This document shows, piece by piece, positions 1-64,000 of a stretch of DNA of 64,000 nucleotides (its first letter is position 1; every line of letters begins with the position of its first letter). The translations under genes and the position numbers were made by a program. The notes below the pieces were generated by a model that worked only from the letters and a program-made list of their open reading frames with translations, was not told the origin of the DNA and did no database searches. Location of the stretch: assembly GCF_000276665.1 (NCBI RefSeq), contig NW_004955404.1, positions 33,542,155 through 33,606,154 of the forward strand. Direction: 5' to 3'. Origin of the DNA: Chinchilla lanigera. Lineage: Eukaryota; Chordata; Mammalia; Rodentia; Chinchillidae.

Positions 1-66
1 TATGAAAAAAATCAAGGAAAGAATCAACAGGATTTGTGTGTTGCCTAATTTGAGGCAGCTGTGGGT

Positions 67-132
67 TTGTGTGTGTGTGTGTGTACATGTATGAGTGTGT
101 GTGTGTTGTGTCTGTGTCTGTGTGTGTACACA
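67..132. repeat. (GT)n microsatellite, imperfect
   Basis: The stretch is mostly alternating G and T with a few interruptions (ACATGTATGA, TCTGTGTC) and ends in a short CA reversal. It drives the low-complexity start of an open frame here, which is therefore not evidence of coding. Confidence 0.9.
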
Positions 133-627
133 CAGATATAAACTTCCATAGCCAACCTGTGCAAAACTCAGACTCTCCCAGACCCAAACCTCCTCTTCCT
201 TCTGGTTCCTCCCTCGGTGAATGGTGTCTTCCTCTGTCTGGTTTCTTAAACCGGAACCTCGATGGAGGGCGGAGCCAGTCTCCCACCCTTCTTTCCCTAG
301 ACGCTGTCTCCAGCCAGCCACCAGACTCCAGCATGCCTCTCGTTCAGTATTCCACGCACCACTGCCTTCCAACGTTCCGCTGTCTCTCCAGGCCGGCATG
401 GGCCCTGGTGGGGCACAGCAAACAGTCTGGCTGCCTCCTTCCCCGCTGCACCCCACTGCATTCTCAAACCCATAGCCAGAATTATGTTTCTAGAAAATAA
501 ATCTGATGGTCACAATATTGTCACCAATAAAATGCAGCTTCCTAAGTCTTCACAGGCCCTCATCCCACAGAACAGTAGAAGAGAGGGGAAACACTTAAAT
601 GCCAGATTTAAAAGCACTTCCTTTTCT
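133..627. other. no gene recognised
   Basis: Single-copy looking sequence. Overlapping open frames of 84 to 143 codons cross it in two phases, the longer starting inside the GT repeat. Neither shows a recognisable domain. AATAAA-like hexamers near 495 and 526 have no supported transcript. Confidence 0.5.
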
Positions 628-699
628 GTGACTGGGGACTGAACTCAGGGCCTCTGGCATGCTAAGCAAGAACTCTGCCCCTGAGCTACACCCTCCACC
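628..699 (-). mobile_element. ID-like SINE, old
   Basis: Reverse complement of a tRNA-derived ID unit. The B-box region reads GGGGACTGAACTCAGGGCC and the 5' end reads GAGCTACACCCTCCACC. There is no T-rich tail, so the copy is degraded. Confidence 0.75.
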
Positions 700-1093
700 T
701 GCTATTGCTTCTATTTTCAAGTAGCTCAGGATCCCTTGCAATTTTTATCTAAGTCCCAGGCTTGCTCTCCTTCAGCTTTCCAATAACACCATCAGCCTGG
801 CAGCCTCGGGGCCTTCTCCCCAGCTTCCAAAGATGAGACTCCTCCCCCAGAGGCTTACCCAACACCAGCTCCCTCTTCGCCCATGAGTGCACTAAATCTG
901 CTCATCTTTCCCTGCACGTGAAACTTGGCGTACACAGAAACACCCACAGCACGGCTGCTCCCTGCTCAAGTTCAGTTTCTGTCACTGATGCCTAGGTATC
1001 TTGTGACCTAGTGAACCCAACAGATCAGCCCCTTAGAGAGTCTATGTAGGCAGCCATAAAGTGAAGTCCAAAAATCTTGAATGAGAACCTTAC

Positions 1094-1206
1094 GATTATC
1101 CTGGGAATATATCATGGAGAGGTACAAACTCGCTATGATTAACATTGTCATTGTGTATATGTAAAATGTACCAATAAAAATTTTTGAAAAAGATTACCCT
1201 GGGAAT
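1094..1206 (+). mobile_element. short A-tailed retro-insertion with target duplication
   Basis: The 16-base word at 1094-1109 (GATTATCCTGGGAATA) recurs at 1191-1206 with one change. The roughly 80 bases between them end in AATAAAAATTTTTGAAAAA. That is the layout of an L1-mediated insertion of a short poly(A) transcript. The insert is neither B1 nor ID. It could be the 3' tip of an L1 or of some mRNA, and I cannot name the source. Confidence 0.6.
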
Positions 1207-1348
1207 ACTATATCTTTTTGGTACTAAATGTATTGTAAAATAAACCCTAAATTTAAATATCGACACGAATAGGAGCATGGTAGTTTTTATACTTTATGTC
1301 CATCACCCTCCTTTGTATTAACAGGCACAGCCAACTTCAGAACATGTT

Positions 1349-1462
1349 GGTTTGTTGGTTTGTTTGTTTGTTTGTTTGTGTGATGCAGAGGTGGGGGGGA
1401 TTGAACCTAGAGGCTCACGCATGCCCAGCAAGGGCCCTGCCACTGAGCTGCATCTCCAGCCT
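1349..1462 (-). mobile_element. ID-like SINE with (TTTG)n tail
   Basis: Starts with a GTTTGTTTG run (the expanded tail seen from the opposite strand), followed by an inverted ID body ending in CTGCATCTCCAGCC. Confidence 0.75.
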
Positions 1463-1925
1463 CCATACGAGAGCCTGGATGGAATCTCACCTCACAATGG
1501 AATCTCATCTCTTCCCAGTGACAGCGATTGATTGGTTGGTCAAACAGAACAAGCTGCTGGGAGTCTTCCCAGGACTTCTCTGCTCGGAAAAGAATCTCTT
1601 GTTTCTCAAATCACTAAACCTGGGCCTGCACGTGGATACACCACCCTCTTCCTCACCTCCTCCCCCATGGAGAGAGTCAGGCTGCTAAGGAGAATGGAGC
1701 TGCTTTTAATGAAGGCAGAGATAAGACAGAACAACACAGACGCCTGACATCACGCAGGTCCCTACTCCAGGGGAAGTCGCTGAAGTGGGAATTTTCGACT
1801 TGGTTACATGTTATAACTTTCCTTCTGTTGTTTAAGCTGAAGTGGGCTTCTATTACTACAACCAAAGGTCCCAATTTCAGATAAAAGCAAGATTGTGCAA
1901 ATTCACAATCCTGGTAATAACTGTG

Positions 1926-2046
1926 AGCTTTGTGTGGTGGTGCACACTTGTAATCCCACCTACTTAGGAAGCTGAGGCAGGAGGGTTACAAGTTTGAGGC
2001 CAACCTCAGCAATTTAATGAGCCCCTGTCTCCAAATGAAAACCCTA
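1926..2046 (+). mobile_element. B1-like SINE, old
   Basis: Carries the 7SL-derived core from TGTGTGGTGGTGCACAC through GAAGCTGAGGCAGGAG to CCCCTGTCTCC. The short AATTTAATGAG middle and the many substitutions resemble the B1 half of the dimeric family. Confidence 0.8.
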
Positions 2047-2127
2047 GAAACAGCATGGCATTCTACCAGATGGAGACAGCAAAACTTAGGCTAATACATA
2101 GTCAGTGCTCAATAAATATTTAAAAAG

Positions 2128-2340
2128 TTATGAGCCTTGGAATCAGACAGAACTAGGCTCAAACTGTCACTCTTTCACTAATTATTATGTAATCTTGCAT
2201 AAATTACTTAACTCTCGGATTCCTTAAGGATTCTCAGATTCCTTGCCTCTCATTTGGAATGGGAAGACCCTTGCCTTGCACAGTTTTATGAAGATTCCTT
2301 GATATAATGTATATGCCAGTTGAGGGCACCAGGAAGCGTC
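2128..2340 (+). mobile_element. MIR (ancient tRNA-core SINE)
   Basis: Shows the MIR order: TTGGAATCAGACAGA, then TAATCTTGCATAAATTACTTAACTCTC, then CATTTGGAATGGG, ending near ATGCCAGT. A short local duplication of GGATTCCTTA/AGATTCCTTG sits in the middle (about 2218-2245). Confidence 0.8.
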
Positions 2341-2715
2341 CAGAAATGACATAGTGTTGCTGCTGTTTATCATTCCTCTGAGGGTCAGTAATCAGAGAGG
2401 AAAACTGCTTTCAGGCTGGAGCAAGTCTTGATCGTAAGTTTAGGTATTAGTATACCTAAAGAAATGACGTCTATCAGAAAGAGCTTTAACCAGAGCTAAA
2501 TTTTGGCTGGTCCCTGGCGGGACAGCACAAATGCAGAGTCTTCATAAGAATCACACATCTGAACCGATTGCAGGGAAAGTCACTATCTTTTGGTTCTCAT
2601 GAACCAGCACCACAATCTTATTCCATAAGTACCTCTTGGACTGATCCCTTGGCCAGTTCCTCCGAGAGAGATGAAACGGGGCTACGGAAACTGAGATGCC
2701 GTCCTTTACTGCCTT

Positions 2716-2923
2716 TTTAAGTGTGTGTGTGTTACTGGAGATTGAACCTAGGGCCTTGCATATGTCAGGCAAGCACTCAACCACTAAACTACGACCCTGT
2801 TCGTTTTTATTTTTTTATTTTGAGACAGGGTCTTGCTAAGTTGCCCAAGCTGACCTTGAAGCTGTGTTCCTCCTGCCTCAGCTTCCCAAATAGCTGGATA
2901 ACAGCTGTGCACCACCGTGGCCA
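2716..2923 (-). mobile_element. B1+ID dimer (B1-dID type)
   Basis: An inverted ID part (2716-2798, with TTGAACCTAGGGCCTTGCAT) is followed directly by a T-rich linker and an inverted B1 part (GAGACAGGGTCTTGCTAAG to CACCACCGTGGCCAC). Read on the minus strand this is B1 then ID, the B1-dID arrangement. Confidence 0.75.
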
Positions 2924-2939
2924 CCTCCTCCGTTGCCTT

Positions 2940-3175
2940 TGTGACTAGATTTCGAGGTCCCCCTTTCTCTTTAGTTGCCTGTTCCCAAGAGGTCTCCAGT
3001 GCAGCCCACTCAAGGTCGATTTCAAACTCAAGGGCGGGAGTGGGCCAGGAAGGGGCTCCAGGTGAGCCGGAGGCAGGAGGTGGGACTGCAGGACCACAAG
3101 GCGCATGCGCCACCTTCTCAGTGGCCGCCATTGCTGAGTATGGAAATACAGGCCCAATATTAACAGATGGCCGAT
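2940..3175 (-). promoter_or_regulatory. CpG-containing block with NRF1-like and YY1-like motifs
   Basis: A perfect NRF1-type palindrome GCGCATGCGC lies at 3101-3110. A GGCCGCCATTG motif (YY1-like) follows about 15 bases downstream. On the minus strand an ATG in good context at 3129-3131 opens a frame beginning MAATEKVAHAPCGPAV that stays open for about 70 codons before it enters the adjacent SINE. I do not recognise the protein. This may be a promoter or first exon, or chance; no splice site or transcript is proven. Confidence 0.3.
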
Positions 3176-3179
3176 TGTG

Positions 3180-5545
3180 AAATGAGCCTACAAACGTGGA
3201 CTTATAAACTGCAAAAGTACATTTATGAAATAAGGCTCTTTTTAAAATTTTTAAACACTATATAGGCCAGACAGTATTCATCAGACTGAGTCCACAGTTA
3301 CCAGTTTGAATGCGGTACTTGAAATAAGGGTAACCTCGGTCACTAACTCCACTGGCCACAACTTTGGTCCACATTCTTACCCTTTTGTGCCTGTTGGCCA
3401 GGAGCCGTACTGCCTGTCGCTGCTCTCTCATCGCAAATGACATTCCTCCGGCTCAGTGAGGTTCTAGGTCTCTCCTGAGTCACGGCTTACCATGGTCTCC
3501 CCGCTCTTCCGGATGTTTCCATCAGCAGGCATTTTATATGTACTCACTCCCTGTCAAGAGGGCATAGTTCTGAGCAACAGATTACTTAGGGTAGAAAACA
3601 AAGACTTCCCCTGCGAGGGTTTCCTTTTTCTGTTTCAAAGGACGCCCCCGCATCCACAAAATTGTGATTAACATGTAGATGATAAGCCTGTATTTCAAAA
3701 TGCTCCTTACTCAACAGACAAACCTTAGAGCAGTTTTTAAGAATCCAGCACATTCTTGCCCAGCCAAGTGTGGAGGTACATTTATTCTTACTGTAAATAC
3801 TTTAACTTAATTGGTGCTTAATTCGTATTTCCCTCTTTCCCTCACCTCTACCATTGGAGTAAACACATACCCCTTTGAGAGTATCCATGTAGTATTTTCA
3901 TTACGGAATGCCTAGGGAAGAACTGCATGACCCAGATGGCTGATTAATAGTAATTCTTAATAATTTTAAATATCAATTTGGATACAGGTAAGACTCTGCT
4001 GTCTCAATCTTCACCAAAATAACAGTGAAGGCATTTGTTTAGGCATAAACCCAAAAGAACAACAGAATTACAAGATGACAGGTACTACACTTCAGAAGCT
4101 GAAGCAGAGAAAGATTAGCACTAAATGACTTCGCAACCTCAGAAGGAGAACACTGGGGAGAGCTAAACACTGATCAGATTATACCATAAACTTCCACAAC
4201 CTTGGGGGTTGGCAGCGCCCAGTAACTGTTAAACTGAGTGTGAAAGCGGGGTAAAAACCCGGAGCTTTGGCTGGCCGTGTGATTAAGCACCAATTACAAC
4301 CCCCATCTTGTCCTGGAGACTTACTCTCTGGAGAGGATATGGGGGACTCTATGACCCAAAGAACACCAAGCTACATCAAGGGCAACAGGGCCATCCTGGA
4401 GATACAGAGATTAAATGAACACGCACAAAGTGGAGTGCAGAGTCCCCCGACTTTCTACCCAGCTCCTGAAATGCTGACAGCCAGAATTTTACTGCTTGGG
4501 AAAGAGATTGGAAATACCCTCCCTTGGAGAACTCAACCCTGCCCACATAAAAGAACTGATTCCCCTCCTCACTCTGTATGCAGAGGTCCTGATCCATAGA
4601 TTCAACCAACTGTGAACCAAAAACACTGGCGGGAGGGGTGCAACCATACTGAACATCACAGATTTTCTTGTCATTATTCCCTAAACAATACGGGATAACA
4701 ACTATTTGCATAAAGTGTATGCTGAATCAGGTATGGTAAGCAATTTGGAGATGATTTAAAGTACACAAGAGCACAGGCAAATGCTAGGCCGTTTTATAGA
4801 TGGCGCCTGTGGGCGCTGGTTTCGTGATGGTCTGGGATCACTCACTTGAAGATACCAAGGACAGCTGTGTATACAAAGTGAAGTCCTGATAAGACCCCGT
4901 CTACAGATGTGTTAATTCTGTACATTTTTGTCCTCTGTAAACTCTCCAGGGTATATTGTATGCCTACTATTTTTAAAGTCTGGACATGGTCTCTTGTCCT
5001 GATTTCCTACTTCTGAGGCATGGAAAGTGTCAGTGCAAGGCCCACCTCCGTGCCCACCTCGAATCCAGACGGCTTTCGTGGACTCCACTCTTACACAGCT
5101 GAGATATTCAAGAGGACTCGAACATCGAGGGTGGAAGGGGAGAGGGAGGCAGGCGAGGGAGACAGAGGCAAAGCAGAGACAGAAGACCTCCCTGCGGCAC
5201 CATCAGTACCCTCGCCGAGAAGAACTGACGCCAGCGGCCACAAAAGAGAATGCAGAAAAGATGCTCTGGAAATTAAAAACTAAAACGTCAGAAACAGAAA
5301 CCTGAAGGGAGGGTTGGAAAGTCACACTGAGACAATGTCCCTGAAAGAGCAAAAACGTCAGTGGTAAAAACAGAGGAAGGGCAGGAGCGGGGCTGAGGGG
5401 GAGAGCGTTTGCTCAGCGTACCTGAGGTGCTGGACTGGGCTCCTAGAGCAGCACGGGAAAAAGAGACAAGATCCAAATCAGACAGTAATTTCAGTGGTTT
5501 GAGAAAATGGCTGGTATAAAACTATCTGTAAAATAATTTAAGAGA
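3180..5545. other. SINE-free stretch, no gene recognised
   Basis: About 2.4 kb without a recognisable B1 or ID unit. Open frames of 60 to 111 codons occur on both strands, none with a known motif. Composition varies from AT-rich (3640-4050) to a mildly purine-rich segment (5100-5260). Confidence 0.5.
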
Positions 5546-5699
5546 GACAGGCGTGGTGGCTCCCACCTATAATCCTAGCACTCAGGAGGCTGAGACAGGA
5601 GGATCACAGTGAGTTCAAGGCCAGCCTGGACTGCAATAGTGAGACACTGTCTCAAAAAAACAAATAATAAATAAATAGATAGATAGGTAGGTAGATAGA
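5546..5699 (+). mobile_element. B1-like SINE with AAAT/GATA microsatellite tail
   Basis: B1 core from GACAGGCGTGGTGGCTC to GAGACACTGTCTC. The A tail has grown into AATAAATAAAT followed by (GATA)n with GGTA interruptions to about 5699. Confidence 0.85.
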
Positions 5700-5724
5700 A
5701 TTATCCTGAACCAAAAGCCATTAA

Positions 5725-5865
5725 TTCAGCACTCAAGAGGCTGAGGCAGGAAGATTATAAGTTTAAGGCCAGCCTAGGCTACATATCAAATTCAAAGCCA
5801 GCAGCTCAGATTATATTTTGAGACCCTGTCTCAAACAACCTAATAATAATAATAATAACAATGAC
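5725..5865 (+). mobile_element. B1-like SINE, 5'-truncated
   Basis: Begins mid-unit at CAGCACTCAAGAGGCTGAGG and ends in GAGACCCTGTCTC followed by an (AAT)n tail. Confidence 0.8.
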
Positions 5866-5875
5866 ATAAGTTTCT

Positions 5876-6030
5876 GCTGGGTGTGAGGATGCCACGCTAA
5901 TCAAGAGGCTGAGGCAGGGGAAATCGCAATTTAAGGACTGTCTGTACAATTTAGGATGACCCTGTCTCAAAATAAAGGGCTGAGGGTGCAGTCCTGGCTA
6001 CCTGAGGTCCTGGGGTCAGCACCCAGAACA
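5876..6030 (+). mobile_element. B1+ID dimer, old
   Basis: A B1-like half (AGAGGCTGAGGCAGG to GACCCTGTCTC) is joined to a short ID-like end reading AGGTCCTGGGGTCAGCACC. Confidence 0.6.
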
Positions 6031-6114
6031 GAGAGAGAAAGAGAGAAAACCGGTCTCACACAGGGTGAGCATCAGCACCACCCCGGCCCTCCGAGAAGAA
6101 CCCTGGAGAAAGCA

Positions 6115-6330
6115 AGGGCGACGCGCTGCAAATGCTGCGGGAATGGGAGTCTCGGCCCCGAAGTGCGCGCGTGAGAAAAGCACGGACGAACGGAGAGGCC
6201 CTGAAGGACGCCCACCGCCAGCGCAGTGCGAGTCCGGCCGCGCGCGTGAGGGGCGGGGCGCGCTCTGAGATGGGCGCTGCCGGTGAGATGGGCGTCGGGG
6301 TGTGCAGGCGGCACAGTATGCCCTGACACA
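6115..6330. promoter_or_regulatory. CpG-rich block with GC box
   Basis: Dense CpG sequence with a GGGGCGGGGC box at about 6249-6258 and a short repeat of TGAGATGGGCG at about 6267 and 6285. Open frames run in several phases on both strands, as GC-rich DNA often allows. No product is recognised, and promoter activity is an inference only. Confidence 0.35.
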
Positions 6331-6404
6331 ATCACGGGGTGTCTGCGGCCTCCACCGCTCAAGCTGCAAACTTTTTTTCAGCAAACTTACTAAAAGGTAG
6401 AAAG

Positions 6405-6492
6405 CTTTTTTTTCTTATTGGGTGCCGGGAATCAAACCCAGAACTGCGCTTGCCAGGCAGACACTGTACCCCTGAGCTATATCCCTGGTCCC
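6405..6492 (-). mobile_element. ID-like SINE
   Basis: T-run, then GGTGCCGGGAATCAAACCC, then GCTTGCCAGGCAGAC, ending CTGAGCTATATCCCTGG. Flanking words AAAAGGTAGAAAG and AAAAGGTAAGAAG look like a slightly decayed target duplication. Confidence 0.85.
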
Positions 6493-6529
6493 CAAAAAAG
6501 GTAAGAAGAATACACTCTAAAAGAGTGAT

Positions 6530-6650
6530 TACAGTATTGGGAGGCTGAGGCAGGAGGATCGTTGTGAGTTCGAGACCAGCCGGGGCTACAAAGTGAGCTG
6601 AAGGCCAGCCTGAACTGCATAGTGAGAGCCTGTCTCAAAAAGACAGAAAA
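6530..6650 (+). mobile_element. B1-like SINE, 5'-truncated, young-type
   Basis: Starts at TATTGGGAGGCTGAGGC and carries the internal near-repeat of this lineage (GGGGCTACAAAGTGAGC then GAACTGCATAGTGAGAG), ending in GTCTCAAAAAGAC. Confidence 0.85.
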
Positions 6651-6660
6651 AAAGATTAAA

Positions 6661-6770
6661 AAATGGGCATGGCTGCACAAGCCTGTAACCCCAGCACTAA
6701 GACAGCTGAGGCAAGAGGACCACTGCAAATTCAAGGCCAGCTGATAGCACCAAAAACACCAAAAAAAGAA
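6661..6770 (+). mobile_element. B1-like SINE, 3'-incomplete
   Basis: ATGGGCATGGCTGCACAAG through GACAGCTGAGGCAAGAGG to TTCAAGGCCAGC, then an A-rich tail without the GAGACCCTGTCTC end. Confidence 0.7.
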
Positions 6771-7088
6771 AATCATGATCACATACCATGTACTATACAT
6801 AATTATACTGTTATGCTTTTATGCAACTGGGAGTGTAGCAGGTCTGTTTATGCCAGGAGTGCCACAAATATGAGTAACGTGTTGTGCTAGGACAGCACAG
6901 CGTCACTAGCAACAGGAAATTTTCAGCTCCATTACAACCTTCCGGGACCACCGTGATACACACAGTCAATCATTGCCTAAAATACTACGTCGTACAAGAC
7001 TGCATTTGCTCACCTTGCCCTGATTAACAGAAAACAAGTAAAAGCTGTGAGGAAATGAGGAAACCCAGGGGGTAAGAATAAACTCCCC

Positions 7089-7290
7089 ACAGCAGGTGTT
7101 GTGGTGTGTGCCTACAATCTCAGCACGCTGGGAGGCTGAGGCAGGAAGGTTGCAAATGCAAGCCTAGCCTGGCAATGTAGCAATTTAGCTAGATTCTGCC
7201 TGAAAATAAAAGAATAAAAAAGGATTGGTGATGTAACTCAGTCCAAAGGCCCTGGGTTCAATTCCCAGTACCACAAAAAACAAACAAGAA
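7089..7290 (+). mobile_element. B1+ID dimer
   Basis: B1 half (GGTGTTGTGGTGTGTGCC to AGATTCTGCCTG), A-rich linker, then an ID half shortened in its middle (GATGTAACTCAG directly before CCAAAGGCCCTGGGTTC). The shortened ID end is typical of the dimers in this window. Confidence 0.8.
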
Positions 7291-7317
7291 AAAAAAACCT
7301 TACAATTTAGTTTAAAG

Positions 7318-7735
7318 ATCTCCATTGGCTTTATTTTCCCTTCCAGAATCGAGTAGTGCTCCATTCCACACAATGAGTGTGGATGGAGAAGAGTTTGGTT
7401 TTATAGACAGAAAAGAGCTGAAGAAAACAGCAGTCACAAGTGGACCGGTCTCTGCAAAGTGACCATCGGCATGTGGTGGGTACCAGGAGACAGAACAATG
7501 GGAAAATAACTGGCGGATTAACGGCAGGCTATCAGTTAGCTTTCCGTGAAAGGATTAAGGCGAGGGAACTTCATTCTCAGGGCAATCGAAGCAGCCTGTT
7601 TGGGAAATTTGCTGTTTATCTCTCTAATCCTGATTTCTCAGAAGGTCAGATAAGCAGTAGTTTCGGAGACGGAAGGGTTAGCGGGAGTGACTCCATTTTG
7701 AGAGTCAGTCCATTCTGCTGAGGCCCAGGGCTGGA
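7318..7735 (-). mobile_element. LTR-like segment (probable old solo LTR)
   Basis: On the minus strand a TATAAAA box (about 7400-7406) is followed about 65 bases later by AATAAA (7330-7335), the spacing expected of an LTR promoter and poly(A) signal. No retroviral coding sequence lies nearby. The part around the poly(A) signal resembles the segment at 44220-44470. Exact ends and family are uncertain. Confidence 0.45.
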
Positions 7736-8002
7736 GCTCAGCTGAAACAACAGCCTCCTAATTTTTAACGGAACGTCTTTAACTCGCAACTTCTACTCTA
7801 TTTTCATGTCCAAATACTTGTTATCAATTCAGCCACTAATAGTTCCTGGCATGGAGTAGCTATTAAGCAATGTTTGTTTTTTGAACAAACACACTAATAT
7901 ATGTTGCAAAAGAATGTATTCACATTCGTCACAAAATTTGAAATAAAATACTTTCACCTTCCTATAAGGTCTTTGATACTGCTATTATTTGTATCCGTAC
8001 AG

Positions 8003-8153
8003 CTTTTTTTTTTTTTTTTTTGAGACAGGGTCTGTGTCCTTCAGGCTGGCCTTGAACTCACTATGTAGCCCAGCTTAGCCTTGAACTCAGAGTGATCCTC
8101 CTTCCTCAGCCTCCTTACTGCTGGAATTACAAGCATGCACCTCCACACACAGC
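8003..8153 (-). mobile_element. B1-like SINE
   Basis: T19 run, then GAGACAGGGTCTGTG, two near-repeated arms (CAGGCTGGCCTTGAACTC and AGCTTAGCCTTGAACTC), ending CACACACAGCC. Confidence 0.9.
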
Positions 8154-8262
8154 CTTATATTCTTATTACTGCCCATTGGTGAAAGTCTTCCTTTAAATGT
8201 TCTTCGTGCATCATAAGTGCCTTTGTGTTTAAAAAACAAAACAACTCAACAAATGATTAGTA

Positions 8263-8362
8263 GGGCTGGGAATGTAGCTAAGAGGTAGCACAGTTGCCTG
8301 TATATGAAAGACCCTGCGTTCAGTCACCAGCAACTAAACAGCAACAACAACAACAAAAAAAA
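8263..8362 (+). mobile_element. ID-like SINE, old
   Basis: GGCTGGGAATGTAGCTAAG, TTGCCTGTATATGAAAG, then CCTGCGTTCAGTCACCAGC and a (CAA)n tail. Confidence 0.7.
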
Positions 8363-8411
8363 AATTAACATAGTTCCTAGCACTGAGGAAAACATTCCAT
8401 AATAACAGTTT

Positions 8412-8490
8412 TGGCTGGTCGCGTGACTCAGGCATGAGAGCATTCTAAGCATGCGCAAGTCCCTGGGTTCAATCCCCAGCACCACACAAG
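8412..8490 (+). mobile_element. ID-like SINE, old
   Basis: GGCTGGTCGCGTGACTCAG followed by AAGTCCCTGGGTTCAATCC and CCAGCACCAC. The tail is lost. Confidence 0.7.
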
Positions 8491-9407
8491 AGAGGAATCA
8501 TTAACAACTTCTCTCGTAAGATACCAGCTCCTCTCCTTCCTGAAGAGAGGTTTAGATGAATGTCCCGTAACAGGGTTTAGAGAGGCACAAAGCCAGCTGT
8601 GCTCAGGCCCGCGCGATACATCAGGCTGAGGGATGGTGCTGTCTGGCCTGACCTCAGCAGTGCGCAGATTAAGCTGGGAAGCGGGTGGGCTGCAAAGCTA
8701 GCAAGAAAAACTGGGTCCCTTGGAATCATTTCTTCAGTTGGACTGGAATGCTATAAATTTCTAGAACGCCAGACACACCCAAGTTCCAATGCAAGTACAA
8801 AAACATATTCCATGGCCAAATCCAAACTATTTTTGTATCCCGTACCATTTGAGATTGTGGCCTGTTCTTCCCTTTTCCCTCGGAGGAGATAAGCAGGAAT
8901 CAGCTGAGCAGTCATTAACTAGGAGAAAGAAAAGGGATTAATGGATTTACAGGAAGTAGTGCAGGCGCACAATGGACTGGTAAATAGCAGAATTCTGTTT
9001 GGTGTCACATCTCCCGCTCCGTCAGTGACTTATGCAAGAGTGTGAGTAACTGCTTACCTCAATTTCACTGTCAGGTGAGAACAACTTGTCCTTCCTCCTT
9101 CCTAGCACGCTGTGAAATCTTAAAAGATAGCATCTGAAGATACATAAACACTTGCGGAAAAAGGGATACCATAGAAACAGGATATTGTCCCCGTACTGTG
9201 GCGTAACATATATTTTCTTCAGACACAGTACAAACAAAATTCTTCTGTTACAGACCCAAAAAATGTGGAATTTCGGTCTGCTTTGTGAGTAAATCTCTTT
9301 ATCAAGAGCTTCAGGGAATGTAAAATTAAACCTCCGCTTGCGTACATTTACTTGATTTCAGTAAACATTACACATATGCAAGCGAGAGGCATCTTTGTTC
9401 TTAAATT
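8491..9407. other. no gene recognised
   Basis: No SINE or known motif. A 97-codon frame (8599-8892, plus) and a 71-codon frame (9022-9237, minus) have no recognisable domain. Confidence 0.5.
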
Positions 9408-9529
9408 TTACTGGCCAGGGGAGAAGCTGAGGAGCAGAGCTCAGGCTAACATACACAAGGTCCTGAGTTCTATGACGACAACAGAAAACATTTTGTCCTT
9501 GGGCCCTCTGGTCAACCTCCCCCACCCCC

Positions 9530-9604
9530 ACGGTGCTGGGGATGGAACCCAAGGCCTCCTATGTGCTAGGCAAGAGCTCTACCTCTGAGTTGCACCCCAG
9601 CCCG
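9530..9604 (-). mobile_element. ID-like SINE
   Basis: GGTGCTGGGGATGGAACCC, then GTGCTAGGCAAGAGCTC, ending TGCACCCCAGCCC. A degenerate second ID-like unit in the opposite direction may lie just upstream (9408-9490, with AAGGTCCTGAGTTC). Confidence 0.75.
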
Positions 9605-9751
9605 CCAAAGACTTTAACCAACACACAGAACTAATAATTTACCAGTGGTGTATAAATGTGCCCAGAGGCTTGGAGGAAATAGAAAAGTACACAGTAGTTG
9701 TAAAGATTTTTTAAGACTCTAACTTCATTTTTAATTTTTCAGCCAGTGGTC

Positions 9752-9857
9752 TTTTTTTTTTTTTTTTTTTTTTTTTTTCTAATTTTTTTGGTACCAGGCA
9801 TCGAACTCATGACCTCGCGCTTGCCAGGCAGATGCTTGTGCCGCTGAGCTATATGTT
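9752..9857 (-). mobile_element. ID SINE, young type
   Basis: A T28 run (9752-9779) precedes TTGGTACCAGGCATCGAAC and CTCGCGCTTGCCAGGCAG. The GGTACC end and the GCGC before TTGCCAGG match the youngest ID copies in this window. Confidence 0.9.
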
Positions 9858-10170
9858 TTTAAAAGATAGTTTGAATAAACTTATCTAATGGGCAAATACA
9901 AAAGATAAAGCATTTTACTGACAGGTAGGATTGGACATAAGACATTAAAATTTTAGCTTCTAAACTACAAATTTAGATGTATTGATCCCAGGGTAAAATT
10001 AAAGGGAGATTCCACAGAAAGTGTTATAGATAACTAAGGAAGGTTGTCAGAATACTAAATATGTTTGACATTAAATGCCAACTCTGATTATAGTCATTTC
10101 TACAACTGTGTTGTAGGGAAGGAATTCCAGAGTCACGTGTGGTCCCAGTAATCAAGAACACTGATCCACA

Positions 10171-10388
10171 GGGCAGGGTGGAGCAAGCCTGTCATCCCAG
10201 TGCTCGGAGGCTGAGGCAGGAGGATTGCAAGTTTGAGCCTTGTTTGGGCAGTTTAGTGACTTAGAGAGCCCCTGTCTCAAAACCAAAAAGAATAAATAAA
10301 AAGAAAGAAAAGAAAACAGAACCCCCAAAGCATCGCTTATACAAAGGCCCTGGGTTCACTCCCCAGTTCCAGGGTGGGGTGGGGGTAC
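10171..10388 (+). mobile_element. B1+ID dimer
   Basis: B1 half from GGGCAGGGTGGAGCAAG to GAGCCCCTGTCTC, long A-rich linker, then ID end AAAGGCCCTGGGTTCACTCC. Confidence 0.8.
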
Positions 10389-10511
10389 AGTGATCCACTA
10401 ATAATGTAATGACATCTGTGCATATGCAGTCACTGGGATGTAAGTCAAATGCGTCTTCACATAGTAAAACTTTCATTGTCAACATTATTGTCTAATTTAG
10501 ATGTTATTTTA

Positions 10512-10790
10512 TTAGGGTTCTCCACAGAAATAGAACCAATATGAAAACATATTTTTCTTCTCCCACCTGGAGAAGGACCTCAGTCCTTCTTCTCCCTCAA
10601 TCTTTGCTTTTCTTCAGCTGCGTGATGAGGCTCACCCCCAGCATGAAGGGTGACCGGCTCTATTCAAGGTCTACTGATCAGAATGTTCATCGCATCTAAA
10701 GATCTTCAAGCAGGATCCAGACCCATGACTAACCAAAATCTGCGTCCTGTGGTCGCACCAAGTGGACTACAGACTTAACCAGCCCAGCAC
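10512..10790 (+). repeat. possible ancient mammalian interspersed repeat
   Basis: GGGTTCTCCACAGAAATAGAACCAAT and the later TCAAGGTCTACTGATCAGAATGTTCAT resemble a widespread old mammalian repeat. The family is not assigned. Confidence 0.4.
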
Positions 10791-10819
10791 GAACGGCTTT
10801 TCTTGTTGAGAGTGGGCTC

Positions 10820-11060
10820 AGTGCCAGCCCCTCGCTCTTGACGTGTCCCAAACGGAGCCGCGTCACTGCCGCTCACGGCAGCGCCTGGGCGATGGGTTAG
10901 TATCCCCGATGAGCGACGCAGGCAGAGACGCCAAGCACACTCCTCAGGCCAAGAATGAAGAGGTTTGCGGGAGATGAGGAGGATTCAAATCCTCATCTAT
11001 GGGCTGTCAAATCTAGACCTTCATTCGAATCAAGCCCCAAACGCGCCGCTGAAAAGGCAG
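10820..11060. other. CpG-containing segment, no gene recognised
   Basis: Several CpGs around 10840-10930 and a short inverted word GAGGATT/AATCCTC at about 10977-10998. No coding signal seen. Confidence 0.35.
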
Positions 11061-11297
11061 TGAGGTGCTGACTCAGCAGGACTTTCTGTCATAAGACTGA
11101 AAAGTTCCACTAGGAAAAAAATCTTCCTGTAAAAAATAAATTAAAACAAAATGTTGACTGGAGATTCTCCATCCTCACTTCTTTGGTTGCATTTCCTTTC
11201 ACAGCTTCTGCACCACCTCCCAGAATTGCTACAGGCTGGCAACCAAGCCCTGGGTGCGTAGGTCTTTGGGAGACGTCGAAGACCCGAACTATGACAC

Positions 11298-11452
11298 TTT
11301 TTATTTTGTCTTTTTGAGACAGGGTCTCACTATGCAGTTCAGGCTGGGCTTGAGCTCACTTTGTAGCCCAGGCTGGTCTCAAACTCACAACGATCCTCCT
11401 GCCTCAGCCTCCCGAGTGCTGGGATTACAGGTGTGTACCACCACACCTGGCT
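11298..11452 (-). mobile_element. B1-like SINE, young type
   Basis: CTTTTTGAGACAGGGTCTC, two arms (GTTCAGGCTGGGCTTGAGC and GCCCAGGCTGGTCTCAAAC), ending CCACCACACCTGGCT. Nearly full length at about 150 bp. Confidence 0.95.
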
Positions 11453-11462
11453 AAAGAGCCGT

Positions 11463-11548
11463 CTTTTTTTTTTGGTACTGGGAATTGAACTCATGACCTC
11501 AGGCTTGCCAGGCAAGCACTTATGCCACTGAGCTACATCCCCAGCCCT
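11463..11548 (-). mobile_element. ID SINE
   Basis: Sits 10 bases after an inverted B1. T10, GGTACTGGGAATTGAACTC, GGCTTGCCAGGCAAGCAC, ending CTACATCCCCAGCCC. A and B boxes are well kept on the minus strand. Confidence 0.92.
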
Positions 11549-12420
11549 ATAACACCTTCTTTATCAAGGAGATCTGCCCCAACAGATGTGTTCATTTATT
11601 AGGAGTCTGATCCTCCAAATCAGTCATTGCTAACAGCAGAAGGGGCTGTTCAGTGTCTTCTTCATCCGTCCAGCAACCGTATTCCAAGATGACCTGATGA
11701 TTCACACCTAGGGGAGGACCTGTGTCCACATGTCATGCAAGCTCAGCTGTCTCCCCACCAACTGACCGTGTTTTTCATTTCGAACGCTCCCCTTTAACTT
11801 CCCCGCAGCTCCCCCACACCAACACCTCAACATCCTGCTAGGATCTTAGGGGCGCAAGTCACCCAAGAAGACCACACCTATAGTGGGCACAAAGAAGCAC
11901 TTCCCTTCGAGGAAGACTTGCCGCCCACTGCCAAGGAGTGACCGGCAGACTGCCGAGGCAAATGCTCCTTCCGCAGTCTCCCGTGGCTGAGCCGGGCCCT
12001 TCCTAGGGAAGCCCCAGGTGCTGTCGCAGACAGCGAGGGATGTAAAGACGCAGTCATTTGGGCCACTATGGGACAGTACCGGTGGTCGGCACTCACTCTG
12101 GCGCTCTTGGCTGGGTCCGCGCACCACCAATCTGATGGCGGCATTGCCAAGGTGGTCTAGTGGGAGAGGCATAGGTCAAAGCGGTAGCCAAAATAATCAA
12201 TTTCGCCTTCATAGAACGTGTAGGAACACACTGGGCAGATCCGCCATGTAAACTCAGGGAGACCGGAAACCCTGTCCTCATAAGGAAGGGTGCACAAGCA
12301 GGACTTTCAATAGCCCCACGCCGCGCCAGCAGGCTCAGAGCGCTGGAAACGTTAATACTAGCCCACGTGTCAGGGTCCATCCTGAGAGCCTCGGGCCGCC
12401 TGTTTGCTCTCAGCATGTCC
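11549..12420. other. CpG-containing stretch, no gene recognised
   Basis: CpG density rises between about 11990 and 12400. Open frames of 77 to 122 codons overlap on both strands without a recognisable domain, so they are not called as genes. Confidence 0.4.
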
Positions 12421-12429
12421 CCTGCTGAG

Positions 12430-12955
12430 TGGCGTCTGTATTCGTGTCCAGGAGCTGCCACAGCAAAGTGCCTCGGAGCTGCTGCAGTATTCCTTCAGTT
12501 CCAGAGGCTGGAAATCCAGCCTCGTGGTGTGCGCAGGGCCGGCGCTCTGGGAAGTACCACGGGGCCCTTCCTCGCCTCTTCCCGGGATGTGGTAGTGGTC
12601 ACAGTCTCCAGCGCTCCCTCACTCGCAGCTTCACACCGCGTCGTTCCGTGGCCTTCTGTGGTGTCTGCACTCGGGCCGCCCTCTGCGTGTGCCTCTCCTC
12701 AGAAGACTCCGGCATACCCCACTCTTCCTTGTTTTCCTTTTTCCTGCTCTTTGCTTCATTGCCATGCGTGGGTCTAACTGCGGTCCTTGCACATGCTAGA
12801 CAAGCAACTACCACTAAGCTACACCCCAGTCCTGACCTCATGCTAACTTGAGTATGTTTACAAGGCCCTGTTTCCAAGTATGGCCACATGCACAGGTGTC
12901 AGAAGTTAGAAATTAAACACCGCATCTTTTTGAGGGACATAATTAAACCCAAACT
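12430..12955 (+). repeat. ancient mammalian interspersed repeat, interrupted
   Basis: Words such as CAGTTCCAGAGGCTGGAAAT, then later AGGCCCTGTTTCCAAGTATGG and the tail GGGACATAATTAAACCC, follow the order of a common old mammalian repeat. A degraded inverted ID unit (about 12760-12833, GCTAGACAAGC to CTACACCCCAG) interrupts it. Family not named. Confidence 0.5.
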
Positions 12956-12972
12956 TTAGCCCAAGCTGAAGT

Positions 12973-13164
12973 TCTTTTTTACTTTTATTTTTAGTACCTA
13001 GGGACCCCTGAGATACATCTCCAGCCATTTTTCTTTTTCTTTTTCTTTTTTAATTTAGAGACAAGGTCTTGCTAAATTACCCAAGCTGGCCTCAAACTTG
13101 CAATCCTCCTGCCTCAGCCTCCCATGTAGCTAGAATTGCAGGCATGTGCTGCTCCATCCAGCTC
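12973..13164 (-). mobile_element. B1+ID dimer
   Basis: Short inverted ID end (GTACCTAGGGACCCCTGAG to CTCCAGCC), (TTTTTC)n linker, then inverted B1 half with GAGACAAGGTCTTGC to TCCATCCAGCTC. Confidence 0.8.
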
Positions 13165-13218
13165 AACCTAAAACTTCTGTATTGGATATAATCCATGTAT
13201 TTCTTGTTTACTGACACC

Positions 13219-13422
13219 AGTGTTTTGTTTTGTTTTGTTTTTTTACCAGCACTGGAGATTGAATCCAGAGCCTTAGCACTGGGATACATCCCCAGGCTTT
13301 TAATTTTTTTTTTCTTTGAGACTGTGTCTCACGAAGACACTGAATCACTCATTTGCCCAGGCTGAGCTTCAACTTCCTCCTGCCTCAGCTTCCCAGACAG
13401 CTGGGATTACGGGCACGCTTGA
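13219..13422 (-). mobile_element. B1+ID dimer with (TTTTG)n
   Basis: (TTTTG)n run, CCAGCACTGGAGATTGAATCC, shortened ID middle, then inverted B1 half with TTGCCCAGGCTGAGC and GGATTACGGGCACGC. About 50 bases from the previous dimer in the same direction. Confidence 0.8.
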
Positions 13423-13630
13423 CTTTGATATCATAAACCAGGGACTTCAGGAAACACGCATGCATATACTCATGTATGCACACGTACTCTGGCCTCCACC
13501 TAAGAAACTAACTGGTTAAGCTAAAATAAGAGAAAGTATTACTTTAGAACAACTCTGACTTTAGCGCATCAGTGTGAATAGCCAGATACCCCGAAATGGT
13601 ACAGCAATCTGAACTCCAGAATAATGCACA

Positions 13631-13715
13631 GGCTGGGACGCGGTTTCGGGTACAGCGAGAGCTGAATGTGCACTAGGTCCTGGGTTCAACCTCAGGGCCA
13701 AAATGAATAAATAAG
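13631..13715 (+). mobile_element. ID-like SINE, old
   Basis: GGCTGGGACGCGGTTTCGG, ACTAGGTCCTGGGTTCAACC and an (AATA)n tail. Confidence 0.65.
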
Positions 13716-13810
13716 TAGAATCGTGACGTCCTGTTGAAATTCATTGTGCCTAATCTACTTGTCTGACCGTGGTATAACTACACCTAAGAGCTAACTTGAA
13801 ACTGAACTGA

Positions 13811-13978
13811 GTGCTAGGCACGGGGCCGCCTGCCCGCAGTCCGAGCACCGAGAGGGGCTGAGCCCACTTTGAGGAACTGAGCGTCCTGGCGTGACCCTGT
13901 CTCAAAATAAAAGAACAAAAAGAGGCTGGGATGTAGTTCAGTCATACAGCAACCCTGGGTTTGATCCCGCCAGTACTG
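13811..13978 (+). mobile_element. B1+ID dimer, old
   Basis: Strongly diverged B1 half ending GACCCTGTCTC, A-rich linker, then GAGGCTGGGATGTAGTTCAG and CCCTGGGTTTGATCC. Confidence 0.75.
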
Positions 13979-13989
13979 AGAAAAGAGAA

Positions 13990-14510
13990 TAGAGAAAGTG
14001 TATTGAAAAGGCTTTCTCCTTTTTACACACAATGTAAATACAAAGATTTATAAGCTTTCTGGCACAATATAAATTTCTCTGTACGTAAGGAACTCGATGT
14101 ACTATGAGGCTTGTAGTTTGGAGCTGTTTTTCCTGCAGTACGACAGAATCCACCGATCACCTGGTTGCCCTGGTTCGGGTGTGGCATCGGCCATGGAATA
14201 AAGGCCGTGAGCACCCTGGCTTTATCCTTTCAAAACTGAGTTACAGTCATGAATTAAGTTCGTTCTTCAGGTTGCACACAAAGCTGATGCACTTTCAGTG
14301 TCTGACTCCGGTGACATTTCCTTCAAAGCACGTCACTGTGGGCTTGGAGAACTGTGTTCTGAAGCATTCCCTAATGATAAGTCAGCTCACTGGGTTTCTA
14401 CTTGCTATTCCAAAGTTCAACCAAGCCGTGACATGTTTTGCTTTTCTTTAATAGAAGAACCTACTCAGGTGGCATGGGGATTCTAGAGGGTGTGATGCTA
14501 AAATAATGTT
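13990..14510. other. no gene recognised
   Basis: A 115-codon plus-strand frame (14104-14451) has no recognisable domain and no repeat explanation. Evidence for coding is weak. Confidence 0.4.
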
Positions 14511-14513
14511 TGT

Positions 14514-14672
14514 GGCTGGGTGTGGTGGTGCACACCTGTAGTCCTAGTACTGTACTCAGGAGGCTGAGGCAGGAGGATCACTGCAAGTTACAGCCAGCCT
14601 GGACTACATCGTAGTTCAAGCCCAGACTGAACTACATAGGTAGATCCTGTATCAAAAAAGCAAATAAAAAAG
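14514..14672 (+). mobile_element. B1-like SINE
   Basis: TGGCTGGGTGTGGTGGTGC to GATCCTGTATC plus A-rich tail, with the duplicated arm (GCCTGGACTACATCG then AGACTGAACTACATAGG). Confidence 0.9.
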
Positions 14673-14783
14673 TTTGTTATTGGATGCAAATACTATCATT
14701 CTTCAGTATGTTTTCTACAGGCTTTATTATATTGTCCTAATCTAAAATGACAGATGACTTGTAAGGTCAAGAATACCTAAGAG

Positions 14784-14926
14784 AGCTGGGCGTGGTGGCA
14801 CACACCTGTAATCCCAGCACTTGGGAGGCTGAGGCAGGAGGATCGTTGTGAGTTCGAGATCAGCCTGGGCTACAAAGTGCACTCAAGGCCAGCCTGAGCT
14901 ACATAACAAGACCCTGTCTCAAAAAG

Positions 14927-14960
<34 letters not shown>
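14784..14960 (+). mobile_element. B1-like SINE, young, long A tail
   Basis: Near-consensus unit from GAGCTGGGCGTGGTGGC to GACCCTGTCTC with an A run of about 30. AATACCTAAG precedes the unit (about 14772-14781) and follows the tail, a plausible target duplication. Confidence 0.95.
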
Positions 14961-14964
<4 letters not shown>

Positions 14965-15225
14965 CTAAGGGAAACAATTCATTATTTTGATATATACAGG
15001 CGAGCTGATCAACAAATATCATCAATTAACAAAAGGAGTGCTTATTTTAACTCCTTAGCTCTGTGTGTTTTAATGATTGGCAACTTTGGATATAAGTTAC
15101 AACTGGAAAGAATGTCATGAATTGATATTCTGGAGAAGAATTCATGAAAGTCTTTTTTACTGGTTGATTATTCTTTAGTTTTCTAGGTTTTCATTTGATT
15201 GCTTTATGTCTGGAACAGACTGCTT

Positions 15226-15500
15226 GGATGTGAAACCTGGTTGTGAAGTCTCTCACTACTAACATGAACTTCGGGCAACATTATCTGAGTGAATTTTTTT
15301 TTCCCCCCCTCCGGTACCAGGAACCAAACTCACGACCTTGCGCTTGCCAGGCAGGCGCTTTTGCCGCTGAGCTAAATCCCCAGCCCCCCAGGGCAACATT
15401 ATCAACATCCCTGTGCCTCAGCTTTCTCACCTGTGAAATATGGATGCCAATCACGCAGGGAAGATGATTGCATACATCTCAGGGGATTACGTAAATACTT
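15226..15500 (+). mobile_element. MIR, split by an ID insertion
   Basis: MIR parts TGAAACCTGGTTGTGAAGTC and, beyond the insertion, CTGTGCCTCAGCTTTCTCACC then ATTGCATACATCTCAGGGG. Confidence 0.75.
15294..15388 (-). mobile_element. ID SINE, young type, nested in MIR
   Basis: T-run, CCTCCGGTACCAGGAACC, TTGCGCTTGCCAGGCAGGC, ending CTAAATCCCCAGCCC. GGGCAACATTATC occurs at 15273-15285 and again at 15391-15403, consistent with a target duplication. Confidence 0.92.
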
Positions 15501-15630
15501 ACAAAGTTGGTACCTATGAAGAACTCTCTTCCTAACCCGTCTCTTCTTCCTCCCACTTGACCTCTGAAGTGGGAAACAGAGATGTTTACTAAACCACAGA
15601 AAAGTGTCATTTGACAAATATTGATCTAGA

Positions 15631-15719
15631 TACAGTGGTAGCTCAGTTCATGAACTTAATTCTTTCCACTATTCTGGTCAGAGAAACAATTACGTTTGTG
15701 AACCAAGATATGACTGTAT
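15631..15719. mobile_element. Tigger-derived MITE
   Basis: About 89 bp with terminal inverted repeats. The left end TACAGTGGTAGCTCAGTTCA pairs with the reverse complement of the right end TGAACCAAGATATGACTGTA at most positions. TA at each edge fits the TcMar target site. No coding capacity. Confidence 0.8.
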
Positions 15720-16019
15720 AGCAAATAGAAACCAACAGTTGTTCATATCTTGGAGTAACGTAAAAACAAAAACAAAAAAAAACACATTTAAGAAGTATTC
15801 TGCCAGAGCAAGGCCTTATCTCAAGGGGGGAAAAGGTTTGTTTCTAATCATCTCACACATAACAAAGAAAATATGAGGAAGAACATTTTTTTAAAGAAAC
15901 ATTTTATTCTATAAGGTCAAAGGCTAATGACAATTTATGTCCATTCTCAGAGAACAAACACAACATTCTAGAGACATTCTTCTAGATCTTCTTGCTTCAT
16001 ACCCAAAAGATCTTTGTTC

Positions 16020-16243
16020 GTTGGGTTGGCTTGGGTTAGTTGATTGGTTGAGTGGGTTTGGCTGGTTTGGCTTGAGTTAGTTGGTTGGTTGGTTGGGTTG
16101 GTTGGTTTGGTTGGTTGGTTGGATTTTTGAGACAGAGTCTCACTGTGTAGTCCAGACCAGCCCTGAACTTGCTGTATAGCTCAGGCTCACCTCCAACTCA
16201 CAGTCCTCCTGCCTCTGCCTCCCTAGTGCTACCAGGCCTGGCA
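16020..16243 (-). mobile_element. B1-like SINE with long GGTT-type satellite tail
   Basis: About 100 bases of TTGG/TTGGG variants (16020-16123) lead into GAGACAGAGTCTCACTG and an inverted B1 body ending ACCAGGCCTGGC. The tail appears to have expanded as TTGG from the opposite strand of an A-rich end. Confidence 0.85.
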
Positions 16244-16249
16244 AGACAG

Positions 16250-17100
16250 TAAAGGTTTTTACATAGGAGTATATTCTGTAGTTTTAGAAATAAGTAGCAG
16301 CTGTGCAGACGTATACTGGAAGAAAAAGATCAGGAGGAGCTCCAGTGTCTCTAACTTAGGGTGCCATGAACTTAACTAAGGGCACAGAGAATGTGTAACT
16401 AGCCCTCAGACAGAAAATGGTGGTTATACTTCAGGACTCACTGTGCTAGCGATACCTGAAAGATATTCTTACAGACTTTTTCAGGTAATCTTTGGGGATT
16501 CAGGGCTGCAGCTCATGATACATCCAAACGCACTGATCCTAAACCACTCCAATAGCAGTAAAGTGAATATAACCCCTGGCAAAGGAAAATAAAGCTAGAA
16601 AGGTGGACAAAGACAGCTCTTTGGAGATTAACCAGGGGCTTGTGCAGGATACTAAGAACAGAGAAGGAAGACAAGGACACCGATCCAATCCCAAGGTATT
16701 CCAAGAATGACGGGTTTGTAGAACAACACCAGGCAAAACAAGGGTGCATCCAACATGATCTTGTAGTTGGGAACTGGCTAAGGATCGCTGAAAACACAAT
16801 TTCAGTGAATGGAGAAGTCAGTCAGTCAGAAACCCAATTATACTACACTCAGAGTTGAAAGGGAAGGGAAAAAGCAAAAGTGATTCAATACTCATTTCTA
16901 AGCCCTTGTCACAACTATTTTTCTATGCAATTTCTTTCAAAGAGTTGGCTGTGGTCTATTGAAACAGCTACCCCGGTAGAAATTTAAAATATATTTATCC
17001 AGCTAATGCGTGAAACATAAACATGGCAGGTACGAGAAACCAGTGCGATGAGAAGGTAAGACTGAAGACAGGAACACTAGGAAAACCCAATGTCAACACA
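16250..17100. other. no gene recognised
   Basis: Single-copy looking. Frames of 72 to 94 codons on both strands between 16513 and 16858 mirror each other and carry no known motif. Confidence 0.45.
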
Positions 17101-17108
17101 GGCACACA

Positions 17109-17190
17109 GGATTGGGCATGTAGCTCAGCCACATAGTGTCCGCCTAGCAAGCACAAGGTCCTGAGTTCAAATCCCAGTACCAAAAGAAAA
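17109..17190 (+). mobile_element. ID SINE
   Basis: GATTGGGCATGTAGCTCAG, GCCTAGCAAGCACAAGG, GAGTTCAAATCCCAGTACC, short A-rich tail. Just beyond it is a local 19-base tandem repeat (AAAAGAAAACTCATTTCAA, twice, about 17222-17260). Confidence 0.88.
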
Positions 17191-17467
17191 GAGGCATAGA
17201 ACAAAATAAGAAAGGAGAAAACAAAAAGAAAACTCATTTCAAAAAGAAAACTCATTTCAACTTCTTTGCCATTTATCATGTTTATGCTCACTGTGTTTAG
17301 TATCATCTTATGTTCACTATTGAGAAAATAAATGATGCTGACTTTCTGTCTTATTCACAAATTAAAAACATAATGGAACATCATGTCATTCTAATAGAAT
17401 CTTGATAAACACATAATAAAATGCAAACAAGTTCATATGTGAATTTTTTATAAATCAATCTTCTGGG

Positions 17468-17625
17468 GGGCAGGGTTGTAGTGGCACATGCTGAAATCCC
17501 AGCACTTGGGAGGCTGAGACTGACAATCACAAATTTGAGGACAACCTAGGTTACATAAGGAGTTCAAGACCAGCCTGGACTACATAGCAAGACCCTGTCT
17601 CGAACTACTAAAGTAAAACAAAAAA
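17468..17625 (+). mobile_element. B1-like SINE
   Basis: AGGGTTGTAGTGGCACATG to GACCCTGTCTCG, with duplicated arm, A-rich tail. Confidence 0.88.
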
Positions 17626-18417
17626 ATACTGAAGGGTAAAAGTGGGGCATGGAAAACTGTAGACTGAAGTAATACTTCTCACTTCAGGGGGATATTTATG
17701 CTAAGCTACCTGGGGAGGAAGGGGGTTTTGATTACAGGAAAGGGTAGCGCATGGCTATGTCTCAAAAAACAAACAAACGTACAAACAAAAAAAGACTTGC
17801 TTTTATTATGATGTTAGGAGGCCTTTGAAAGTTTGGGGAAAGTTGTAGCAGGGTCTTACTTTCAAAATATTGTCCTGGCTACTTGAGATGCTGAGGCTGG
17901 GTAGCTCAAACCAGAATGATGGCAACGCTGGTGGTGAGAAGCATTCAGATCCTAACTAAACTTTGATAGTAAAGCTGCCAAACTGGTTCATCAAGGGTGA
18001 CTCGGAGCGTCTGACCTGGGCATTGGAAAGGTGGACCTGCCTTTAGCTGAGGTGGATGAGGACGCGGCACCAGATTCGGAGGGGAGGCAGGAAGTCACAT
18101 TTTGGGCCATGTTATGTTTGAGAAGTCTCCTAGGTGTCCAAGCAGGGAGTTCAGCGAGACACTTAGTGCTCAAGCCTGGGATTCCAACGGTGCTGATGTC
18201 CCGGAGTCTCATGGAACAGACCCGAGGGCAGCCACCCTGGCCTCCTCTGGAGGAATTAGCTGAAGCTGCTGCCCTGGAAGACACTCCATCAGAAACCTTT
18301 TGCAGAAAGGCCTTCCAGAGAGAAGTTCTCCCAAATCCCCAGCCTGGAATGTTTAAGGCAAGTGATTAGTCACAGGGAGCGTGTTGGATGCGAAAGAGTG
18401 TGTTGCTCAAAAAGGAA

Positions 18418-18506
18418 GCACGAGGTAGGAGGATCACAAATTCAAGCCTAGCCTGGACAATTGAACAACTTGGCAAACCCTCTCCCAAAATTTAAAATAA
18501 AAAAGA
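18418..18506 (+). mobile_element. B1-like SINE, 5'-truncated
   Basis: GCACGAGGTAGGAGGATCAC, TTCAAGCCTAGCCTGG, then an A-rich end. Confidence 0.7.
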
Positions 18507-18509
18507 AAG

Positions 18510-20129
18510 ATATGAGGGAAAGAGGAAGCAAGAGTCCTGAGAGGAGAAAACCAGAAGCAGGAGGAGGATGGTCGCCTCTGTCTTCACCACAGAAGACTCA
18601 GAGGTGCCACTGGCCTCACCACACCTGCCTTCACTCCTCACGGCCATGTCTTTCACAAAAGGAGCAGAAGTCACAACTCAGGACTTAGCAGTCCCGACCC
18701 GCTCCCTAGCAAGGCTGCTGAAGGAAGATGCAAAGTTCAAGGACAAGAGATGCTGTTAAACTGATAATTTGCAAAGAAGAGAACTGTAATCTCCTGCACA
18801 CGGGAGACTCTGGCCCTGCTTGTTCCCTGCTTTTTCTCTGCTGTCTTCCAAGCCTGACTCTCTCTGGCAATAAACCTGAAAAACAGGCTTGGACATGGGT
18901 TGCTCTGTTCCTTTCCCTATACGTTCACTGCATGTGATCATACTGGTATCCTTGGTTACTTGTGCAGCATTCAAGAGTCTCTCAGATAGAACACAATAAG
19001 CCACTAAGTGGATAGAGCTTCAATTAAATAGCTGCTGGTCCCTGTGACTTCTGTGAGCACAAGGGGCAGGCTCTGGGCTCTGACACACCCGTCTGACCCA
19101 ACACACGTTTACTAACCATCTTCTAGGTTTGGGCAGGCCTTAGGGAGAGGGTTCAGAGAAGAAAAGACCATACATGACCCTGGAGTCCTTTCAGGGCAGC
19201 CACACTGACCTTTCTCAAGCGGCACACCTGCGGTGGTCATGTTTTATAAGGTCATAAGTCTTCACCTTGGCTCAGAAAGTTCCCAGGGTGAAGGAACCAG
19301 GCCTGTTATGGTGTCATTCCATCTACTCTAAAGCAGCAGGTCCCAAGTAGAGATGGTTGACCTACTGGACACTGTGTGGAGCCTTTTTGGTTTTCTCAAC
19401 TGGAGGTCATGGTGGGAGTGGCTGCTGCTGGCACCTACTAGGGGACAGTCTGAGTCCCCATAATAAGGAATTATGCAGCCTCAAATGCCCAGAGTACTGA
19501 GGTTGAGACACGTGTTTATAGCAACCCTTCCTTCTAGCCCTTGTGTTCTTATAACATACACCATTTAATGCACCAACGCTTAGCAACAGCAACACTAAGA
19601 AAGGTCCGTGTGTCACTGATAAGATGTGGAAAGCAGGAGAGTGTGAAGGACATGTATTGCAGATGTAAGTGACTCCCACACCTTGCTGGGAGCTGGCCAA
19701 AGATCTGAGATTTGCATCTTTCTCCTACCCAGCCTAGAAAACTCCTGCAGAAGAAGACAGAATCTGGTCCAATAATGGCGTGACAAACATGTATCTTTTG
19801 TCTTTCTTTCCTAATACTCCTTATTGTCCCTTCCATGTGCAAATTTTATTCCTATCTGTTGATTTCTCTCTCATGTTCTACTTGGCGCATGGCAGTTTCT
19901 TCCTCCTCCTCATTTTCACCTCACCAGATTCATGTGCTCCCTCACATCTAGCTCGAATGTTGACTCACTCAGTCACTCCAGCTACTTCAGGCCACATCCA
20001 GGAAGGTCGCTCGACCCACTACACAGAAACACACTCCTACCGCAGCCAGCCCTCCCTCCACATTCGACAACAAAGACTGTGGTTCTGTGTGTGACTCCCA
20101 GCTGAGCTATGGAGTGCTTTGAGTCCGAT
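18510..20129. other. SINE-free stretch, no gene recognised
   Basis: About 1.6 kb with no B1 or ID unit. A CTGGCAATAAACC word at about 18866 could be a poly(A) signal of an old element or transcript, but nothing upstream is recognised. Frames near 100 codons (19549-20094) overlap on opposite strands. Confidence 0.45.
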
Positions 20130-20267
20130 TTCTTTTCTTTTTTATTTATTTTTTCTTGTTATTGAGACTGAATCTCACTACATAGCCCAGGCTTGCCTCA
20201 AAGTGGAGTTCCTCCTGCCCCGGCCTCCTAAATGCTGACTTTACAGGCATGCATCACCATGCCCAGA
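20130..20267 (-). mobile_element. B1-like SINE, old
   Basis: T-rich lead, TTGAGACTGAATCTCAC, one-arm body with CTCCTGCCCCGGCC, ending CACCATGCCCAGA. Confidence 0.85.
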
Positions 20268-21140
20268 GGGGTCCAGTTTCTCATTAGGAAGAACAAATAT
20301 ATTTATCCGAAATCTTACATGACTGGAAGCTGTGCAATCATATGGCACAGATGAAAGCGGGAAAGTGATACTATATTCCAGGCAAATTGTTGCTATGAAT
20401 GTGTTATCTGCAGAGGAAAAATAAAGAGCATTGTGGAGAAATGGCCAGCGTCAGCTCAGGCCACTTCACGTGTCCAGTTCTGAAAGGGTCCTTTTTCGTT
20501 AGGCAAGATTGAAGGAGAAAAGAAACATTTCTGCTTCTAGGCTGGCAGATAAAGGCATCTGAAAAGTTTTATTTAAAATATAGGCAATTTAACTGATTCA
20601 TTTTCAAGGAGTGGGTTGTGGGAAACAATAGATTTTTTTTTTTTTTTGCATGGGGGAAAAAAAGATCAGTTCTGACTTAATAAAAGTCATGACTCATAAC
20701 GACTCAGTATTTTAAAAAAGGAAGACTGCTGAGAAGTGGGAAAAGTAAGCTTAGCCTCTGTGCCCCACGTTGTTTTCTTTCTATCCAGGTGAGAACAGCT
20801 CCTTGGTTTGCCTGGGCCAACCAAGACCACCTCGGTGCTCAGCATCATTACCAGCTCTTCGTCACCTGGCTGTAGAAAAGAGGAGCCCCGTCCCAAAAGT
20901 TGTCTGCTCTTCTGCCCTTGCAACACAAAACTCCTGGGTCAGGGGGATGAGGGCCAGCCTTGGGGTACAGGCTGTATTGGGAGTCAAACCCAGCTGGGCC
21001 CCAATTCTGCATCAGCCGATTTCCCACTGGATGGACTTCAGCAAGTCGTGCATTTTCCTAAGCTATTTTCTTGGTGTTCCACAGAGACTCACAGAGGAGT
21101 CAATGAGAAAAATGTATGCAAAGCACTTTACAAAAGTGCT
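20268..21140. other. no gene recognised
   Basis: Frames of 133 and 149 codons (20770-21257, plus, two phases) and 79 codons (minus) overlap here. The longest runs into the next SINE. No domain is recognised. Confidence 0.4.
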
Positions 21141-21142
21141 GG

Positions 21143-21300
21143 TAGGCAGGTGCAGTGGTGCTCACCTGTAATCCCAGCATTCAGGAGGCTGAGGCAGGGA
21201 GGTCACTGTGAGTTCAAGGCCACCCTGGGATACATAGTGAGTTCAAGCCCAGTCTAGACTATCTAGCCAAACCTTGTCTCAAAAAAACAAAGATAAGAGG
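21143..21300 (+). mobile_element. B1-like SINE
   Basis: GTAGGCAGGTGCAGTGGTG to CTTGTCTCAAAAAAAC with duplicated arm. Confidence 0.9.
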
Positions 21301-22207
21301 AAAGAAGAAAAAAAATAGGTGCTTAAAAAATGATAGAGAGAAGACAGTAGCCTCTTCCTTTAATTCCACTTGATTTTGCCCCTAACCTTTATGCTTTTCC
21401 TACAATTTGATCAGTTTTTCTCAGGATCTTCAGAAAAAGTCTTTCTCACTTTGTTAACAACACCCTCTGTCTGTCTCTCATACCAAGGACAAGTTTGGTT
21501 TCCTTCTTACTGCCCATATATTTCTTAGCATCCACCTTGGGAAACATGACATGTTTAAAATGCAGGAGAGCAACCTGTCGGTAAACTCCAGGCTCAGAAC
21601 AAAGTGGGAACATGACAATGAACATGAATTATGTGCTGCATCGCACCGGAGTTCTGAAACAGGAAAATTGCCTCTGGTGGGTGCGGTTCCACAGTCATAT
21701 AATGTGGTTTACAGTTTAAAATATCGACTATAAAACACCAGCTCTGAGTGAGTTTTGGTTTGGCTATAACCACAGCAAAAAGAAAGCCCACTCATACTAG
21801 GAGCGACCTTTACACCTGTTTGGGTTTCTTAGTAACTTATTTTAACAGACTGTCTATACAAGATGGAGTTTTATGACTGGTATCAGTTCAAAGGTGAGGA
21901 CAATGCGAACAAAGTGTATTTGGCCATATTTTCCAGTGCATTTAGTTCTCATGAAATGCAACAACAGATGGACTCCTGCAGCATGGAATTTTCTTTTTCT
22001 TTTTTGAATAAGGGCTCAACAAGCAGAAATGATAAATGAGCAGAACTTCTTCCAATCGTCCCAACAGGGAAAAATGCTCTTTTGAAAGAATTCACTCTGG
22101 TTATCAAGCAAAAGTTAGCAGTCTCCGCAGAACCTTTCCTTTCCCAGGCCCTACTGGCTCTGGCTGTTCATCGTGCAGCCTGGCGAATCTTTTTGTACCA
22201 GAAGCCT

Positions 22208-22350
22208 ACGACAGTGCACAGCTGTCATCCCGGAACTCTGGGAGGCTGAGGCAGTTTAGCAACTTAGAAAGACCCTGTCCCAAAAGAAAATATAATGAAG
22301 GGCTGGGGAAGACCCTGTGAAAACTTGGGCTCAATAGCCAGTACAAAAAA
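22208..22350 (+). mobile_element. B1+ID dimer, shortened
   Basis: CGACAGTGCACAGCTGTC, TGGGAGGCTGAGGCAG, a deletion in the B1 middle, GACCCTGTCCC, then ID-like GGGCTGGGGAAGAC and TGGGCTCAATAGCCAGTAC. Confidence 0.65.
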
Positions 22351-22535
22351 AGAAAGGAAGAAAGAAAGAGAGCGAGCAAGAAGTGGAACCCTCAGCTGCC
22401 AATCAGCAAACACGAATACATGAGAAAGCAGATTGTGTCACAGAAACGAAAGGTCACCTTGGGAACCTGGAAATAGTGACTGCTTTTCTGCTGATCATCC
22501 TATCCTCTCTGAGAAAGAGTCACACAGGTTAGGTA

Positions 22536-22593
22536 TATGTTAGATGTGTATGTTACATGTGTATATGTTATATGTGAATATGTTAGATGTGAA
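22536..22593. repeat. 15-bp tandem repeat, about 4 copies
   Basis: Four successive units starting TATGTTA (13, 15, 15 and 15 bp) with variable centre (GATGTG, CATGTG, TATGTG, GATGTG) and ending GTA or GAA. Confidence 0.8.
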
Positions 22594-24280
22594 TTGCTTT
22601 TGGCCTGTGTATATTTCAGAAAATAAAAAATGGATTCAGAAAGGCCTGACAGGTAAAGGTAGGGGGTAGTTTGTCCTGTAAGGCAGAATATCTCAAAATT
22701 AAAAAGTGTTGCTGCTACACACAGGAAAAGCCCAGACCAAGATGGAGAAACATCTGGACTCCAGCCTGCTGCTTCTCCCTTGAACCTTCCAGCAGGGAAG
22801 AGAGAGGGCGCGGGGTCAGCACTGGGGGTGCCTGGCTTGGTTTTGGACGTGCATGCATCTGTAGCCTCTGTTCCCCCTGAGGTGGAAGTCACAGAGTATC
22901 TCAGGAATGCCAAGCCTTACAGTGTCCCATCGGCACCTTTCCTGGAAGTAGGCAAAAGAGCACACCAGTACCACTTCTTGGAAATTTTGCAGCACAAAAA
23001 AAAAGAAAGAGAAAAGAGAGAGAGTCAGATAAACTCCTCCAGTGAAGCAGCTGAGCTATATATTGTTTATACAAATCAAATGTTTTCCCATGGATATTTA
23101 CCCACCATTGACCTCCCGTAACTACAGCAGGGTGGAAACACTTGCCATTGGTGGATGCTGACATGGGCTTTATTAAAGTGGGTTCCCTTTCCCTATAGCA
23201 GATATGCCTTGGCCAATACCAAGGCTCTGTCAGTTCTCCAGTCACCACAGACCCAAAAGAAGCCAGAGGAAGGTCCTGATGGAGAAGCAAGGGCTAACAA
23301 AGGAAGCCTGAAAAGATCAGTTTGCAAAGCTTGAAAGCAATTAGGATGGACAACCAGAGCTAGGAAGACCGGAAGACGTGAGGAAACCTCGGGCTGCTTT
23401 TTCTGGTTTGTCTGTTTGTTTCTGTTTTTCCTTTTTTGAGGCCCTTTGTCTGTGAGCGGTGCTCTTGACTAAAACCTCCAGAATTGCCAGGTGAACCAGA
23501 CATGCAAATGGCTCCCTTTTGATCTGTCTCTGTTCTCTCCTAGAGGAAAGCAAAGACATGAAAATAAGACAACCAGCCTCCCGCTCTGCTGGGATACGAT
23601 TTCCATATCCAGTATGACGAGTTTTCCTGGGACAGGCCCGCAACCATAGGCACAGGTCTTACCCTGTTGCGGCTCAACAGCAGGTAAAGCAGCCAGAGCC
23701 CGCGTGGCAGCCAGGCACACAAATGCACACCCAGGCGCAAAAGTACGGGAAGCAAAGTGGGCAAAACTCTACCATTTGCTTCCAAAGCGCATGTTCCTGG
23801 CAGAGGGGTGGCGAGGCCAGCTCTATCCAGAAGCACGCCCAAACATTCACGTTTCTTTTTCCCCTCTGCTGTGTGCATTCAGACAGGCGTCCCAGCAAGA
23901 TGGGGGTAGGGAGCCGTTAAAACACCCCTTTGGAAGCTTCAGAATGAAAAATGACCTTCTCTCAAAAAAAAAAATGTTCCCCCACTTTTCTCTTTGAGTA
24001 GGTTTGCCTTTTAGGGCAGTCTCTGTTCTCCCCTTTCTGTTAAATCTACTGCTCTCTCCACATTTGGAGCTAATGATGATGGAAGTAATCCGTGTCTCAT
24101 CCACGCTGAAACTTTCTCTTCTCTTACTGGTTGGGGAAACTTCAGCTCCTTCTAGGACATCGCCATAGTGCAGCTTTGTCAGTTCTTAACTCCTTACTCT
24201 GTCATAAGCACCCGGCGGGGGTGGGGGCACCGGATGAGCTGCACTTCGATTCATCTAGGCAAATTGTACCATGAATTTAG
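22594..24280. other. SINE-poor stretch, no gene recognised
   Basis: Frames of 97 to 137 codons occur on both strands (22500-23997) and mirror each other. None has a recognised domain or splice signals I would trust. Confidence 0.4.
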
Positions 24281-24289
24281 GTCAAAGAA

Positions 24290-24420
24290 GAGAAATGGTT
24301 TTGGATTTCAGGACCCACACTTCACTAGCTGTGTGACTGTGCACAGGTCCATAAACATCCCTCAGCCTCAGTTTCCTCACAAAGGATGGTGACAATAAAG
24401 TAATATACACTAACCAGCTG
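24290..24420 (+). mobile_element. MIR
   Basis: Keeps CACTAGCTGTGTGACTGTG, then CCTCAGCCTCAGTTTCCTCA and GGTGACAATAAAGTAATA, the conserved MIR core order. Confidence 0.85.
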
Positions 24421-24765
24421 GCGTAATGTTCCCGCAGAGGAAGCCGTGTAATGTTAGCCATAACCAGAGTCAGCACAGCAGCACCTTTACTAACCCAGGT
24501 AACACACCGTGCCAGCCAGTAGGAAAGAGAGAAAGTTCTGCCTCCAGGAGCTCATGGTCTACCCTTAGAGACACACATGAAAAAAATCACATCAGAATAG
24601 TCTCAGTTTGACGGTCTGCCCCAGGTTTGCTAAATCCCTTACATCCAAAAAGATTCCAAGCCACACCTTTAGATCAGTGAACTGAAGATGAAACTTACTT
24701 ATTCAACATACTCTTCAGTCTATGAATTTAGCCTACATGAGTTTTGTGGTTGTTTTTGTCTTATG

Positions 24766-24888
24766 GGTTTTGTTTTGTTTTGTTTTGTTTTGTTTTGGCT
24801 TTTTGAGGCAGACTATGGGGTACAGGCTGACTTTGAACTTGCATCATCCTGCCTCAGCCTCCCAAATGCTGAGACTAAACTACATGGT
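24766..24888 (-). mobile_element. B1-like SINE with (TTTTG)n tail
   Basis: (TTTTG)n at about 24768-24796, then GCTTTTTGAGGCAG, a shortened inverted body with CATCCTGCCTCAGCC. Confidence 0.8.
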
Positions 24889-24989
24889 TTTCTTAATGAG
24901 GCTTCATCGCTCATTGTTATCTTAATTCCCCCCATCTGTTATTGTTTTGTTTTTCTCAGGAAGAAGAACGACACATAAGCTCAGGGAAT

Positions 24990-25730
24990 GCTGGGGAAAT
25001 CTTAAGAAACTCGTTCTGGTTCAAATAAAACTATTAAAAGCGAGAACAGCGGATTCAGGACGCTCGCCCTCCCAAGTACAGATGGCTGTATCCACAATGC
25101 CATTAAACCTAAGCAATTTCTAAAACTGATACTGATGGCCAGCATTCCGGCTCTCAGCATTGTTAATCATGTTAGAGAATGAATCATTCAGTAAAGAGAA
25201 CAGCGCTGGCTTTCTGACACTAATTCCCGAGCTGCAGGATACAAAGCTGAATTCTATCTGCCATTTTAGGTGACTCGGCTGGTGATCTCAGAGAACACAC
25301 TGAGTTTTGACAAAATACTGAATTTTTCTGTTATGTAACTTAAGCTTTGTAGCACAATAACAATGCTATGCATTTGTTACAATAGAGCTGGAAGCAAAAA
25401 AATCTTTAAAATAGTTCCACATTTACATGCTCCAAATTTTTGTAGAAGCCTTTATGATGTTACTTTGATGTATATGCCAAACAGGATAAACCCATGAAAG
25501 GCAACATTGCTAATGAACACAAGGAACTTTATGTAATTGTAATAGCCAGTTTGGCTAGTTTTATGGGTGTGTGTACATTTAATTTTGAGTTGAGCAATAT
25601 CCAATTTGGCAATGAGATGGAATAATATGAGTCTTTCTGCTTGTTTGTTTTAATTACTAACAACCAGAGAAAAACTAGTCACAGCAGCCAAAAGAATTAA
25701 ATCAGATCTGAACCCTGCTACTCGGGGCTG
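24990..25730. other. AT-rich SINE-free block
   Basis: No repeat or coding signal seen. It holds a cluster at 25358-25385 that reads like POU (ATGCAT) flanked on both sides by SOX-type ACAAT words. Such clusters occur by chance in AT-rich DNA, so enhancer function is only a possibility. Confidence 0.3.
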
Positions 25731-26069
25731 CCATTAATACGCCTAAAGCGGATGCTGTTACTGCATGGGATGCAGAGCCAAGGGGGCAGTGGAGATGTGA
25801 TAAGTGAGGAAAACGTGTATAGATGGGTGTTAAGTTTTGCTGAGAAATGAAACCACGTTCTTCCTAAGCTACAAGAGGAATCTAAATAATACCCATACTC
25901 ATCGCTGTGTGCTGTTGGGTGCAGTCTGATCCAGGTGCTGGGGCCATCACAGGGGTCCAGTGGACAAATCCCTTCCCTCAAAGGACTCCCGCTCAATGAG
26001 CAATGCGCACAGTAAACACATAGACCAACACTGGCTATCAGTATGGATTCACACAGGCCCGGTGCCGTG

Positions 26070-26440
26070 ATGCTGGACAGCTGGTGAGACAGTGGCTTTC
26101 TGAGGAGCGGACATTGGAGTGCCCATCTGGACAACACTGGATGGGGACAGGACTGTGGGAATCTGGACGAAGAACATTCCCAGCACAGGGAAGAGCAAAA
26201 GCAAAGGTCCTGAGGCAGGGATACTCTATGGGTGCTCAAGAAAGAGGCCAGAGAGGGTGGTGCATATAAGCGAGGGAGAGAGAGACGCGAGAGGTGAGAT
26301 CAGAAGTCTGGGCAGGAGTGGGCTCCTGCAGTGTGTTGTGAGCTATGGGAAGGCCTTGGATTTTAATCTAATACCATGAGAGCCAGGAAATAGTTTCATG
26401 AAGATGAGCAGTGAGATTTACCTTCCTGACACTGCTTCCT
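26070..26440 (+). repeat. ancient mammalian interspersed repeat
   Basis: Words such as AACATTCCCAGCACAGGGAA, GCAAAGGTCCTGAGGCAGG, GGGAAGGCCTTGGATTTTAAT, in that order, are those of a widespread old mammalian repeat. This explains the 173-codon minus-strand frame overlapping it. Family not named. Confidence 0.65.
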
Positions 26441-26895
26441 TGACATTCTTCTGGCTGGGGTGTGGTAGACAGAGTATCAGGAACAAAAGCCATGGGCCGC
26501 GTTAAAGACTGTGCAAGGAGTTCTGCGATGGGGGCTCAGACCTGGGCGCTTCATAAGGAACACTATAAAACGGTGACATACAAAAATTTAAACACTGAGC
26601 CAATAAGTCTGCAATAGGTGAAGTTTGAGGGCAATGATTTCCCCCTAAAACTCTGTGCAACTAGATCAACTGTACCCAGAGAGATGCTTGAAAATATTTG
26701 TCATGAGACAACTGAGTTGCAAGTTGAAGGTATGAATCCTAGCTCACCTCACTTGCCATCTGACAATTCTTGGCCTTGGTCTTACTTTTAGACGTATGGT
26801 CATGGTCAGGAGGATAATGTCAGAATAGCCTGTCCACCTTAGCGTGGAGTCACAGCCAGGCAGTCCTAAGTAGCCAACTGAGTTGTTTACACGGT

Positions 26896-27137
26896 CCCCG
26901 TGTGTGTGTGTGCGCGTGCGTGTGTGTGTGCATGCATGCACGTGCACATGTGTTATTGGGGAATCGAACCCAGGACTTCTGCACTAAGCTATATCCCCAG
27001 CCCTTTTTTTATTTTTTTAGTTTTTCATTTTGAGAAAGAGTTTCGCTAAGTTGCTCAGGCTGGGCTTGAATTTAAGATCCCCCTGCCTCCGCCTTCCAGA
27101 GCACCGGGTATTCCGTGCATGAACCACTATGCCCAAT
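26896..27137 (-). mobile_element. B1+ID dimer with GT-rich tail
   Basis: GT/GC/CATG alternating tract (about 26898-26950), then GGGGAATCGAACCCAGGAC, CTATATCCCCAGCCC, T-rich linker and inverted B1 half (GAGAAAGAGTTTCGC to ATGCCCAA). Confidence 0.8.
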
Positions 27138-27804
27138 TTTTGCCCACACTTTACTTAATGGGTTCCCCATTGCCCACTGAATAGAAGTCACACTCCTTGG
27201 CCTGGCATTTGAAGTCTTGATTAGCCTGTATCTCCCCTGCCCCCGTATGCCCTATAGTCCAGTCAGAAGAGCTTGCTCATTGTTGAAAACCTGTAATTCC
27301 TTTTTTGCTTCTATATTTTTGCCAGCGCTGGGAATTTCCTGTTCCATCATCTACTTATCCTTTACAGCGTCAGTCTCAATCTTTATAACTGTCTCTTCCA
27401 CAAAGAGACATTTCAGAGCTCTCCATCAAGACTGACTCCTAAAATCCAACACCCTGCAAAACCATGGGGCCAGTAACCTAGCTGCAAGTCATCGTGTCAC
27501 GCATGCGCTCTGAAGGCAAAACAGGACACTTGCACAGGCTGCCGGCTAACGCGGGTCAGGGCAAGGCTGGGCTTGCTTTATCTTTCTGTCAGTTCTTCAT
27601 CGTATGGCAAGGGCTTGGTTCACCCCTTCATCAAACTCCACTTTTTCATGCAAAAGTTAGAATGCAGGAATCTGTAAGAACTACTCAGATCAATTTTCCT
27701 AGCCTAAAAGTCTAGGCATAAATAAGTCTTAGCATACATTGACACATGCATTTAAACCATGCCTCTTCTCCTGTCGAACAGCACAGATACCTTTACGAAT
27801 GTAT

Positions 27805-27915
27805 GAGAAGCTTGAGCTGAGTCTCCTCACCTGTAAAAACAGGGCTAACCGCTGTAACCTCCCCACAGAGCTGTACTGTGGGTGAGGTTAGTTCATGTAG
27901 TGACAGTGTTTGCCT
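27805..27915 (+). mobile_element. MIR fragment
   Basis: GAGCTGAGTCTCCTCACCTG, GGGCTAACCGCTGTAACC and CTGTGGGTGAGGTTAGTTCA follow MIR 3' half order. Confidence 0.65.
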
Positions 27916-28213
27916 GTGTGTTGGATGTTGTCATCCACATCAGGGTGTCTCTGAGCAGAGGCAGCCTCATAACTGACCACTCAAGGTGATTGGTACAGGT
28001 GACTAGGCATCTTTTGGTAGTTAGATGTTATCCAGTCCCAGAGAAAGGTGGAAACCCGCTAAATCTTTCCTTGCACTTCTGTCCCGTCTTAAATCCCCAC
28101 CTCTCATGAGCTAAAACTCACACAGACCTGTGAAGCCAACCACAGCTCAGTGAGCCTGAATGCCACTCTATCTGGAGCTACTTAGTTGTAAATGGGCACT
28201 GCTAATGGGCATC

Positions 28214-28260
28214 GCCATGACTCACAGGACACACACACACACACACACATACATACACAA
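28214..28260. repeat. (AC)n microsatellite
   Basis: About 12 AC units then ATACATACACA. Confidence 0.9.
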
Positions 28261-28693
28261 TCAAAGCAGGTCAGGGAAGATCAAAGGGAGAAATGAATAT
28301 GCTATGAATATCCTCTATAGTGTATTGTTCTTATGGGCCTCTAAGGCTCTTAGCAGGAGACCCATGGCCAGCAAAGGCCCACCCCACCCTGCTCCCTGGC
28401 AAACTATTGTCAGCATTTAGCTCTTCTGCCATCCCATTTCCATATCTTGGGATTCTTACGTCCCTTCCAGGAGAAAAGTCTAAGCCACAGGATAAGAGCT
28501 GGACCTCTACGCATGAGTCATTCATATTATCTGAGAACAGGAAGTCCCCTTTTAGGAAGGTAACCAGCCCTCCCCAAAGGGAATCACAATCACCCAACCT
28601 CTTCTCTTGCCTTGCACACACTCTACTCTCACACCTCAGATGCTGACCTTTCTTTCTGCTCTACCCCAATTCCTCATGTCTACACATCTTATT

Positions 28694-28696
28694 TTG

Positions 28697-28735
<39 letters not shown>
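28694..28735. repeat. (TTG)n(CTG)10 trinucleotide repeat
   Basis: TTG units lead into an uninterrupted CTG run at 28706-28735. One plus-strand frame reads it as polyalanine, but there is no other sign of coding. Confidence 0.95.
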
Positions 28736-28789
28736 ATAATCATCAAGGTACTGAACCCTTGAGCCAGAGAGGTGCTCATCTACTTATAA

Positions 28790-28930
28790 ACACAGCTCCT
28801 CACAATAACCCAGTGCATAGGGTATTATTACTCTGCTTATTAAACTCATGAGGAAACAGAGGCTTAGAGAAGTTGTATGACTTGGTGAAGCCACCTCCTA
28901 GGAATTAACAGAGCCAGAATATAAACATGA
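28790..28930 (-). mobile_element. MIR, reverse orientation
   Basis: CATGAGGAAACAGAGGCTTA, AGAAGTTGTATGACTTGG and AACAGAGCCAGAAT are the inverted MIR core. Confidence 0.8.
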
Positions 28931-29755
28931 AACAACCCAGCTCCGGGGCCCATGACCCTAACACTTTGATCTACTTTTTCCCTTCCAAAGGACCCAGTTT
29001 TATTCACTCCTTGACCCCCACCAGCCCACTGGCCTTGTAAGCATGTCCCTCGTGATTTGCTACACCAGCACAGCATCTTGACTGTAACCAGGAAGAAAAA
29101 CCTACCTTCTGCCCTCTCCACCAGGGAAGGTGGCCCAGACAATGAAGCAGAAGGAAAAGTTGATATAGCACAACACGATTGTACATATTTATTATGGGCA
29201 ACATTCTGTTAACCTTGGTGGACTCAATATTTATGTCCAGTGGACATCTCCTGGTGACATCTACTAGAGGCGGAAAATGCGGTACAGTGCTTCCCAAGTC
29301 CCCTTTCAGGCGGCAGCAATTTGATGACACAGTTCTAACCAATGAGAAGAATGTGCAGGTATGCAGGCAGGAGGTAGAGGTGCTTCTGAAAAAATATTTA
29401 TTTTCACCACAAAAAATAGAGCAAGGTCAGCCGTCCTGACCCATTCTCCCTGTTGTTGCCCTGAACACAAAGGTGTTGCCTAGAAACAGAGCAAGCATCT
29501 CAAGACACTGAGGCCACAAGTTAAAGCGCAGAGGACAGTGCAGCAGAAAGTTAGTGTGGGACTTTGAAGACGTGGCTGGTTCTCCGCTCACACACCTGTA
29601 TGTGAGGTCATTAAACATCTTTATGGCTTAAGCCAGTTCGTCAGCATACTTGTAGCATAAGACATTCCTTACTGAAACAATAGTCACCATGAGTGATTTG
29701 CATTACGTATTTCTGATCAATCATTCTAAGAAATCCTCTGCTGACTTCTAAATAG
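28931..29755. other. no gene recognised
   Basis: Frames of 86 to 112 codons overlap on opposite strands. No known motif and no SINE. Confidence 0.45.
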
Positions 29756-29760
29756 ACCCA

Positions 29761-29828
29761 GGTAAGCCCTCTAGGAGTGGTTCTATGGGTTCCAGGTAAG
29801 CCCTCTAGGAGTGGTTCTGTGGGTTCCT
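29761..29828. repeat. 34-bp tandem duplication
   Basis: Two adjacent 34-base copies (29761-29794 and 29795-29828) starting GGTAAGCCCTCTAGGAG. They differ at one clear position in the body (CTATGGG versus CTGTGGG), plus the last base. Each copy is preceded by CA, giving two CAGGTAAG donor-like words. Confidence 0.95.
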
Positions 29829-30693
29829 CTCCTGGCTTCCGTGCCACGGGAGGGCAGGCCCAGACGATCTGACACACCAAATGCCATCTCAACAGAGTTC
29901 AATTTTACCCAATTGTATATGATACACCAAATGAAGCAAAATGTAAGCTCAAGCAAAAATGGTCACTTCTATAAATTTAACCTAGACAATATCACAAAGG
30001 GGAAAAATATGAAACAATATCTGGGACTCACAGTCAGAAACCTGGGCTCCGTCCCTCTCTTGCTGCGCTCCCTGGTCACCTGGTCCTGCTTTGTGAATGA
30101 GGGAGGGGGCCAGACAGTGTCTTGAGGTCATGGTAGTCATTTGGGTCTCTATATTTTCCCACTTTAAAAGGAAAACACACAACTGAGAGGCCGGTAAGCT
30201 TCCCTTTTGCCTCTAAAGGGCAGGGAAACACAACTGTATACCTCCAGCGGCCAAGCACACTGGGTACAAAGGTAAATACTCCTTAGGGAATTACACGGTA
30301 AGAACTACAGCAGAAGGATCTGCTGACAACATGCATCATTATCCAAAGTTCAGCCAAATCATAAGACAAAATCATTGCTTGTTTAATGTTCTTGGTGACA
30401 GAAGGTAGCCAGGGACTTCAGCGGAGCCCTATCAAGGGACTCCCAGGGAGACCCGTCTGAGTGAGATTGCACAACTAAAGTCAAGTCTGCCCAAAGGGCA
30501 ACTCATAAGTAGGTTTTTCTGCTACCTCTGCCACGTTTCCCAGTAATTCCAATATACTGAGCCAGGCACTGCACCAAACGAAATTCATTTCATTTCATTT
30601 TTCCCCTTGGGGCACTGCCCTCTGCCTTCTTTGTAAGATCATATAACTACATGACCAAACAAACTTGGTCCCACGTCATCTTGTCAAAAGAAT

Positions 30694-30850
30694 GCTAGCA
30701 GGACGTGATGGCACACACTGGTGACCCCAGCACTAAGGAGGCTGAGGCAGGAGGATCACCATGAGTTCAGTATCAGCCTGGGCTACATAACGAGTTCAAG
30801 TTCAGCCTGAACTACAAAAGGGAGACCCTCTCTCCAAAAAATTAATTAAT
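30694..30850 (+). mobile_element. B1-like SINE
   Basis: CTAGCAGGACGTGATGGC to GACCCTCTCTCC, duplicated arm present, tail (AATT)n. Confidence 0.9.
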
Positions 30851-31248
30851 GAATTCATAAAAGAGGGAGAGAGAATGTTAGCTTCACAGAGTCTGTTAAA
30901 TTAAGAAAAAATAAGAGTCACATGAATAATAAATTCAAGAGACAGAAAAAACCCTGAAGCCTAAAATCCTCTCATCCATTTCTTCCATAGTCTTTCTTCT
31001 TATAGCGTAACAAAACTCAGTTTTATAAGTGCTGCTGAAGAATTTCCATGTAGAAAGTGGGATCTAGACACTAAGAGAGCTTGCAAATGATTAATAGATG
31101 TTCTCTGGCCTCAAGGAACAGGCTTTATCACCATAGTTACATAAATGTTCCTAATATATGACAGTGCATAAAGCAACGTGGAAGTAGTAGAAAAAATGAA
31201 TCAATTTCCACTGGAAAGGTCTGAAAGGCTTCAGGAGAGAATCAAAAC

Positions 31249-31390
31249 TGGGCATGGTGGTGCATGCTTGTAAACTCAGGACTCAGTAGGCTGAGGCAGG
31301 AGGATCACCACAAGTTTAAGGTCAGCCTGGATAACAGAGCAAGACCCTGTCTAAAGGAATCTAAACAACAAAAATAAAACAAAACAAAAC
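31249..31390 (+). mobile_element. B1-like SINE, single-arm
   Basis: CTGGGCATGGTGGTGCATGC to GACCCTGTCTAA, lacking the second arm, tail with (AAAAC)n. Confidence 0.88.
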
Positions 31391-31439
31391 CAGAAAGAAT
31401 AAAAATCTAGAAATACCCAGTAGCTTATATTGCTGTTAT

Positions 31440-31516
31440 AGGGTCAGGGATATAGCTCAGTGGCATAAGTGCTTGCCTGGCAAGCTGAGGTCATGAATTC
31501 AATATCGGCACCGAGG
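31440..31516 (+). mobile_element. ID SINE without tail
   Basis: AGGGTCAGGGATATAGCTCAG, TGCTTGCCTGGCAAGC, ATGAATTCAATATCGGCACC. No A-rich tail follows. Confidence 0.8.
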
Positions 31517-31689
31517 TACAGAGCCACAGTGCACTTGCGCCGGTCAGTCTCAGGACGCCTCTTCTGCTACCACCGCATGGAGCAGCCAGAGAACCCACGC
31601 AGGGATTCAGCCCCCGAGCACCAGTGGGCAGCAGTTCCTTCCATCCCCAGCCCTTCCTAGCCAGGGTCCTGGCCGGCACTTCTGCCGCG

Positions 31690-32560
31690 GTTTCCGCAGT
31701 GCCGCCCTGTGTCTTCGTAAAAAGGACAGCGGGTTACAAGCGGCGCTGTCTGGAGCTCAGGCAGCGAGCAGCGAAGGAGCTATAAAGGTCTGTTTAGAAT
31801 CATGGCCATTTAGCAGGCACACGGCCACTGGGACTTTATGACCACTAATCAGTTTATCCTCCCTCAGTCCCTCTAAGGCACCTCCTGTTATCTCCATCTG
31901 AGAAGTGGAGCGAAACTGAAGGACGGAGAAACGGACTGGTGGTCTGAGCCGCAACGAAGGAAGATGGAGGTGGAAAGCAGGTCTGAAAAGCAGGTCTCCC
32001 TGCGACGCTTAAAGATTCTCAGTCCACAGCTTGGCGCAGCGCATCAGGATCCGAGCTTCTTGTCCGCGAGAGTCTCGGAGATTCTCTCCTTTACCACCTC
32101 GGTTCCCCAAACCAGAAGGTCAGGGCCTTCAGAGACAAAGGCTTGGCCTGCGTTCCCGCGGTGACCCCGAGGAGGAGGCGAGACCCCAACCCGGGCACCT
32201 CGCTCGCGCCGTGGACTCATAAGCTCTGGGCGGCAGGGCGGGCTGGAGGGACGAGGAGCGGGGGTGCACGTCCCGCAGTCTGCAGGTGCCTGGCCAAGGA
32301 GGCAAGCGGTCAGTGGAACCCCACCTGAATCCCCTGGCCAAGAGCCTGCTCAGGAGGGAATCTGCGGGGTCCGCCCAGCCAAGGCTCCCAAGACAGTGGG
32401 TGCCTTCCCGCGGGAAGATGCAAAGTCGAGGAAGTGTCACAGCCCCTTAGGACGAGGGCCACGGGGGCTCCTTCTCTGTCTGTGTGATCCCAGAGCGCAC
32501 GGCAGAGGTTGTAATATTTACCGGAAACGGCTAGGAGCCAGGGGTGGGAGGAGGGAAGGA
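31690..32560. other. CpG-rich block, no gene recognised
   Basis: Several CpG-dense runs (31680-31780, 32030-32290, 32400-32530). Many overlapping frames of 60 to 138 codons on both strands follow from GC content. A promoter is possible but no exon or product is recognised. Confidence 0.35.
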
Positions 32561-32589
32561 GTGAGGGAGAGGAAGGAGAAGACCACGTC

Positions 32590-32800
32590 CAGCTGTGGCA
32601 ATTATCCATTATTATACCACAAACCACCCAGAAACAGGGCATTAAAACAACAATTTTTTTTTTGCTATTATTCTTTTTAAACAATAATTTTTATCTGTCA
32701 TGACTCTGAGGGCGGGAGGGGCAGGGGGAACTGGAACATTCAAAGTGACCTCGCTCACATGGCCACGGAGGGGTCACCTGGGGACCTTAGTTCTCTCCCA
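32590..32800 (+). repeat. ancient mammalian interspersed repeat fragment
   Basis: ATTATACCACAAACCACCCA, then ATTAAAACAACAATTT and CATGACTCTGAGGGC follow the order of a common old repeat found in other mammals. Family not named. Confidence 0.5.
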
Positions 32801-32805
32801 CAGGT

Positions 32806-33017
32806 TTTGGTTTGGTTTGGTTTGGCGTTGCTGATCAAACCCAGGTCCTTTCACGTGCTCAGCAAGCATTCTACCACTGAGCGACATGCCCATCCTTTTT
32901 CATATTTCTATTTGGGGACAGGGTCTTGTCAAATGCTCAGGCTGGCTTCCATCTCAGTATCCTCCTGCCTCAGCCTCCCGAGCGACTGGGGTCACAGGAG
33001 TGCGCCCCGCGGCCGGC
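32806..33017 (-). mobile_element. B1+ID dimer
   Basis: (TTTGG)n tail, GCTGATCAAACCCAGGTCC, GACATGCCCATCC, linker, inverted B1 half (GGGGACAGGGTCTTGTC to CGCGGCCGGCT). Confidence 0.82.
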
Positions 33018-33985
33018 TCCTCTGCCCTTCATGAGGCTTTCCCACTCAGGGTCTGTGCCTTCTCACAAAACACACTCGCCCCTAAGAGGTGAAAAAGGGA
33101 AACGAAGCGTCGCAGAAGGCAGGTTGTCATTCAGCTCGGCCTCCAGTATGGTCCGGGCTGTCACAGCCACGTGACTGCGCCAACATTTGCTCTTCCTTCC
33201 TGGCGCGTAAAACTGAAGGTTGTCATAGCAGATATCGTAAATGATCACTGAGCGGACCAACTGTGTGGTAAACATCAAGTCTTCAACTTGATGCCTCGCG
33301 CAAGGCCAGTGTGCAACAGCGTCAGCAAATGAAGGATTCCCGCACACAGGCTGCGCTGGCTCTCACAAGGCGACCTCCACCTCCACAAAAACAGACCTAA
33401 AAACGGTTGGGGGCGGCGTCTGCGTGTGCACATGCGCACATTGTGCACTGCTGGCCGGTGCTGGATTGACTGGTTCAACAAACGGAAAGTCCAGGTGCAC
33501 AGCAGCCTGCAGCAGAGTTCAGAGGATCTTGTCAAAACTCAGCTCGCTTGTTTCTGTTTTCTATTGTGTCTGTCTCTTGGCTCCACTCCGCTTCCCTTGG
33601 GAGTCATTCTGAGGCTCTCTCGGGGGTGGCAGGCAGTCTTAGCCGATCACTTCTATGGCCTCTGATTTGTGAATCCTTTGAGGACAAAGTATGAGTCTCT
33701 CAGAAGTCTCGGCCAGAGACTCACCATATCTCGCTGGCTCTGTTTGGATCCTGAGCCCAGCACCGATCCAGGGAAGGACTGGCTCAGCCCGTCTTACGTC
33801 AACTCCGGAGTCTGCGCTGCGAGCGTGGGGACCTACAGGGGAATTCTCCTAGAAGCCGGCGATTGCCATCAGAACAATTCCTGGAAAAAGTAGTAACACG
33901 TCTGCCACTGTAGATCACAGCACTGTTTCCGATAGTGAAATCCTAGAAATTACCACATGACAAAATGAAATGAAAAAAGGGTAAA
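33018..33985. other. no gene recognised; short hairpin at 33273-33293
   Basis: Includes the perfect inverted repeat CATCAAGT-CTTCA-ACTTGATG (8-bp stem, 5-base loop). Frames up to 94 codons overlap on both strands without known motifs. Confidence 0.45.
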
Positions 33986-33989
33986 ATAA

Positions 33990-34115
33990 TGCCAGGTGTG
34001 GTGGCACACACCTGTAATGCAGCATGTAGGCTGCTGAGGTAGGAGGACTGCAAAGAGTTCACAAGCCAGCCTGGGCCATACAGCAAGATCCTGTCTCAAA
34101 AAATAAAATAAGTAA
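33990..34115 (+). mobile_element. B1-like SINE
   Basis: GCCAGGTGTGGTGGCACAC to GATCCTGTCTC, A-rich tail merging with an AT-rich tract to about 34200. Confidence 0.88.
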
Positions 34116-34196
34116 ATAGTGTTTACAGAGTAAAATGGAAAAAAATAAAATAAAATGAAGAGTAAAGTGAAGCAGAGAATATATATATAAATATAA

Positions 34197-35099
34197 TAAA
34201 ACTTTTGTTTATAAGTGTAATTCATTCTGAAAACATACTTGTAATCTAAAGCACTTATGTATTAAAGTAAATTTCCCCATAAGAAATAATGGAAAGGGCT
34301 GGGGATTTAGCTCAGTGGCATAGCGCCTGCCTGGCAAGTTCAAGGTCGTGAGTTCAATTCCCAGTCCCGGAAAAAAAAACAAAAAGGAAAAAAGAAATAA
34401 TGGAAACTCAGATGATTCATTCCACAACCAAAAATATTCATATAAAAATGATTATAATACTGTAATATGATACAAACTAATGAAGAACACAAAGTATAAA
34501 AATATAAAGAGATTAACCTGTACTTACCTTTGAACACCTTCCTGGCTGGTGTGAGAGAAGGAGAGGAGGGTTACTGTGTTGGACGATTTTCACTATCACT
34601 AGCGGAATCACCGCTATCCATTGGCTCAGCGGAATCTTCTTCTTTTTGTGCAACTTAACAAGGAACCTACCAATGATGCTTGTCTTTGCCTCTTTTTGAG
34701 GGTTGCATGAAAATGTGACATTGCAAAGTCATTAAACAGAGTCCCCCACTCACATTGCTACAGCTTTATTCCTGTGGTGCTTTCCTACAAAACTTTGCAG
34801 TTTTCCATACTACCCATCTCCCTCATCTCATCTGAAGTGAAGGACTCCTCCACCTTTCTCTCCTCCTCTTCTGCAGATAAGATCTCCTCCATAACCTCTT
34901 GCTGTGAGGTGAGAATCACCCAAAATCCCTTAGAGAGAGAAGAAAACCATTGGCTCAGCTGTGATCATGTGACATTCTGCAAGACAGACCTCTCTTATTG
35001 CAAGACATTGCTCATTTATCAAGGTACGTTTTATTAGAAATGTTTGCTTATCTTGCAAAACACTCTCAGAACAAGTTATCGCAATCCAAGGTTTTACCA
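34197..35099 (-). mobile_element. decayed Tigger DNA transposon
   Basis: The right edge AAGTTATCGCAATCCAAGG and CTTGCAAAACACTCTCAGA, and the left edge TTCATTCTGAAAACATACTTGTAATCT, correspond to the two ends of a TcMar-Tigger element lying on the minus strand. Between them an acidic open stretch (about 34780-34900, minus) may be the C-terminal end of the transposase fused to the 5' non-coding part, which implies an internal deletion. A young ID copy is inserted near the left end. Not functional. Confidence 0.75.
34297..34392 (+). mobile_element. ID SINE, young, nested in Tigger
   Basis: GGGCTGGGGATTTAGCTCAG with intact A box, AAGGTCGTGAGTTCAATTCC with near-intact B box, A-rich tail. AGAAATAATGGAAA occurs directly before and after the unit, a clear target duplication. 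Confidence 0.95.
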
Positions 35100-35221
35100 T
35101 AATAGGTATATATATATATTTGAATACACATACAGGCATATGGAGAAAGAATGATTTTAAATTGAATTTGAATGATATGGGAAAATAACAATATATTAAA
35201 TGAAAGAAGCCAAAATGCAAC

Positions 35222-35402
35222 TGGGACTGGTGGGAGCTGCAACCCCAGCCCTCTGAGAAGCTAATGCAGGAGGATCAAAAGTAGAGGCCAGCCTGGACAG
35301 CCCAGCTACTAGTGAGACCCTGTCACAAAATATTAGGAAATGTTAAAAGGGTTGGGCTGTGCAGCACAGTGTAAAAGCTCTGGTTTCAATTCTTAGTCCT
35401 GA
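35222..35402 (+). mobile_element. B1+ID dimer, old
   Basis: GGGACTGGTGGGAGCTGC to GAGACCCTGTCAC, then AAAGGGTTGGGCTGTGCAG and GCTCTGGTTTCAATTC. Confidence 0.7.
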
Positions 35403-35475
35403 GGGAACAAGGAGCCAGAATACAGATACATACACGCCATATTCTTTAAATGCATCAGTGTACAAAAATTGTTGC

Positions 35476-35632
35476 CAGCCAGGCAAGGTGGCAGTCCAGG
35501 CCTATAACCCAGCACTGGGGAGGCTAAGGCAGGCGGACAACAAATTCAAGGCAAGCTGAGGCTACATAGTAAGTTCAAGGCCAGCCTGGAGTGCATAGAT
35601 AGACCCTGTCTCAAAAAACAAACAACCAAAAA
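35476..35632 (+). mobile_element. B1-like SINE
   Basis: CAGCCAGGCAAGGTGGCAG to GACCCTGTCTC with duplicated arm and CAAACAACC tail. Confidence 0.88.
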
Positions 35633-35855
35633 TCATTACAAAAGTAACAAGTGGCCTACCCCAGCATTAGAAAGGAGAAGAGAGGAAAGCTCTGAGGGAG
35701 GACACAAAGACAGCATTAATCACGGCAGAAATAAACACAGAGCCCCTTTAGAGGTAAGTCAGGTTTCTTTTTTCTGTCTGTCCTCTTAACACTGCCAGTC
35801 AAAGAAAACATCTAAAACAAGCCAGCCCTGAGCGTGTGTTTGCTGCTTTTACCTA

Positions 35856-36020
35856 CTTTTTGTTTGTTCATTTGGTACTGGGGATTACACTAAGGCTCTC
35901 TGCACTGAACTACATCCCTAGCCATTTTTATGTTTTATTTTGAGACAGGACTCTTTAAATCACTAAGATGTCCAGCCTGGAATCAAACTTGTGATCGTCC
36001 TGCCTCAAGCTCAAAGAGTT
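35856..36020 (-). mobile_element. B1+ID dimer
   Basis: TTTGGTACTGGGGATTACAC, CTACATCCCTAGCC, then GAGACAGGACTCTTTAAATC and a truncated inverted B1 half. Confidence 0.75.
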
Positions 36021-36112
36021 CTGTGTTCACTGCTCTTGTTTCTCATCTTCCATGAGAAAATTCATGTGAGATATTCAAATTCCTAGCTGAGGAGTAGCCT
36101 TTCAGTTTTTAT

Positions 36113-36115
36113 TTT

Positions 36116-36146
<31 letters not shown>

Positions 36147-36297
36147 TTTCTGTCTTTTTGAGACAGGGTCTCACTATGAAGTTCAGGCTGAACTTGAGAT
36201 CACTTTGTAGCCCAGGCTGGTCTCAAACTTGTAACAATCCTCCTGCCTCAGCCTCCCGAGTGCGGGGATTGCAAGTGTGCGTCACCATGCCCAGCTT
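36113..36297 (-). mobile_element. B1-like SINE, young type, (TTTA)n tail
   Basis: (TTTA)n to about 36148, TGTCTTTTTGAGACAGGG, both arms, ending CACCATGCCCAGC. Confidence 0.95.
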
Positions 36298-36328
36298 TTT
36301 ATTTTTAATTTAAACATGTGTGTATGTG

Positions 36329-36490
36329 GCCGGGTATGGTGGTGCACACCTGTAATCCCAGCACTTGGGAGACTGAGGCAGGAGGATTACTACGAGTTTG
36401 AGGCCAGCCTGGACTACATAATGAGTCCAAACCCAGCCTAAAATACACAACAACACCCTGTCCCCCTCAAAACAAAACAAATAAATAAAC
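36329..36490 (+). mobile_element. B1-like SINE, opposite to the preceding one
   Basis: GCCGGGTATGGTGGTGCAC to ACACCCTGTCCCC, tail with (AAAC)/(AAAT). It lies about 30 bases from the inverted B1 upstream, making a large inverted repeat. Confidence 0.93.
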
Positions 36491-36904
36491 CCATGTGCAT
36501 GCGTGCACACAGGTGCATGTGTGGGTATGCAATGAGAACACTTAATCAACTCTTCTAGCACATTTGAGGTACACAACAGCGTTACTAGCTATAGTCACCA
36601 CACTGCACATTTACTCTCCAGAATTCAGAGCTTTCTTTTAAGGAAAAGTTGTATCAAAACATCACATTTGTGCACCTTCAGTGTAGGTAATTTGTGCTTG
36701 TCAATTATACCTCACTGAAGCAGAAGAAGGCCAGAGTTATGTGCTTATCTAGAGGAGAGTGTGTCACTGAGCATTAACGCAGTCGGCAGGGAGGGCACGG
36801 CATGCCGGCTGTCCGGTGGTCCCGAGCCTGCGCTTGTGGACCTGTTCTGGACTCTTCTTACACTCACACACAGAAGACTTCTTCTCTTGGTATCTAGTAA
36901 CGGG

Positions 36905-36905
<1 letters not shown>

Positions 36906-36948
<43 letters not shown>
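36906..36948. repeat. (GT)n microsatellite, pure
   Basis: About 21 uninterrupted GT units. Confidence 0.95.
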
Positions 36949-37079
36949 CTTTAGCAATGCTTTGATAGCATTGCATTTTTTAATCACATCCACAATCTTT
37001 ATTTTGTTGAAAAATAACCGTATGTACTGTGTGTTTAGTGCACACAGACCCTTGCCAGGGGTGCAGCTGGTGATGCCTC

Positions 37080-37520
37080 AGCCGCTCCGGTAAATCGGGA
37101 CCAGAGCTCTGTGGATGCGCACGCAGAAGTCCCCGGCGCCCCAGAGGTCTGCGTCCCCGCGCCCGGCGCTGGCCTGGTCCCTGGGCCTTTGCGCTCTGTT
37201 TTGTCGTGTGTGGCAGCTGTCCTTCAGAACTGTCATGAAACCGACTCCCCCACAGCACCGGGCTCACCTCACTCGGGCCTTGCTCTCCAGGCCACCTCCC
37301 CAGTTCCGCTTTCGCAGCGCTCTGAGGGACGCAGGTCCCCCCAGCCCTGGTCAGCAACTTCTGGGCCAGACCAGGCGGTTCTTACCAAACTCCCCCTGGA
37401 TCTGGGCCTCTGCCAGGGCGAACAGCAAACTTGATGGGCACTGGCGCCCCGGGGCGAAGGAGAAAAGGCTTTCGGATCAGACAGACCACTCCGCCTCTCG
37501 TCTACCCAACATCAGCAAGT
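37080..37520. other. CpG-rich block, no gene recognised
   Basis: Dense CpG from about 37110 to 37180 and 37300 to 37480. Frames of 107, 125 and 145 codons in several phases fit GC-driven openness rather than coding. Confidence 0.4.
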
Positions 37521-37526
37521 CTTCTG

Positions 37527-37647
37527 CTCGGCACTGTGGCGCACACGTCTAATCCCAGCTGCTGCAGAGGCTTAGGCAGGAGGGTTGCATGTTCAAGACC
37601 AGCCTGGGCAACTTAGCAAGGCTGTCTCAAAGTAAAAAAAAATAATG
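37527..37647 (+). mobile_element. B1-like SINE, single-arm
   Basis: CGGCACTGTGGCGCACACG to GGCTGTCTC, A-rich tail. Confidence 0.85.
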
Positions 37648-37664
37648 ATTGAAAGAGCTAGTGA

Positions 37665-37895
37665 AGTCAGGCGTGGTGACACACACCAGTAATCCCAGCA
37701 CTCAGGAGGCCGAGGCAGGAGGATGGTTTCTAATTCAAGGCCAGCCTGGGATACAAAGTGAGCTTAAGGCCAGCCTGCACTGCATAGTGAGACCCTGTCT
37801 CCAAAAAAAAGGGCTGAAAAGTGCTTGTCTACCATGCGTGAGGCCCTGGGCTTGATCCCTAGGGCCACAAAAATAATAATAAATGAATAAATAAA
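37665..37895 (+). mobile_element. B1+ID dimer
   Basis: Two-arm B1 (AGTCAGGCGTGGTGACAC to GACCCTGTCTCC) plus a short ID end, AGTGCTTGTCTACCATGCG and GCCCTGGGCTTGATCCC, tail (AATA)n. Confidence 0.85.
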
Positions 37896-38275
37896 CGCAT
37901 CTTTGAAGCATTTTCAAACTCCCAGTATCTAGAATATGGGAATAATGGGTGCTAATCGGCATCAGAGCAGGCAATGGCCACAGTAGAAAAGTATGGGTGG
38001 AGATGAAAACAAACTGATGGATTCACAGAATGTTTAGGAGCAGATTCAAATGGCTACGGTACTGATTGGAAGGAAAGGGAGGGTGGGAGTGGGGAGGAAA
38101 GTTCGGGGGCAAGGGAGACATCCACATGCCTGGCTTGCACTCTCCCCAGAGGGCCAGAGATAGACAGGGATGATGCCAGGGCCACAAGTGGGTTTAAGGA
38201 CCTCGGGCTCTTGAGCACACCATTTCTCTGAGTGTCTTTGGCCACCTACGTGGGGGCTTCAGAGAAAAATATCAG

Positions 38276-38436
38276 ACCCAGGTGTGGTGGGGCCTGTGAT
38301 CTCAGCACTCACTAGGGAAGCTGAGGCAGCAGGATTGCTGTGAGTTTGAGGTCAGCCTGGACTACATAGTGAGTTGAAGGCCAGCCTGAACTGCATAGTG
38401 AGACCCCGTCTCAAAAAAATAGACAAAAAAAAGAGA
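38276..38436 (+). mobile_element. B1-like SINE
   Basis: GACCCAGGTGTGGTGGGGC to GACCCCGTCTC with duplicated arm. Confidence 0.92.
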
Positions 38437-38449
38437 GAGAGAAATTACA

Positions 38450-38600
38450 GCTAGGCATGGTGGCACACACCTGTAATCCCAGCACTCAGGAAGCTGAGGC
38501 AGGAGGGTCATTGTGAGTTCCAGGGCAGCCTGGGCTTCAAAGTGAATTCAAAGCTAACCTAAACTACATATCGAGACCCTTTTTTTTTTTTTTTTTTTTA
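38450..38600 (+). mobile_element. B1-like SINE ending in poly(T)
   Basis: CAGCTAGGCATGGTGGCAC to ATCGAGACCC, then a T run of about 21 bases (38579-38599) where TGTCTC plus poly(A) is expected. Confidence 0.9.
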
Positions 38601-38867
38601 AGAGCAATTACAAAGACCAAAAAGAGGAGAGAAGTGGGTAGAAAACCTTCCAAGTACACCACCATGCAAAGCAAAGGAAGAATTTCCAGAGGTGAAAACA
38701 GGTGACAGTGTCAGTGTTGCCAATTGATCAAATAACAGGAGAGCTGGGGATGAACACTGCACTCACCAGTGCTTATGATCTGAGATTAACTTTCCAAAGT
38801 CAAATTATGGACTGCCTACTAGGGACAAGGCTTTTGTTGAAGGACAGAGAGGTGTTCGTTTTGTCTC

Positions 38868-39036
38868 ATTTTGTTTTTGTTTTTGTTTTTATTATTATCT
38901 GTCTTTTTGAGACAGGCTGTAGCTCAGGCTGGCCTTGAACTCACTTTGTAGCCTAGGCTGGCCTCAAACTTGCATTGATCCTCCTGCCTCAGCCTCCTGA
39001 GTGCTAGGATTACAAGCATGCACCACCCCACCCAGC
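38868..39036 (-). mobile_element. B1-like SINE
   Basis: (TTTTTG)n and TTATTATTATC tail, GTCTTTTTGAGACAGG, both arms slightly shortened at the 3' side, ending CACCCCACCCAGC. Confidence 0.92.
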
Positions 39037-41449
39037 AGCGAGGTTTGCAGGTCATAGTCCCTGGTTTCTAGGAGTTGATCATCTAGTTTACAACCAAAAA
39101 CAGAGGCAAAAGTAATTATGTCTCCTTCTTCAATGATCAAAAACAAACAGACTCTAAATACTACAGTGCATTATGAGCCAAGTAAGTGGATATAAATATT
39201 TCATCTCAAGCTTTCTGCAATGAATACTAAGGACCAGAAAAGTTGTGCTTTTTCTTTTTTTTCTGGAATCTACATCTTGAGATTATTGTTAACACCATGG
39301 ACCACTTCCAGGTAAAATGATCAAGTTAGAGAATAATTCAGAAACCATTCTAATATAAGAAACAAGACTCTGCATTGTGTTTGGATGGGTCAAGATAGCT
39401 ATGATAGTGTTCATTAAGTATTTGAGGGACTCTGGTATAGAAGGATTTTTGTTGTATTACTCTTGAAGAGAGATCAAAGACTAATATGGAAAAGGAGATA
39501 GAAATTATCTCAGAAAGGGAGAAAAGGAGGTGGGAGAGAAAGAGGGAGGGAGGGAAGGAGAAAGAGACAGAGAGATCTTACCCAGATGCAATGAGCTGCT
39601 AAGTGCCTTTTAACTCCAAGATTCTGTGACTCTGGTTCAAAGATACTTCCTCTTTCCCTAGCTAGTTAGAAAGTACTGTTGGGAGGAGAACGGTGCCCCC
39701 ACTAGCCAGGGGAGGGGTGGGCTTCTGATGGAGACCAGAGGGGACAGGGCGTTTGGGGACGAGGAGAGCCCCCCTTTCTCACGCCAGCTGGGCACAAGCA
39801 GCTGGGAAGTCACCGGAACTGAAGTGACGACGAGCACTTTCAGCGCCAGTGCGTGGAAGGGGAGCCAAATCGTTTAGGTCACACAGAGCTACTGAAGATG
39901 TTTGTGCAAGGAAATACAACTCAATTAAGCAGAGCTTCAAGGAAGATTGTTCTGGCCTTTATTGAGGGTGGATTAGAAATGAGACAGACAAAAGCAGGGA
40001 TTATAGGAGGGCTGAGAAAATAAGAAGTTAAACTCAGGGAATAGGAAAAATAAAGGCTAGAATGAAGAACTCTGGGAAAGAAACAGTCACGGGCAGGCTG
40101 ACTGGTTCTGTCGGGGGAAAAGGCAAACGGGAAAAACAGACGAGGCATGAAAGAGGGATGGTAAAGGCGGGGTCGGGAGTCTAATCTGAGAAGCAAGTCA
40201 CAATGTGGACATGGGAAGCCCATCTCGGGGGACCCCGGCAGAGGCGACGTCTCCGTCACAGCCTCTGCAGCATCCAGTGGAATATTACCAGCTGCCGTCG
40301 CAGAGAAAACCGGGTTCCTGGCTTTTCTAAACTAGCGAGGGGGCAGTACTGCCAAGCAACACACATGACAGGCACTTAGCCAAGCATGAAGCAACAGGTC
40401 TGAAACATGTGAGTGTGCAGATAGCGCATCTCCAGCCCATAGCCCCTGATCAAAGGAATTAGTTCACAGAACCAAGTGAAAAAGAAATCTCCCCGAACTC
40501 CAGAGCTACCCCTTCTTTCCGCCTCTGTCTTATCTAAGAGCATGCATACATCTAAGGCGAGATTTACTTTCTTACTGGAAACTGGGGCAGAGAAGAACAC
40601 TTAAAGCCAAGGTATTTTTTGAGGTAGTACTTGAGGCGATGCGAGGGAAACACTCTCTAACTCCGTGTATGTAGAAAGCCCAATCCATGTAGAAAAAAGT
40701 AAACATAGATGCAGAGCTGGTGGGTTTGAACAGCGTAGAGAAGCAGACTGGATCATACAGGCTCCTGAAGCTGTTTTTTTCTTCTCAACAGTGGGTGGTT
40801 TTATTTTGTTTGGTTTTGTTTTGCTTGGATTATCTGGACAACTGCCTCAACTCTCCATTTCACTCCGCTTCTATAGACAGTCTTCTAAGGGTGCTATTTT
40901 TATCGTGCTCCAATAAGAGCAGAACACAATGGGGCTCATTGAAATGAGCCTCGCTGAAAGGGTTGAGCCAGTTGAAAGGCTACGTTTCCTGCACATCCTA
41001 TATTTTCCATGATGCAGAAAAACGAGCAGTTCTCTGCCCTTGGTCTGTCCTCCCCATTAACCATACTTTCCTCCTTGCAGGCCAGGATAAAGCAGAAAGC
41101 AGTGGTTGGGCAAATATCCATGTTGATAAGGGCAGAGTGAAACCCAGCAATCTGGAAAGCACAGCTAATGGAGCGGGTCCTGCAGCCTGCCGTCCTTGGC
41201 TCTGGAAGTCCCCTGGACAGCCGAGCAGGGTTGTCCTGGCCCCTGCCTTTTCCAGCAACTCTGCAACTCAGCCTGCCTGCCGTTCCCTGAGCAACCTTGA
41301 AGGCTGAGCCGGGAGCTCTGGGTTGGCCTCCCCTAGACCTTGAGGCCGTCAGGGGTTGACAACAGCTGAGAGCCTCTGGAAGCTGCTTTCTTCCTCAGGT
41401 CTCTTTTATCTGATTGACTTTGGGCTCTCGTCATACTAAAAACAACTCC
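39037..41449. other. SINE-free stretch of 2.4 kb, no gene recognised
   Basis: Contains a purine-only segment (about 39515-39575) and frames up to 114 codons on both strands at 40963-41307. No B1, ID or recognisable coding domain. Confidence 0.45.
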
Positions 41450-41646
41450 TCTTGCTAAGCATTATGGTGCACACCTATAGTCCCAGCACTTTGGGAGATG
41501 AAGGCAGGAGGATCAAAAAGTTTGAAACCAGTTTGGACAACTTAGCAATTTAGTGAAACCCTAAAGGCCAAGTTTTTAAAGGTCAGGTTATAATTCTGTC
41601 TGAAGGCCCTGGGTTCAATCCTCCCAGTACTGGGGTGGGGTGGAGG
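41450..41646 (+). mobile_element. B1+ID dimer
   Basis: GCTAAGCATTATGGTGCAC, AATTTAGTGAAACCC, then GAAGGCCCTGGGTTCAATCC and CCCAGTACTGGGG. Confidence 0.78.
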
Positions 41647-41651
41647 TAGGT

Positions 41652-41762
41652 TTTGGTTTTTTGAGGCAGTGTCTCACCATGTAGCCCAGTCTGGCCTCGA
41701 ACTCATTTTGTAGCCCAGGCTAGTGATCCTCCTGCCTCAGCCCCCCAAGTGCTGAGATTAAG
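41652..41762 (-). mobile_element. B1-like SINE
   Basis: TTTTTTGAGGCAGTGTCTC, both arms, ending at AAGTGCTGAGATTA without the 5' end. Confidence 0.85.
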
Positions 41763-41854
41763 GTTTTTCTTTAGAAAGGCTTGCTAGTTTTATTGATTTT
41801 AAAATTCTGCCAACAAATTTTAAAATTCTGTCTAAATAAAAATAGTTTGAAGGT

Positions 41855-42025
41855 GACAGGCGCCTGTCGTGCCAGCACTCTGGGAGGCTGAGGCAGGAGA
41901 ACAGCAAGTTCAAGCCCAGCCTGGGAAACTTCGTGAGACTCTAAACAAAAAAATAAAAAGAGGTTAGATCTACAGCTTGGTGCAAAGGCTCTGGGTTCCA
42001 TCCTGTCCTGCAAAACAAATAAACC
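41855..42025 (+). mobile_element. B1+ID dimer
   Basis: GACAGGCGCCTGTCGTGCC, CTGGGAAACTTCGTGAGAC, linker, TGCAAAGGCTCTGGGTTCC. Confidence 0.75.
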
Positions 42026-42177
42026 AATCAAAACAACAATTAGAAAACAAAACAGCATGACTGCTATGAAAACTCGGTTTGAGACAGGGTGCGCTCCTGG
42101 CCTCCCAACCACTGTGCCAATTTTGGCCCATTCAGAAGCAGCCCTGGGCCGAACACTTGCCGTAGAAAGCATTTTGG

Positions 42178-42260
42178 CTGGGAGGTCAGAGAACCCGGAG
42201 TGCCTGACCAGCCTGACCTGCACAGTGAGACCCTGTCTCAAAAAGACAAAAGAACAAAAC
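42178..42260 (+). mobile_element. B1-like SINE, 3' part
   Basis: GCCTGACCAGCCTGACC to GAGACCCTGTCTCAAAAAGAC. The 5' part is not recognisable. Confidence 0.65.
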
Positions 42261-42428
42261 AGCCTTTATTTATAATTTATGCAAGATTGCATGTAAATCA
42301 ATAGTCCACATTAGTGATTATTACTATTGTGTTATTGTTGTGGTTACCATGCGGGATTGCAGCATTGACTGGGTTCAGGTTAAAGCCTTCCCAAGCCACA
42401 GGCTACATTCAAAAGGGAACAAAAAGGT

Positions 42429-42552
42429 GCCAGGCGTGATGGCACACATCTGCAACTCCGGAGGCTGTGGCAGGAAGACAGCAAGTGCAAGAGCAGAGAG
42501 AGAGAGAGGGACACAGAGAGAGACAGGGCGAGAGAGCAGGACAGAGAGGACA
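42429..42552 (+). mobile_element. B1-like 5' fragment with GA-rich tail
   Basis: TGCCAGGCGTGATGGCACAC, GGAGGCTGTGGCAGG, then AGAG/ACAGAG repeats (42496-42550). Confidence 0.75.
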
Positions 42553-42599
42553 AACGGTGCCCAGGTTCCTGTAAAGACATAATAAACCTCAGAGAAATG

Positions 42600-43500
42600 A
42601 CTGGTTTGGGAAGGAATCAGCCACTTTGTGACAGGGACATACTTTACAAAAGCCCTCAGAGGGGGCTAAGGGGCAAACAAAGAAAGAACTTTCTTAAGTA
42701 AATATCAAATCAATTAAAGGAACAGATCCATGGATATAAATCATTTACAGAAACAGGTCCTACCTCTGGCTTCTTACACAAAACACCCTAATGCTAGGCC
42801 TTAAGTAACTCGGTGAAAAGATTCTAAAATGATTCAGTGTCCACACAAGGGAGTAAGAGGCAACCTGCTAAAACAAACCCTGCAAAACAAAGCTTTTCAA
42901 GATATAAAAATTCATAAGCCTCTCTTTATCAGGAAGGAGGTGAATGAATATTCTGGCATTCTCATGGCCTGTTTGCTTTAGCATTTGTCATAGAGTTATC
43001 CTGTGCAAAGGTAAGGTCTGGTATGCACTGTAATTACTTTCCCACCTACTTCTGTCACGAGGTCTACTTAAAGGGCAATTTCTTTCTTTAGTTCTTTAAA
43101 TGCTTCCAGAAAGATATCTTAAGGTCAAGAAACTCCAACAATGTGCAAATATCTTTCAGGAGTAGTCGATTTCCCCCTGGTACCATTAGGGGAGATTTTA
43201 TTGTAGTCCGGCTAAAGCACGGTAATGGAGGGTCATGTTTCTGTTTACTCGGGGACAGTATTAGTAATCGAGACCAGGAGGAAGCAGGCCTCCCTGCACT
43301 GCAGCCCAGCACTCTCTGGTAGGCCACCTTCATTCGCAAGTTTGGATTCCAGAGAATGTCAAAATGGCTTTTCCCATAAAATATCTGAGGCATACATATG
43401 GGTTATGGGTGTCTATTTAGGCCTCTCTCTAAAATGTTTAAACTTTATGCGTTGGCAAAGGCTTGATTCTAAGATTTGGATTAATTAGTGATTCACTATC
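42600..43500. other. no gene recognised
   Basis: AT-rich at first, with frames of 87 and 101 codons on opposite strands (43088-43488). No motif recognised. Confidence 0.45.
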
Positions 43501-43529
43501 TCTATGAGATTTAGTAGCTGAAGATGTGT

Positions 43530-43557
43530 GTGTGAGTGTGTGCGTGTGTGTGTGTTC
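43530..43557. repeat. (GT)n microsatellite, imperfect
   Basis: Alternating GT with GAGT and GCGT interruptions. Confidence 0.85.
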
Positions 43558-43620
43558 TTTGCACATCAGCTGTGAGCTGGAGTTTGATGGCATTTTGCTC
43601 TTCACCTATCCTCTTGGTAA

Positions 43621-43860
43621 ACTGAGCACACTCCTGTAACCCTACGCTGGGAAGCTGAGATTGGAGGACTGCAAGTCTGAGGCCACCCCTGCAATTTAGC
43701 GACCCAGCCAGAGAGGCCCTGTCTCAAAACAAACAAGCGGGGGAGGCAGCTCAGTAGAAAGGCCCCCAGTTCAATCTGCAGCACCACTAAAAACAAAAAA
43801 AGTGTGTATATATGTTCATATACATATATATGTATATGTATGTATGTATATGTATGTATA

Positions 43861-43898
<38 letters not shown>

Positions 43899-43900
43899 GC
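43621..43900 (+). mobile_element. B1+ID dimer with TATG/TG/TA microsatellite tail
   Basis: B1 half (CACTCCTGTAACCC to GGCCCTGTCTC), linker, ID end GGCCCCCAGTTCAATCTGC, A-rich tail grown into TATG, TG and TA repeats (about 43803-43898). CTCTTGGTAA stands just before (43611-43620) and just after (43901-43910), a target duplication. Confidence 0.82.
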
Positions 43901-44062
43901 CTCTTGGTAACTAAGGTCCGGTGAACAGATTAATACTTCTGTATCCAAACAAATTAGGCAAATTTTCCCAGTAATATTTGGCTCTTGGTAACTAAGGTCC
44001 GGTGAACAGATTAATACTTCTGTATCCAAACAAATTAGGCAAATTTTCCCAGTAATATTTGG
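43901..44062. repeat. perfect 81-bp tandem duplication
   Basis: Copies at 43901-43981 and 43982-44062 are identical by eye, each running from CTCTTGGTAACTAAGG to CCCAGTAATATTTGG. It abuts the TA microsatellite. On the minus strand the 27-codon period produces a repeated peptide in an open frame, which is a by-product. Confidence 0.97.
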
Positions 44063-44219
44063 CTACATACTGGTACATTTAGCAAATATTTACCTGGTGC
44101 TTATCACATGCACACTAGGAAGGGCGCTGAGGGGACAAACGCGGACAAGAGTAGCCCTCAAAAACGGAGAGGGAAAGGGAGTGGCTCTGTTGTGATCCTG
44201 TCTGTGGTGGTATTAAAGA

Positions 44220-44470
44220 AGGACAACACATCTAGTTTTGCCCATCTTGATTAGCTTTCTTTGCCATTCTAGAATCAGGTAGAAGTGCAGATCCCCACAG
44301 AGTCACAGTGCTCCACAACATCCCATGCGCAGTGTATACTTATAGCTAGAGAACGGAAGTGAGGTACAGGAAACGGAAGTGACGTGCAGAGACGGACCCC
44401 ATTGGTTAAAACTTGACATTTGTGGTATTTGAGCCTACTTTGGACAGGTGACTACCTGACTGGCGCTGAG
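44220..44470 (-). mobile_element. LTR-like segment (probable old LTR fragment)
   Basis: Minus-strand order: CCAAT box (about 44400), TATAAG (about 44340), then GATTCTAGAATGG and CAAAGAAAGC. The last parts resemble the segment at 7318-7735 around its poly(A) signal. No retroviral genes adjacent. Family and ends uncertain. Confidence 0.4.
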
Positions 44471-44525
44471 CAGCTGTGCTTGGCTGAGCCTCGGCCATGT
44501 GATGCCCGAGTGAATTGCAAACTGT

Positions 44526-44700
44526 GCCAGGCAAGGCACCTACCTCCGTTGTGCCCAGCAACTGAGAAGACTGAGACAGGAGGGCTGCAAGTTTGAGGCC
44601 GGCTTGGGATTTAGCAAAACTGTTTCCAAATAAAAAATAAAAATAAAAAGGGTTTGAGGATGTAACTCAGCGCTCCCTGCATTCAGTCTCCAGTTCTTCT
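44526..44700 (+). mobile_element. B1+ID dimer
   Basis: GTGCCAGGCAAGGCACC to AACTGTTTCC, (AAAAAT)n linker, TTTGAGGATGTAACTCAG, CTGCATTCAGTCTCCAG. Confidence 0.75.
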
Positions 44701-44847
44701 CCCCAGAAAGAGTAGGTTATAATCTGTCTACATATCATCTAAGGTTACTCTTCACTGTGTATGGAGAAGCCTTTAGAACAAATTAAAAGTATGTGCAGAA
44801 GCAGTGTTAGGACAAATGTAGAAATATGCACTTGGGGGAAGGTGAGT

Positions 44848-44919
44848 ACCAGGAATCAAACTCAGGACCTTGAGCTTGCCAGGCAGGTGCTTATGCCCCT
44901 GGGCTATACCCCCAGCCTA
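44848..44919 (-). mobile_element. ID SINE
   Basis: GAGTACCAGGAATCAAACTC, GAGCTTGCCAGGCAGGTGC, CTATACCCCCAGCC. AGGACAAATGTAGAAAT (44809-44825) and AGGACAAATCTAGACAT (44919-44935) look like a 17-base duplication with two changes. Confidence 0.88.
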
Positions 44920-44944
44920 GGACAAATCTAGACATCTGTAACTC

Positions 44945-45000
44945 CCTTGCAAGTTTGAAGCCAGCCTGGGCTATACAAAAAGAGCCTGTCTCAAAAAAGT
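44945..45000 (+). mobile_element. B1-like SINE, 3' part
   Basis: TTGCAAGTTTGAAGCCAGCC to AGCCTGTCTCAAAAAAG. Confidence 0.7.
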
Positions 45001-45007
45001 AAGGGAG

Positions 45008-45099
45008 GCGCTGGGGATTTAGCTGGCCTGCCTGGCAAGTGCAAGGTCGTGAGTTTGGTTCCCGGTACTGGAGAAAAAAAAACAAAAACAAAAAAAAAG
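45008..45099 (+). mobile_element. ID SINE, young, internally shortened
   Basis: GCGCTGGGGATTTAGCTGG lacks the usual CAGCGGCAAAGCG segment, then CCTGCCTGGCAAGTGCAAGG, GTTCCCGGTACTGG and an A-rich tail. AAAAGTAAGGGA flanks both sides. Confidence 0.92.
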
Positions 45100-45255
45100 T
45101 AAGGGAAGGGGAGAGGGAGGAAACAAGAAAGAGAGGTGAAGAGAAACAGTGTAATTCCAACACTTAGGGAGATTGAGGCAAGAGGATCGCAATTTGGAGC
45201 CCAGCTGGGCAATACATAGAACTATTGGTGCTTTTGACATCTTGTAAACTTTTCC

Positions 45256-45380
45256 TTCTTTTTTTTTTGAGACAGGGTCTCACTAAGTTGCTATATTGCC
45301 CAAGCTGAGCTTGAACTAGTGATCCTCCCACTTCAGCCTTTCTCCTGCCTCAGCCTTCCAGAATTGACCACTGTTCCCAG
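45256..45380 (-). mobile_element. B1-like SINE
   Basis: TTTTTTTTGAGACAGGGTCTC, CTGCCTCAGCCTTCC, ending ACTGTTCCCAGC; a short duplication of the CTTCAGCC/CCTCAGCC region. Confidence 0.85.
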
Positions 45381-45522
45381 CTTGTTTTGTTTTGTTTTAT
45401 TCTGTTTTTTTTTTTTTTTTAATTAAGATCTCACTGTATTGCACAGGCTGCTTCCAAATTCAAGATCCTTCAGCCTCAGCCTCCAAAGTAGTTGGGATTA
45501 TAGAAGCACTCAACATGTCCAG
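45381..45522 (-). mobile_element. B1-like SINE, inserted next to the previous one
   Basis: (TTTTG)n and T17 tail, AGATCTCACTGTATTGC, CAGCCTCAGCCTCC, ending AACATGTCCAG. Same orientation as its neighbour, no gap. Confidence 0.82.
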
Positions 45523-45544
45523 ACTTAGTTATCTCATTATACAT

Positions 45545-45830
45545 TATTTAATAAATAAAACACTGTGCTAGACTTCATTCTCATGGAGCTTATACTCTGG
45601 AGGAAGAGCCAGGTAACTAACAAGCAGAGTAATAAATCAAATGTTCACAGATTATGTGATGGGAAGAACATTCTTTTAAAAAGACATAATAAAGTAGGGC
45701 AATCAGAGAGGAACTCTCTAAGGAGGGGACATTGATGCTGAGATCTAACGTAAGAGCTAGCCAAGTTTAGAGAAATGCCTAACAGTGAACAAACTAAGTG
45801 GCTGTCTGAAGGCACCAAAATGACCTTCAA
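45545..45830 (+). repeat. ancient mammalian interspersed repeat
   Basis: CTCATGGAGCTTATACTCTGG, AACTAACAAGCAGAG, GGGGACATTGATGCTGAGATC appear in the order of the same broad family seen at 26070-26440. Confidence 0.55.
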
Positions 45831-46044
45831 AATTGTGACTTTATTAAGAGAAAGTCTTGAAGGATAGTCAGATTTCAATGGGATGATTTCAGATTAGATT
45901 ATCAAGTATTGTGGTCCTAGCAAAACAATATAAAAAGAATGCAAAACTTCTCAGATACAATAATCTTTAGATCCAGTATCATGGGGAAAGGCATTTAAAT
46001 ATCTAAGAGTTAAAGAAATGCAAAACTCAATCCTGTGATGAAAG

Positions 46045-46216
46045 CAGAGGGTACTTGCTGAACACCTGTTACCTCAGCTACTTGGGAGGTTGAGTTAGGA
46101 GGGTGGAAAGTTTCAGGGCAGAATGGGCATTTTAGCAAGTTTCTGTCCCAAAATAAAATTTTAAAAAAGGGCGAGTGAAGTAGTTCACCACTCCCTGTGT
46201 TCAACTCCCAGTACAG
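46045..46216 (+). mobile_element. B1+ID dimer, old
   Basis: GGGTACTTGCTGAACACCTG, TTGGGAGGTTGAGTTAGG, linker, AGTGAAGTAGTTCACC and TGTGTTCAACTCCCAG. Confidence 0.7.
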
Positions 46217-46217
46217 C

Positions 46218-46295
46218 AGGAAAGAGAGAAAGAAAGGAAGAAAGGAAGAAAGGAAGAAAGGAAGGAAGGAAGGAAGGAAGGAAGAAAGGAAGGAA

Positions 46296-46369
<74 letters not shown>

Positions 46370-46382
46370 GGGATGGAGGGAA
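46218..46382. repeat. polypurine (GAAA)/(GGAA)n tract
   Basis: About 150 bases of AAAG, GGAA and GAAA variants, grown from the tail of the preceding dimer. It produces Lys/Arg/Glu or Phe/Leu/Ser-rich open frames that are not genes. Confidence 0.97.
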
Positions 46383-46389
46383 GAGGATA

Positions 46390-47055
46390 TTTCAGACATC
46401 AGTTGATAGAAGAATTAGGAAAAGTATCTTCTGAATCTAGAGTTTAGGAATCTAAAGCCATTTCATGACAAATAGGCCTAGTGTGTCCAGAGCTTCCAAA
46501 AATGCATTCACCCATATGCAGCCTTGATCATTGAGAAAAAAAATTTTTTGAGATATAATCTTATCCACAGAGAGTAAACATTTCTCAGCCATGGAAAAAT
46601 TTACAATTAAACAGAAAAATGCTTTATAAAAACTAACATTTGTACATTTAAAAATGTGTTTTGAATGGCAAAGAAAATTTGACCTATTGGAGTAAAAGAT
46701 CAACCTTGTAAATTGTAAATGGACAATTAAAATGTATAATTTTAAGTGTATACGGTGTTTAGACCAATTGAAATCTAACTTTATACATAATACTACTGAA
46801 TATTTAAAGTATCTGTATTTATGTTCTGTGTATTAGGTTTAAAAGAACTTAGGAAGGATTTTCTTTTTTAAATCATTTAACTGTATCATTTAAGCATGGG
46901 AATATCACACATATTTAATATATAAATGCTGTTTAAATGTTTAAGGGCCTTCTTTTTGAAAATATTATTTAAAATTCCCATAAAAGTGAAATTAAAATTT
47001 GCTAGACTATCAGGTGTGATAAAAAAAAATTTAGAAGCTAAACCTAAAAGCATAT
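46390..47055. other. AT-rich stretch, no gene recognised
   Basis: Low GC, with no SINE and only an 83-codon minus-strand frame lacking a known motif. Confidence 0.5.
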
Positions 47056-47058
47056 AAA

Positions 47059-47155
47059 GCTGGGGATACAGCTCATCTGTACTGTGTTTGCCTGACAAGC
47101 ACAAAGTCCTGAGTTCGATTCTCGACATCAAAAAATAAACAAATAAATAAAAGTA
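47059..47155 (+). mobile_element. ID SINE
   Basis: AAGCTGGGGATACAGCTCATC, GCCTGACAAGCACAAAGTCC, GAGTTCGATTCTCGACATC, tail (AAAT)n. Confidence 0.88.
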
Positions 47156-47712
47156 AATAGCCTAAAGGAAACACAGTTTTGATAATTTGTAATTCAAGTA
47201 CATGGTTTATAGCTTTTCTGTGTTAAATATTAAATTCCATGTACCTAAAATAAACTCTGAGTAATTTTTTCTCTACATAAAACCACTACTCAAAAAACAT
47301 TGCTCATATTTATCACTTTAGCCCCAAGGCACAGAAAAGATTCCCACCAAGGGACAGTCCCAGGATGCCCGAGGAAAAACGATGGTGCTCCTTTGACAGA
47401 GGGACCAACCAACTTTCATCTGTGTATCAAAGGAAATGATTTGTCTTAAGGACGTCTGCAGAGCTAAAATACCAAATGTGAGGTAGGTAGTGTCTTTTAA
47501 AAATAAACAAACAAAAAGCTCCCCTTTCTAGGGCCCCCTCTCCCAAGTGGGTGTGTGGGTATTGTACACCCTTGCACTTCTGACTTCAGCGTGCAAGCTT
47601 CTGTTACATTATCTGTCCTCTCACTAAACCATGCGATTCTCCATGGGAAGGTATTCTTTGTGTGTTCCAGTTACTATAGCAATCTGAGATTATTTGCTTG
47701 TTTGTTAGTTTT

Positions 47713-47808
47713 TTGGTTTTTGTTTTGTTTTTTGGTACAGGGAATCAAACTCGGGACCTTGAGCTTGCCAGGCAGGCGCTTGTGCCACTGAGCTATACCC
47801 CCCGGCCC
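47713..47808 (-). mobile_element. ID SINE, young type
   Basis: T/G-rich tail, TTGGTACAGGGAATCAAAC, GAGCTTGCCAGGCAGGCGC, CTATACCCCCCGGCCC. TTGTTAGTTTT precedes (47702-47712) and follows (47809-47819). Confidence 0.93.
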
Positions 47809-47839
47809 TTGTTAGTTTTCTCATTCATTCATTAAGCAG

Positions 47840-47910
47840 TTCTGTGAGTAGAACCTAGGCCTTACACCTGATAGGCAAGCACTCTGCCACTGACTTGTAC
47901 TTCTAGCCCA
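47840..47910 (-). mobile_element. ID-like SINE, old
   Basis: GAGTAGAACCTAGGCCTTAC, GATAGGCAAGCACTCTGCC, CTTCTAGCCC. Confidence 0.65.
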
Positions 47911-47915
47911 GCATC

Positions 47916-47916
<1 letters not shown>

Positions 47917-47950
<34 letters not shown>

Positions 47951-48093
47951 TTTTTGGCTTTTTAAGACAGGGTCTCACTATACAATTCAGGCTGGCCTTG
48001 AGCTCACTTTTTAGCCCAGGCTGGTCTCAAACTTGCAACAATCCTCCTGCCTCAGCCTCCTGAGTGCTGGGAGTGTGTGCCACCACACCCTAG
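47917..48093 (-). mobile_element. B1-like SINE, (TTTA)n tail
   Basis: (TTTA)n 47919-47953, GGCTTTTTAAGACAGGG, both arms, ending CCACCACACCC. Confidence 0.93.
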
Positions 48094-48099
48094 CCTAGC

Positions 48100-49490
48100 A
48101 TCTTAAACTGAATTCAAAACCAAAATACCTCTGTGTATCTCTTTCTCAACGATCTGGGATTAAGGCTATGATTTTCTTCCCACTTGTCTCTTCAAAAACA
48201 GAGATACCAGCTCAATTGGCTTCACGCCTTAGCTTTCTAGATTCACCCAGCCCTACTTGGGTCTCTGACCGGGTTTCACATTGTTTACACTGGCCCTGAC
48301 CTGGCACTCACCGCCGTAGGGCACAGTTTCTGGCATTTTCCCACTGACTCCACCCACTCCAACTGCAAGACCAAGTCTGTCAGGCGAGAGCATCAGACAT
48401 CAGCGCTCAGAAGAATGTCTAGAAATACTACTGGCTTAGTAAGTGTTTAGAGACTAAAGTCACTCAATAATTACGGAACATTTTCGAAGCATCTACCATG
48501 TTCGAGACTCTGTTGAGAATAGAAATTCTGAAAAATAGTAAGATGAGAGCCCTACAGCCCAGAGCACTGAGAATGCTAGAAGTGCTCTTACCAAGGTATC
48601 GATGAACTGTTCGAGGGTCCCTGAAGAACACATCTTGGACTGGAAAGAGAGAGCGACACAGGAAAGACTCCTCAGAGCTGTGGCCCCGAGTTAAATTTTA
48701 GGTGCTAAAATGGCTTTGAGCCTGTTTCAGTATCAGGAAGAAAAGGTGACCTACAGTGAGAGGGAGTCATATTTGATGGTGCTGTTTACCAAGACTGGGA
48801 ATACAAAAAGATGTGCGGCTCTTTGGGGTGTGACTGAACGTGCCGTGTGCGTGGGGTAATCAAATGGAGATATTAATGCATGACCAGAGAAAAGAGCCGT
48901 TTTCACAAATCCCATAGACGGGAGTCTCCCAGAGTCGTTGGCACACATACAGCCTTCAGAGTGAAGGAGTTGCCCCGGGTCATGGGACCAGGGAGGAGAG
49001 AGGAAAGCAAGCGAGGTACCTGGGGCCCGTCCACCAAGAAGAGGAAGCAGGGAGGAGCCCAGAGAGCAACCAGGGATGGGGTGGGGGCGGAGAATGTGGC
49101 GGCGGCCGCTGCTGGCTTCCTAACCGGCATCAATTCCTGCTCTCCTTCTTCACATAAAGCCTTCCCCATGGAGTCCAAGGGCCTCGAAAGAAGCCAAATG
49201 TCACTAGCACCAGGAGCTGGCTTGATTTGTGTAAGGACAGTCCCACTTCCTTTGCCGGTGACGGCAAGGAGCAAGTGACCCAGGAAGAGTCCAGTAAGGC
49301 TCGATAGGAGTCATGTTTCTCTCAGCAAACTCCTAGGAAGGAACCTTCACCCTCCTGCACAGGGTACCCGGAGACATACGAAGCCCAGACCTGCTGCGGC
49401 GCTCTCTTCCTGCCCATGTGAGAAGGTAGCCAAGTGCAGGAAGAAAGCCAAGCCACAGCGACACGGAGCCGGAGGCAGCTCCAGATTTCA
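48100..49490. other. no gene recognised
   Basis: About 1.4 kb without SINEs. A GC-rich patch at about 49075-49115 contains GGCGGCGGCCGC. Frames of 132 (plus) and 123 (minus) codons coincide at 48880-49278 and show no known domain. Confidence 0.4.
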
Positions 49491-49504
49491 TGGTGTGCAC
49501 TCTG

Positions 49505-49605
49505 GTTTTTTTGTTTGTTTGTTTTTTTCCAGTACCAGGAATTGAACTCACGACATTGCGCTTGCCAGGCAGGCGCTGTGCCACTGAGCTAAATCCCCGG
49601 CCCCT
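49505..49605 (-). mobile_element. ID SINE, young, perfect target duplication
   Basis: T/TTTG tail, CCAGTACCAGGAATTGAAC, TTGCGCTTGCCAGGCAGGCG, CTAAATCCCCGGCCCC. TGGTGTGCACTCTG occurs at 49491-49504 and 49606-49619 without mismatch. Confidence 0.97.
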
Positions 49606-49619
49606 TGGTGTGCACTCTG

Positions 49620-50576
49620 AAGTTATTCGCTGTTTAGCCAGTGAATTTATTGAGTTCTCTTTTACTTTCTCCCCAAACAGAGCTAACTGAAGCCACAGGA
49701 GGTGACAGCCTCAGCGGGAAGCAATGAAGAGTGGTGGGTGGTGACAGGAAGCCAGATGATGAAGGGCCTGAAATGCATCCAAAGAATGTGAGAACCAGAG
49801 GCCTGGAAGGAGCCACTTCCGGCGATGGTGCGGTGGGGCACGGTCCACACTGCTGGGGGAGAGCTGGATGGGAAGCGAGCACTAGAAACCAGTACAGTCC
49901 TCTTCAACAAGGGCTTACTGCAATGTGAGGAGAAAGAAGAGGCCATGGCGATAAGAGAATATCGTGTTGGGGAAAGATTTTTTTCTTATTTTGAAGATGA
50001 GGGCCAGTGAACCAGTGGGTCTCGGACTTTCTTGCCATTACCATGCTGTGTCCACCCCTAAGTTCTTGGGGAATGTCAATGGAGAGAGTTCAACAGTTCC
50101 ACAACTCCAGTAACTTCTCCTGGGGAAGCTATAAAACTTTAGAAAAGCAGGAGCTACACTTATACTAGCCAGTATATCCCATTCTTTCTAAACAGTTGAG
50201 AAGCAAAGATCACAATATTGGTTGTTTTTAATGTCTTTACTTCATGTTATTCATGCCAAATGGGTACAGCTTTGAAGGCTGTCTTTAAAGCATTTTAAAA
50301 TTAACTGACTGGTGAATATATATAAAACTTTGGCATTAAGCTGGGTTTACCTAAAGTAACTCTATACTCACCATCTGGTTAAACTTGACATTGTGTATTT
50401 TCGGCTGCTCAGATGAAACTGGCTGCTGTCTCATGAAGACCCCACCTGACCACCTTAATCTGTGTGAAGTACACGCTTGGAGGTGCGGTGGGGGCCTCGC
50501 CTGGTCCTGAAATGAATCTTATGGGTGGGCCAAGCAATTCTGCTGAACCAGAGCAAATCTCTCTGATGCCTTAGTC
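49620..50576. other. no gene recognised
   Basis: Frames of 65 to 87 codons on both strands at 49634-49946. Downstream is AT-rich and repeat-free. Confidence 0.45.
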
Positions 50577-50593
50577 CAAAGATGCCCAAGTGG

Positions 50594-50686
50594 GCTGGGG
50601 ATTTAGCTCAGCGGCAAATGCAAGGTCGTGAGTTCGGTTCCCGGTACCGGAGAAAAACCAAAAAAAAAAAAAAAAAAAACAAGAAA
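50594..50686 (+). mobile_element. ID SINE, young, internal deletion
   Basis: GGCTGGGGATTTAGCTCAGC runs straight into GGCAAATGCAAGGTCGTGAG, so the usual GCGCCTGCCTGGCAAGC segment is missing; then GTTCCCGGTACCGG and a long A tail. Target duplication CAAAGATGCCCAAGTGG at 50577-50593 and 50687-50703 is perfect. Confidence 0.97.
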
Positions 50687-51136
50687 CAAAGATGCCCAAG
50701 TGGATGGGTTCACCAAGCATCAGACACCTAAAGTGAGACCATGAGAATCCAGTGCTCCATAATTTGTCCACCTTCTGCATAAACACACAACCTGGTCATA
50801 GATTACCAGGAAACTTTCTACTTCCATGTAACTGAACAATAGTCGTTTCCCATCTAACTTATCTTTTAAAAACATGTAATTAACCCAGCAGTGACCTTTA
50901 GCCATAGGCTATCAACTGTTCACTAAATGATCAACCCTTGCACATTGATTAGTTATCAGTTTTTAATTACAAAGGTCAGTTTTCATATTCTTTCCATGCA
51001 GTGAATGTAACAAGATGTCAGCTTCTTAAAGATGTCTCAGGGAGAGAAACTGCCACTGGTGCCTGCAGCAGACAACTGAAGTACCCACATGGAGGCCCAA
51101 ATCGTCCTGATGCTGGAGCAGAGTAATGGGAATCCA

Positions 51137-51647
51137 GACGGTCTCCAACTTATAATGACTTCGCTTATCATTATTTTTGACTCTACAAGCAAGAAAAGCC
51201 AATCTACATTTAGTGGAAACCATACTTCGAATTTTGATCTTTTCCTTAGCTGGCGATATGGGGTGTGATAAATATTCTCATGACGCCCAAATGTAAGTTA
51301 ATATAAAAGTTATGGACATGTTTAAAGTAGGCTAAGTAAGCTATGATCTTTGGAAGTAGAGTGTATTAAACACTTTTTTGTTCAGAATTGGAGATTTTAC
51401 CTGGGGACACTTTACCACTGAGCTATGTCTCCAATCCATTTTACTTTTAAATTGAGACAAGGTCTTGCTAAATTACTCTGCCTGGACTTAAATTGTGACC
51501 TTCCTACCTCATCCTCCCAAGAAGCTGGGGCTACAGGCGTGCACTACCATTCCCAGATCTTAAATGAATTTTTGACTTATCATATTTTTAACTTACAATT
51601 GCTTTATTGGGACATAACTCTGCTGTTTGTCAAGGAGTATTTGTATT
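51137..51647. mobile_element. non-autonomous Tigger-type element, interrupted
   Basis: Left end CAGACGGTCTCCAACTTATAA and right end TTTGTCAAGGAGTATTTGTA resemble terminal repeats of a TcMar-Tigger family. Internal words AAACCATACTTCGAATTTTG and TTAAAGTAGGCTAAGTAAGC fit the same family. A dimeric SINE sits inside. No transposase frame. Confidence 0.7.
51371..51558 (-). mobile_element. B1+ID dimer nested in Tigger element
   Basis: GTTCAGAATTGGAGATTTTACC, CTATGTCTCCAATCC, GAGACAAGGTCTTGC, CTACAGGCGTGCACTACC. Confidence 0.78.
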
Positions 51648-52026
51648 TTTTAATTACTAAGAAAAATTGCTAAGAGAGTGACAGCCTAGGTATTAGTAAT
51701 TTACTATACAAATCGAGTCTTTAAATAATATCTTAGTCAAAATAAAGCATAGAATAATAAATAAAGAAGACACAGAGTCGAGAATTGGCTAAGGGAAAGG
51801 AAGAGCAGGGGATTACATGGCCAGGTGGCCCTGCCCTCTGTGCTGAATTTGAGCATTTCCTGTGTTCCGAAGGTCCGCCCTGCTATCTAGACCCTGCAAA
51901 ACTGGTTGTACCACTACAGACTTTCTGTACCCCAGAACCTAAAATCACTGACCCTAGGCTCGGACCCAGGACAGCTGAGTAGTGAGAAAGGGGACAGAGA
52001 GGGGACAAGGAGGCTGTGGACCCAGC

Positions 52027-52075
52027 AGGATAACAACAACAACAATAATAATAATAAATAATGATAATAATAAGG
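52027..52075. repeat. (AAC)n(AAT)n trinucleotide repeat
   Basis: ACAACAACAACAATAATAAT continuing with AAT and GATAAT variants. Confidence 0.9.
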
Positions 52076-52340
52076 GAGAAAGCCCGGAAGATGTGAAGCA
52101 AATAAATTTCTAATGATCTATAGTCATTGTACAAAAGAATATAAAGAACAGTTTCCAACAGAAAAACATACACCTAGTCAATAGTCACATAGCAGTGAAC
52201 AAAATGGTGAGACCTCCGAACTCTAAGAGCCTTTAAATTCTTTAAATTGAGAGGCGTTTTTTTTTTTTAAAAAGTCTCCTCTCTTAAACATTTATTCTCA
52301 ATGTTTGGAGGAATTTTCACAAAGAAATGAACAAGTCGTG

Positions 52341-52488
52341 GAGCCAGGCATGGTGGTGCACACCTGTAACCCCAGTACTGCGGAGGCTAAGGCAGGAAGA
52401 TCACGTTCTAGGCCTGTGTGAGCACACTGCAAGGCCCGGGCCAGCCTAGACTACAAAGTGAGACTCTCTCAAAAAGACAAAAAAGGAA
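52341..52488 (+). mobile_element. B1-like SINE
   Basis: GAGCCAGGCATGGTGGTGC to GACTCTCTC with a rearranged middle (GGCCTGTGTGAGCACACTGC), then AAAAAGACAAAAAAGG. Confidence 0.88.
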
Positions 52489-52489
52489 G

Positions 52490-54570
52490 GGAGGGAGGAA
52501 GGGAAAGGAGAGGGACTCATCAAAATTTTGTTTTATTTTTATTAGAAATTAAATAAGAAAGCACTTTTTTCATTTGAAACATTTCCCCCAATAAATTATT
52601 TACACACACAACAAACAGAAAAGTTCAGTATGATAAAAGCCAGCTGCTCTGAGGTCACTAAAGCATAGTATTCAAAGGGAAATACAGCAAACATTTTTTT
52701 CCATGAGATCAAGTAGGATGAATTCATTTTTTAAAAAACAAAATTCATATAAGAATCTCATTCAAAGTCTTTATAAACTGATTTGTGTTTTTGCATTTTT
52801 GCATTGCTGCTATTATAAAATTGATGGCATCGCATACATTTCTCTATTACCTCTGAAGGATCACTTCACCAAGTGTGTACAGTCCCTAATCATCATTCGG
52901 ACTCACACTCCTGGCACCCGGCCTCTGAGGGAGTTCTCACTGCAGGGACTCGGTTCAGACACCATCTCTGAGTAACCTCTTTAGCTCTTAGCGCCATAGA
53001 ACAAGAGCCTGCTGAAAGACAACGAGGAGAAAGGCAATGTCGCATATTTTCTCCACGAGCCCTGTACTTGGTGACTTTGCTTTAAAATATTCTAACGACG
53101 CTGAATATTAACTTCAGGTTGTAACCTGATACCCCCAACTTTGTAACAGTTGGCGTACCCATCTGAGAGTCTCTCCAAGGAAACCAAGCAGTGGTCCAAG
53201 AACCGGAACATGGGAACATGGGCCAGGATGAATGCTCGGGATACTTGCTTTGTAACCCTTCCAAAGGTGAGCTCGGAGGGGTGACTCAAGAAGAGAATGA
53301 CCAGCAGGAAATCCACCCCTGATTTCAGACTAAGAGGATCCAGGCACAAAGTAAATTATGGACAGAGACACATAATTTGTTGGGTAGATGTCTGAGGCAA
53401 GAACCTAGCTGTCCAGATTTCAGTACCTGCCACATTAACATGCAGAGAAGCCAGACCCTAGGAAAAGCAGAAACAGACCCAGTCTCACCCGCACACCCTC
53501 CACACCTTCCCGGTCCTTCCTCGTTCTCCCAAATGCAGACCTCTCCCGCTGCTTACATCTGAAGTGAATATTTTCACTGGTTCTCTTTCTAATATCTCTG
53601 TATGCATTCAGCCAGAATACATTTATCTAAATCTTTGTTTGCATGTTTGTTTAAAGTATAAGCCTCAGAAATCTAAAAAAGTCACATTAATTTCTAAATG
53701 CAGTCCAGAGATTTGGGGTTTTTTTGAATGACTGCCTGCCTCTAGTTCATGTAACATTAATTCTATTTTCAAAAAACGTAGAACTACACAATACTGTCAA
53801 AACAACAAAATGACTTCAGACAAAGCAGGGGGCATAATTATAATAATTATTCAACCTTGGCTGAGCATTTTCTGATGTAACATTTAACTAGTTTCTTCTC
53901 AGAATTTTTTTTTTTTCCTACTTGTTATAATTCAGTACTGGGCTGGGTTCTAGGAAAAACAGAAAATAAGAAATGGTCACATAAAGCAGAATCACAATTT
54001 AAATTCAAAATGCTGAACTGGAATGTCCTGTGAGTGTGATCTTTGCCCCCTCAAAGTAGGGCTGCTTTTGATGTCCTGGGAGAGGTCGGGATCCAGAAAG
54101 AAAGAAGAAGGAATGGACAATGATGAGAAGTTGGCATCGAATTGCAAAACTGGGGTGCTGAATTGTTCTTACAGCCCCAGCATTAAATTCTGCAGCGTAA
54201 GAACCTGCTGATTCTGAGGGCACTCGAAAGGAAAAAGGCGAAGTCCCCAGACCCCTGAGGACTTTCACTGACAATCGGTACAGTTTACGGGATCAAACCA
54301 AAAGATCTTGCCATGGGGGTAAAAGCTTGAACCACACAGATTGTGATAAAAAAAAAAATTAAGAAACTAAACATCATAAACAATATACCAAGGAAACAAT
54401 AAAACCAGGCAGATCCAAATATTTTTTTTGGTGGGGGAGTGTGAAGTAGCTTTCTCAAAACAAAATCCTTATTGCTTCCGAAGCAGTTTTATTTTTAGCC
54501 ATAAACATACATAATACTAAATACTAGCGTTGTCTCTTCTGTCAATCAAAGAGGAAAAAGTAGAAATGTA
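52490..54570. other. SINE-free stretch of 2.1 kb, no gene recognised
   Basis: Mostly AT-rich. Minus-strand frames of 60 and 85 codons overlap at 53082-53349; the longer has a hydrophobic start but matches nothing I know. A short T run and a short A run (near 53905 and 54350) are isolated. Confidence 0.45.
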
Positions 54571-54619
54571 GATTATTGGCCTTTGGGTTCTCATGTAAGG
54601 TTTTAGAAAAGTGCACAGT

Positions 54620-54970
54620 TTCTCCCAGGTTGCCGGAGCAGTCCGCAGTAGTGAGGAGCGGCCTGATACTGCGGGCCTGTGATCAAAGACAGAATCTAGG
54701 GCCTAAGGGTCTCCCCTCCCGTGCGCCTTCCGGGCGGAGAGAGCCTGGCAGCGAAGAGCGCGTTTGGAGCAGCGCTGCCACTCGCGCTGCGCCATCTTGT
54801 TGCCTCCATCGCCCTGCCCGGATGGCTGCATCTGCCAGAGCCTAAAGCTCCGAGGCAAAAGCAGGCAGAAGACATCCCCTGCGAGCGGAGTCCAGTGATG
54901 TCGCCCGAGGACGTGCAGAGCGTAAGAAGAATGCAGACCGAATTCAGCCCTCGGGCGGGCGGCTGACCAC
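54620..54970 (+). promoter_or_regulatory. CpG-rich block upstream of TPT1 retrocopy
   Basis: Dense CpG with GCGCCATCTTG (YY1-type) at about 54789-54799 and a donor-like GAGCGTAAGAAG at about 54917. It ends about 50 bases before the retrocopy. Known retrogenes sometimes use neighbouring CpG promoters. That this one does is inference only. Confidence 0.4.
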
Positions 54971-55011
54971 AGCAACGCAGCGTTTCCAGCGACCCTGAGA
55001 ACTCACATATT

Positions 55012-55026
55012 GATAAGAACCCACGA
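55012..55026 (+). repeat. left target-site duplication of TPT1 retrocopy
   Basis: GATAAGAACCCACGA, identical to 56242-56256. The mRNA copy begins at the next base. Confidence 0.97.
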
Positions 55027-55139
55027 CTTTTCCGCCCGCTCCCCCCTCCCCCCGCGCGCCGCTCCGGCTGCACCGCGCTCGCTCTGAGCTCCCGGCTCCT
55101 GCTAAGCTTGCGCGGCCGCTGTCTCCCTCAGCCACCACC

Positions 55140-55307
55140 ATGATTATCTACCGGGACCTCATCAGCCACGATGAGATGTTCTCCGACATTTACAAGATCC
55201 GGGAGATCGCGGACGGGCTGTGCCTGGAGGTGGAGGGCAAGATGGTCAGTAGAACAGAGGGTAACATCGATGACTCGCTCATTGGTGGGAACGCCTCCGC
55301 TGAAGGC
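55140..55307 (+). CDS. TPT1: translationally controlled tumour protein, N-terminal 56 codons (partial, runs into gap)
   Basis: TCTP is an abundant cytosolic calcium- and tubulin-binding protein with guanine-exchange-related, anti-apoptotic and growth roles in eukaryotes. The visible frame starts [20 protein letters not shown] and passes the TCTP signature region ([15 protein letters not shown]) before the gap. No stop or frameshift is seen, and by eye it agrees with the mammalian protein throughout. The start has a strong context (CCACCACCATGA). The family is normally 172 residues; if the gap length is real, the frame would end near 55658, inside the N run. The 3' UTR begins as expected after the gap. 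Because this is a retrocopy, expression is unproven. The gap could hide disabling changes. Confidence 0.85.
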
Positions 55308-55707
55308 NNNNNNNNNNNNNNNNNNNNNNNNNNNNNNNNNNNNNNNNNNNNNNNNNNNNNNNNNNNNNNNNNNNNNNNNNNNNNNNNNNNNNNNNNNNNN
55401 NNNNNNNNNNNNNNNNNNNNNNNNNNNNNNNNNNNNNNNNNNNNNNNNNNNNNNNNNNNNNNNNNNNNNNNNNNNNNNNNNNNNNNNNNNNNNNNNNNNN
55501 NNNNNNNNNNNNNNNNNNNNNNNNNNNNNNNNNNNNNNNNNNNNNNNNNNNNNNNNNNNNNNNNNNNNNNNNNNNNNNNNNNNNNNNNNNNNNNNNNNNN
55601 NNNNNNNNNNNNNNNNNNNNNNNNNNNNNNNNNNNNNNNNNNNNNNNNNNNNNNNNNNNNNNNNNNNNNNNNNNNNNNNNNNNNNNNNNNNNNNNNNNNN
55701 NNNNNNN
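55308..55707. other. assembly gap, 400 N
   Basis: The run of N covers codons 57 onward and the start of the 3' UTR of the TPT1 copy. Expected missing sequence from a 172-codon protein plus a short UTR is near 370-400 bases, so the gap length is roughly right. Every open frame crossing it is artificial. Confidence 1.
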
Positions 55708-55879
55708 CTTGGATCTATCACTTGTCATAACTGGCTGCTGCTTGTCATCCACACAACACCAGGATTTTAGACAAATGGGATTGATGACATCTTGAACGCT
55801 TCGTTTATTTTGACCGTGTTTTATTTGGAGTGGAGGCATTGTTTTTTAGGGAAAAAACACATCATGTAGGTTGTCTAAA

Positions 55880-55885
55880 AATAAA
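55880..55885 (+). terminator. proximal poly(A) signal of TPT1 3' UTR
   Basis: AATAAA in the context TCTAAAAATAAAGTGC, the site used by the short TPT1 mRNA. Sequence continues past it, so the copied mRNA read through this site. Confidence 0.85.
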
Positions 55886-56192
55886 GTGCATTTAAACTCA
55901 TTTGAGAGAATGCCTCTTAGTTTAATACATGTATAAACTAAATCCATTATAGTGTTCGTGGAGAAGATAGCCTGGTCACAGACCACTGCTAAAAAGACCT
56001 AAGACTGTTTTCAGATAACTTCTGCAGTGGAACTGCTTCTGCGACTGGAACATATGACAAGAATCAGAGTTTTCTGAGTTGCAGTAAAGGGAAAAAGACT
56101 ATGTTCATAGCAGTGCCAACATGTGAAGTGGAGCCTTATATATTTCATCACCTACGATGGAAATAGTTAACCCTGGAAGAGATTACCAAAAG

Positions 56193-56198
56193 AATAAA
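56193..56198 (+). terminator. distal poly(A) signal of TPT1 3' UTR
   Basis: AATAAA 24 bases before the A20 tail, the signal used by the copied transcript. Confidence 0.85.
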
Positions 56199-56241
56199 AA
56201 GACGTAACTCAGTTGGAAGTTAAAAAAAAAAAAAAAAAAAA

Positions 56242-56256
56242 GATAAGAACCCACGA
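56242..56256 (+). repeat. right target-site duplication of TPT1 retrocopy
   Basis: GATAAGAACCCACGA directly after the A tail, matching the left copy at all 15 positions. Confidence 0.97.
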
Positions 56257-56718
56257 GAGGGACTGCATGCTAAGCTGTCGAGAAAGAGAGAAGGAGTGAT
56301 TAAGTCCCACTAAGCCATCCGAGGATGTTTCAAATGACAGCTTAGGAACAGGACAGGTATTTCTAGGTCCTGCCTGCGCTGTGAAGTCCTCACACGGGAG
56401 TTTCAGCAAACTAGGCCAGCCCAGCATTTCCGTCTCATCTAACTCAGCCAAATAAGTCCTTCCACCCTGTCCCCAACTCAGAAAAAAGAGAGGTGGAATA
56501 GAGAAACAGAGTAATGGAATTAGACCAGTCACTTTGGGGTCTTCCGGAAGGGAAGAATGCAGCTCCTAGACCATGTTCATCCATTCCAGCACCTGTTCGA
56601 TGTTCTATCAGGTGATAGTTCATAAAAGGAAAGACACAGACAATGGTTGGAAAAAGTTAATCTCAGAAGTTACAGCATAAGTCAACACATTTCTGATTTA
56701 CTGTGGTACACTGCTAAA

Positions 56719-56719
<1 letters not shown>
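56257..56719. other. no gene recognised
   Basis: Single-copy looking, a 107-codon minus-strand frame enters the A tail of the retrocopy and is not credible. Confidence 0.5.
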
Positions 56720-56754
<35 letters not shown>

Positions 56755-56897
56755 TTTTTGAGACAGGGTTTTGCTATGCAGTTCAGGCTGACCTTGAGCT
56801 CACTTTGTAGCCCAGGCTGGCCTCGAACTCGCAACGCTCCTCCTGCCTCTGCCTCCCGGGTGCTGGGATTACAGGCGTGCGCCGCCACACCCGATCC
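56720..56897 (-). mobile_element. B1-like SINE, young type, with (GT)n tail
   Basis: GT repeat 56720-56753 directly before CTTTTTGAGACAGGG, both arms, ending CGCCACACCCGATC. CTAAATT before and after suggests a short target duplication. Confidence 0.94.
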
Positions 56898-57100
56898 TAA
56901 ATTCTTTTTCTAATTTAAACAAATTCTGTGTCCTTATCTTAATGGACTTCACTGAGATGAATTGCTAGAGATTTCTTAACTTTTTGCCCTTTTTTTTTTA
57001 GGCAGCATGGAACTGTGGAGAAAATTGCATCTTTTGGGAGATTTTTAAAAGTCTATATCATAATTAACTCCAAGAGCTACCAAATATACTGCCACACTAG

Positions 57101-57193
57101 GGCTGGGGATATAGTTCAGAGGCACAAGTGCCTGCCTAGCAAGTGCAAGGTCCTGAGTTCGATTCCAAGTACAAAAAAAAAAAAAAAAAAAAA
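57101..57193 (+). mobile_element. ID SINE, first of a nested pair
   Basis: GGGCTGGGGATATAGTTCAG, GCCTAGCAAGTGCAAGG, GAGTTCGATTCCAAGTAC, A tail of about 20. CAAATATACTGCCACA at 57081-57096 is its left target duplication; the right copy lies beyond the next element. Confidence 0.95.
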
Positions 57194-57198
57194 CATTT

Positions 57199-57311
57199 AG
57201 GGGCTGGGGATTTAGCTCAGCGGCAAAGCGCCTGCCTGGCAAGCGCAAGGTTGTGAGTTCGATTCCTGATACCAGAAGAAAAGACCAAAAAAAGAAAAAA
57301 GAACAAAAAAA
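57199..57311 (+). mobile_element. ID SINE, second of a nested pair, near consensus
   Basis: GGGGCTGGGGATTTAGCTCAG, GCGCCTGCCTGGCAAGCGC, GAGTTCGATTCCTGATACC, A-rich tail. Both elements share one outer duplication (right copy 57312-57327), so this one entered the A tail of the first. Confidence 0.96.
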
Positions 57312-57479
57312 CAAATATACTGCCACAGGTGTGACTCTAAGGTTTTCCGGCGTCCAATGCAAGCAGAAAATACTGTTTCTTTTGGAACTGCAGATGGCGA
57401 AGGAGCGAAACAGGTGCAGTACGATCAACTGCAAACAGCCAAGTGCATCCCAGAGGCCGTCACTGTCCTACACGCTTCA

Positions 57480-57610
57480 TACAGGTTATCATGTTGCATC
57501 TTCACAAAAACCTGCGGGGCAGGTATTAATATTCTTGCTCTACAGGTGAGGAAACAGGAGCTCATAAAGATTAAAGCTCTTGTGCAAGTCCATCTCCTTA
57601 GGAACTGACT
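57480..57610 (-). mobile_element. MIR, reverse orientation
   Basis: TACAGGTGAGGAAACAGGAG, CTCTTGTGCAAGTCCAT, the inverted MIR core. Confidence 0.7.
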
Positions 57611-57624
57611 GCACTCAGGTGTAC

Positions 57625-58262
57625 GTGTCTGTGTGTGTGTTCCGAGCCACACACCTCTGTTTCCTCATAAATCAGGTCCAGCAGGAGAAAAGCACACTCA
57701 CTCTGAGGTAAAGCCTGCGGCAGGCAGAGTCTTCCTGGGGTCAGGTGACCTCAGAGCAGTCGCTCCACACAGTATTTTACTTCCCTCAGCATCCCGTATG
57801 TTAATTCTGGTAAATGGCTAGGCTCAGCTCCCTGTTAGAGAGCGGAGGACCACACTGTCATAGGACATCTTTGTGCTTCTGCCCTTGTCTCTATACTTAC
57901 CTGGAGAGGGGAGGAGTCTCTATAACAATGTAAAATTCGCTCTCTTCTTCACTACCGGCCACCAGTTTAATACGAGTGAGTTCCTTGTAGGAACTGAATT
58001 GTGCCTCTCTACTTGCAAGAGTCAGGGTGCCTCAGAGCTCCACACAGAAGAAACAGTGGACACTGCTCCACACAGTAGTGCTGTTCCTCATTCACGCACG
58101 GAGACGCTAAGACTTCATCAAGATTTACGGGGCTGAATTACTCAACCTTGGAAAGATGTGCAAGCCAGCCTCAACCATGTCCCACGGGTTGTGCATTCTG
58201 GAATATAGTTTTAAAGACACTAGGGACAACAGTCAGAAGCAGAAATTTTAAGATGAAGGAAA
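57625..58262. other. no gene recognised
   Basis: A 87-codon plus-strand frame (57873-58136) has no known motif. No SINE. Confidence 0.45.
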
Positions 58263-58395
58263 AAGCTGGGCGTGGTGGCGCATGCCTATAATCCCAGCAC
58301 TCAGGAGGCTGAGGCAGGAGGATCGTTGCGAGTTCAAGACCAGCCTGGGCTACAAAGTGAGCTCAAGGCCAGCCTGAACTGCATAGCGAGACCCT
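58263..58395 (+). mobile_element. B1-like SINE, cut at its 3' end
   Basis: AAAGCTGGGCGTGGTGGCGC to GCATAGCGAGACCCT, then unrelated sequence without the TGTCTC and A tail. Confidence 0.92.
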
Positions 58396-58448
58396 AGGAC
58401 ATATAGTTGGAGATGATGGACTATGTCTTAAAATCAGCAGTGAACAGA

Positions 58449-58675
58449 CAAGCTTACTAACACACACCTGTAATCCTAGCACTTCGGAGGCTGAGGCAGG
58501 AGGATCAGCACGAGTTTGGTGCCAACCTGGGCTACATAGTGAATTAAAGCCCAGCCTGAACAATATAACAAAACCCTGCCTTAAAATAAAAAGCTTTTTT
58601 AAAAAAAAAGGCTAAGGCTGTAGGCCAGTGCAAAAGCTCTGGGTTCGATCCTCAGCACCACCAAAAAGAAAAGAA
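58449..58675 (+). mobile_element. B1+ID dimer
   Basis: AGCTTACTAACACACACCTG to AACCCTGCCTT, A-rich linker, GGCTAAGGCTGTAGGCCAG, GCTCTGGGTTCGATCCTC and an A-rich tail. Confidence 0.85.
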
Positions 58676-58759
58676 TTACCAACTGAGGGAGCCTGGCCGC
58701 AACTCATTCTGCCTTCCTCTGTTAAAGAACATGTACAGCGGTTTTTGCGTTTTGCCTTG

Positions 58760-58845
58760 TTTGTGGTGCGCGTGTGCTGCTAGGGGTCCAGCCCGGGGCC
58801 TGTGTGTGCTGGGCAAGCAGCACAGAGCGCTTCCTTCCATCTTCA
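58760..58845 (-). mobile_element. ID-like SINE, diverged
   Basis: GCTAGGGGTCCAGCCCGGGG, TGTGCTGGGCAAGCAGC. Both ends are decayed. Confidence 0.5.
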
Positions 58846-58849
58846 GAGC

Positions 58850-59250
58850 CTGTGGGGCCGGGTGCAGCTCGAAGCCTGCGCCCACACCCCACCCCACCCG
58901 GCTCCCACGCGCCAGGCCGGGGCAGGCGGTGGGCCAGGTCCCGAGGGGACTCCTCCCTGCGGGAGAAGCACAGGGTCTGCGGCCCAGGCAGAGTCCGGAG
59001 CGAGGGCTGGGCAGCGGGCAGGGAGAACCGTGAGCGGAGCTCCAGGGCGCCAAGGGCCCGGCGCGCCGGGAGTGGGTTCGCCTCCTGTGTGGCTGTGCGC
59101 GCCCAGCTCCTGGAAGGGGCGCTGCACTCCGACGGTCACAGAAACCCAAGGGCGGAGAGGTGGCACCCAAGGGAGGTGCGACCGAAGCCCTGGGCCAAGG
59201 GAGTCCCAAACAGGCGGAGAAGCCAGGCACCGGTTGTACAAGGGCTTGGG
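58850..59250. other. CpG-rich block, no gene recognised
   Basis: High GC with many CpGs (CGGGCGGG-like and GGCGCGCCGG words). Frames of 100 to 207 codons are open in four or more phases on both strands over the same bases, the sign of stop-poor GC-rich DNA. A CpG-island promoter is possible. Confidence 0.4.
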
Positions 59251-59430
59251 GCAGCTCAGGCTGGAGGTCCAGAGGCGGTGACAAGAAGACAAAACTGACA
59301 GAACAGAACGCCCAGTGGGCTTGAATGCCTTTGGAGGAAGCTCAGAGACGGTTAAAGAAAAAACAAGGATAAAAGCAGTTAGGAGGAAAGGAGGAAAAGG
59401 GGGAAGAGGACGGAAACAGTACACCACAGT

Positions 59431-59580
59431 AGTCGGTGTGGGGTTGCACTCATGTAATCCTGGCACTCAGGAGGCTGAGGCAGGAGGATCACCCCGAGTA
59501 CAAAGCTAGTCTGCGCTACAGAGTCAGTTCAAGGAGCGTGACCTGCACAGCAAGGCCCTGTCTCAGTAATAGTAATAAAA
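59431..59580 (+). mobile_element. B1-like SINE
   Basis: GTCGGTGTGGGGTTGCACTC to GGCCCTGTCTC, tail (AATAGT). Confidence 0.85.
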
Positions 59581-59715
59581 GATCACGTAGTTCAGATATA
59601 AATAATACTTACCTAGTCATGAAGCCATAATCTGGTAAATGCTGAAGATGAAATTAAATTATGGTATATCTATATGCAGAAAATGAGGGGATGGTATATT
59701 TGTGTTTGAGTTGTG

Positions 59716-59757
59716 TGTGTGTGTGAGAGAGAGAGAGACAGAGAGAGAGTGTGTGTT
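59716..59757. repeat. (GT)n(GA)n microsatellite
   Basis: GTGTGTGTGTGTGAGAGAGA, ACAGAGAGAGAGTG. Confidence 0.9.
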
Positions 59758-59793
59758 TAAGAATGACTGGTTAAAAAAAGAATGATTGGTAAG

Positions 59794-59983
59794 GCCAGGC
59801 ACGGTGGTTTATGTCTGTAATCCCAGCACTTGGGAGGCTGAGGCAGGAGGATCATCATGAGTTCAAGGCCGGCCTGGGCTACGTGAGTTCAACTATGTAG
59901 GCTGAAATATATAGCAAGATCTTGTCTCAAAAAAAAAAGAAGGAGAAGGAGGAGAGAAAGAGGAAGAAGAAGAAGAAGAAGAC
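59794..59983 (+). mobile_element. B1-like SINE with GAA-rich tail
   Basis: AAGGCCAGGCACGGTGGTTT to GATCTTGTCTC, A run, then GGAGAAGGAGG and (GAA)n. Confidence 0.92.
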
Positions 59984-60188
59984 AGGAAGCGAATAGACCA
60001 TAACTGAAAACATAGGTAAAGCAGTGTAAGTAATCATCAGTTATCTGGTGATATGGATATAATCACCAAAAGTGACAAGTAAAAGTTTGGTTCAGGAATG
60101 CTGGTAGAGATCCAGAAAATGGAGAGGAGAGAGAAGTGGCAGGCAAATGACAACTACTTTTAATAAACTTTTAAAGAGCTAATAGTCT

Positions 60189-60275
60189 GGGGTTGGGGAT
60201 GTAGCTCAGGGACAGAGTGCTTGCCAAGCATGCATGAGGACCCGGGCTCAACCCCTAGTATTGTTTAAAAAAAAT
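60189..60275 (+). mobile_element. ID SINE
   Basis: GGGGTTGGGGATGTAGCTCAG, TTGCCAAGCATGCATGAGG, CGGGCTCAACCCCTAGTA, tail A8. Confidence 0.88.
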
Positions 60276-60287
60276 AAGTCTTAGTTA

Positions 60288-60369
60288 GGGGCTGGCGATA
60301 CAGCTTACCCACTCAACACTTGCCTGGCAAGCATGAGGTCCTGAGTTCGATTCCCTGTCCCCCCACAAA
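60288..60369 (+). mobile_element. ID SINE
   Basis: GGGCTGGCGATACAGCTTAC, TTGCCTGGCAAGCATGAGG, GAGTTCGATTCCCTGTCC. AAGTCTTAGTTA (60276-60287) and AAGTCTTAATTA (60370-60381) flank it. Confidence 0.92.
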
Positions 60370-60479
60370 AAGTCTTAATTAACTAAAAGATACTCATAAA
60401 TGTTAATTTTATTAAAGAAATTTACATAGCATTAATAAAGACTCATACTTGGTCCATCTCTAAATATAAAGCCTAATTC

Positions 60480-60636
60480 TTTTATTTTTTTGTCTTTTTG
60501 AGACAGGGTCTCACTATGCAGTTCAGGCTGGCCTTGAGCTCACTTTGTAGCCCAGGCTAGCCTCAAACTTGCAATGATCCTCCTGCTCCGCCTGCCTAGT
60601 GCTGGGATTACAGGCATGCACCACCATACCTGCCTC
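60480..60636 (-). mobile_element. B1-like SINE, young type
   Basis: TTTTTTGTCTTTTTGAGACAG, both arms, CTCCTGCTCCGCC (a small deletion), ending CACCATACCTGCC. Confidence 0.94.
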
Positions 60637-60734
60637 TAATTGATTCTTTAATTTCCATTCCTGACTGTTGTCCCTAGTGTCTTTGAGAATATATTCCACA
60701 AAGCACATTACTGAATCTTTAAACCAGAGCATTC

Positions 60735-60860
60735 AAGCTGGGTATGGTGGCATATATCTGTAATCTCATGTAGTGGGAGGCTGAGGCAGGAGGATTATGA
60801 GTTTGAGGCCAGCTTGGACTACATAGTGAAAGTGTCTCCAGAAAACAAAACAAAATGTAA
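60735..60860 (+). mobile_element. B1-like SINE
   Basis: AAGCTGGGTATGGTGGCATA to GAAAGTGTCTCC, tail (AAAAC)n. Opposite to the preceding B1, about 100 bases away. Confidence 0.9.
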
Positions 60861-62068
60861 AAAAAACATGAGCACCAATAATGCTGTAACAATAAAAATT
60901 AGGAAGGTAATGTAAGGGCGGAATCTCATTTTAATACAAAGAAAGCTTATTAGCAAAGGAAAGTCTAATCCCTGAGAAGGGAAAAAACAATAATAATCAA
61001 AAACTGGAAAGGGTCAGAAAGTTAGCAAAAAAGGGAAAAAAATATTAATCTACAGATTGTTTACTGCAAAGACGGGGGAGTACCCCTCTTCTACCATTTT
61101 CCAAAAACCAACAAGAAGCAATAAAAATGTCTTCGTGGGTGAAGGTGATGCATATCTTAGCCCCAGCAGGAAGTCTGAAGGTAGACAGCTCGCGGGAAGC
61201 AGTCACCGGCTTGGCCACAGCTGGGGGCGAATGCCCAGAGCTCACCGAGGGTTTCAGGACAGCAAGCTGCGCTTTGGTCTTCGGGCTCAAATTCTGGGAG
61301 CATCGGGCAATGAAGACGCAGGGGAGTAACTGTCACATCGTATAAAGGGTGCTGCTGGGCCCCAGGTCCTGACCTTACCTTCTGCGGTCAAATGCCTCCC
61401 CCGCCACCCTCACGAGAGGCAGAGGTCCGTTGTCTGGACCCAGGGCCAGCTGCAGATGTCCAGGCACAGCGGAGGGTGCAGCTCAGTGCAAATGGAAGTG
61501 GGGGCGTTAAACAAGTTTGCATACAGACTCAAGCATCCCAGCCAGGCTCCGAGGCCGCCTTCAGACTTCTGTGAGGAGCACTGCTGCCCTGAAAGGGGAG
61601 CGCTCTGAAGGGGAGGCACCACGCGCGCCCTTCAGATAGAGGGCAGCCTGGGAGCCTCCACCGCAAACAGCACAGAGGCAGCCCCAAGGCCCCAAGAGCG
61701 AAGCCCCGGCCCTCCTGTGCCTCACCCCAAAAGGAGACACATCGCATTCCCTGACGAGAGGGAGGAGAGGACTCTAGACCAGGTATGATTTCATTTAGAA
61801 GAAATAAATGGATGAATTGGGTTTTGCATCCAGGATTCTGGCAGTCACATCTGTCTTCATTCCAGCTAGTGCTTCTATTACAAACACCACCCAGCATGGT
61901 CTTCCTAGTGAAATCCAGAAGGCTGCCTGCCTTCTCTGCTTCCCCTCTACCTTCCTCCACTCGGCAGAGTTAGTTACCTTTGTATATTTACCCCCTGACT
62001 CGTTATACCGCACTTACCAGCGAGACAGTATTTGGTTATCTTATACCCTTGCCATTGCCTTGGGTATG
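60861..62068. other. no gene recognised
   Basis: GC rises at 61130-61750. A 143-codon minus-strand frame (61529-61960) and others overlap without a known domain. Confidence 0.4.
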
Positions 62069-62083
62069 GAAATCTTTCCTACA

Positions 62084-62282
62084 AAAAAAAAAAAGAGGTG
62101 GGTGTGGTGGTGCACGCCTGTAACCCCAGCACTTGGGAGGCTGAAGCAGGAGGATCGTTGCAAGTTCAAGGCCAGCCTGGGCTACAAAGTGAGCTCAAGG
62201 CCAGCCTGAACTGCATAGCGAGACCCTGTCTCAAAAAGACCAAGAAAAAAAAAAAAAAAAAAGAGAGGGAGAGAGAGAAAAA
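62084..62282 (+). mobile_element. B1-like SINE, young, perfect target duplication
   Basis: An A run precedes the unit; body GAGGTGGGTGTGGTGGTGC to GACCCTGTCTC with both arms and AAAAAGACCAAG tail. GAAATCTTTCCTACA at 62069-62083 and 62283-62297 is identical. Confidence 0.97.
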
Positions 62283-62394
62283 GAAATCTTTCCTACATTA
62301 TAAACTCCCGATGGAAAAACCAGTGACCTACCCATCCTTGACACACCAATATCTCCAATCTCTTGGCTGTAAGTCCATTACAAGAATCAGGTAG

Positions 62395-62479
62395 TGGGGC
62401 CAGGGATTTAGCTCAGTGATGCAGCCCCTGTCTGGCAAGCATGGGGTCCTGAGGTCAATTCTCAGTACAAAAAAAAAAA
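62395..62479 (+). mobile_element. ID SINE
   Basis: GGGGCCAGGGATTTAGCTCAG, CCTGTCTGGCAAGCATGGGG, GAGGTCAATTCTCAGTAC, A tail. AAGAATCAGGTA before (62382-62393) and after (62480-62491). Confidence 0.93.
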
Positions 62480-62491
62480 AAGAATCAGGTA

Positions 62492-63450
62492 TGGACATCA
62501 AAGGGTTACTTATCAGCTCCTTCCTGGAATTCCACGGATGCTGAGGAAGAGCCTAAGTCAGTGATATCAAACCAAGTGCCCAAAAGTGCACCCCAAACCA
62601 CTTATTTATTGAAAAATGCCAGCACTGTGATTGAACCTCCATACTGAGGTTTTTGTTTAGGAAAAAACAACTCCTACCTTACCATCTTTTGCCTAAAAAT
62701 ACCCCACAATAACAAAGCCTTGAGTGATACAGTTTTTACTGAAAGATAAAAGTTTGCACTTGGCGTGCTTTTGCACAGTTAGTGTGATCTTTGCTGCTGT
62801 GTTTGTCAAACCTTGGCTCATATTTGGTTAGTTTGAGAGCAACACATGGGCACCTACATCATCTGTCAGTCTGTTTCTTGTATCAGATTTGATATGCAAA
62901 GCTGGAAACAGCTGCTCATAAGCATAAGTGATCCAAACACAGTAAGAAAAGCAATCCTAAGTGCTTTCATTGACTTAAAAATATTTGGCCGAGAATTCCA
63001 CACTTCAAAGATTTCACTTTCAGAACTGCTAACTGACCTCTCCTTTCACACCCTGTCTTTCCGTGTTACACACAGGTGACAGAATTCCAGATAGGACTTT
63101 CTTGAAATTCCAAAAACTCCATTTACCAATTTCCAAAATCTAACTGGTAAAAGCAGGAAAGATCAAGTTCTTCAAATCTGACTTAATCTGGAGAAGTCAG
63201 AAAACACAGTGTTGTCTCCACCTAACAGAACTATAAAAATCAGCGACTGCAGTTCTCCCTTACAGCTGCTACAATGCTATAAAATTCCTCACAGATTTCC
63301 TGACGGCTGTGGGATCATCTGTAAATGTGGTGGAATTTTCTAAATCCCTTTTTAGATTTGGAAAATTTTTCAGCTGCCCACTTTCAAGATCTGGGGTGAC
63401 TTGGCTTGCACATGACAGAGAAGGCTCACTGGCCTATGCACTGGAAAATA
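62492..63450. other. no gene recognised
   Basis: AT-rich, a 77-codon plus-strand frame (62846-63079) has no known motif. Confidence 0.45.
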
Positions 63451-63454
63451 CAGC

Positions 63455-63562
63455 AGAAGGGCCAGGGGTATACAGGTCAGCAGTGCAGTCCCTGCCTAGA
63501 AAAAGTGAGGTTCCGGGTTCAATTCCCAGCTCCAAAAAGAAGAAAAAGAAAGAAAAGAAAAG
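63455..63562 (+). mobile_element. ID SINE, old
   Basis: GGGCCAGGGGTATACAGGTC, CCCTGCCTAGAAAAAGTGAGG, GGGTTCAATTCCCAGCTCC, tail rich in AAAAG. Confidence 0.8.
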
Positions 63563-64000
63563 ACAGCAGAGTATGTTCTGTTTATGAATGTAACACTAAA
63601 TACATTTATTACTTCTGTATAATAAAAACCATGAAAGTTTCTGCAAGCTATAATAAATAATTCCCTAAAAACATAGCCACCCGTGAGATTCTCTCTGTAC
63701 TCCAGGGAGAAAAAAGTCACCACTCAGCCAATTTAGTAAACACTCTTAAGAAAAGTCAGGCCTGCAAAAGCAGCATGGTTTCAAATAACTCCTCTATCTG
63801 GATCATCTGGTTTCCCACATCAGAGTGACACCAGGAAGGAGACAGCGGGAAGGGGACCTTTTACAAGGTCCTTATCAACATCTTAGGAAGTGGGGACGTG
63901 GCGGTAACCGCAGGCTGGTGGAAGCAGAGATCTGCAGGGCTCTCTCTAGGCCTCACTCTGATACCAGATGTGGCCTTTGGTCTACTTCCCTGCAGGACCA
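63563..64000. other. no gene recognised
   Basis: Single-copy looking to the window end; no repeat or coding signal seen. Confidence 0.5.

Follow-up and report, generated by a model that had tools for sequence, protein, structure and literature searches.

A probably young processed TPT1 retrocopy with perfect 15-bp target-site duplications in Chinchilla lanigera

Introduction

Processed copies of TPT1 have been known since at least 2000, when Thiele et al., by the title of their work, reportedly described human and rabbit processed pseudogenes of TPT1/TCTP. When a mature mRNA undergoes LINE-1-type target-primed reverse transcription, the resulting copy has no introns, carries 3' poly(A) after the polyadenylation signal and is flanked by a target duplication, which measures 15 bp in the case described here. 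Retrocopies are often 5'-truncated or have mutated tails.

According to two papers (PMC3337558, PMC6232380), the TPT1/tctp mRNA carries a 5'TOP and TPT1 has two alternative polyadenylation signals; in the former, the human gene consists of six exons and five introns. TCTP paralogues occur in mammals and not in other vertebrates, as stated in PMC7202613, and the two mentions of TPT1 in PMC7290577 refer to TPT1-AS1.

In this work, we analysed a 64,000-nt stretch of Chinchilla lanigera DNA (the window) that contains a TPT1 copy, which is an ordinary member of this known class. It resembles the human and rabbit pseudogenes in being a processed TPT1 copy, but it lies in another host and at another locus. 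It ends at the distal polyadenylation site and is bordered by perfect duplications. It also shares the TCTP domain and a similar N-terminal part with the mammalian proteins predicted as ‘translationally-controlled tumor protein-like’, which often number several per species; however, these have a readable frame, whereas codons 57-172 are missing from the chinchilla sequence. As in processed retrocopies mobilised by LINE-1 in general, there are a target duplication, a 3' A tail and an intron-free readable part, while, unlike in many of them, neither 5' truncation nor a mutated tail is seen. No paper on this copy was found in a search of the literature on TPT1/TCTP retrocopies, retrogenes and processed pseudogenes, which covered few subscription journals.

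Results and Discussion

Structure of the retrocopy

With a probability of about 97%, the stretch 55012-56256 (Table 1) is a processed TPT1 retrocopy, best explained by LINE-1-type retroposition of an mRNA that had been spliced and polyadenylated at its distal site. Direct support comes from the intron-free readable part, the 3' end at the second polyadenylation signal, the tail and the perfect duplications. Immediately after the first copy of the duplication, the sequence from 55027 on reads CTTTTCCGCCC; the insert opens at this position with CTTTTCCGCCCGC and closes with 20 A's that abut the second copy of the duplication. Its CTTTTCC, a TOP-like run of a C and pyrimidines, is the start of the 5'UTR of the copy, whose letters we take to be those of TPT1 from their place ahead of the TCTP frame. 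The ATG of this frame is at 55140 and codon 56 ends at 55307. No intron was seen in the readable 5'UTR and the 56 codons, the middle of the copy being N. Codons 1-56 are identical (56/56) to human TCTP in the PDB entries 6ize, 1yz1 and 2hr9, and the Pfam TCTP family (PF00838) was matched with 69.1 bits (cutoff 24.3). If the copy is full length, the N run covers the frame from codon 57 to codon 172 and its stop codon, as well as the very beginning of the 3'UTR. We considered whether the length of this run (400) could indicate the reading frame and rejected this, because a round N count need not equal the true length. The 3'UTR contains AATAAA at 55880 (proximal) and at 56193 (distal), and the part at 55905-56221 presumably belongs to the TPT1 3'UTR, as judged by its continuity between the two signals and by the position of the tail.

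Table 1. Features of the TPT1 retrocopy and of the adjoining DNA; position 1 is the first base of the window.
Feature	Position	Strand	Basis
CpG-rich host DNA, immediately 5' of the insert	54576..55011	.	Non-insert part of the CpG-island-like stretch 54576-55300
5' target-site duplication, GATAAGAACCCACGA	55012..55026	+	Exact 15/15 match to 56242-56256; also a repeat search
Presumed TPT1 mRNA 5'UTR, 113 nt, 14 CpG	55027..55139	+	Sequence, counts, place before the TCTP frame
TCTP codons 1-56, open	55140..55307	+	56/56 identical to human TCTP; Pfam PF00838
400-N run	55308..55707	.	Sole N run of the window; assembly gap or masking
Presumed long-form TPT1 mRNA 3'UTR, 514 nt	55708..56221	+	Continuity with the insert ends, two signals
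A20 tail without interruption	56222..56241	+	Begins 23 nt past the end of the distal AATAAA
3' target-site duplication	56242..56256	+	Exact copy of 55012-55026

An earlier note on this DNA had read the stretch as a TPT1 retrocopy, which is borne out by the 15-bp duplications, the A20 tail, the 56 of 56 TCTP codons and the PF00838 match. The duplications that it had called perfect are indeed identical at 15 of 15 positions and are anchored at both ends of the insert. Its cap-to-tail extent is supported as well, in that the TOP-like run directly follows the first duplication and the tail directly precedes the second; from this TOP-like start, the 5' end of the copy appears to be complete. The open N-terminal third that it had noticed agrees with the lack of any amino-acid change from human TCTP in codons 1-56, both polyadenylation signals and the A20 tail were found as described, and codons 57-172 do fall in the gap, as it had placed them, provided that the copy is full length. 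When the 10-mer at the presumed cap site was searched for as printed sequence, the matches listed included no paper on TPT1 or TCTP by title, and six stretches of the 3'UTR that were searched for as printed sequence in the literature gave no match.

Target-site duplications and origin of the copy

On the + strand of the window, the 15-mer of the duplication occurs exactly twice, at the two ends of the insert. It cannot be extended in either direction (T versus A on the left, C versus G on the right). The window is rich in repeats and has six other exact runs of at least 15 bases at spacings of 1000-1399. The N were taken out for this count, which puts the 15-bp duplication itself outside this range of spacings. 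Because such runs exist, it is the anchoring at both ends of the insert, and not the match alone, that constitutes the evidence: the position of the duplication is fixed by the insert ends and one alignment only is allowed, and for this reason we estimate the chance of an insert-anchored 15-bp match at about 4^-15. Since the flanks carry a common duplication, both sides of the N run come from one insertion.

This last point bears directly on the alternative that two different TPT1 copies were joined across the 400-N run during scaffolding. With 400 N, the gap has a round length, and mammals have so many TCTP-like copies that a misassembly within one is plausible; however, a duplication would not be common to two unrelated copies, and here the same 15-mer, which has just these two + strand occurrences in the window, flanks both the 5' half and the 3' half, which makes such an artefact very improbable. 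Even more improbable, to the point of being nearly negligible, is that the stretch is TPT1 itself, the parental gene, or was duplicated from it at the DNA level. Its high protein identity to TCTP would fit such an origin, but the poly(A) tail and the flanking duplications speak against it, as does a 5'UTR that continues without an intron into 56 codons when human TPT1 has six exons (PMC3337558).

As a processed retrocopy, the insert would have arisen as follows. The template would have been a mature germ-line mRNA of TPT1, capped, spliced and polyadenylated at the distal site. LINE-1-type machinery would have reverse transcribed it where the target DNA was nicked, and integration would have left a poly(A) tail and duplicated 15 bp of the target. 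The LINE-1 endonuclease has the consensus TT|AAAA. The top strand before the insertion reads ATATT|GATAAG, and its TT|GATA fits this consensus only loosely; LINE-1 is the enzyme that we infer. The template was presumably the long form of the TPT1 mRNA, because both polyadenylation signals were kept and the tail follows the second. This is the less expected template, as, according to PMC3337558, the short form usually exceeds the long one in abundance in mammals.

Relationship to other TCTP-like copies and age

The human TCTP query retrieved 1495 proteins, and among the matches listed there were several predicted TCTP-like proteins per mammal species; the 120 listed included at least three such entries of Heterocephalus, at least two of Chinchilla and at least four of Tupaia. 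A fragment search additionally gave 62 short TCTP-like proteins, including those of Heterocephalus, Fukomys, Sciurus and Marmota. These predicted entries are proteins alone and do not give an intronless or intron-bearing gene structure, and they suggest that mammals commonly have open TCTP-like copies. Residue 13 is Met in the retrocopy and in all 14 of the named squirrel, marmot, mole-rat and chinchilla entries, whereas it is Leu in 7/7 named muroid entries (Myodes, Microtus, Peromyscus, Onychomys, Mastomys, Sigmodon and Cricetulus) and also in the single Dipodomys entry, in a comparison in which some entries are possibly retrocopies themselves. Elsewhere among the 182 entries, Leu13 was found in Elephantulus, Tenrec and two more entries. 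Residue 25 is Asp in the retrocopy and in both Chinchilla entries, and Gly in five of the seven mole-rat entries. Met13 is a hint from the protein sequence that the copy may belong with the rodents outside the mouse-related clade.

The age was estimated under two assumed rates of change, 4.5e-9 and 2.2e-9 per site and year. The absence of changes in the 30 bases of the duplications gives a 95% upper age of 22-45 My, and even after 10 My these 30 sites would be unchanged with a probability of 0.26-0.52, so the duplications date the event poorly. The codons give a narrower figure: no amino-acid change over 132 nonsynonymous sites corresponds to a neutral upper bound of 5-10 My, and for a neutral copy aged 10 My the probability that all 56 codons keep their amino acids is 0.003-0.055, both values presuming that the N-terminal part of the parental protein equals that of human TCTP. 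Among the 120 listed proteins, which are the best 120 of 1495 and represent 90% clusters with non-mammals included, eight are identical to the copy at 56/56 residues; none of these eight bears a rodent name and, therefore, this presumption is unconfirmed for rodents. Moreover, the unchanged codons could also reflect selection. The 14 CpGs kept in the 113-nt 5'UTR are not clean evidence of youth either, since the copy adjoins a CpG-rich stretch that may be unmethylated. We infer an age of a few to about 10 My at most. The ‘fairly recent’ insertion of the earlier note thus finds weak support in these and better support in the 56 unchanged codons.

Coding capacity and the CpG-rich flank

Of the frame that, according to the earlier note, could still encode TCTP, codons 1-56 are open and the N run takes up the other 116 of the 172 codons together with the stop codon. 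The copy is probably an ordinary and young processed TPT1 copy, and it most likely has no present role, being a young processed pseudogene. That it is instead a functional TCTP retrogene is unlikely; in such a gene, all 172 codons would be intact and maintained by selection, and transcription would start in the CpG-rich stretch next to it or from promoter elements that it carried along. The 56 codons without an amino-acid change, the CpG-rich stretch immediately upstream and the frequency of full-length predicted TCTP-like proteins in mammals would be in line with such a gene; however, 56 intact codons are not unlikely for any copy aged less than about 5-10 My, and, because open TCTP-like copies are apparently common, an intact frame would be unremarkable without expression or selection. 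The adjacency also carries little weight: with thresholds of GC >= 0.5 and o/e >= 0.6, the window has 22 CpG-island-like stretches, the adjoining one at 54576-55300 included, so an insertion beside one of them is not striking, and we rejected it as evidence of expression. A more specific version, slightly less probable again, is that of a young, complete TCTP retrogene of a non-muroid rodent that would be expressed from a pre-existing CpG-rich promoter-like stretch with its own TOP leader and long 3'UTR. If this were true, mTOR-type translational control would have been copied along with the TCTP coding part.

The host DNA at 54576-55011 is a possible promoter donor for the copy, as judged from its composition. 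By eye, a splice-donor-like AGC|GTAAGA was seen near 54921, with an ATG eight codons earlier. This segment could be a first exon of a putative transcript, in or beside which the copy would have landed. A 143-aa antisense frame at 54699-55127, which lies partly within the 5'UTR of the copy, had no Pfam match, nor did eight other long frames taken from the 77 ORFs of at least 110 aa in the window.

Whichever its role, a near-identical TPT1 copy with a central gap calls for caution in annotation and qPCR, as it invites wrong gene models and mis-mapped reads; some qPCR studies use TPT1 as a reference gene. The preferred reading, a processed retrocopy, also makes the locus a genomic record that a germ-line mRNA of TPT1 used the distal poly(A) site in a rodent lineage other than that of mouse and rat. 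This record is mildly informative, given that the TPT1 mRNA with the long 3'UTR is stated, in PMC6232380, not to be expressed in mouse and rat.

Other features of the window

The longest CpG-island-like stretch of the window, at 11776-12825 (1050 bp), is possibly, by its base composition, the promoter of a putative gene; the 200-aa frame at 12175-12774 within it had no Pfam match. No tRNA genes were found in the window by ARAGORN (bacterial code) and no families by Rfam at gathering scores. An 81-bp unit at 43901-44064 forms a perfect tandem duplication (2.0 copies, 100% match), which is either very recent or an assembly artefact, and a 34-bp unit at 29758-29827 is repeated 2.1 times with a 97% match. 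SINEs gave 30 B1-like and 23 ID-like loose matches, some of which are due to chance or double counting, the family names being presumed; their abundance suggests a rodent host. When these SINEs were looked for as printed sequence, the matches were, by title, a mouse tsRNA paper and a blood-meal paper. At 57081-57327, two tandem ID-like SINE units lie between identical 16-bp duplications, CAAATATACTGCCACA (57081-57096 and 57312-57327), which looks like the single insertion event of a dimer or of a nested pair.
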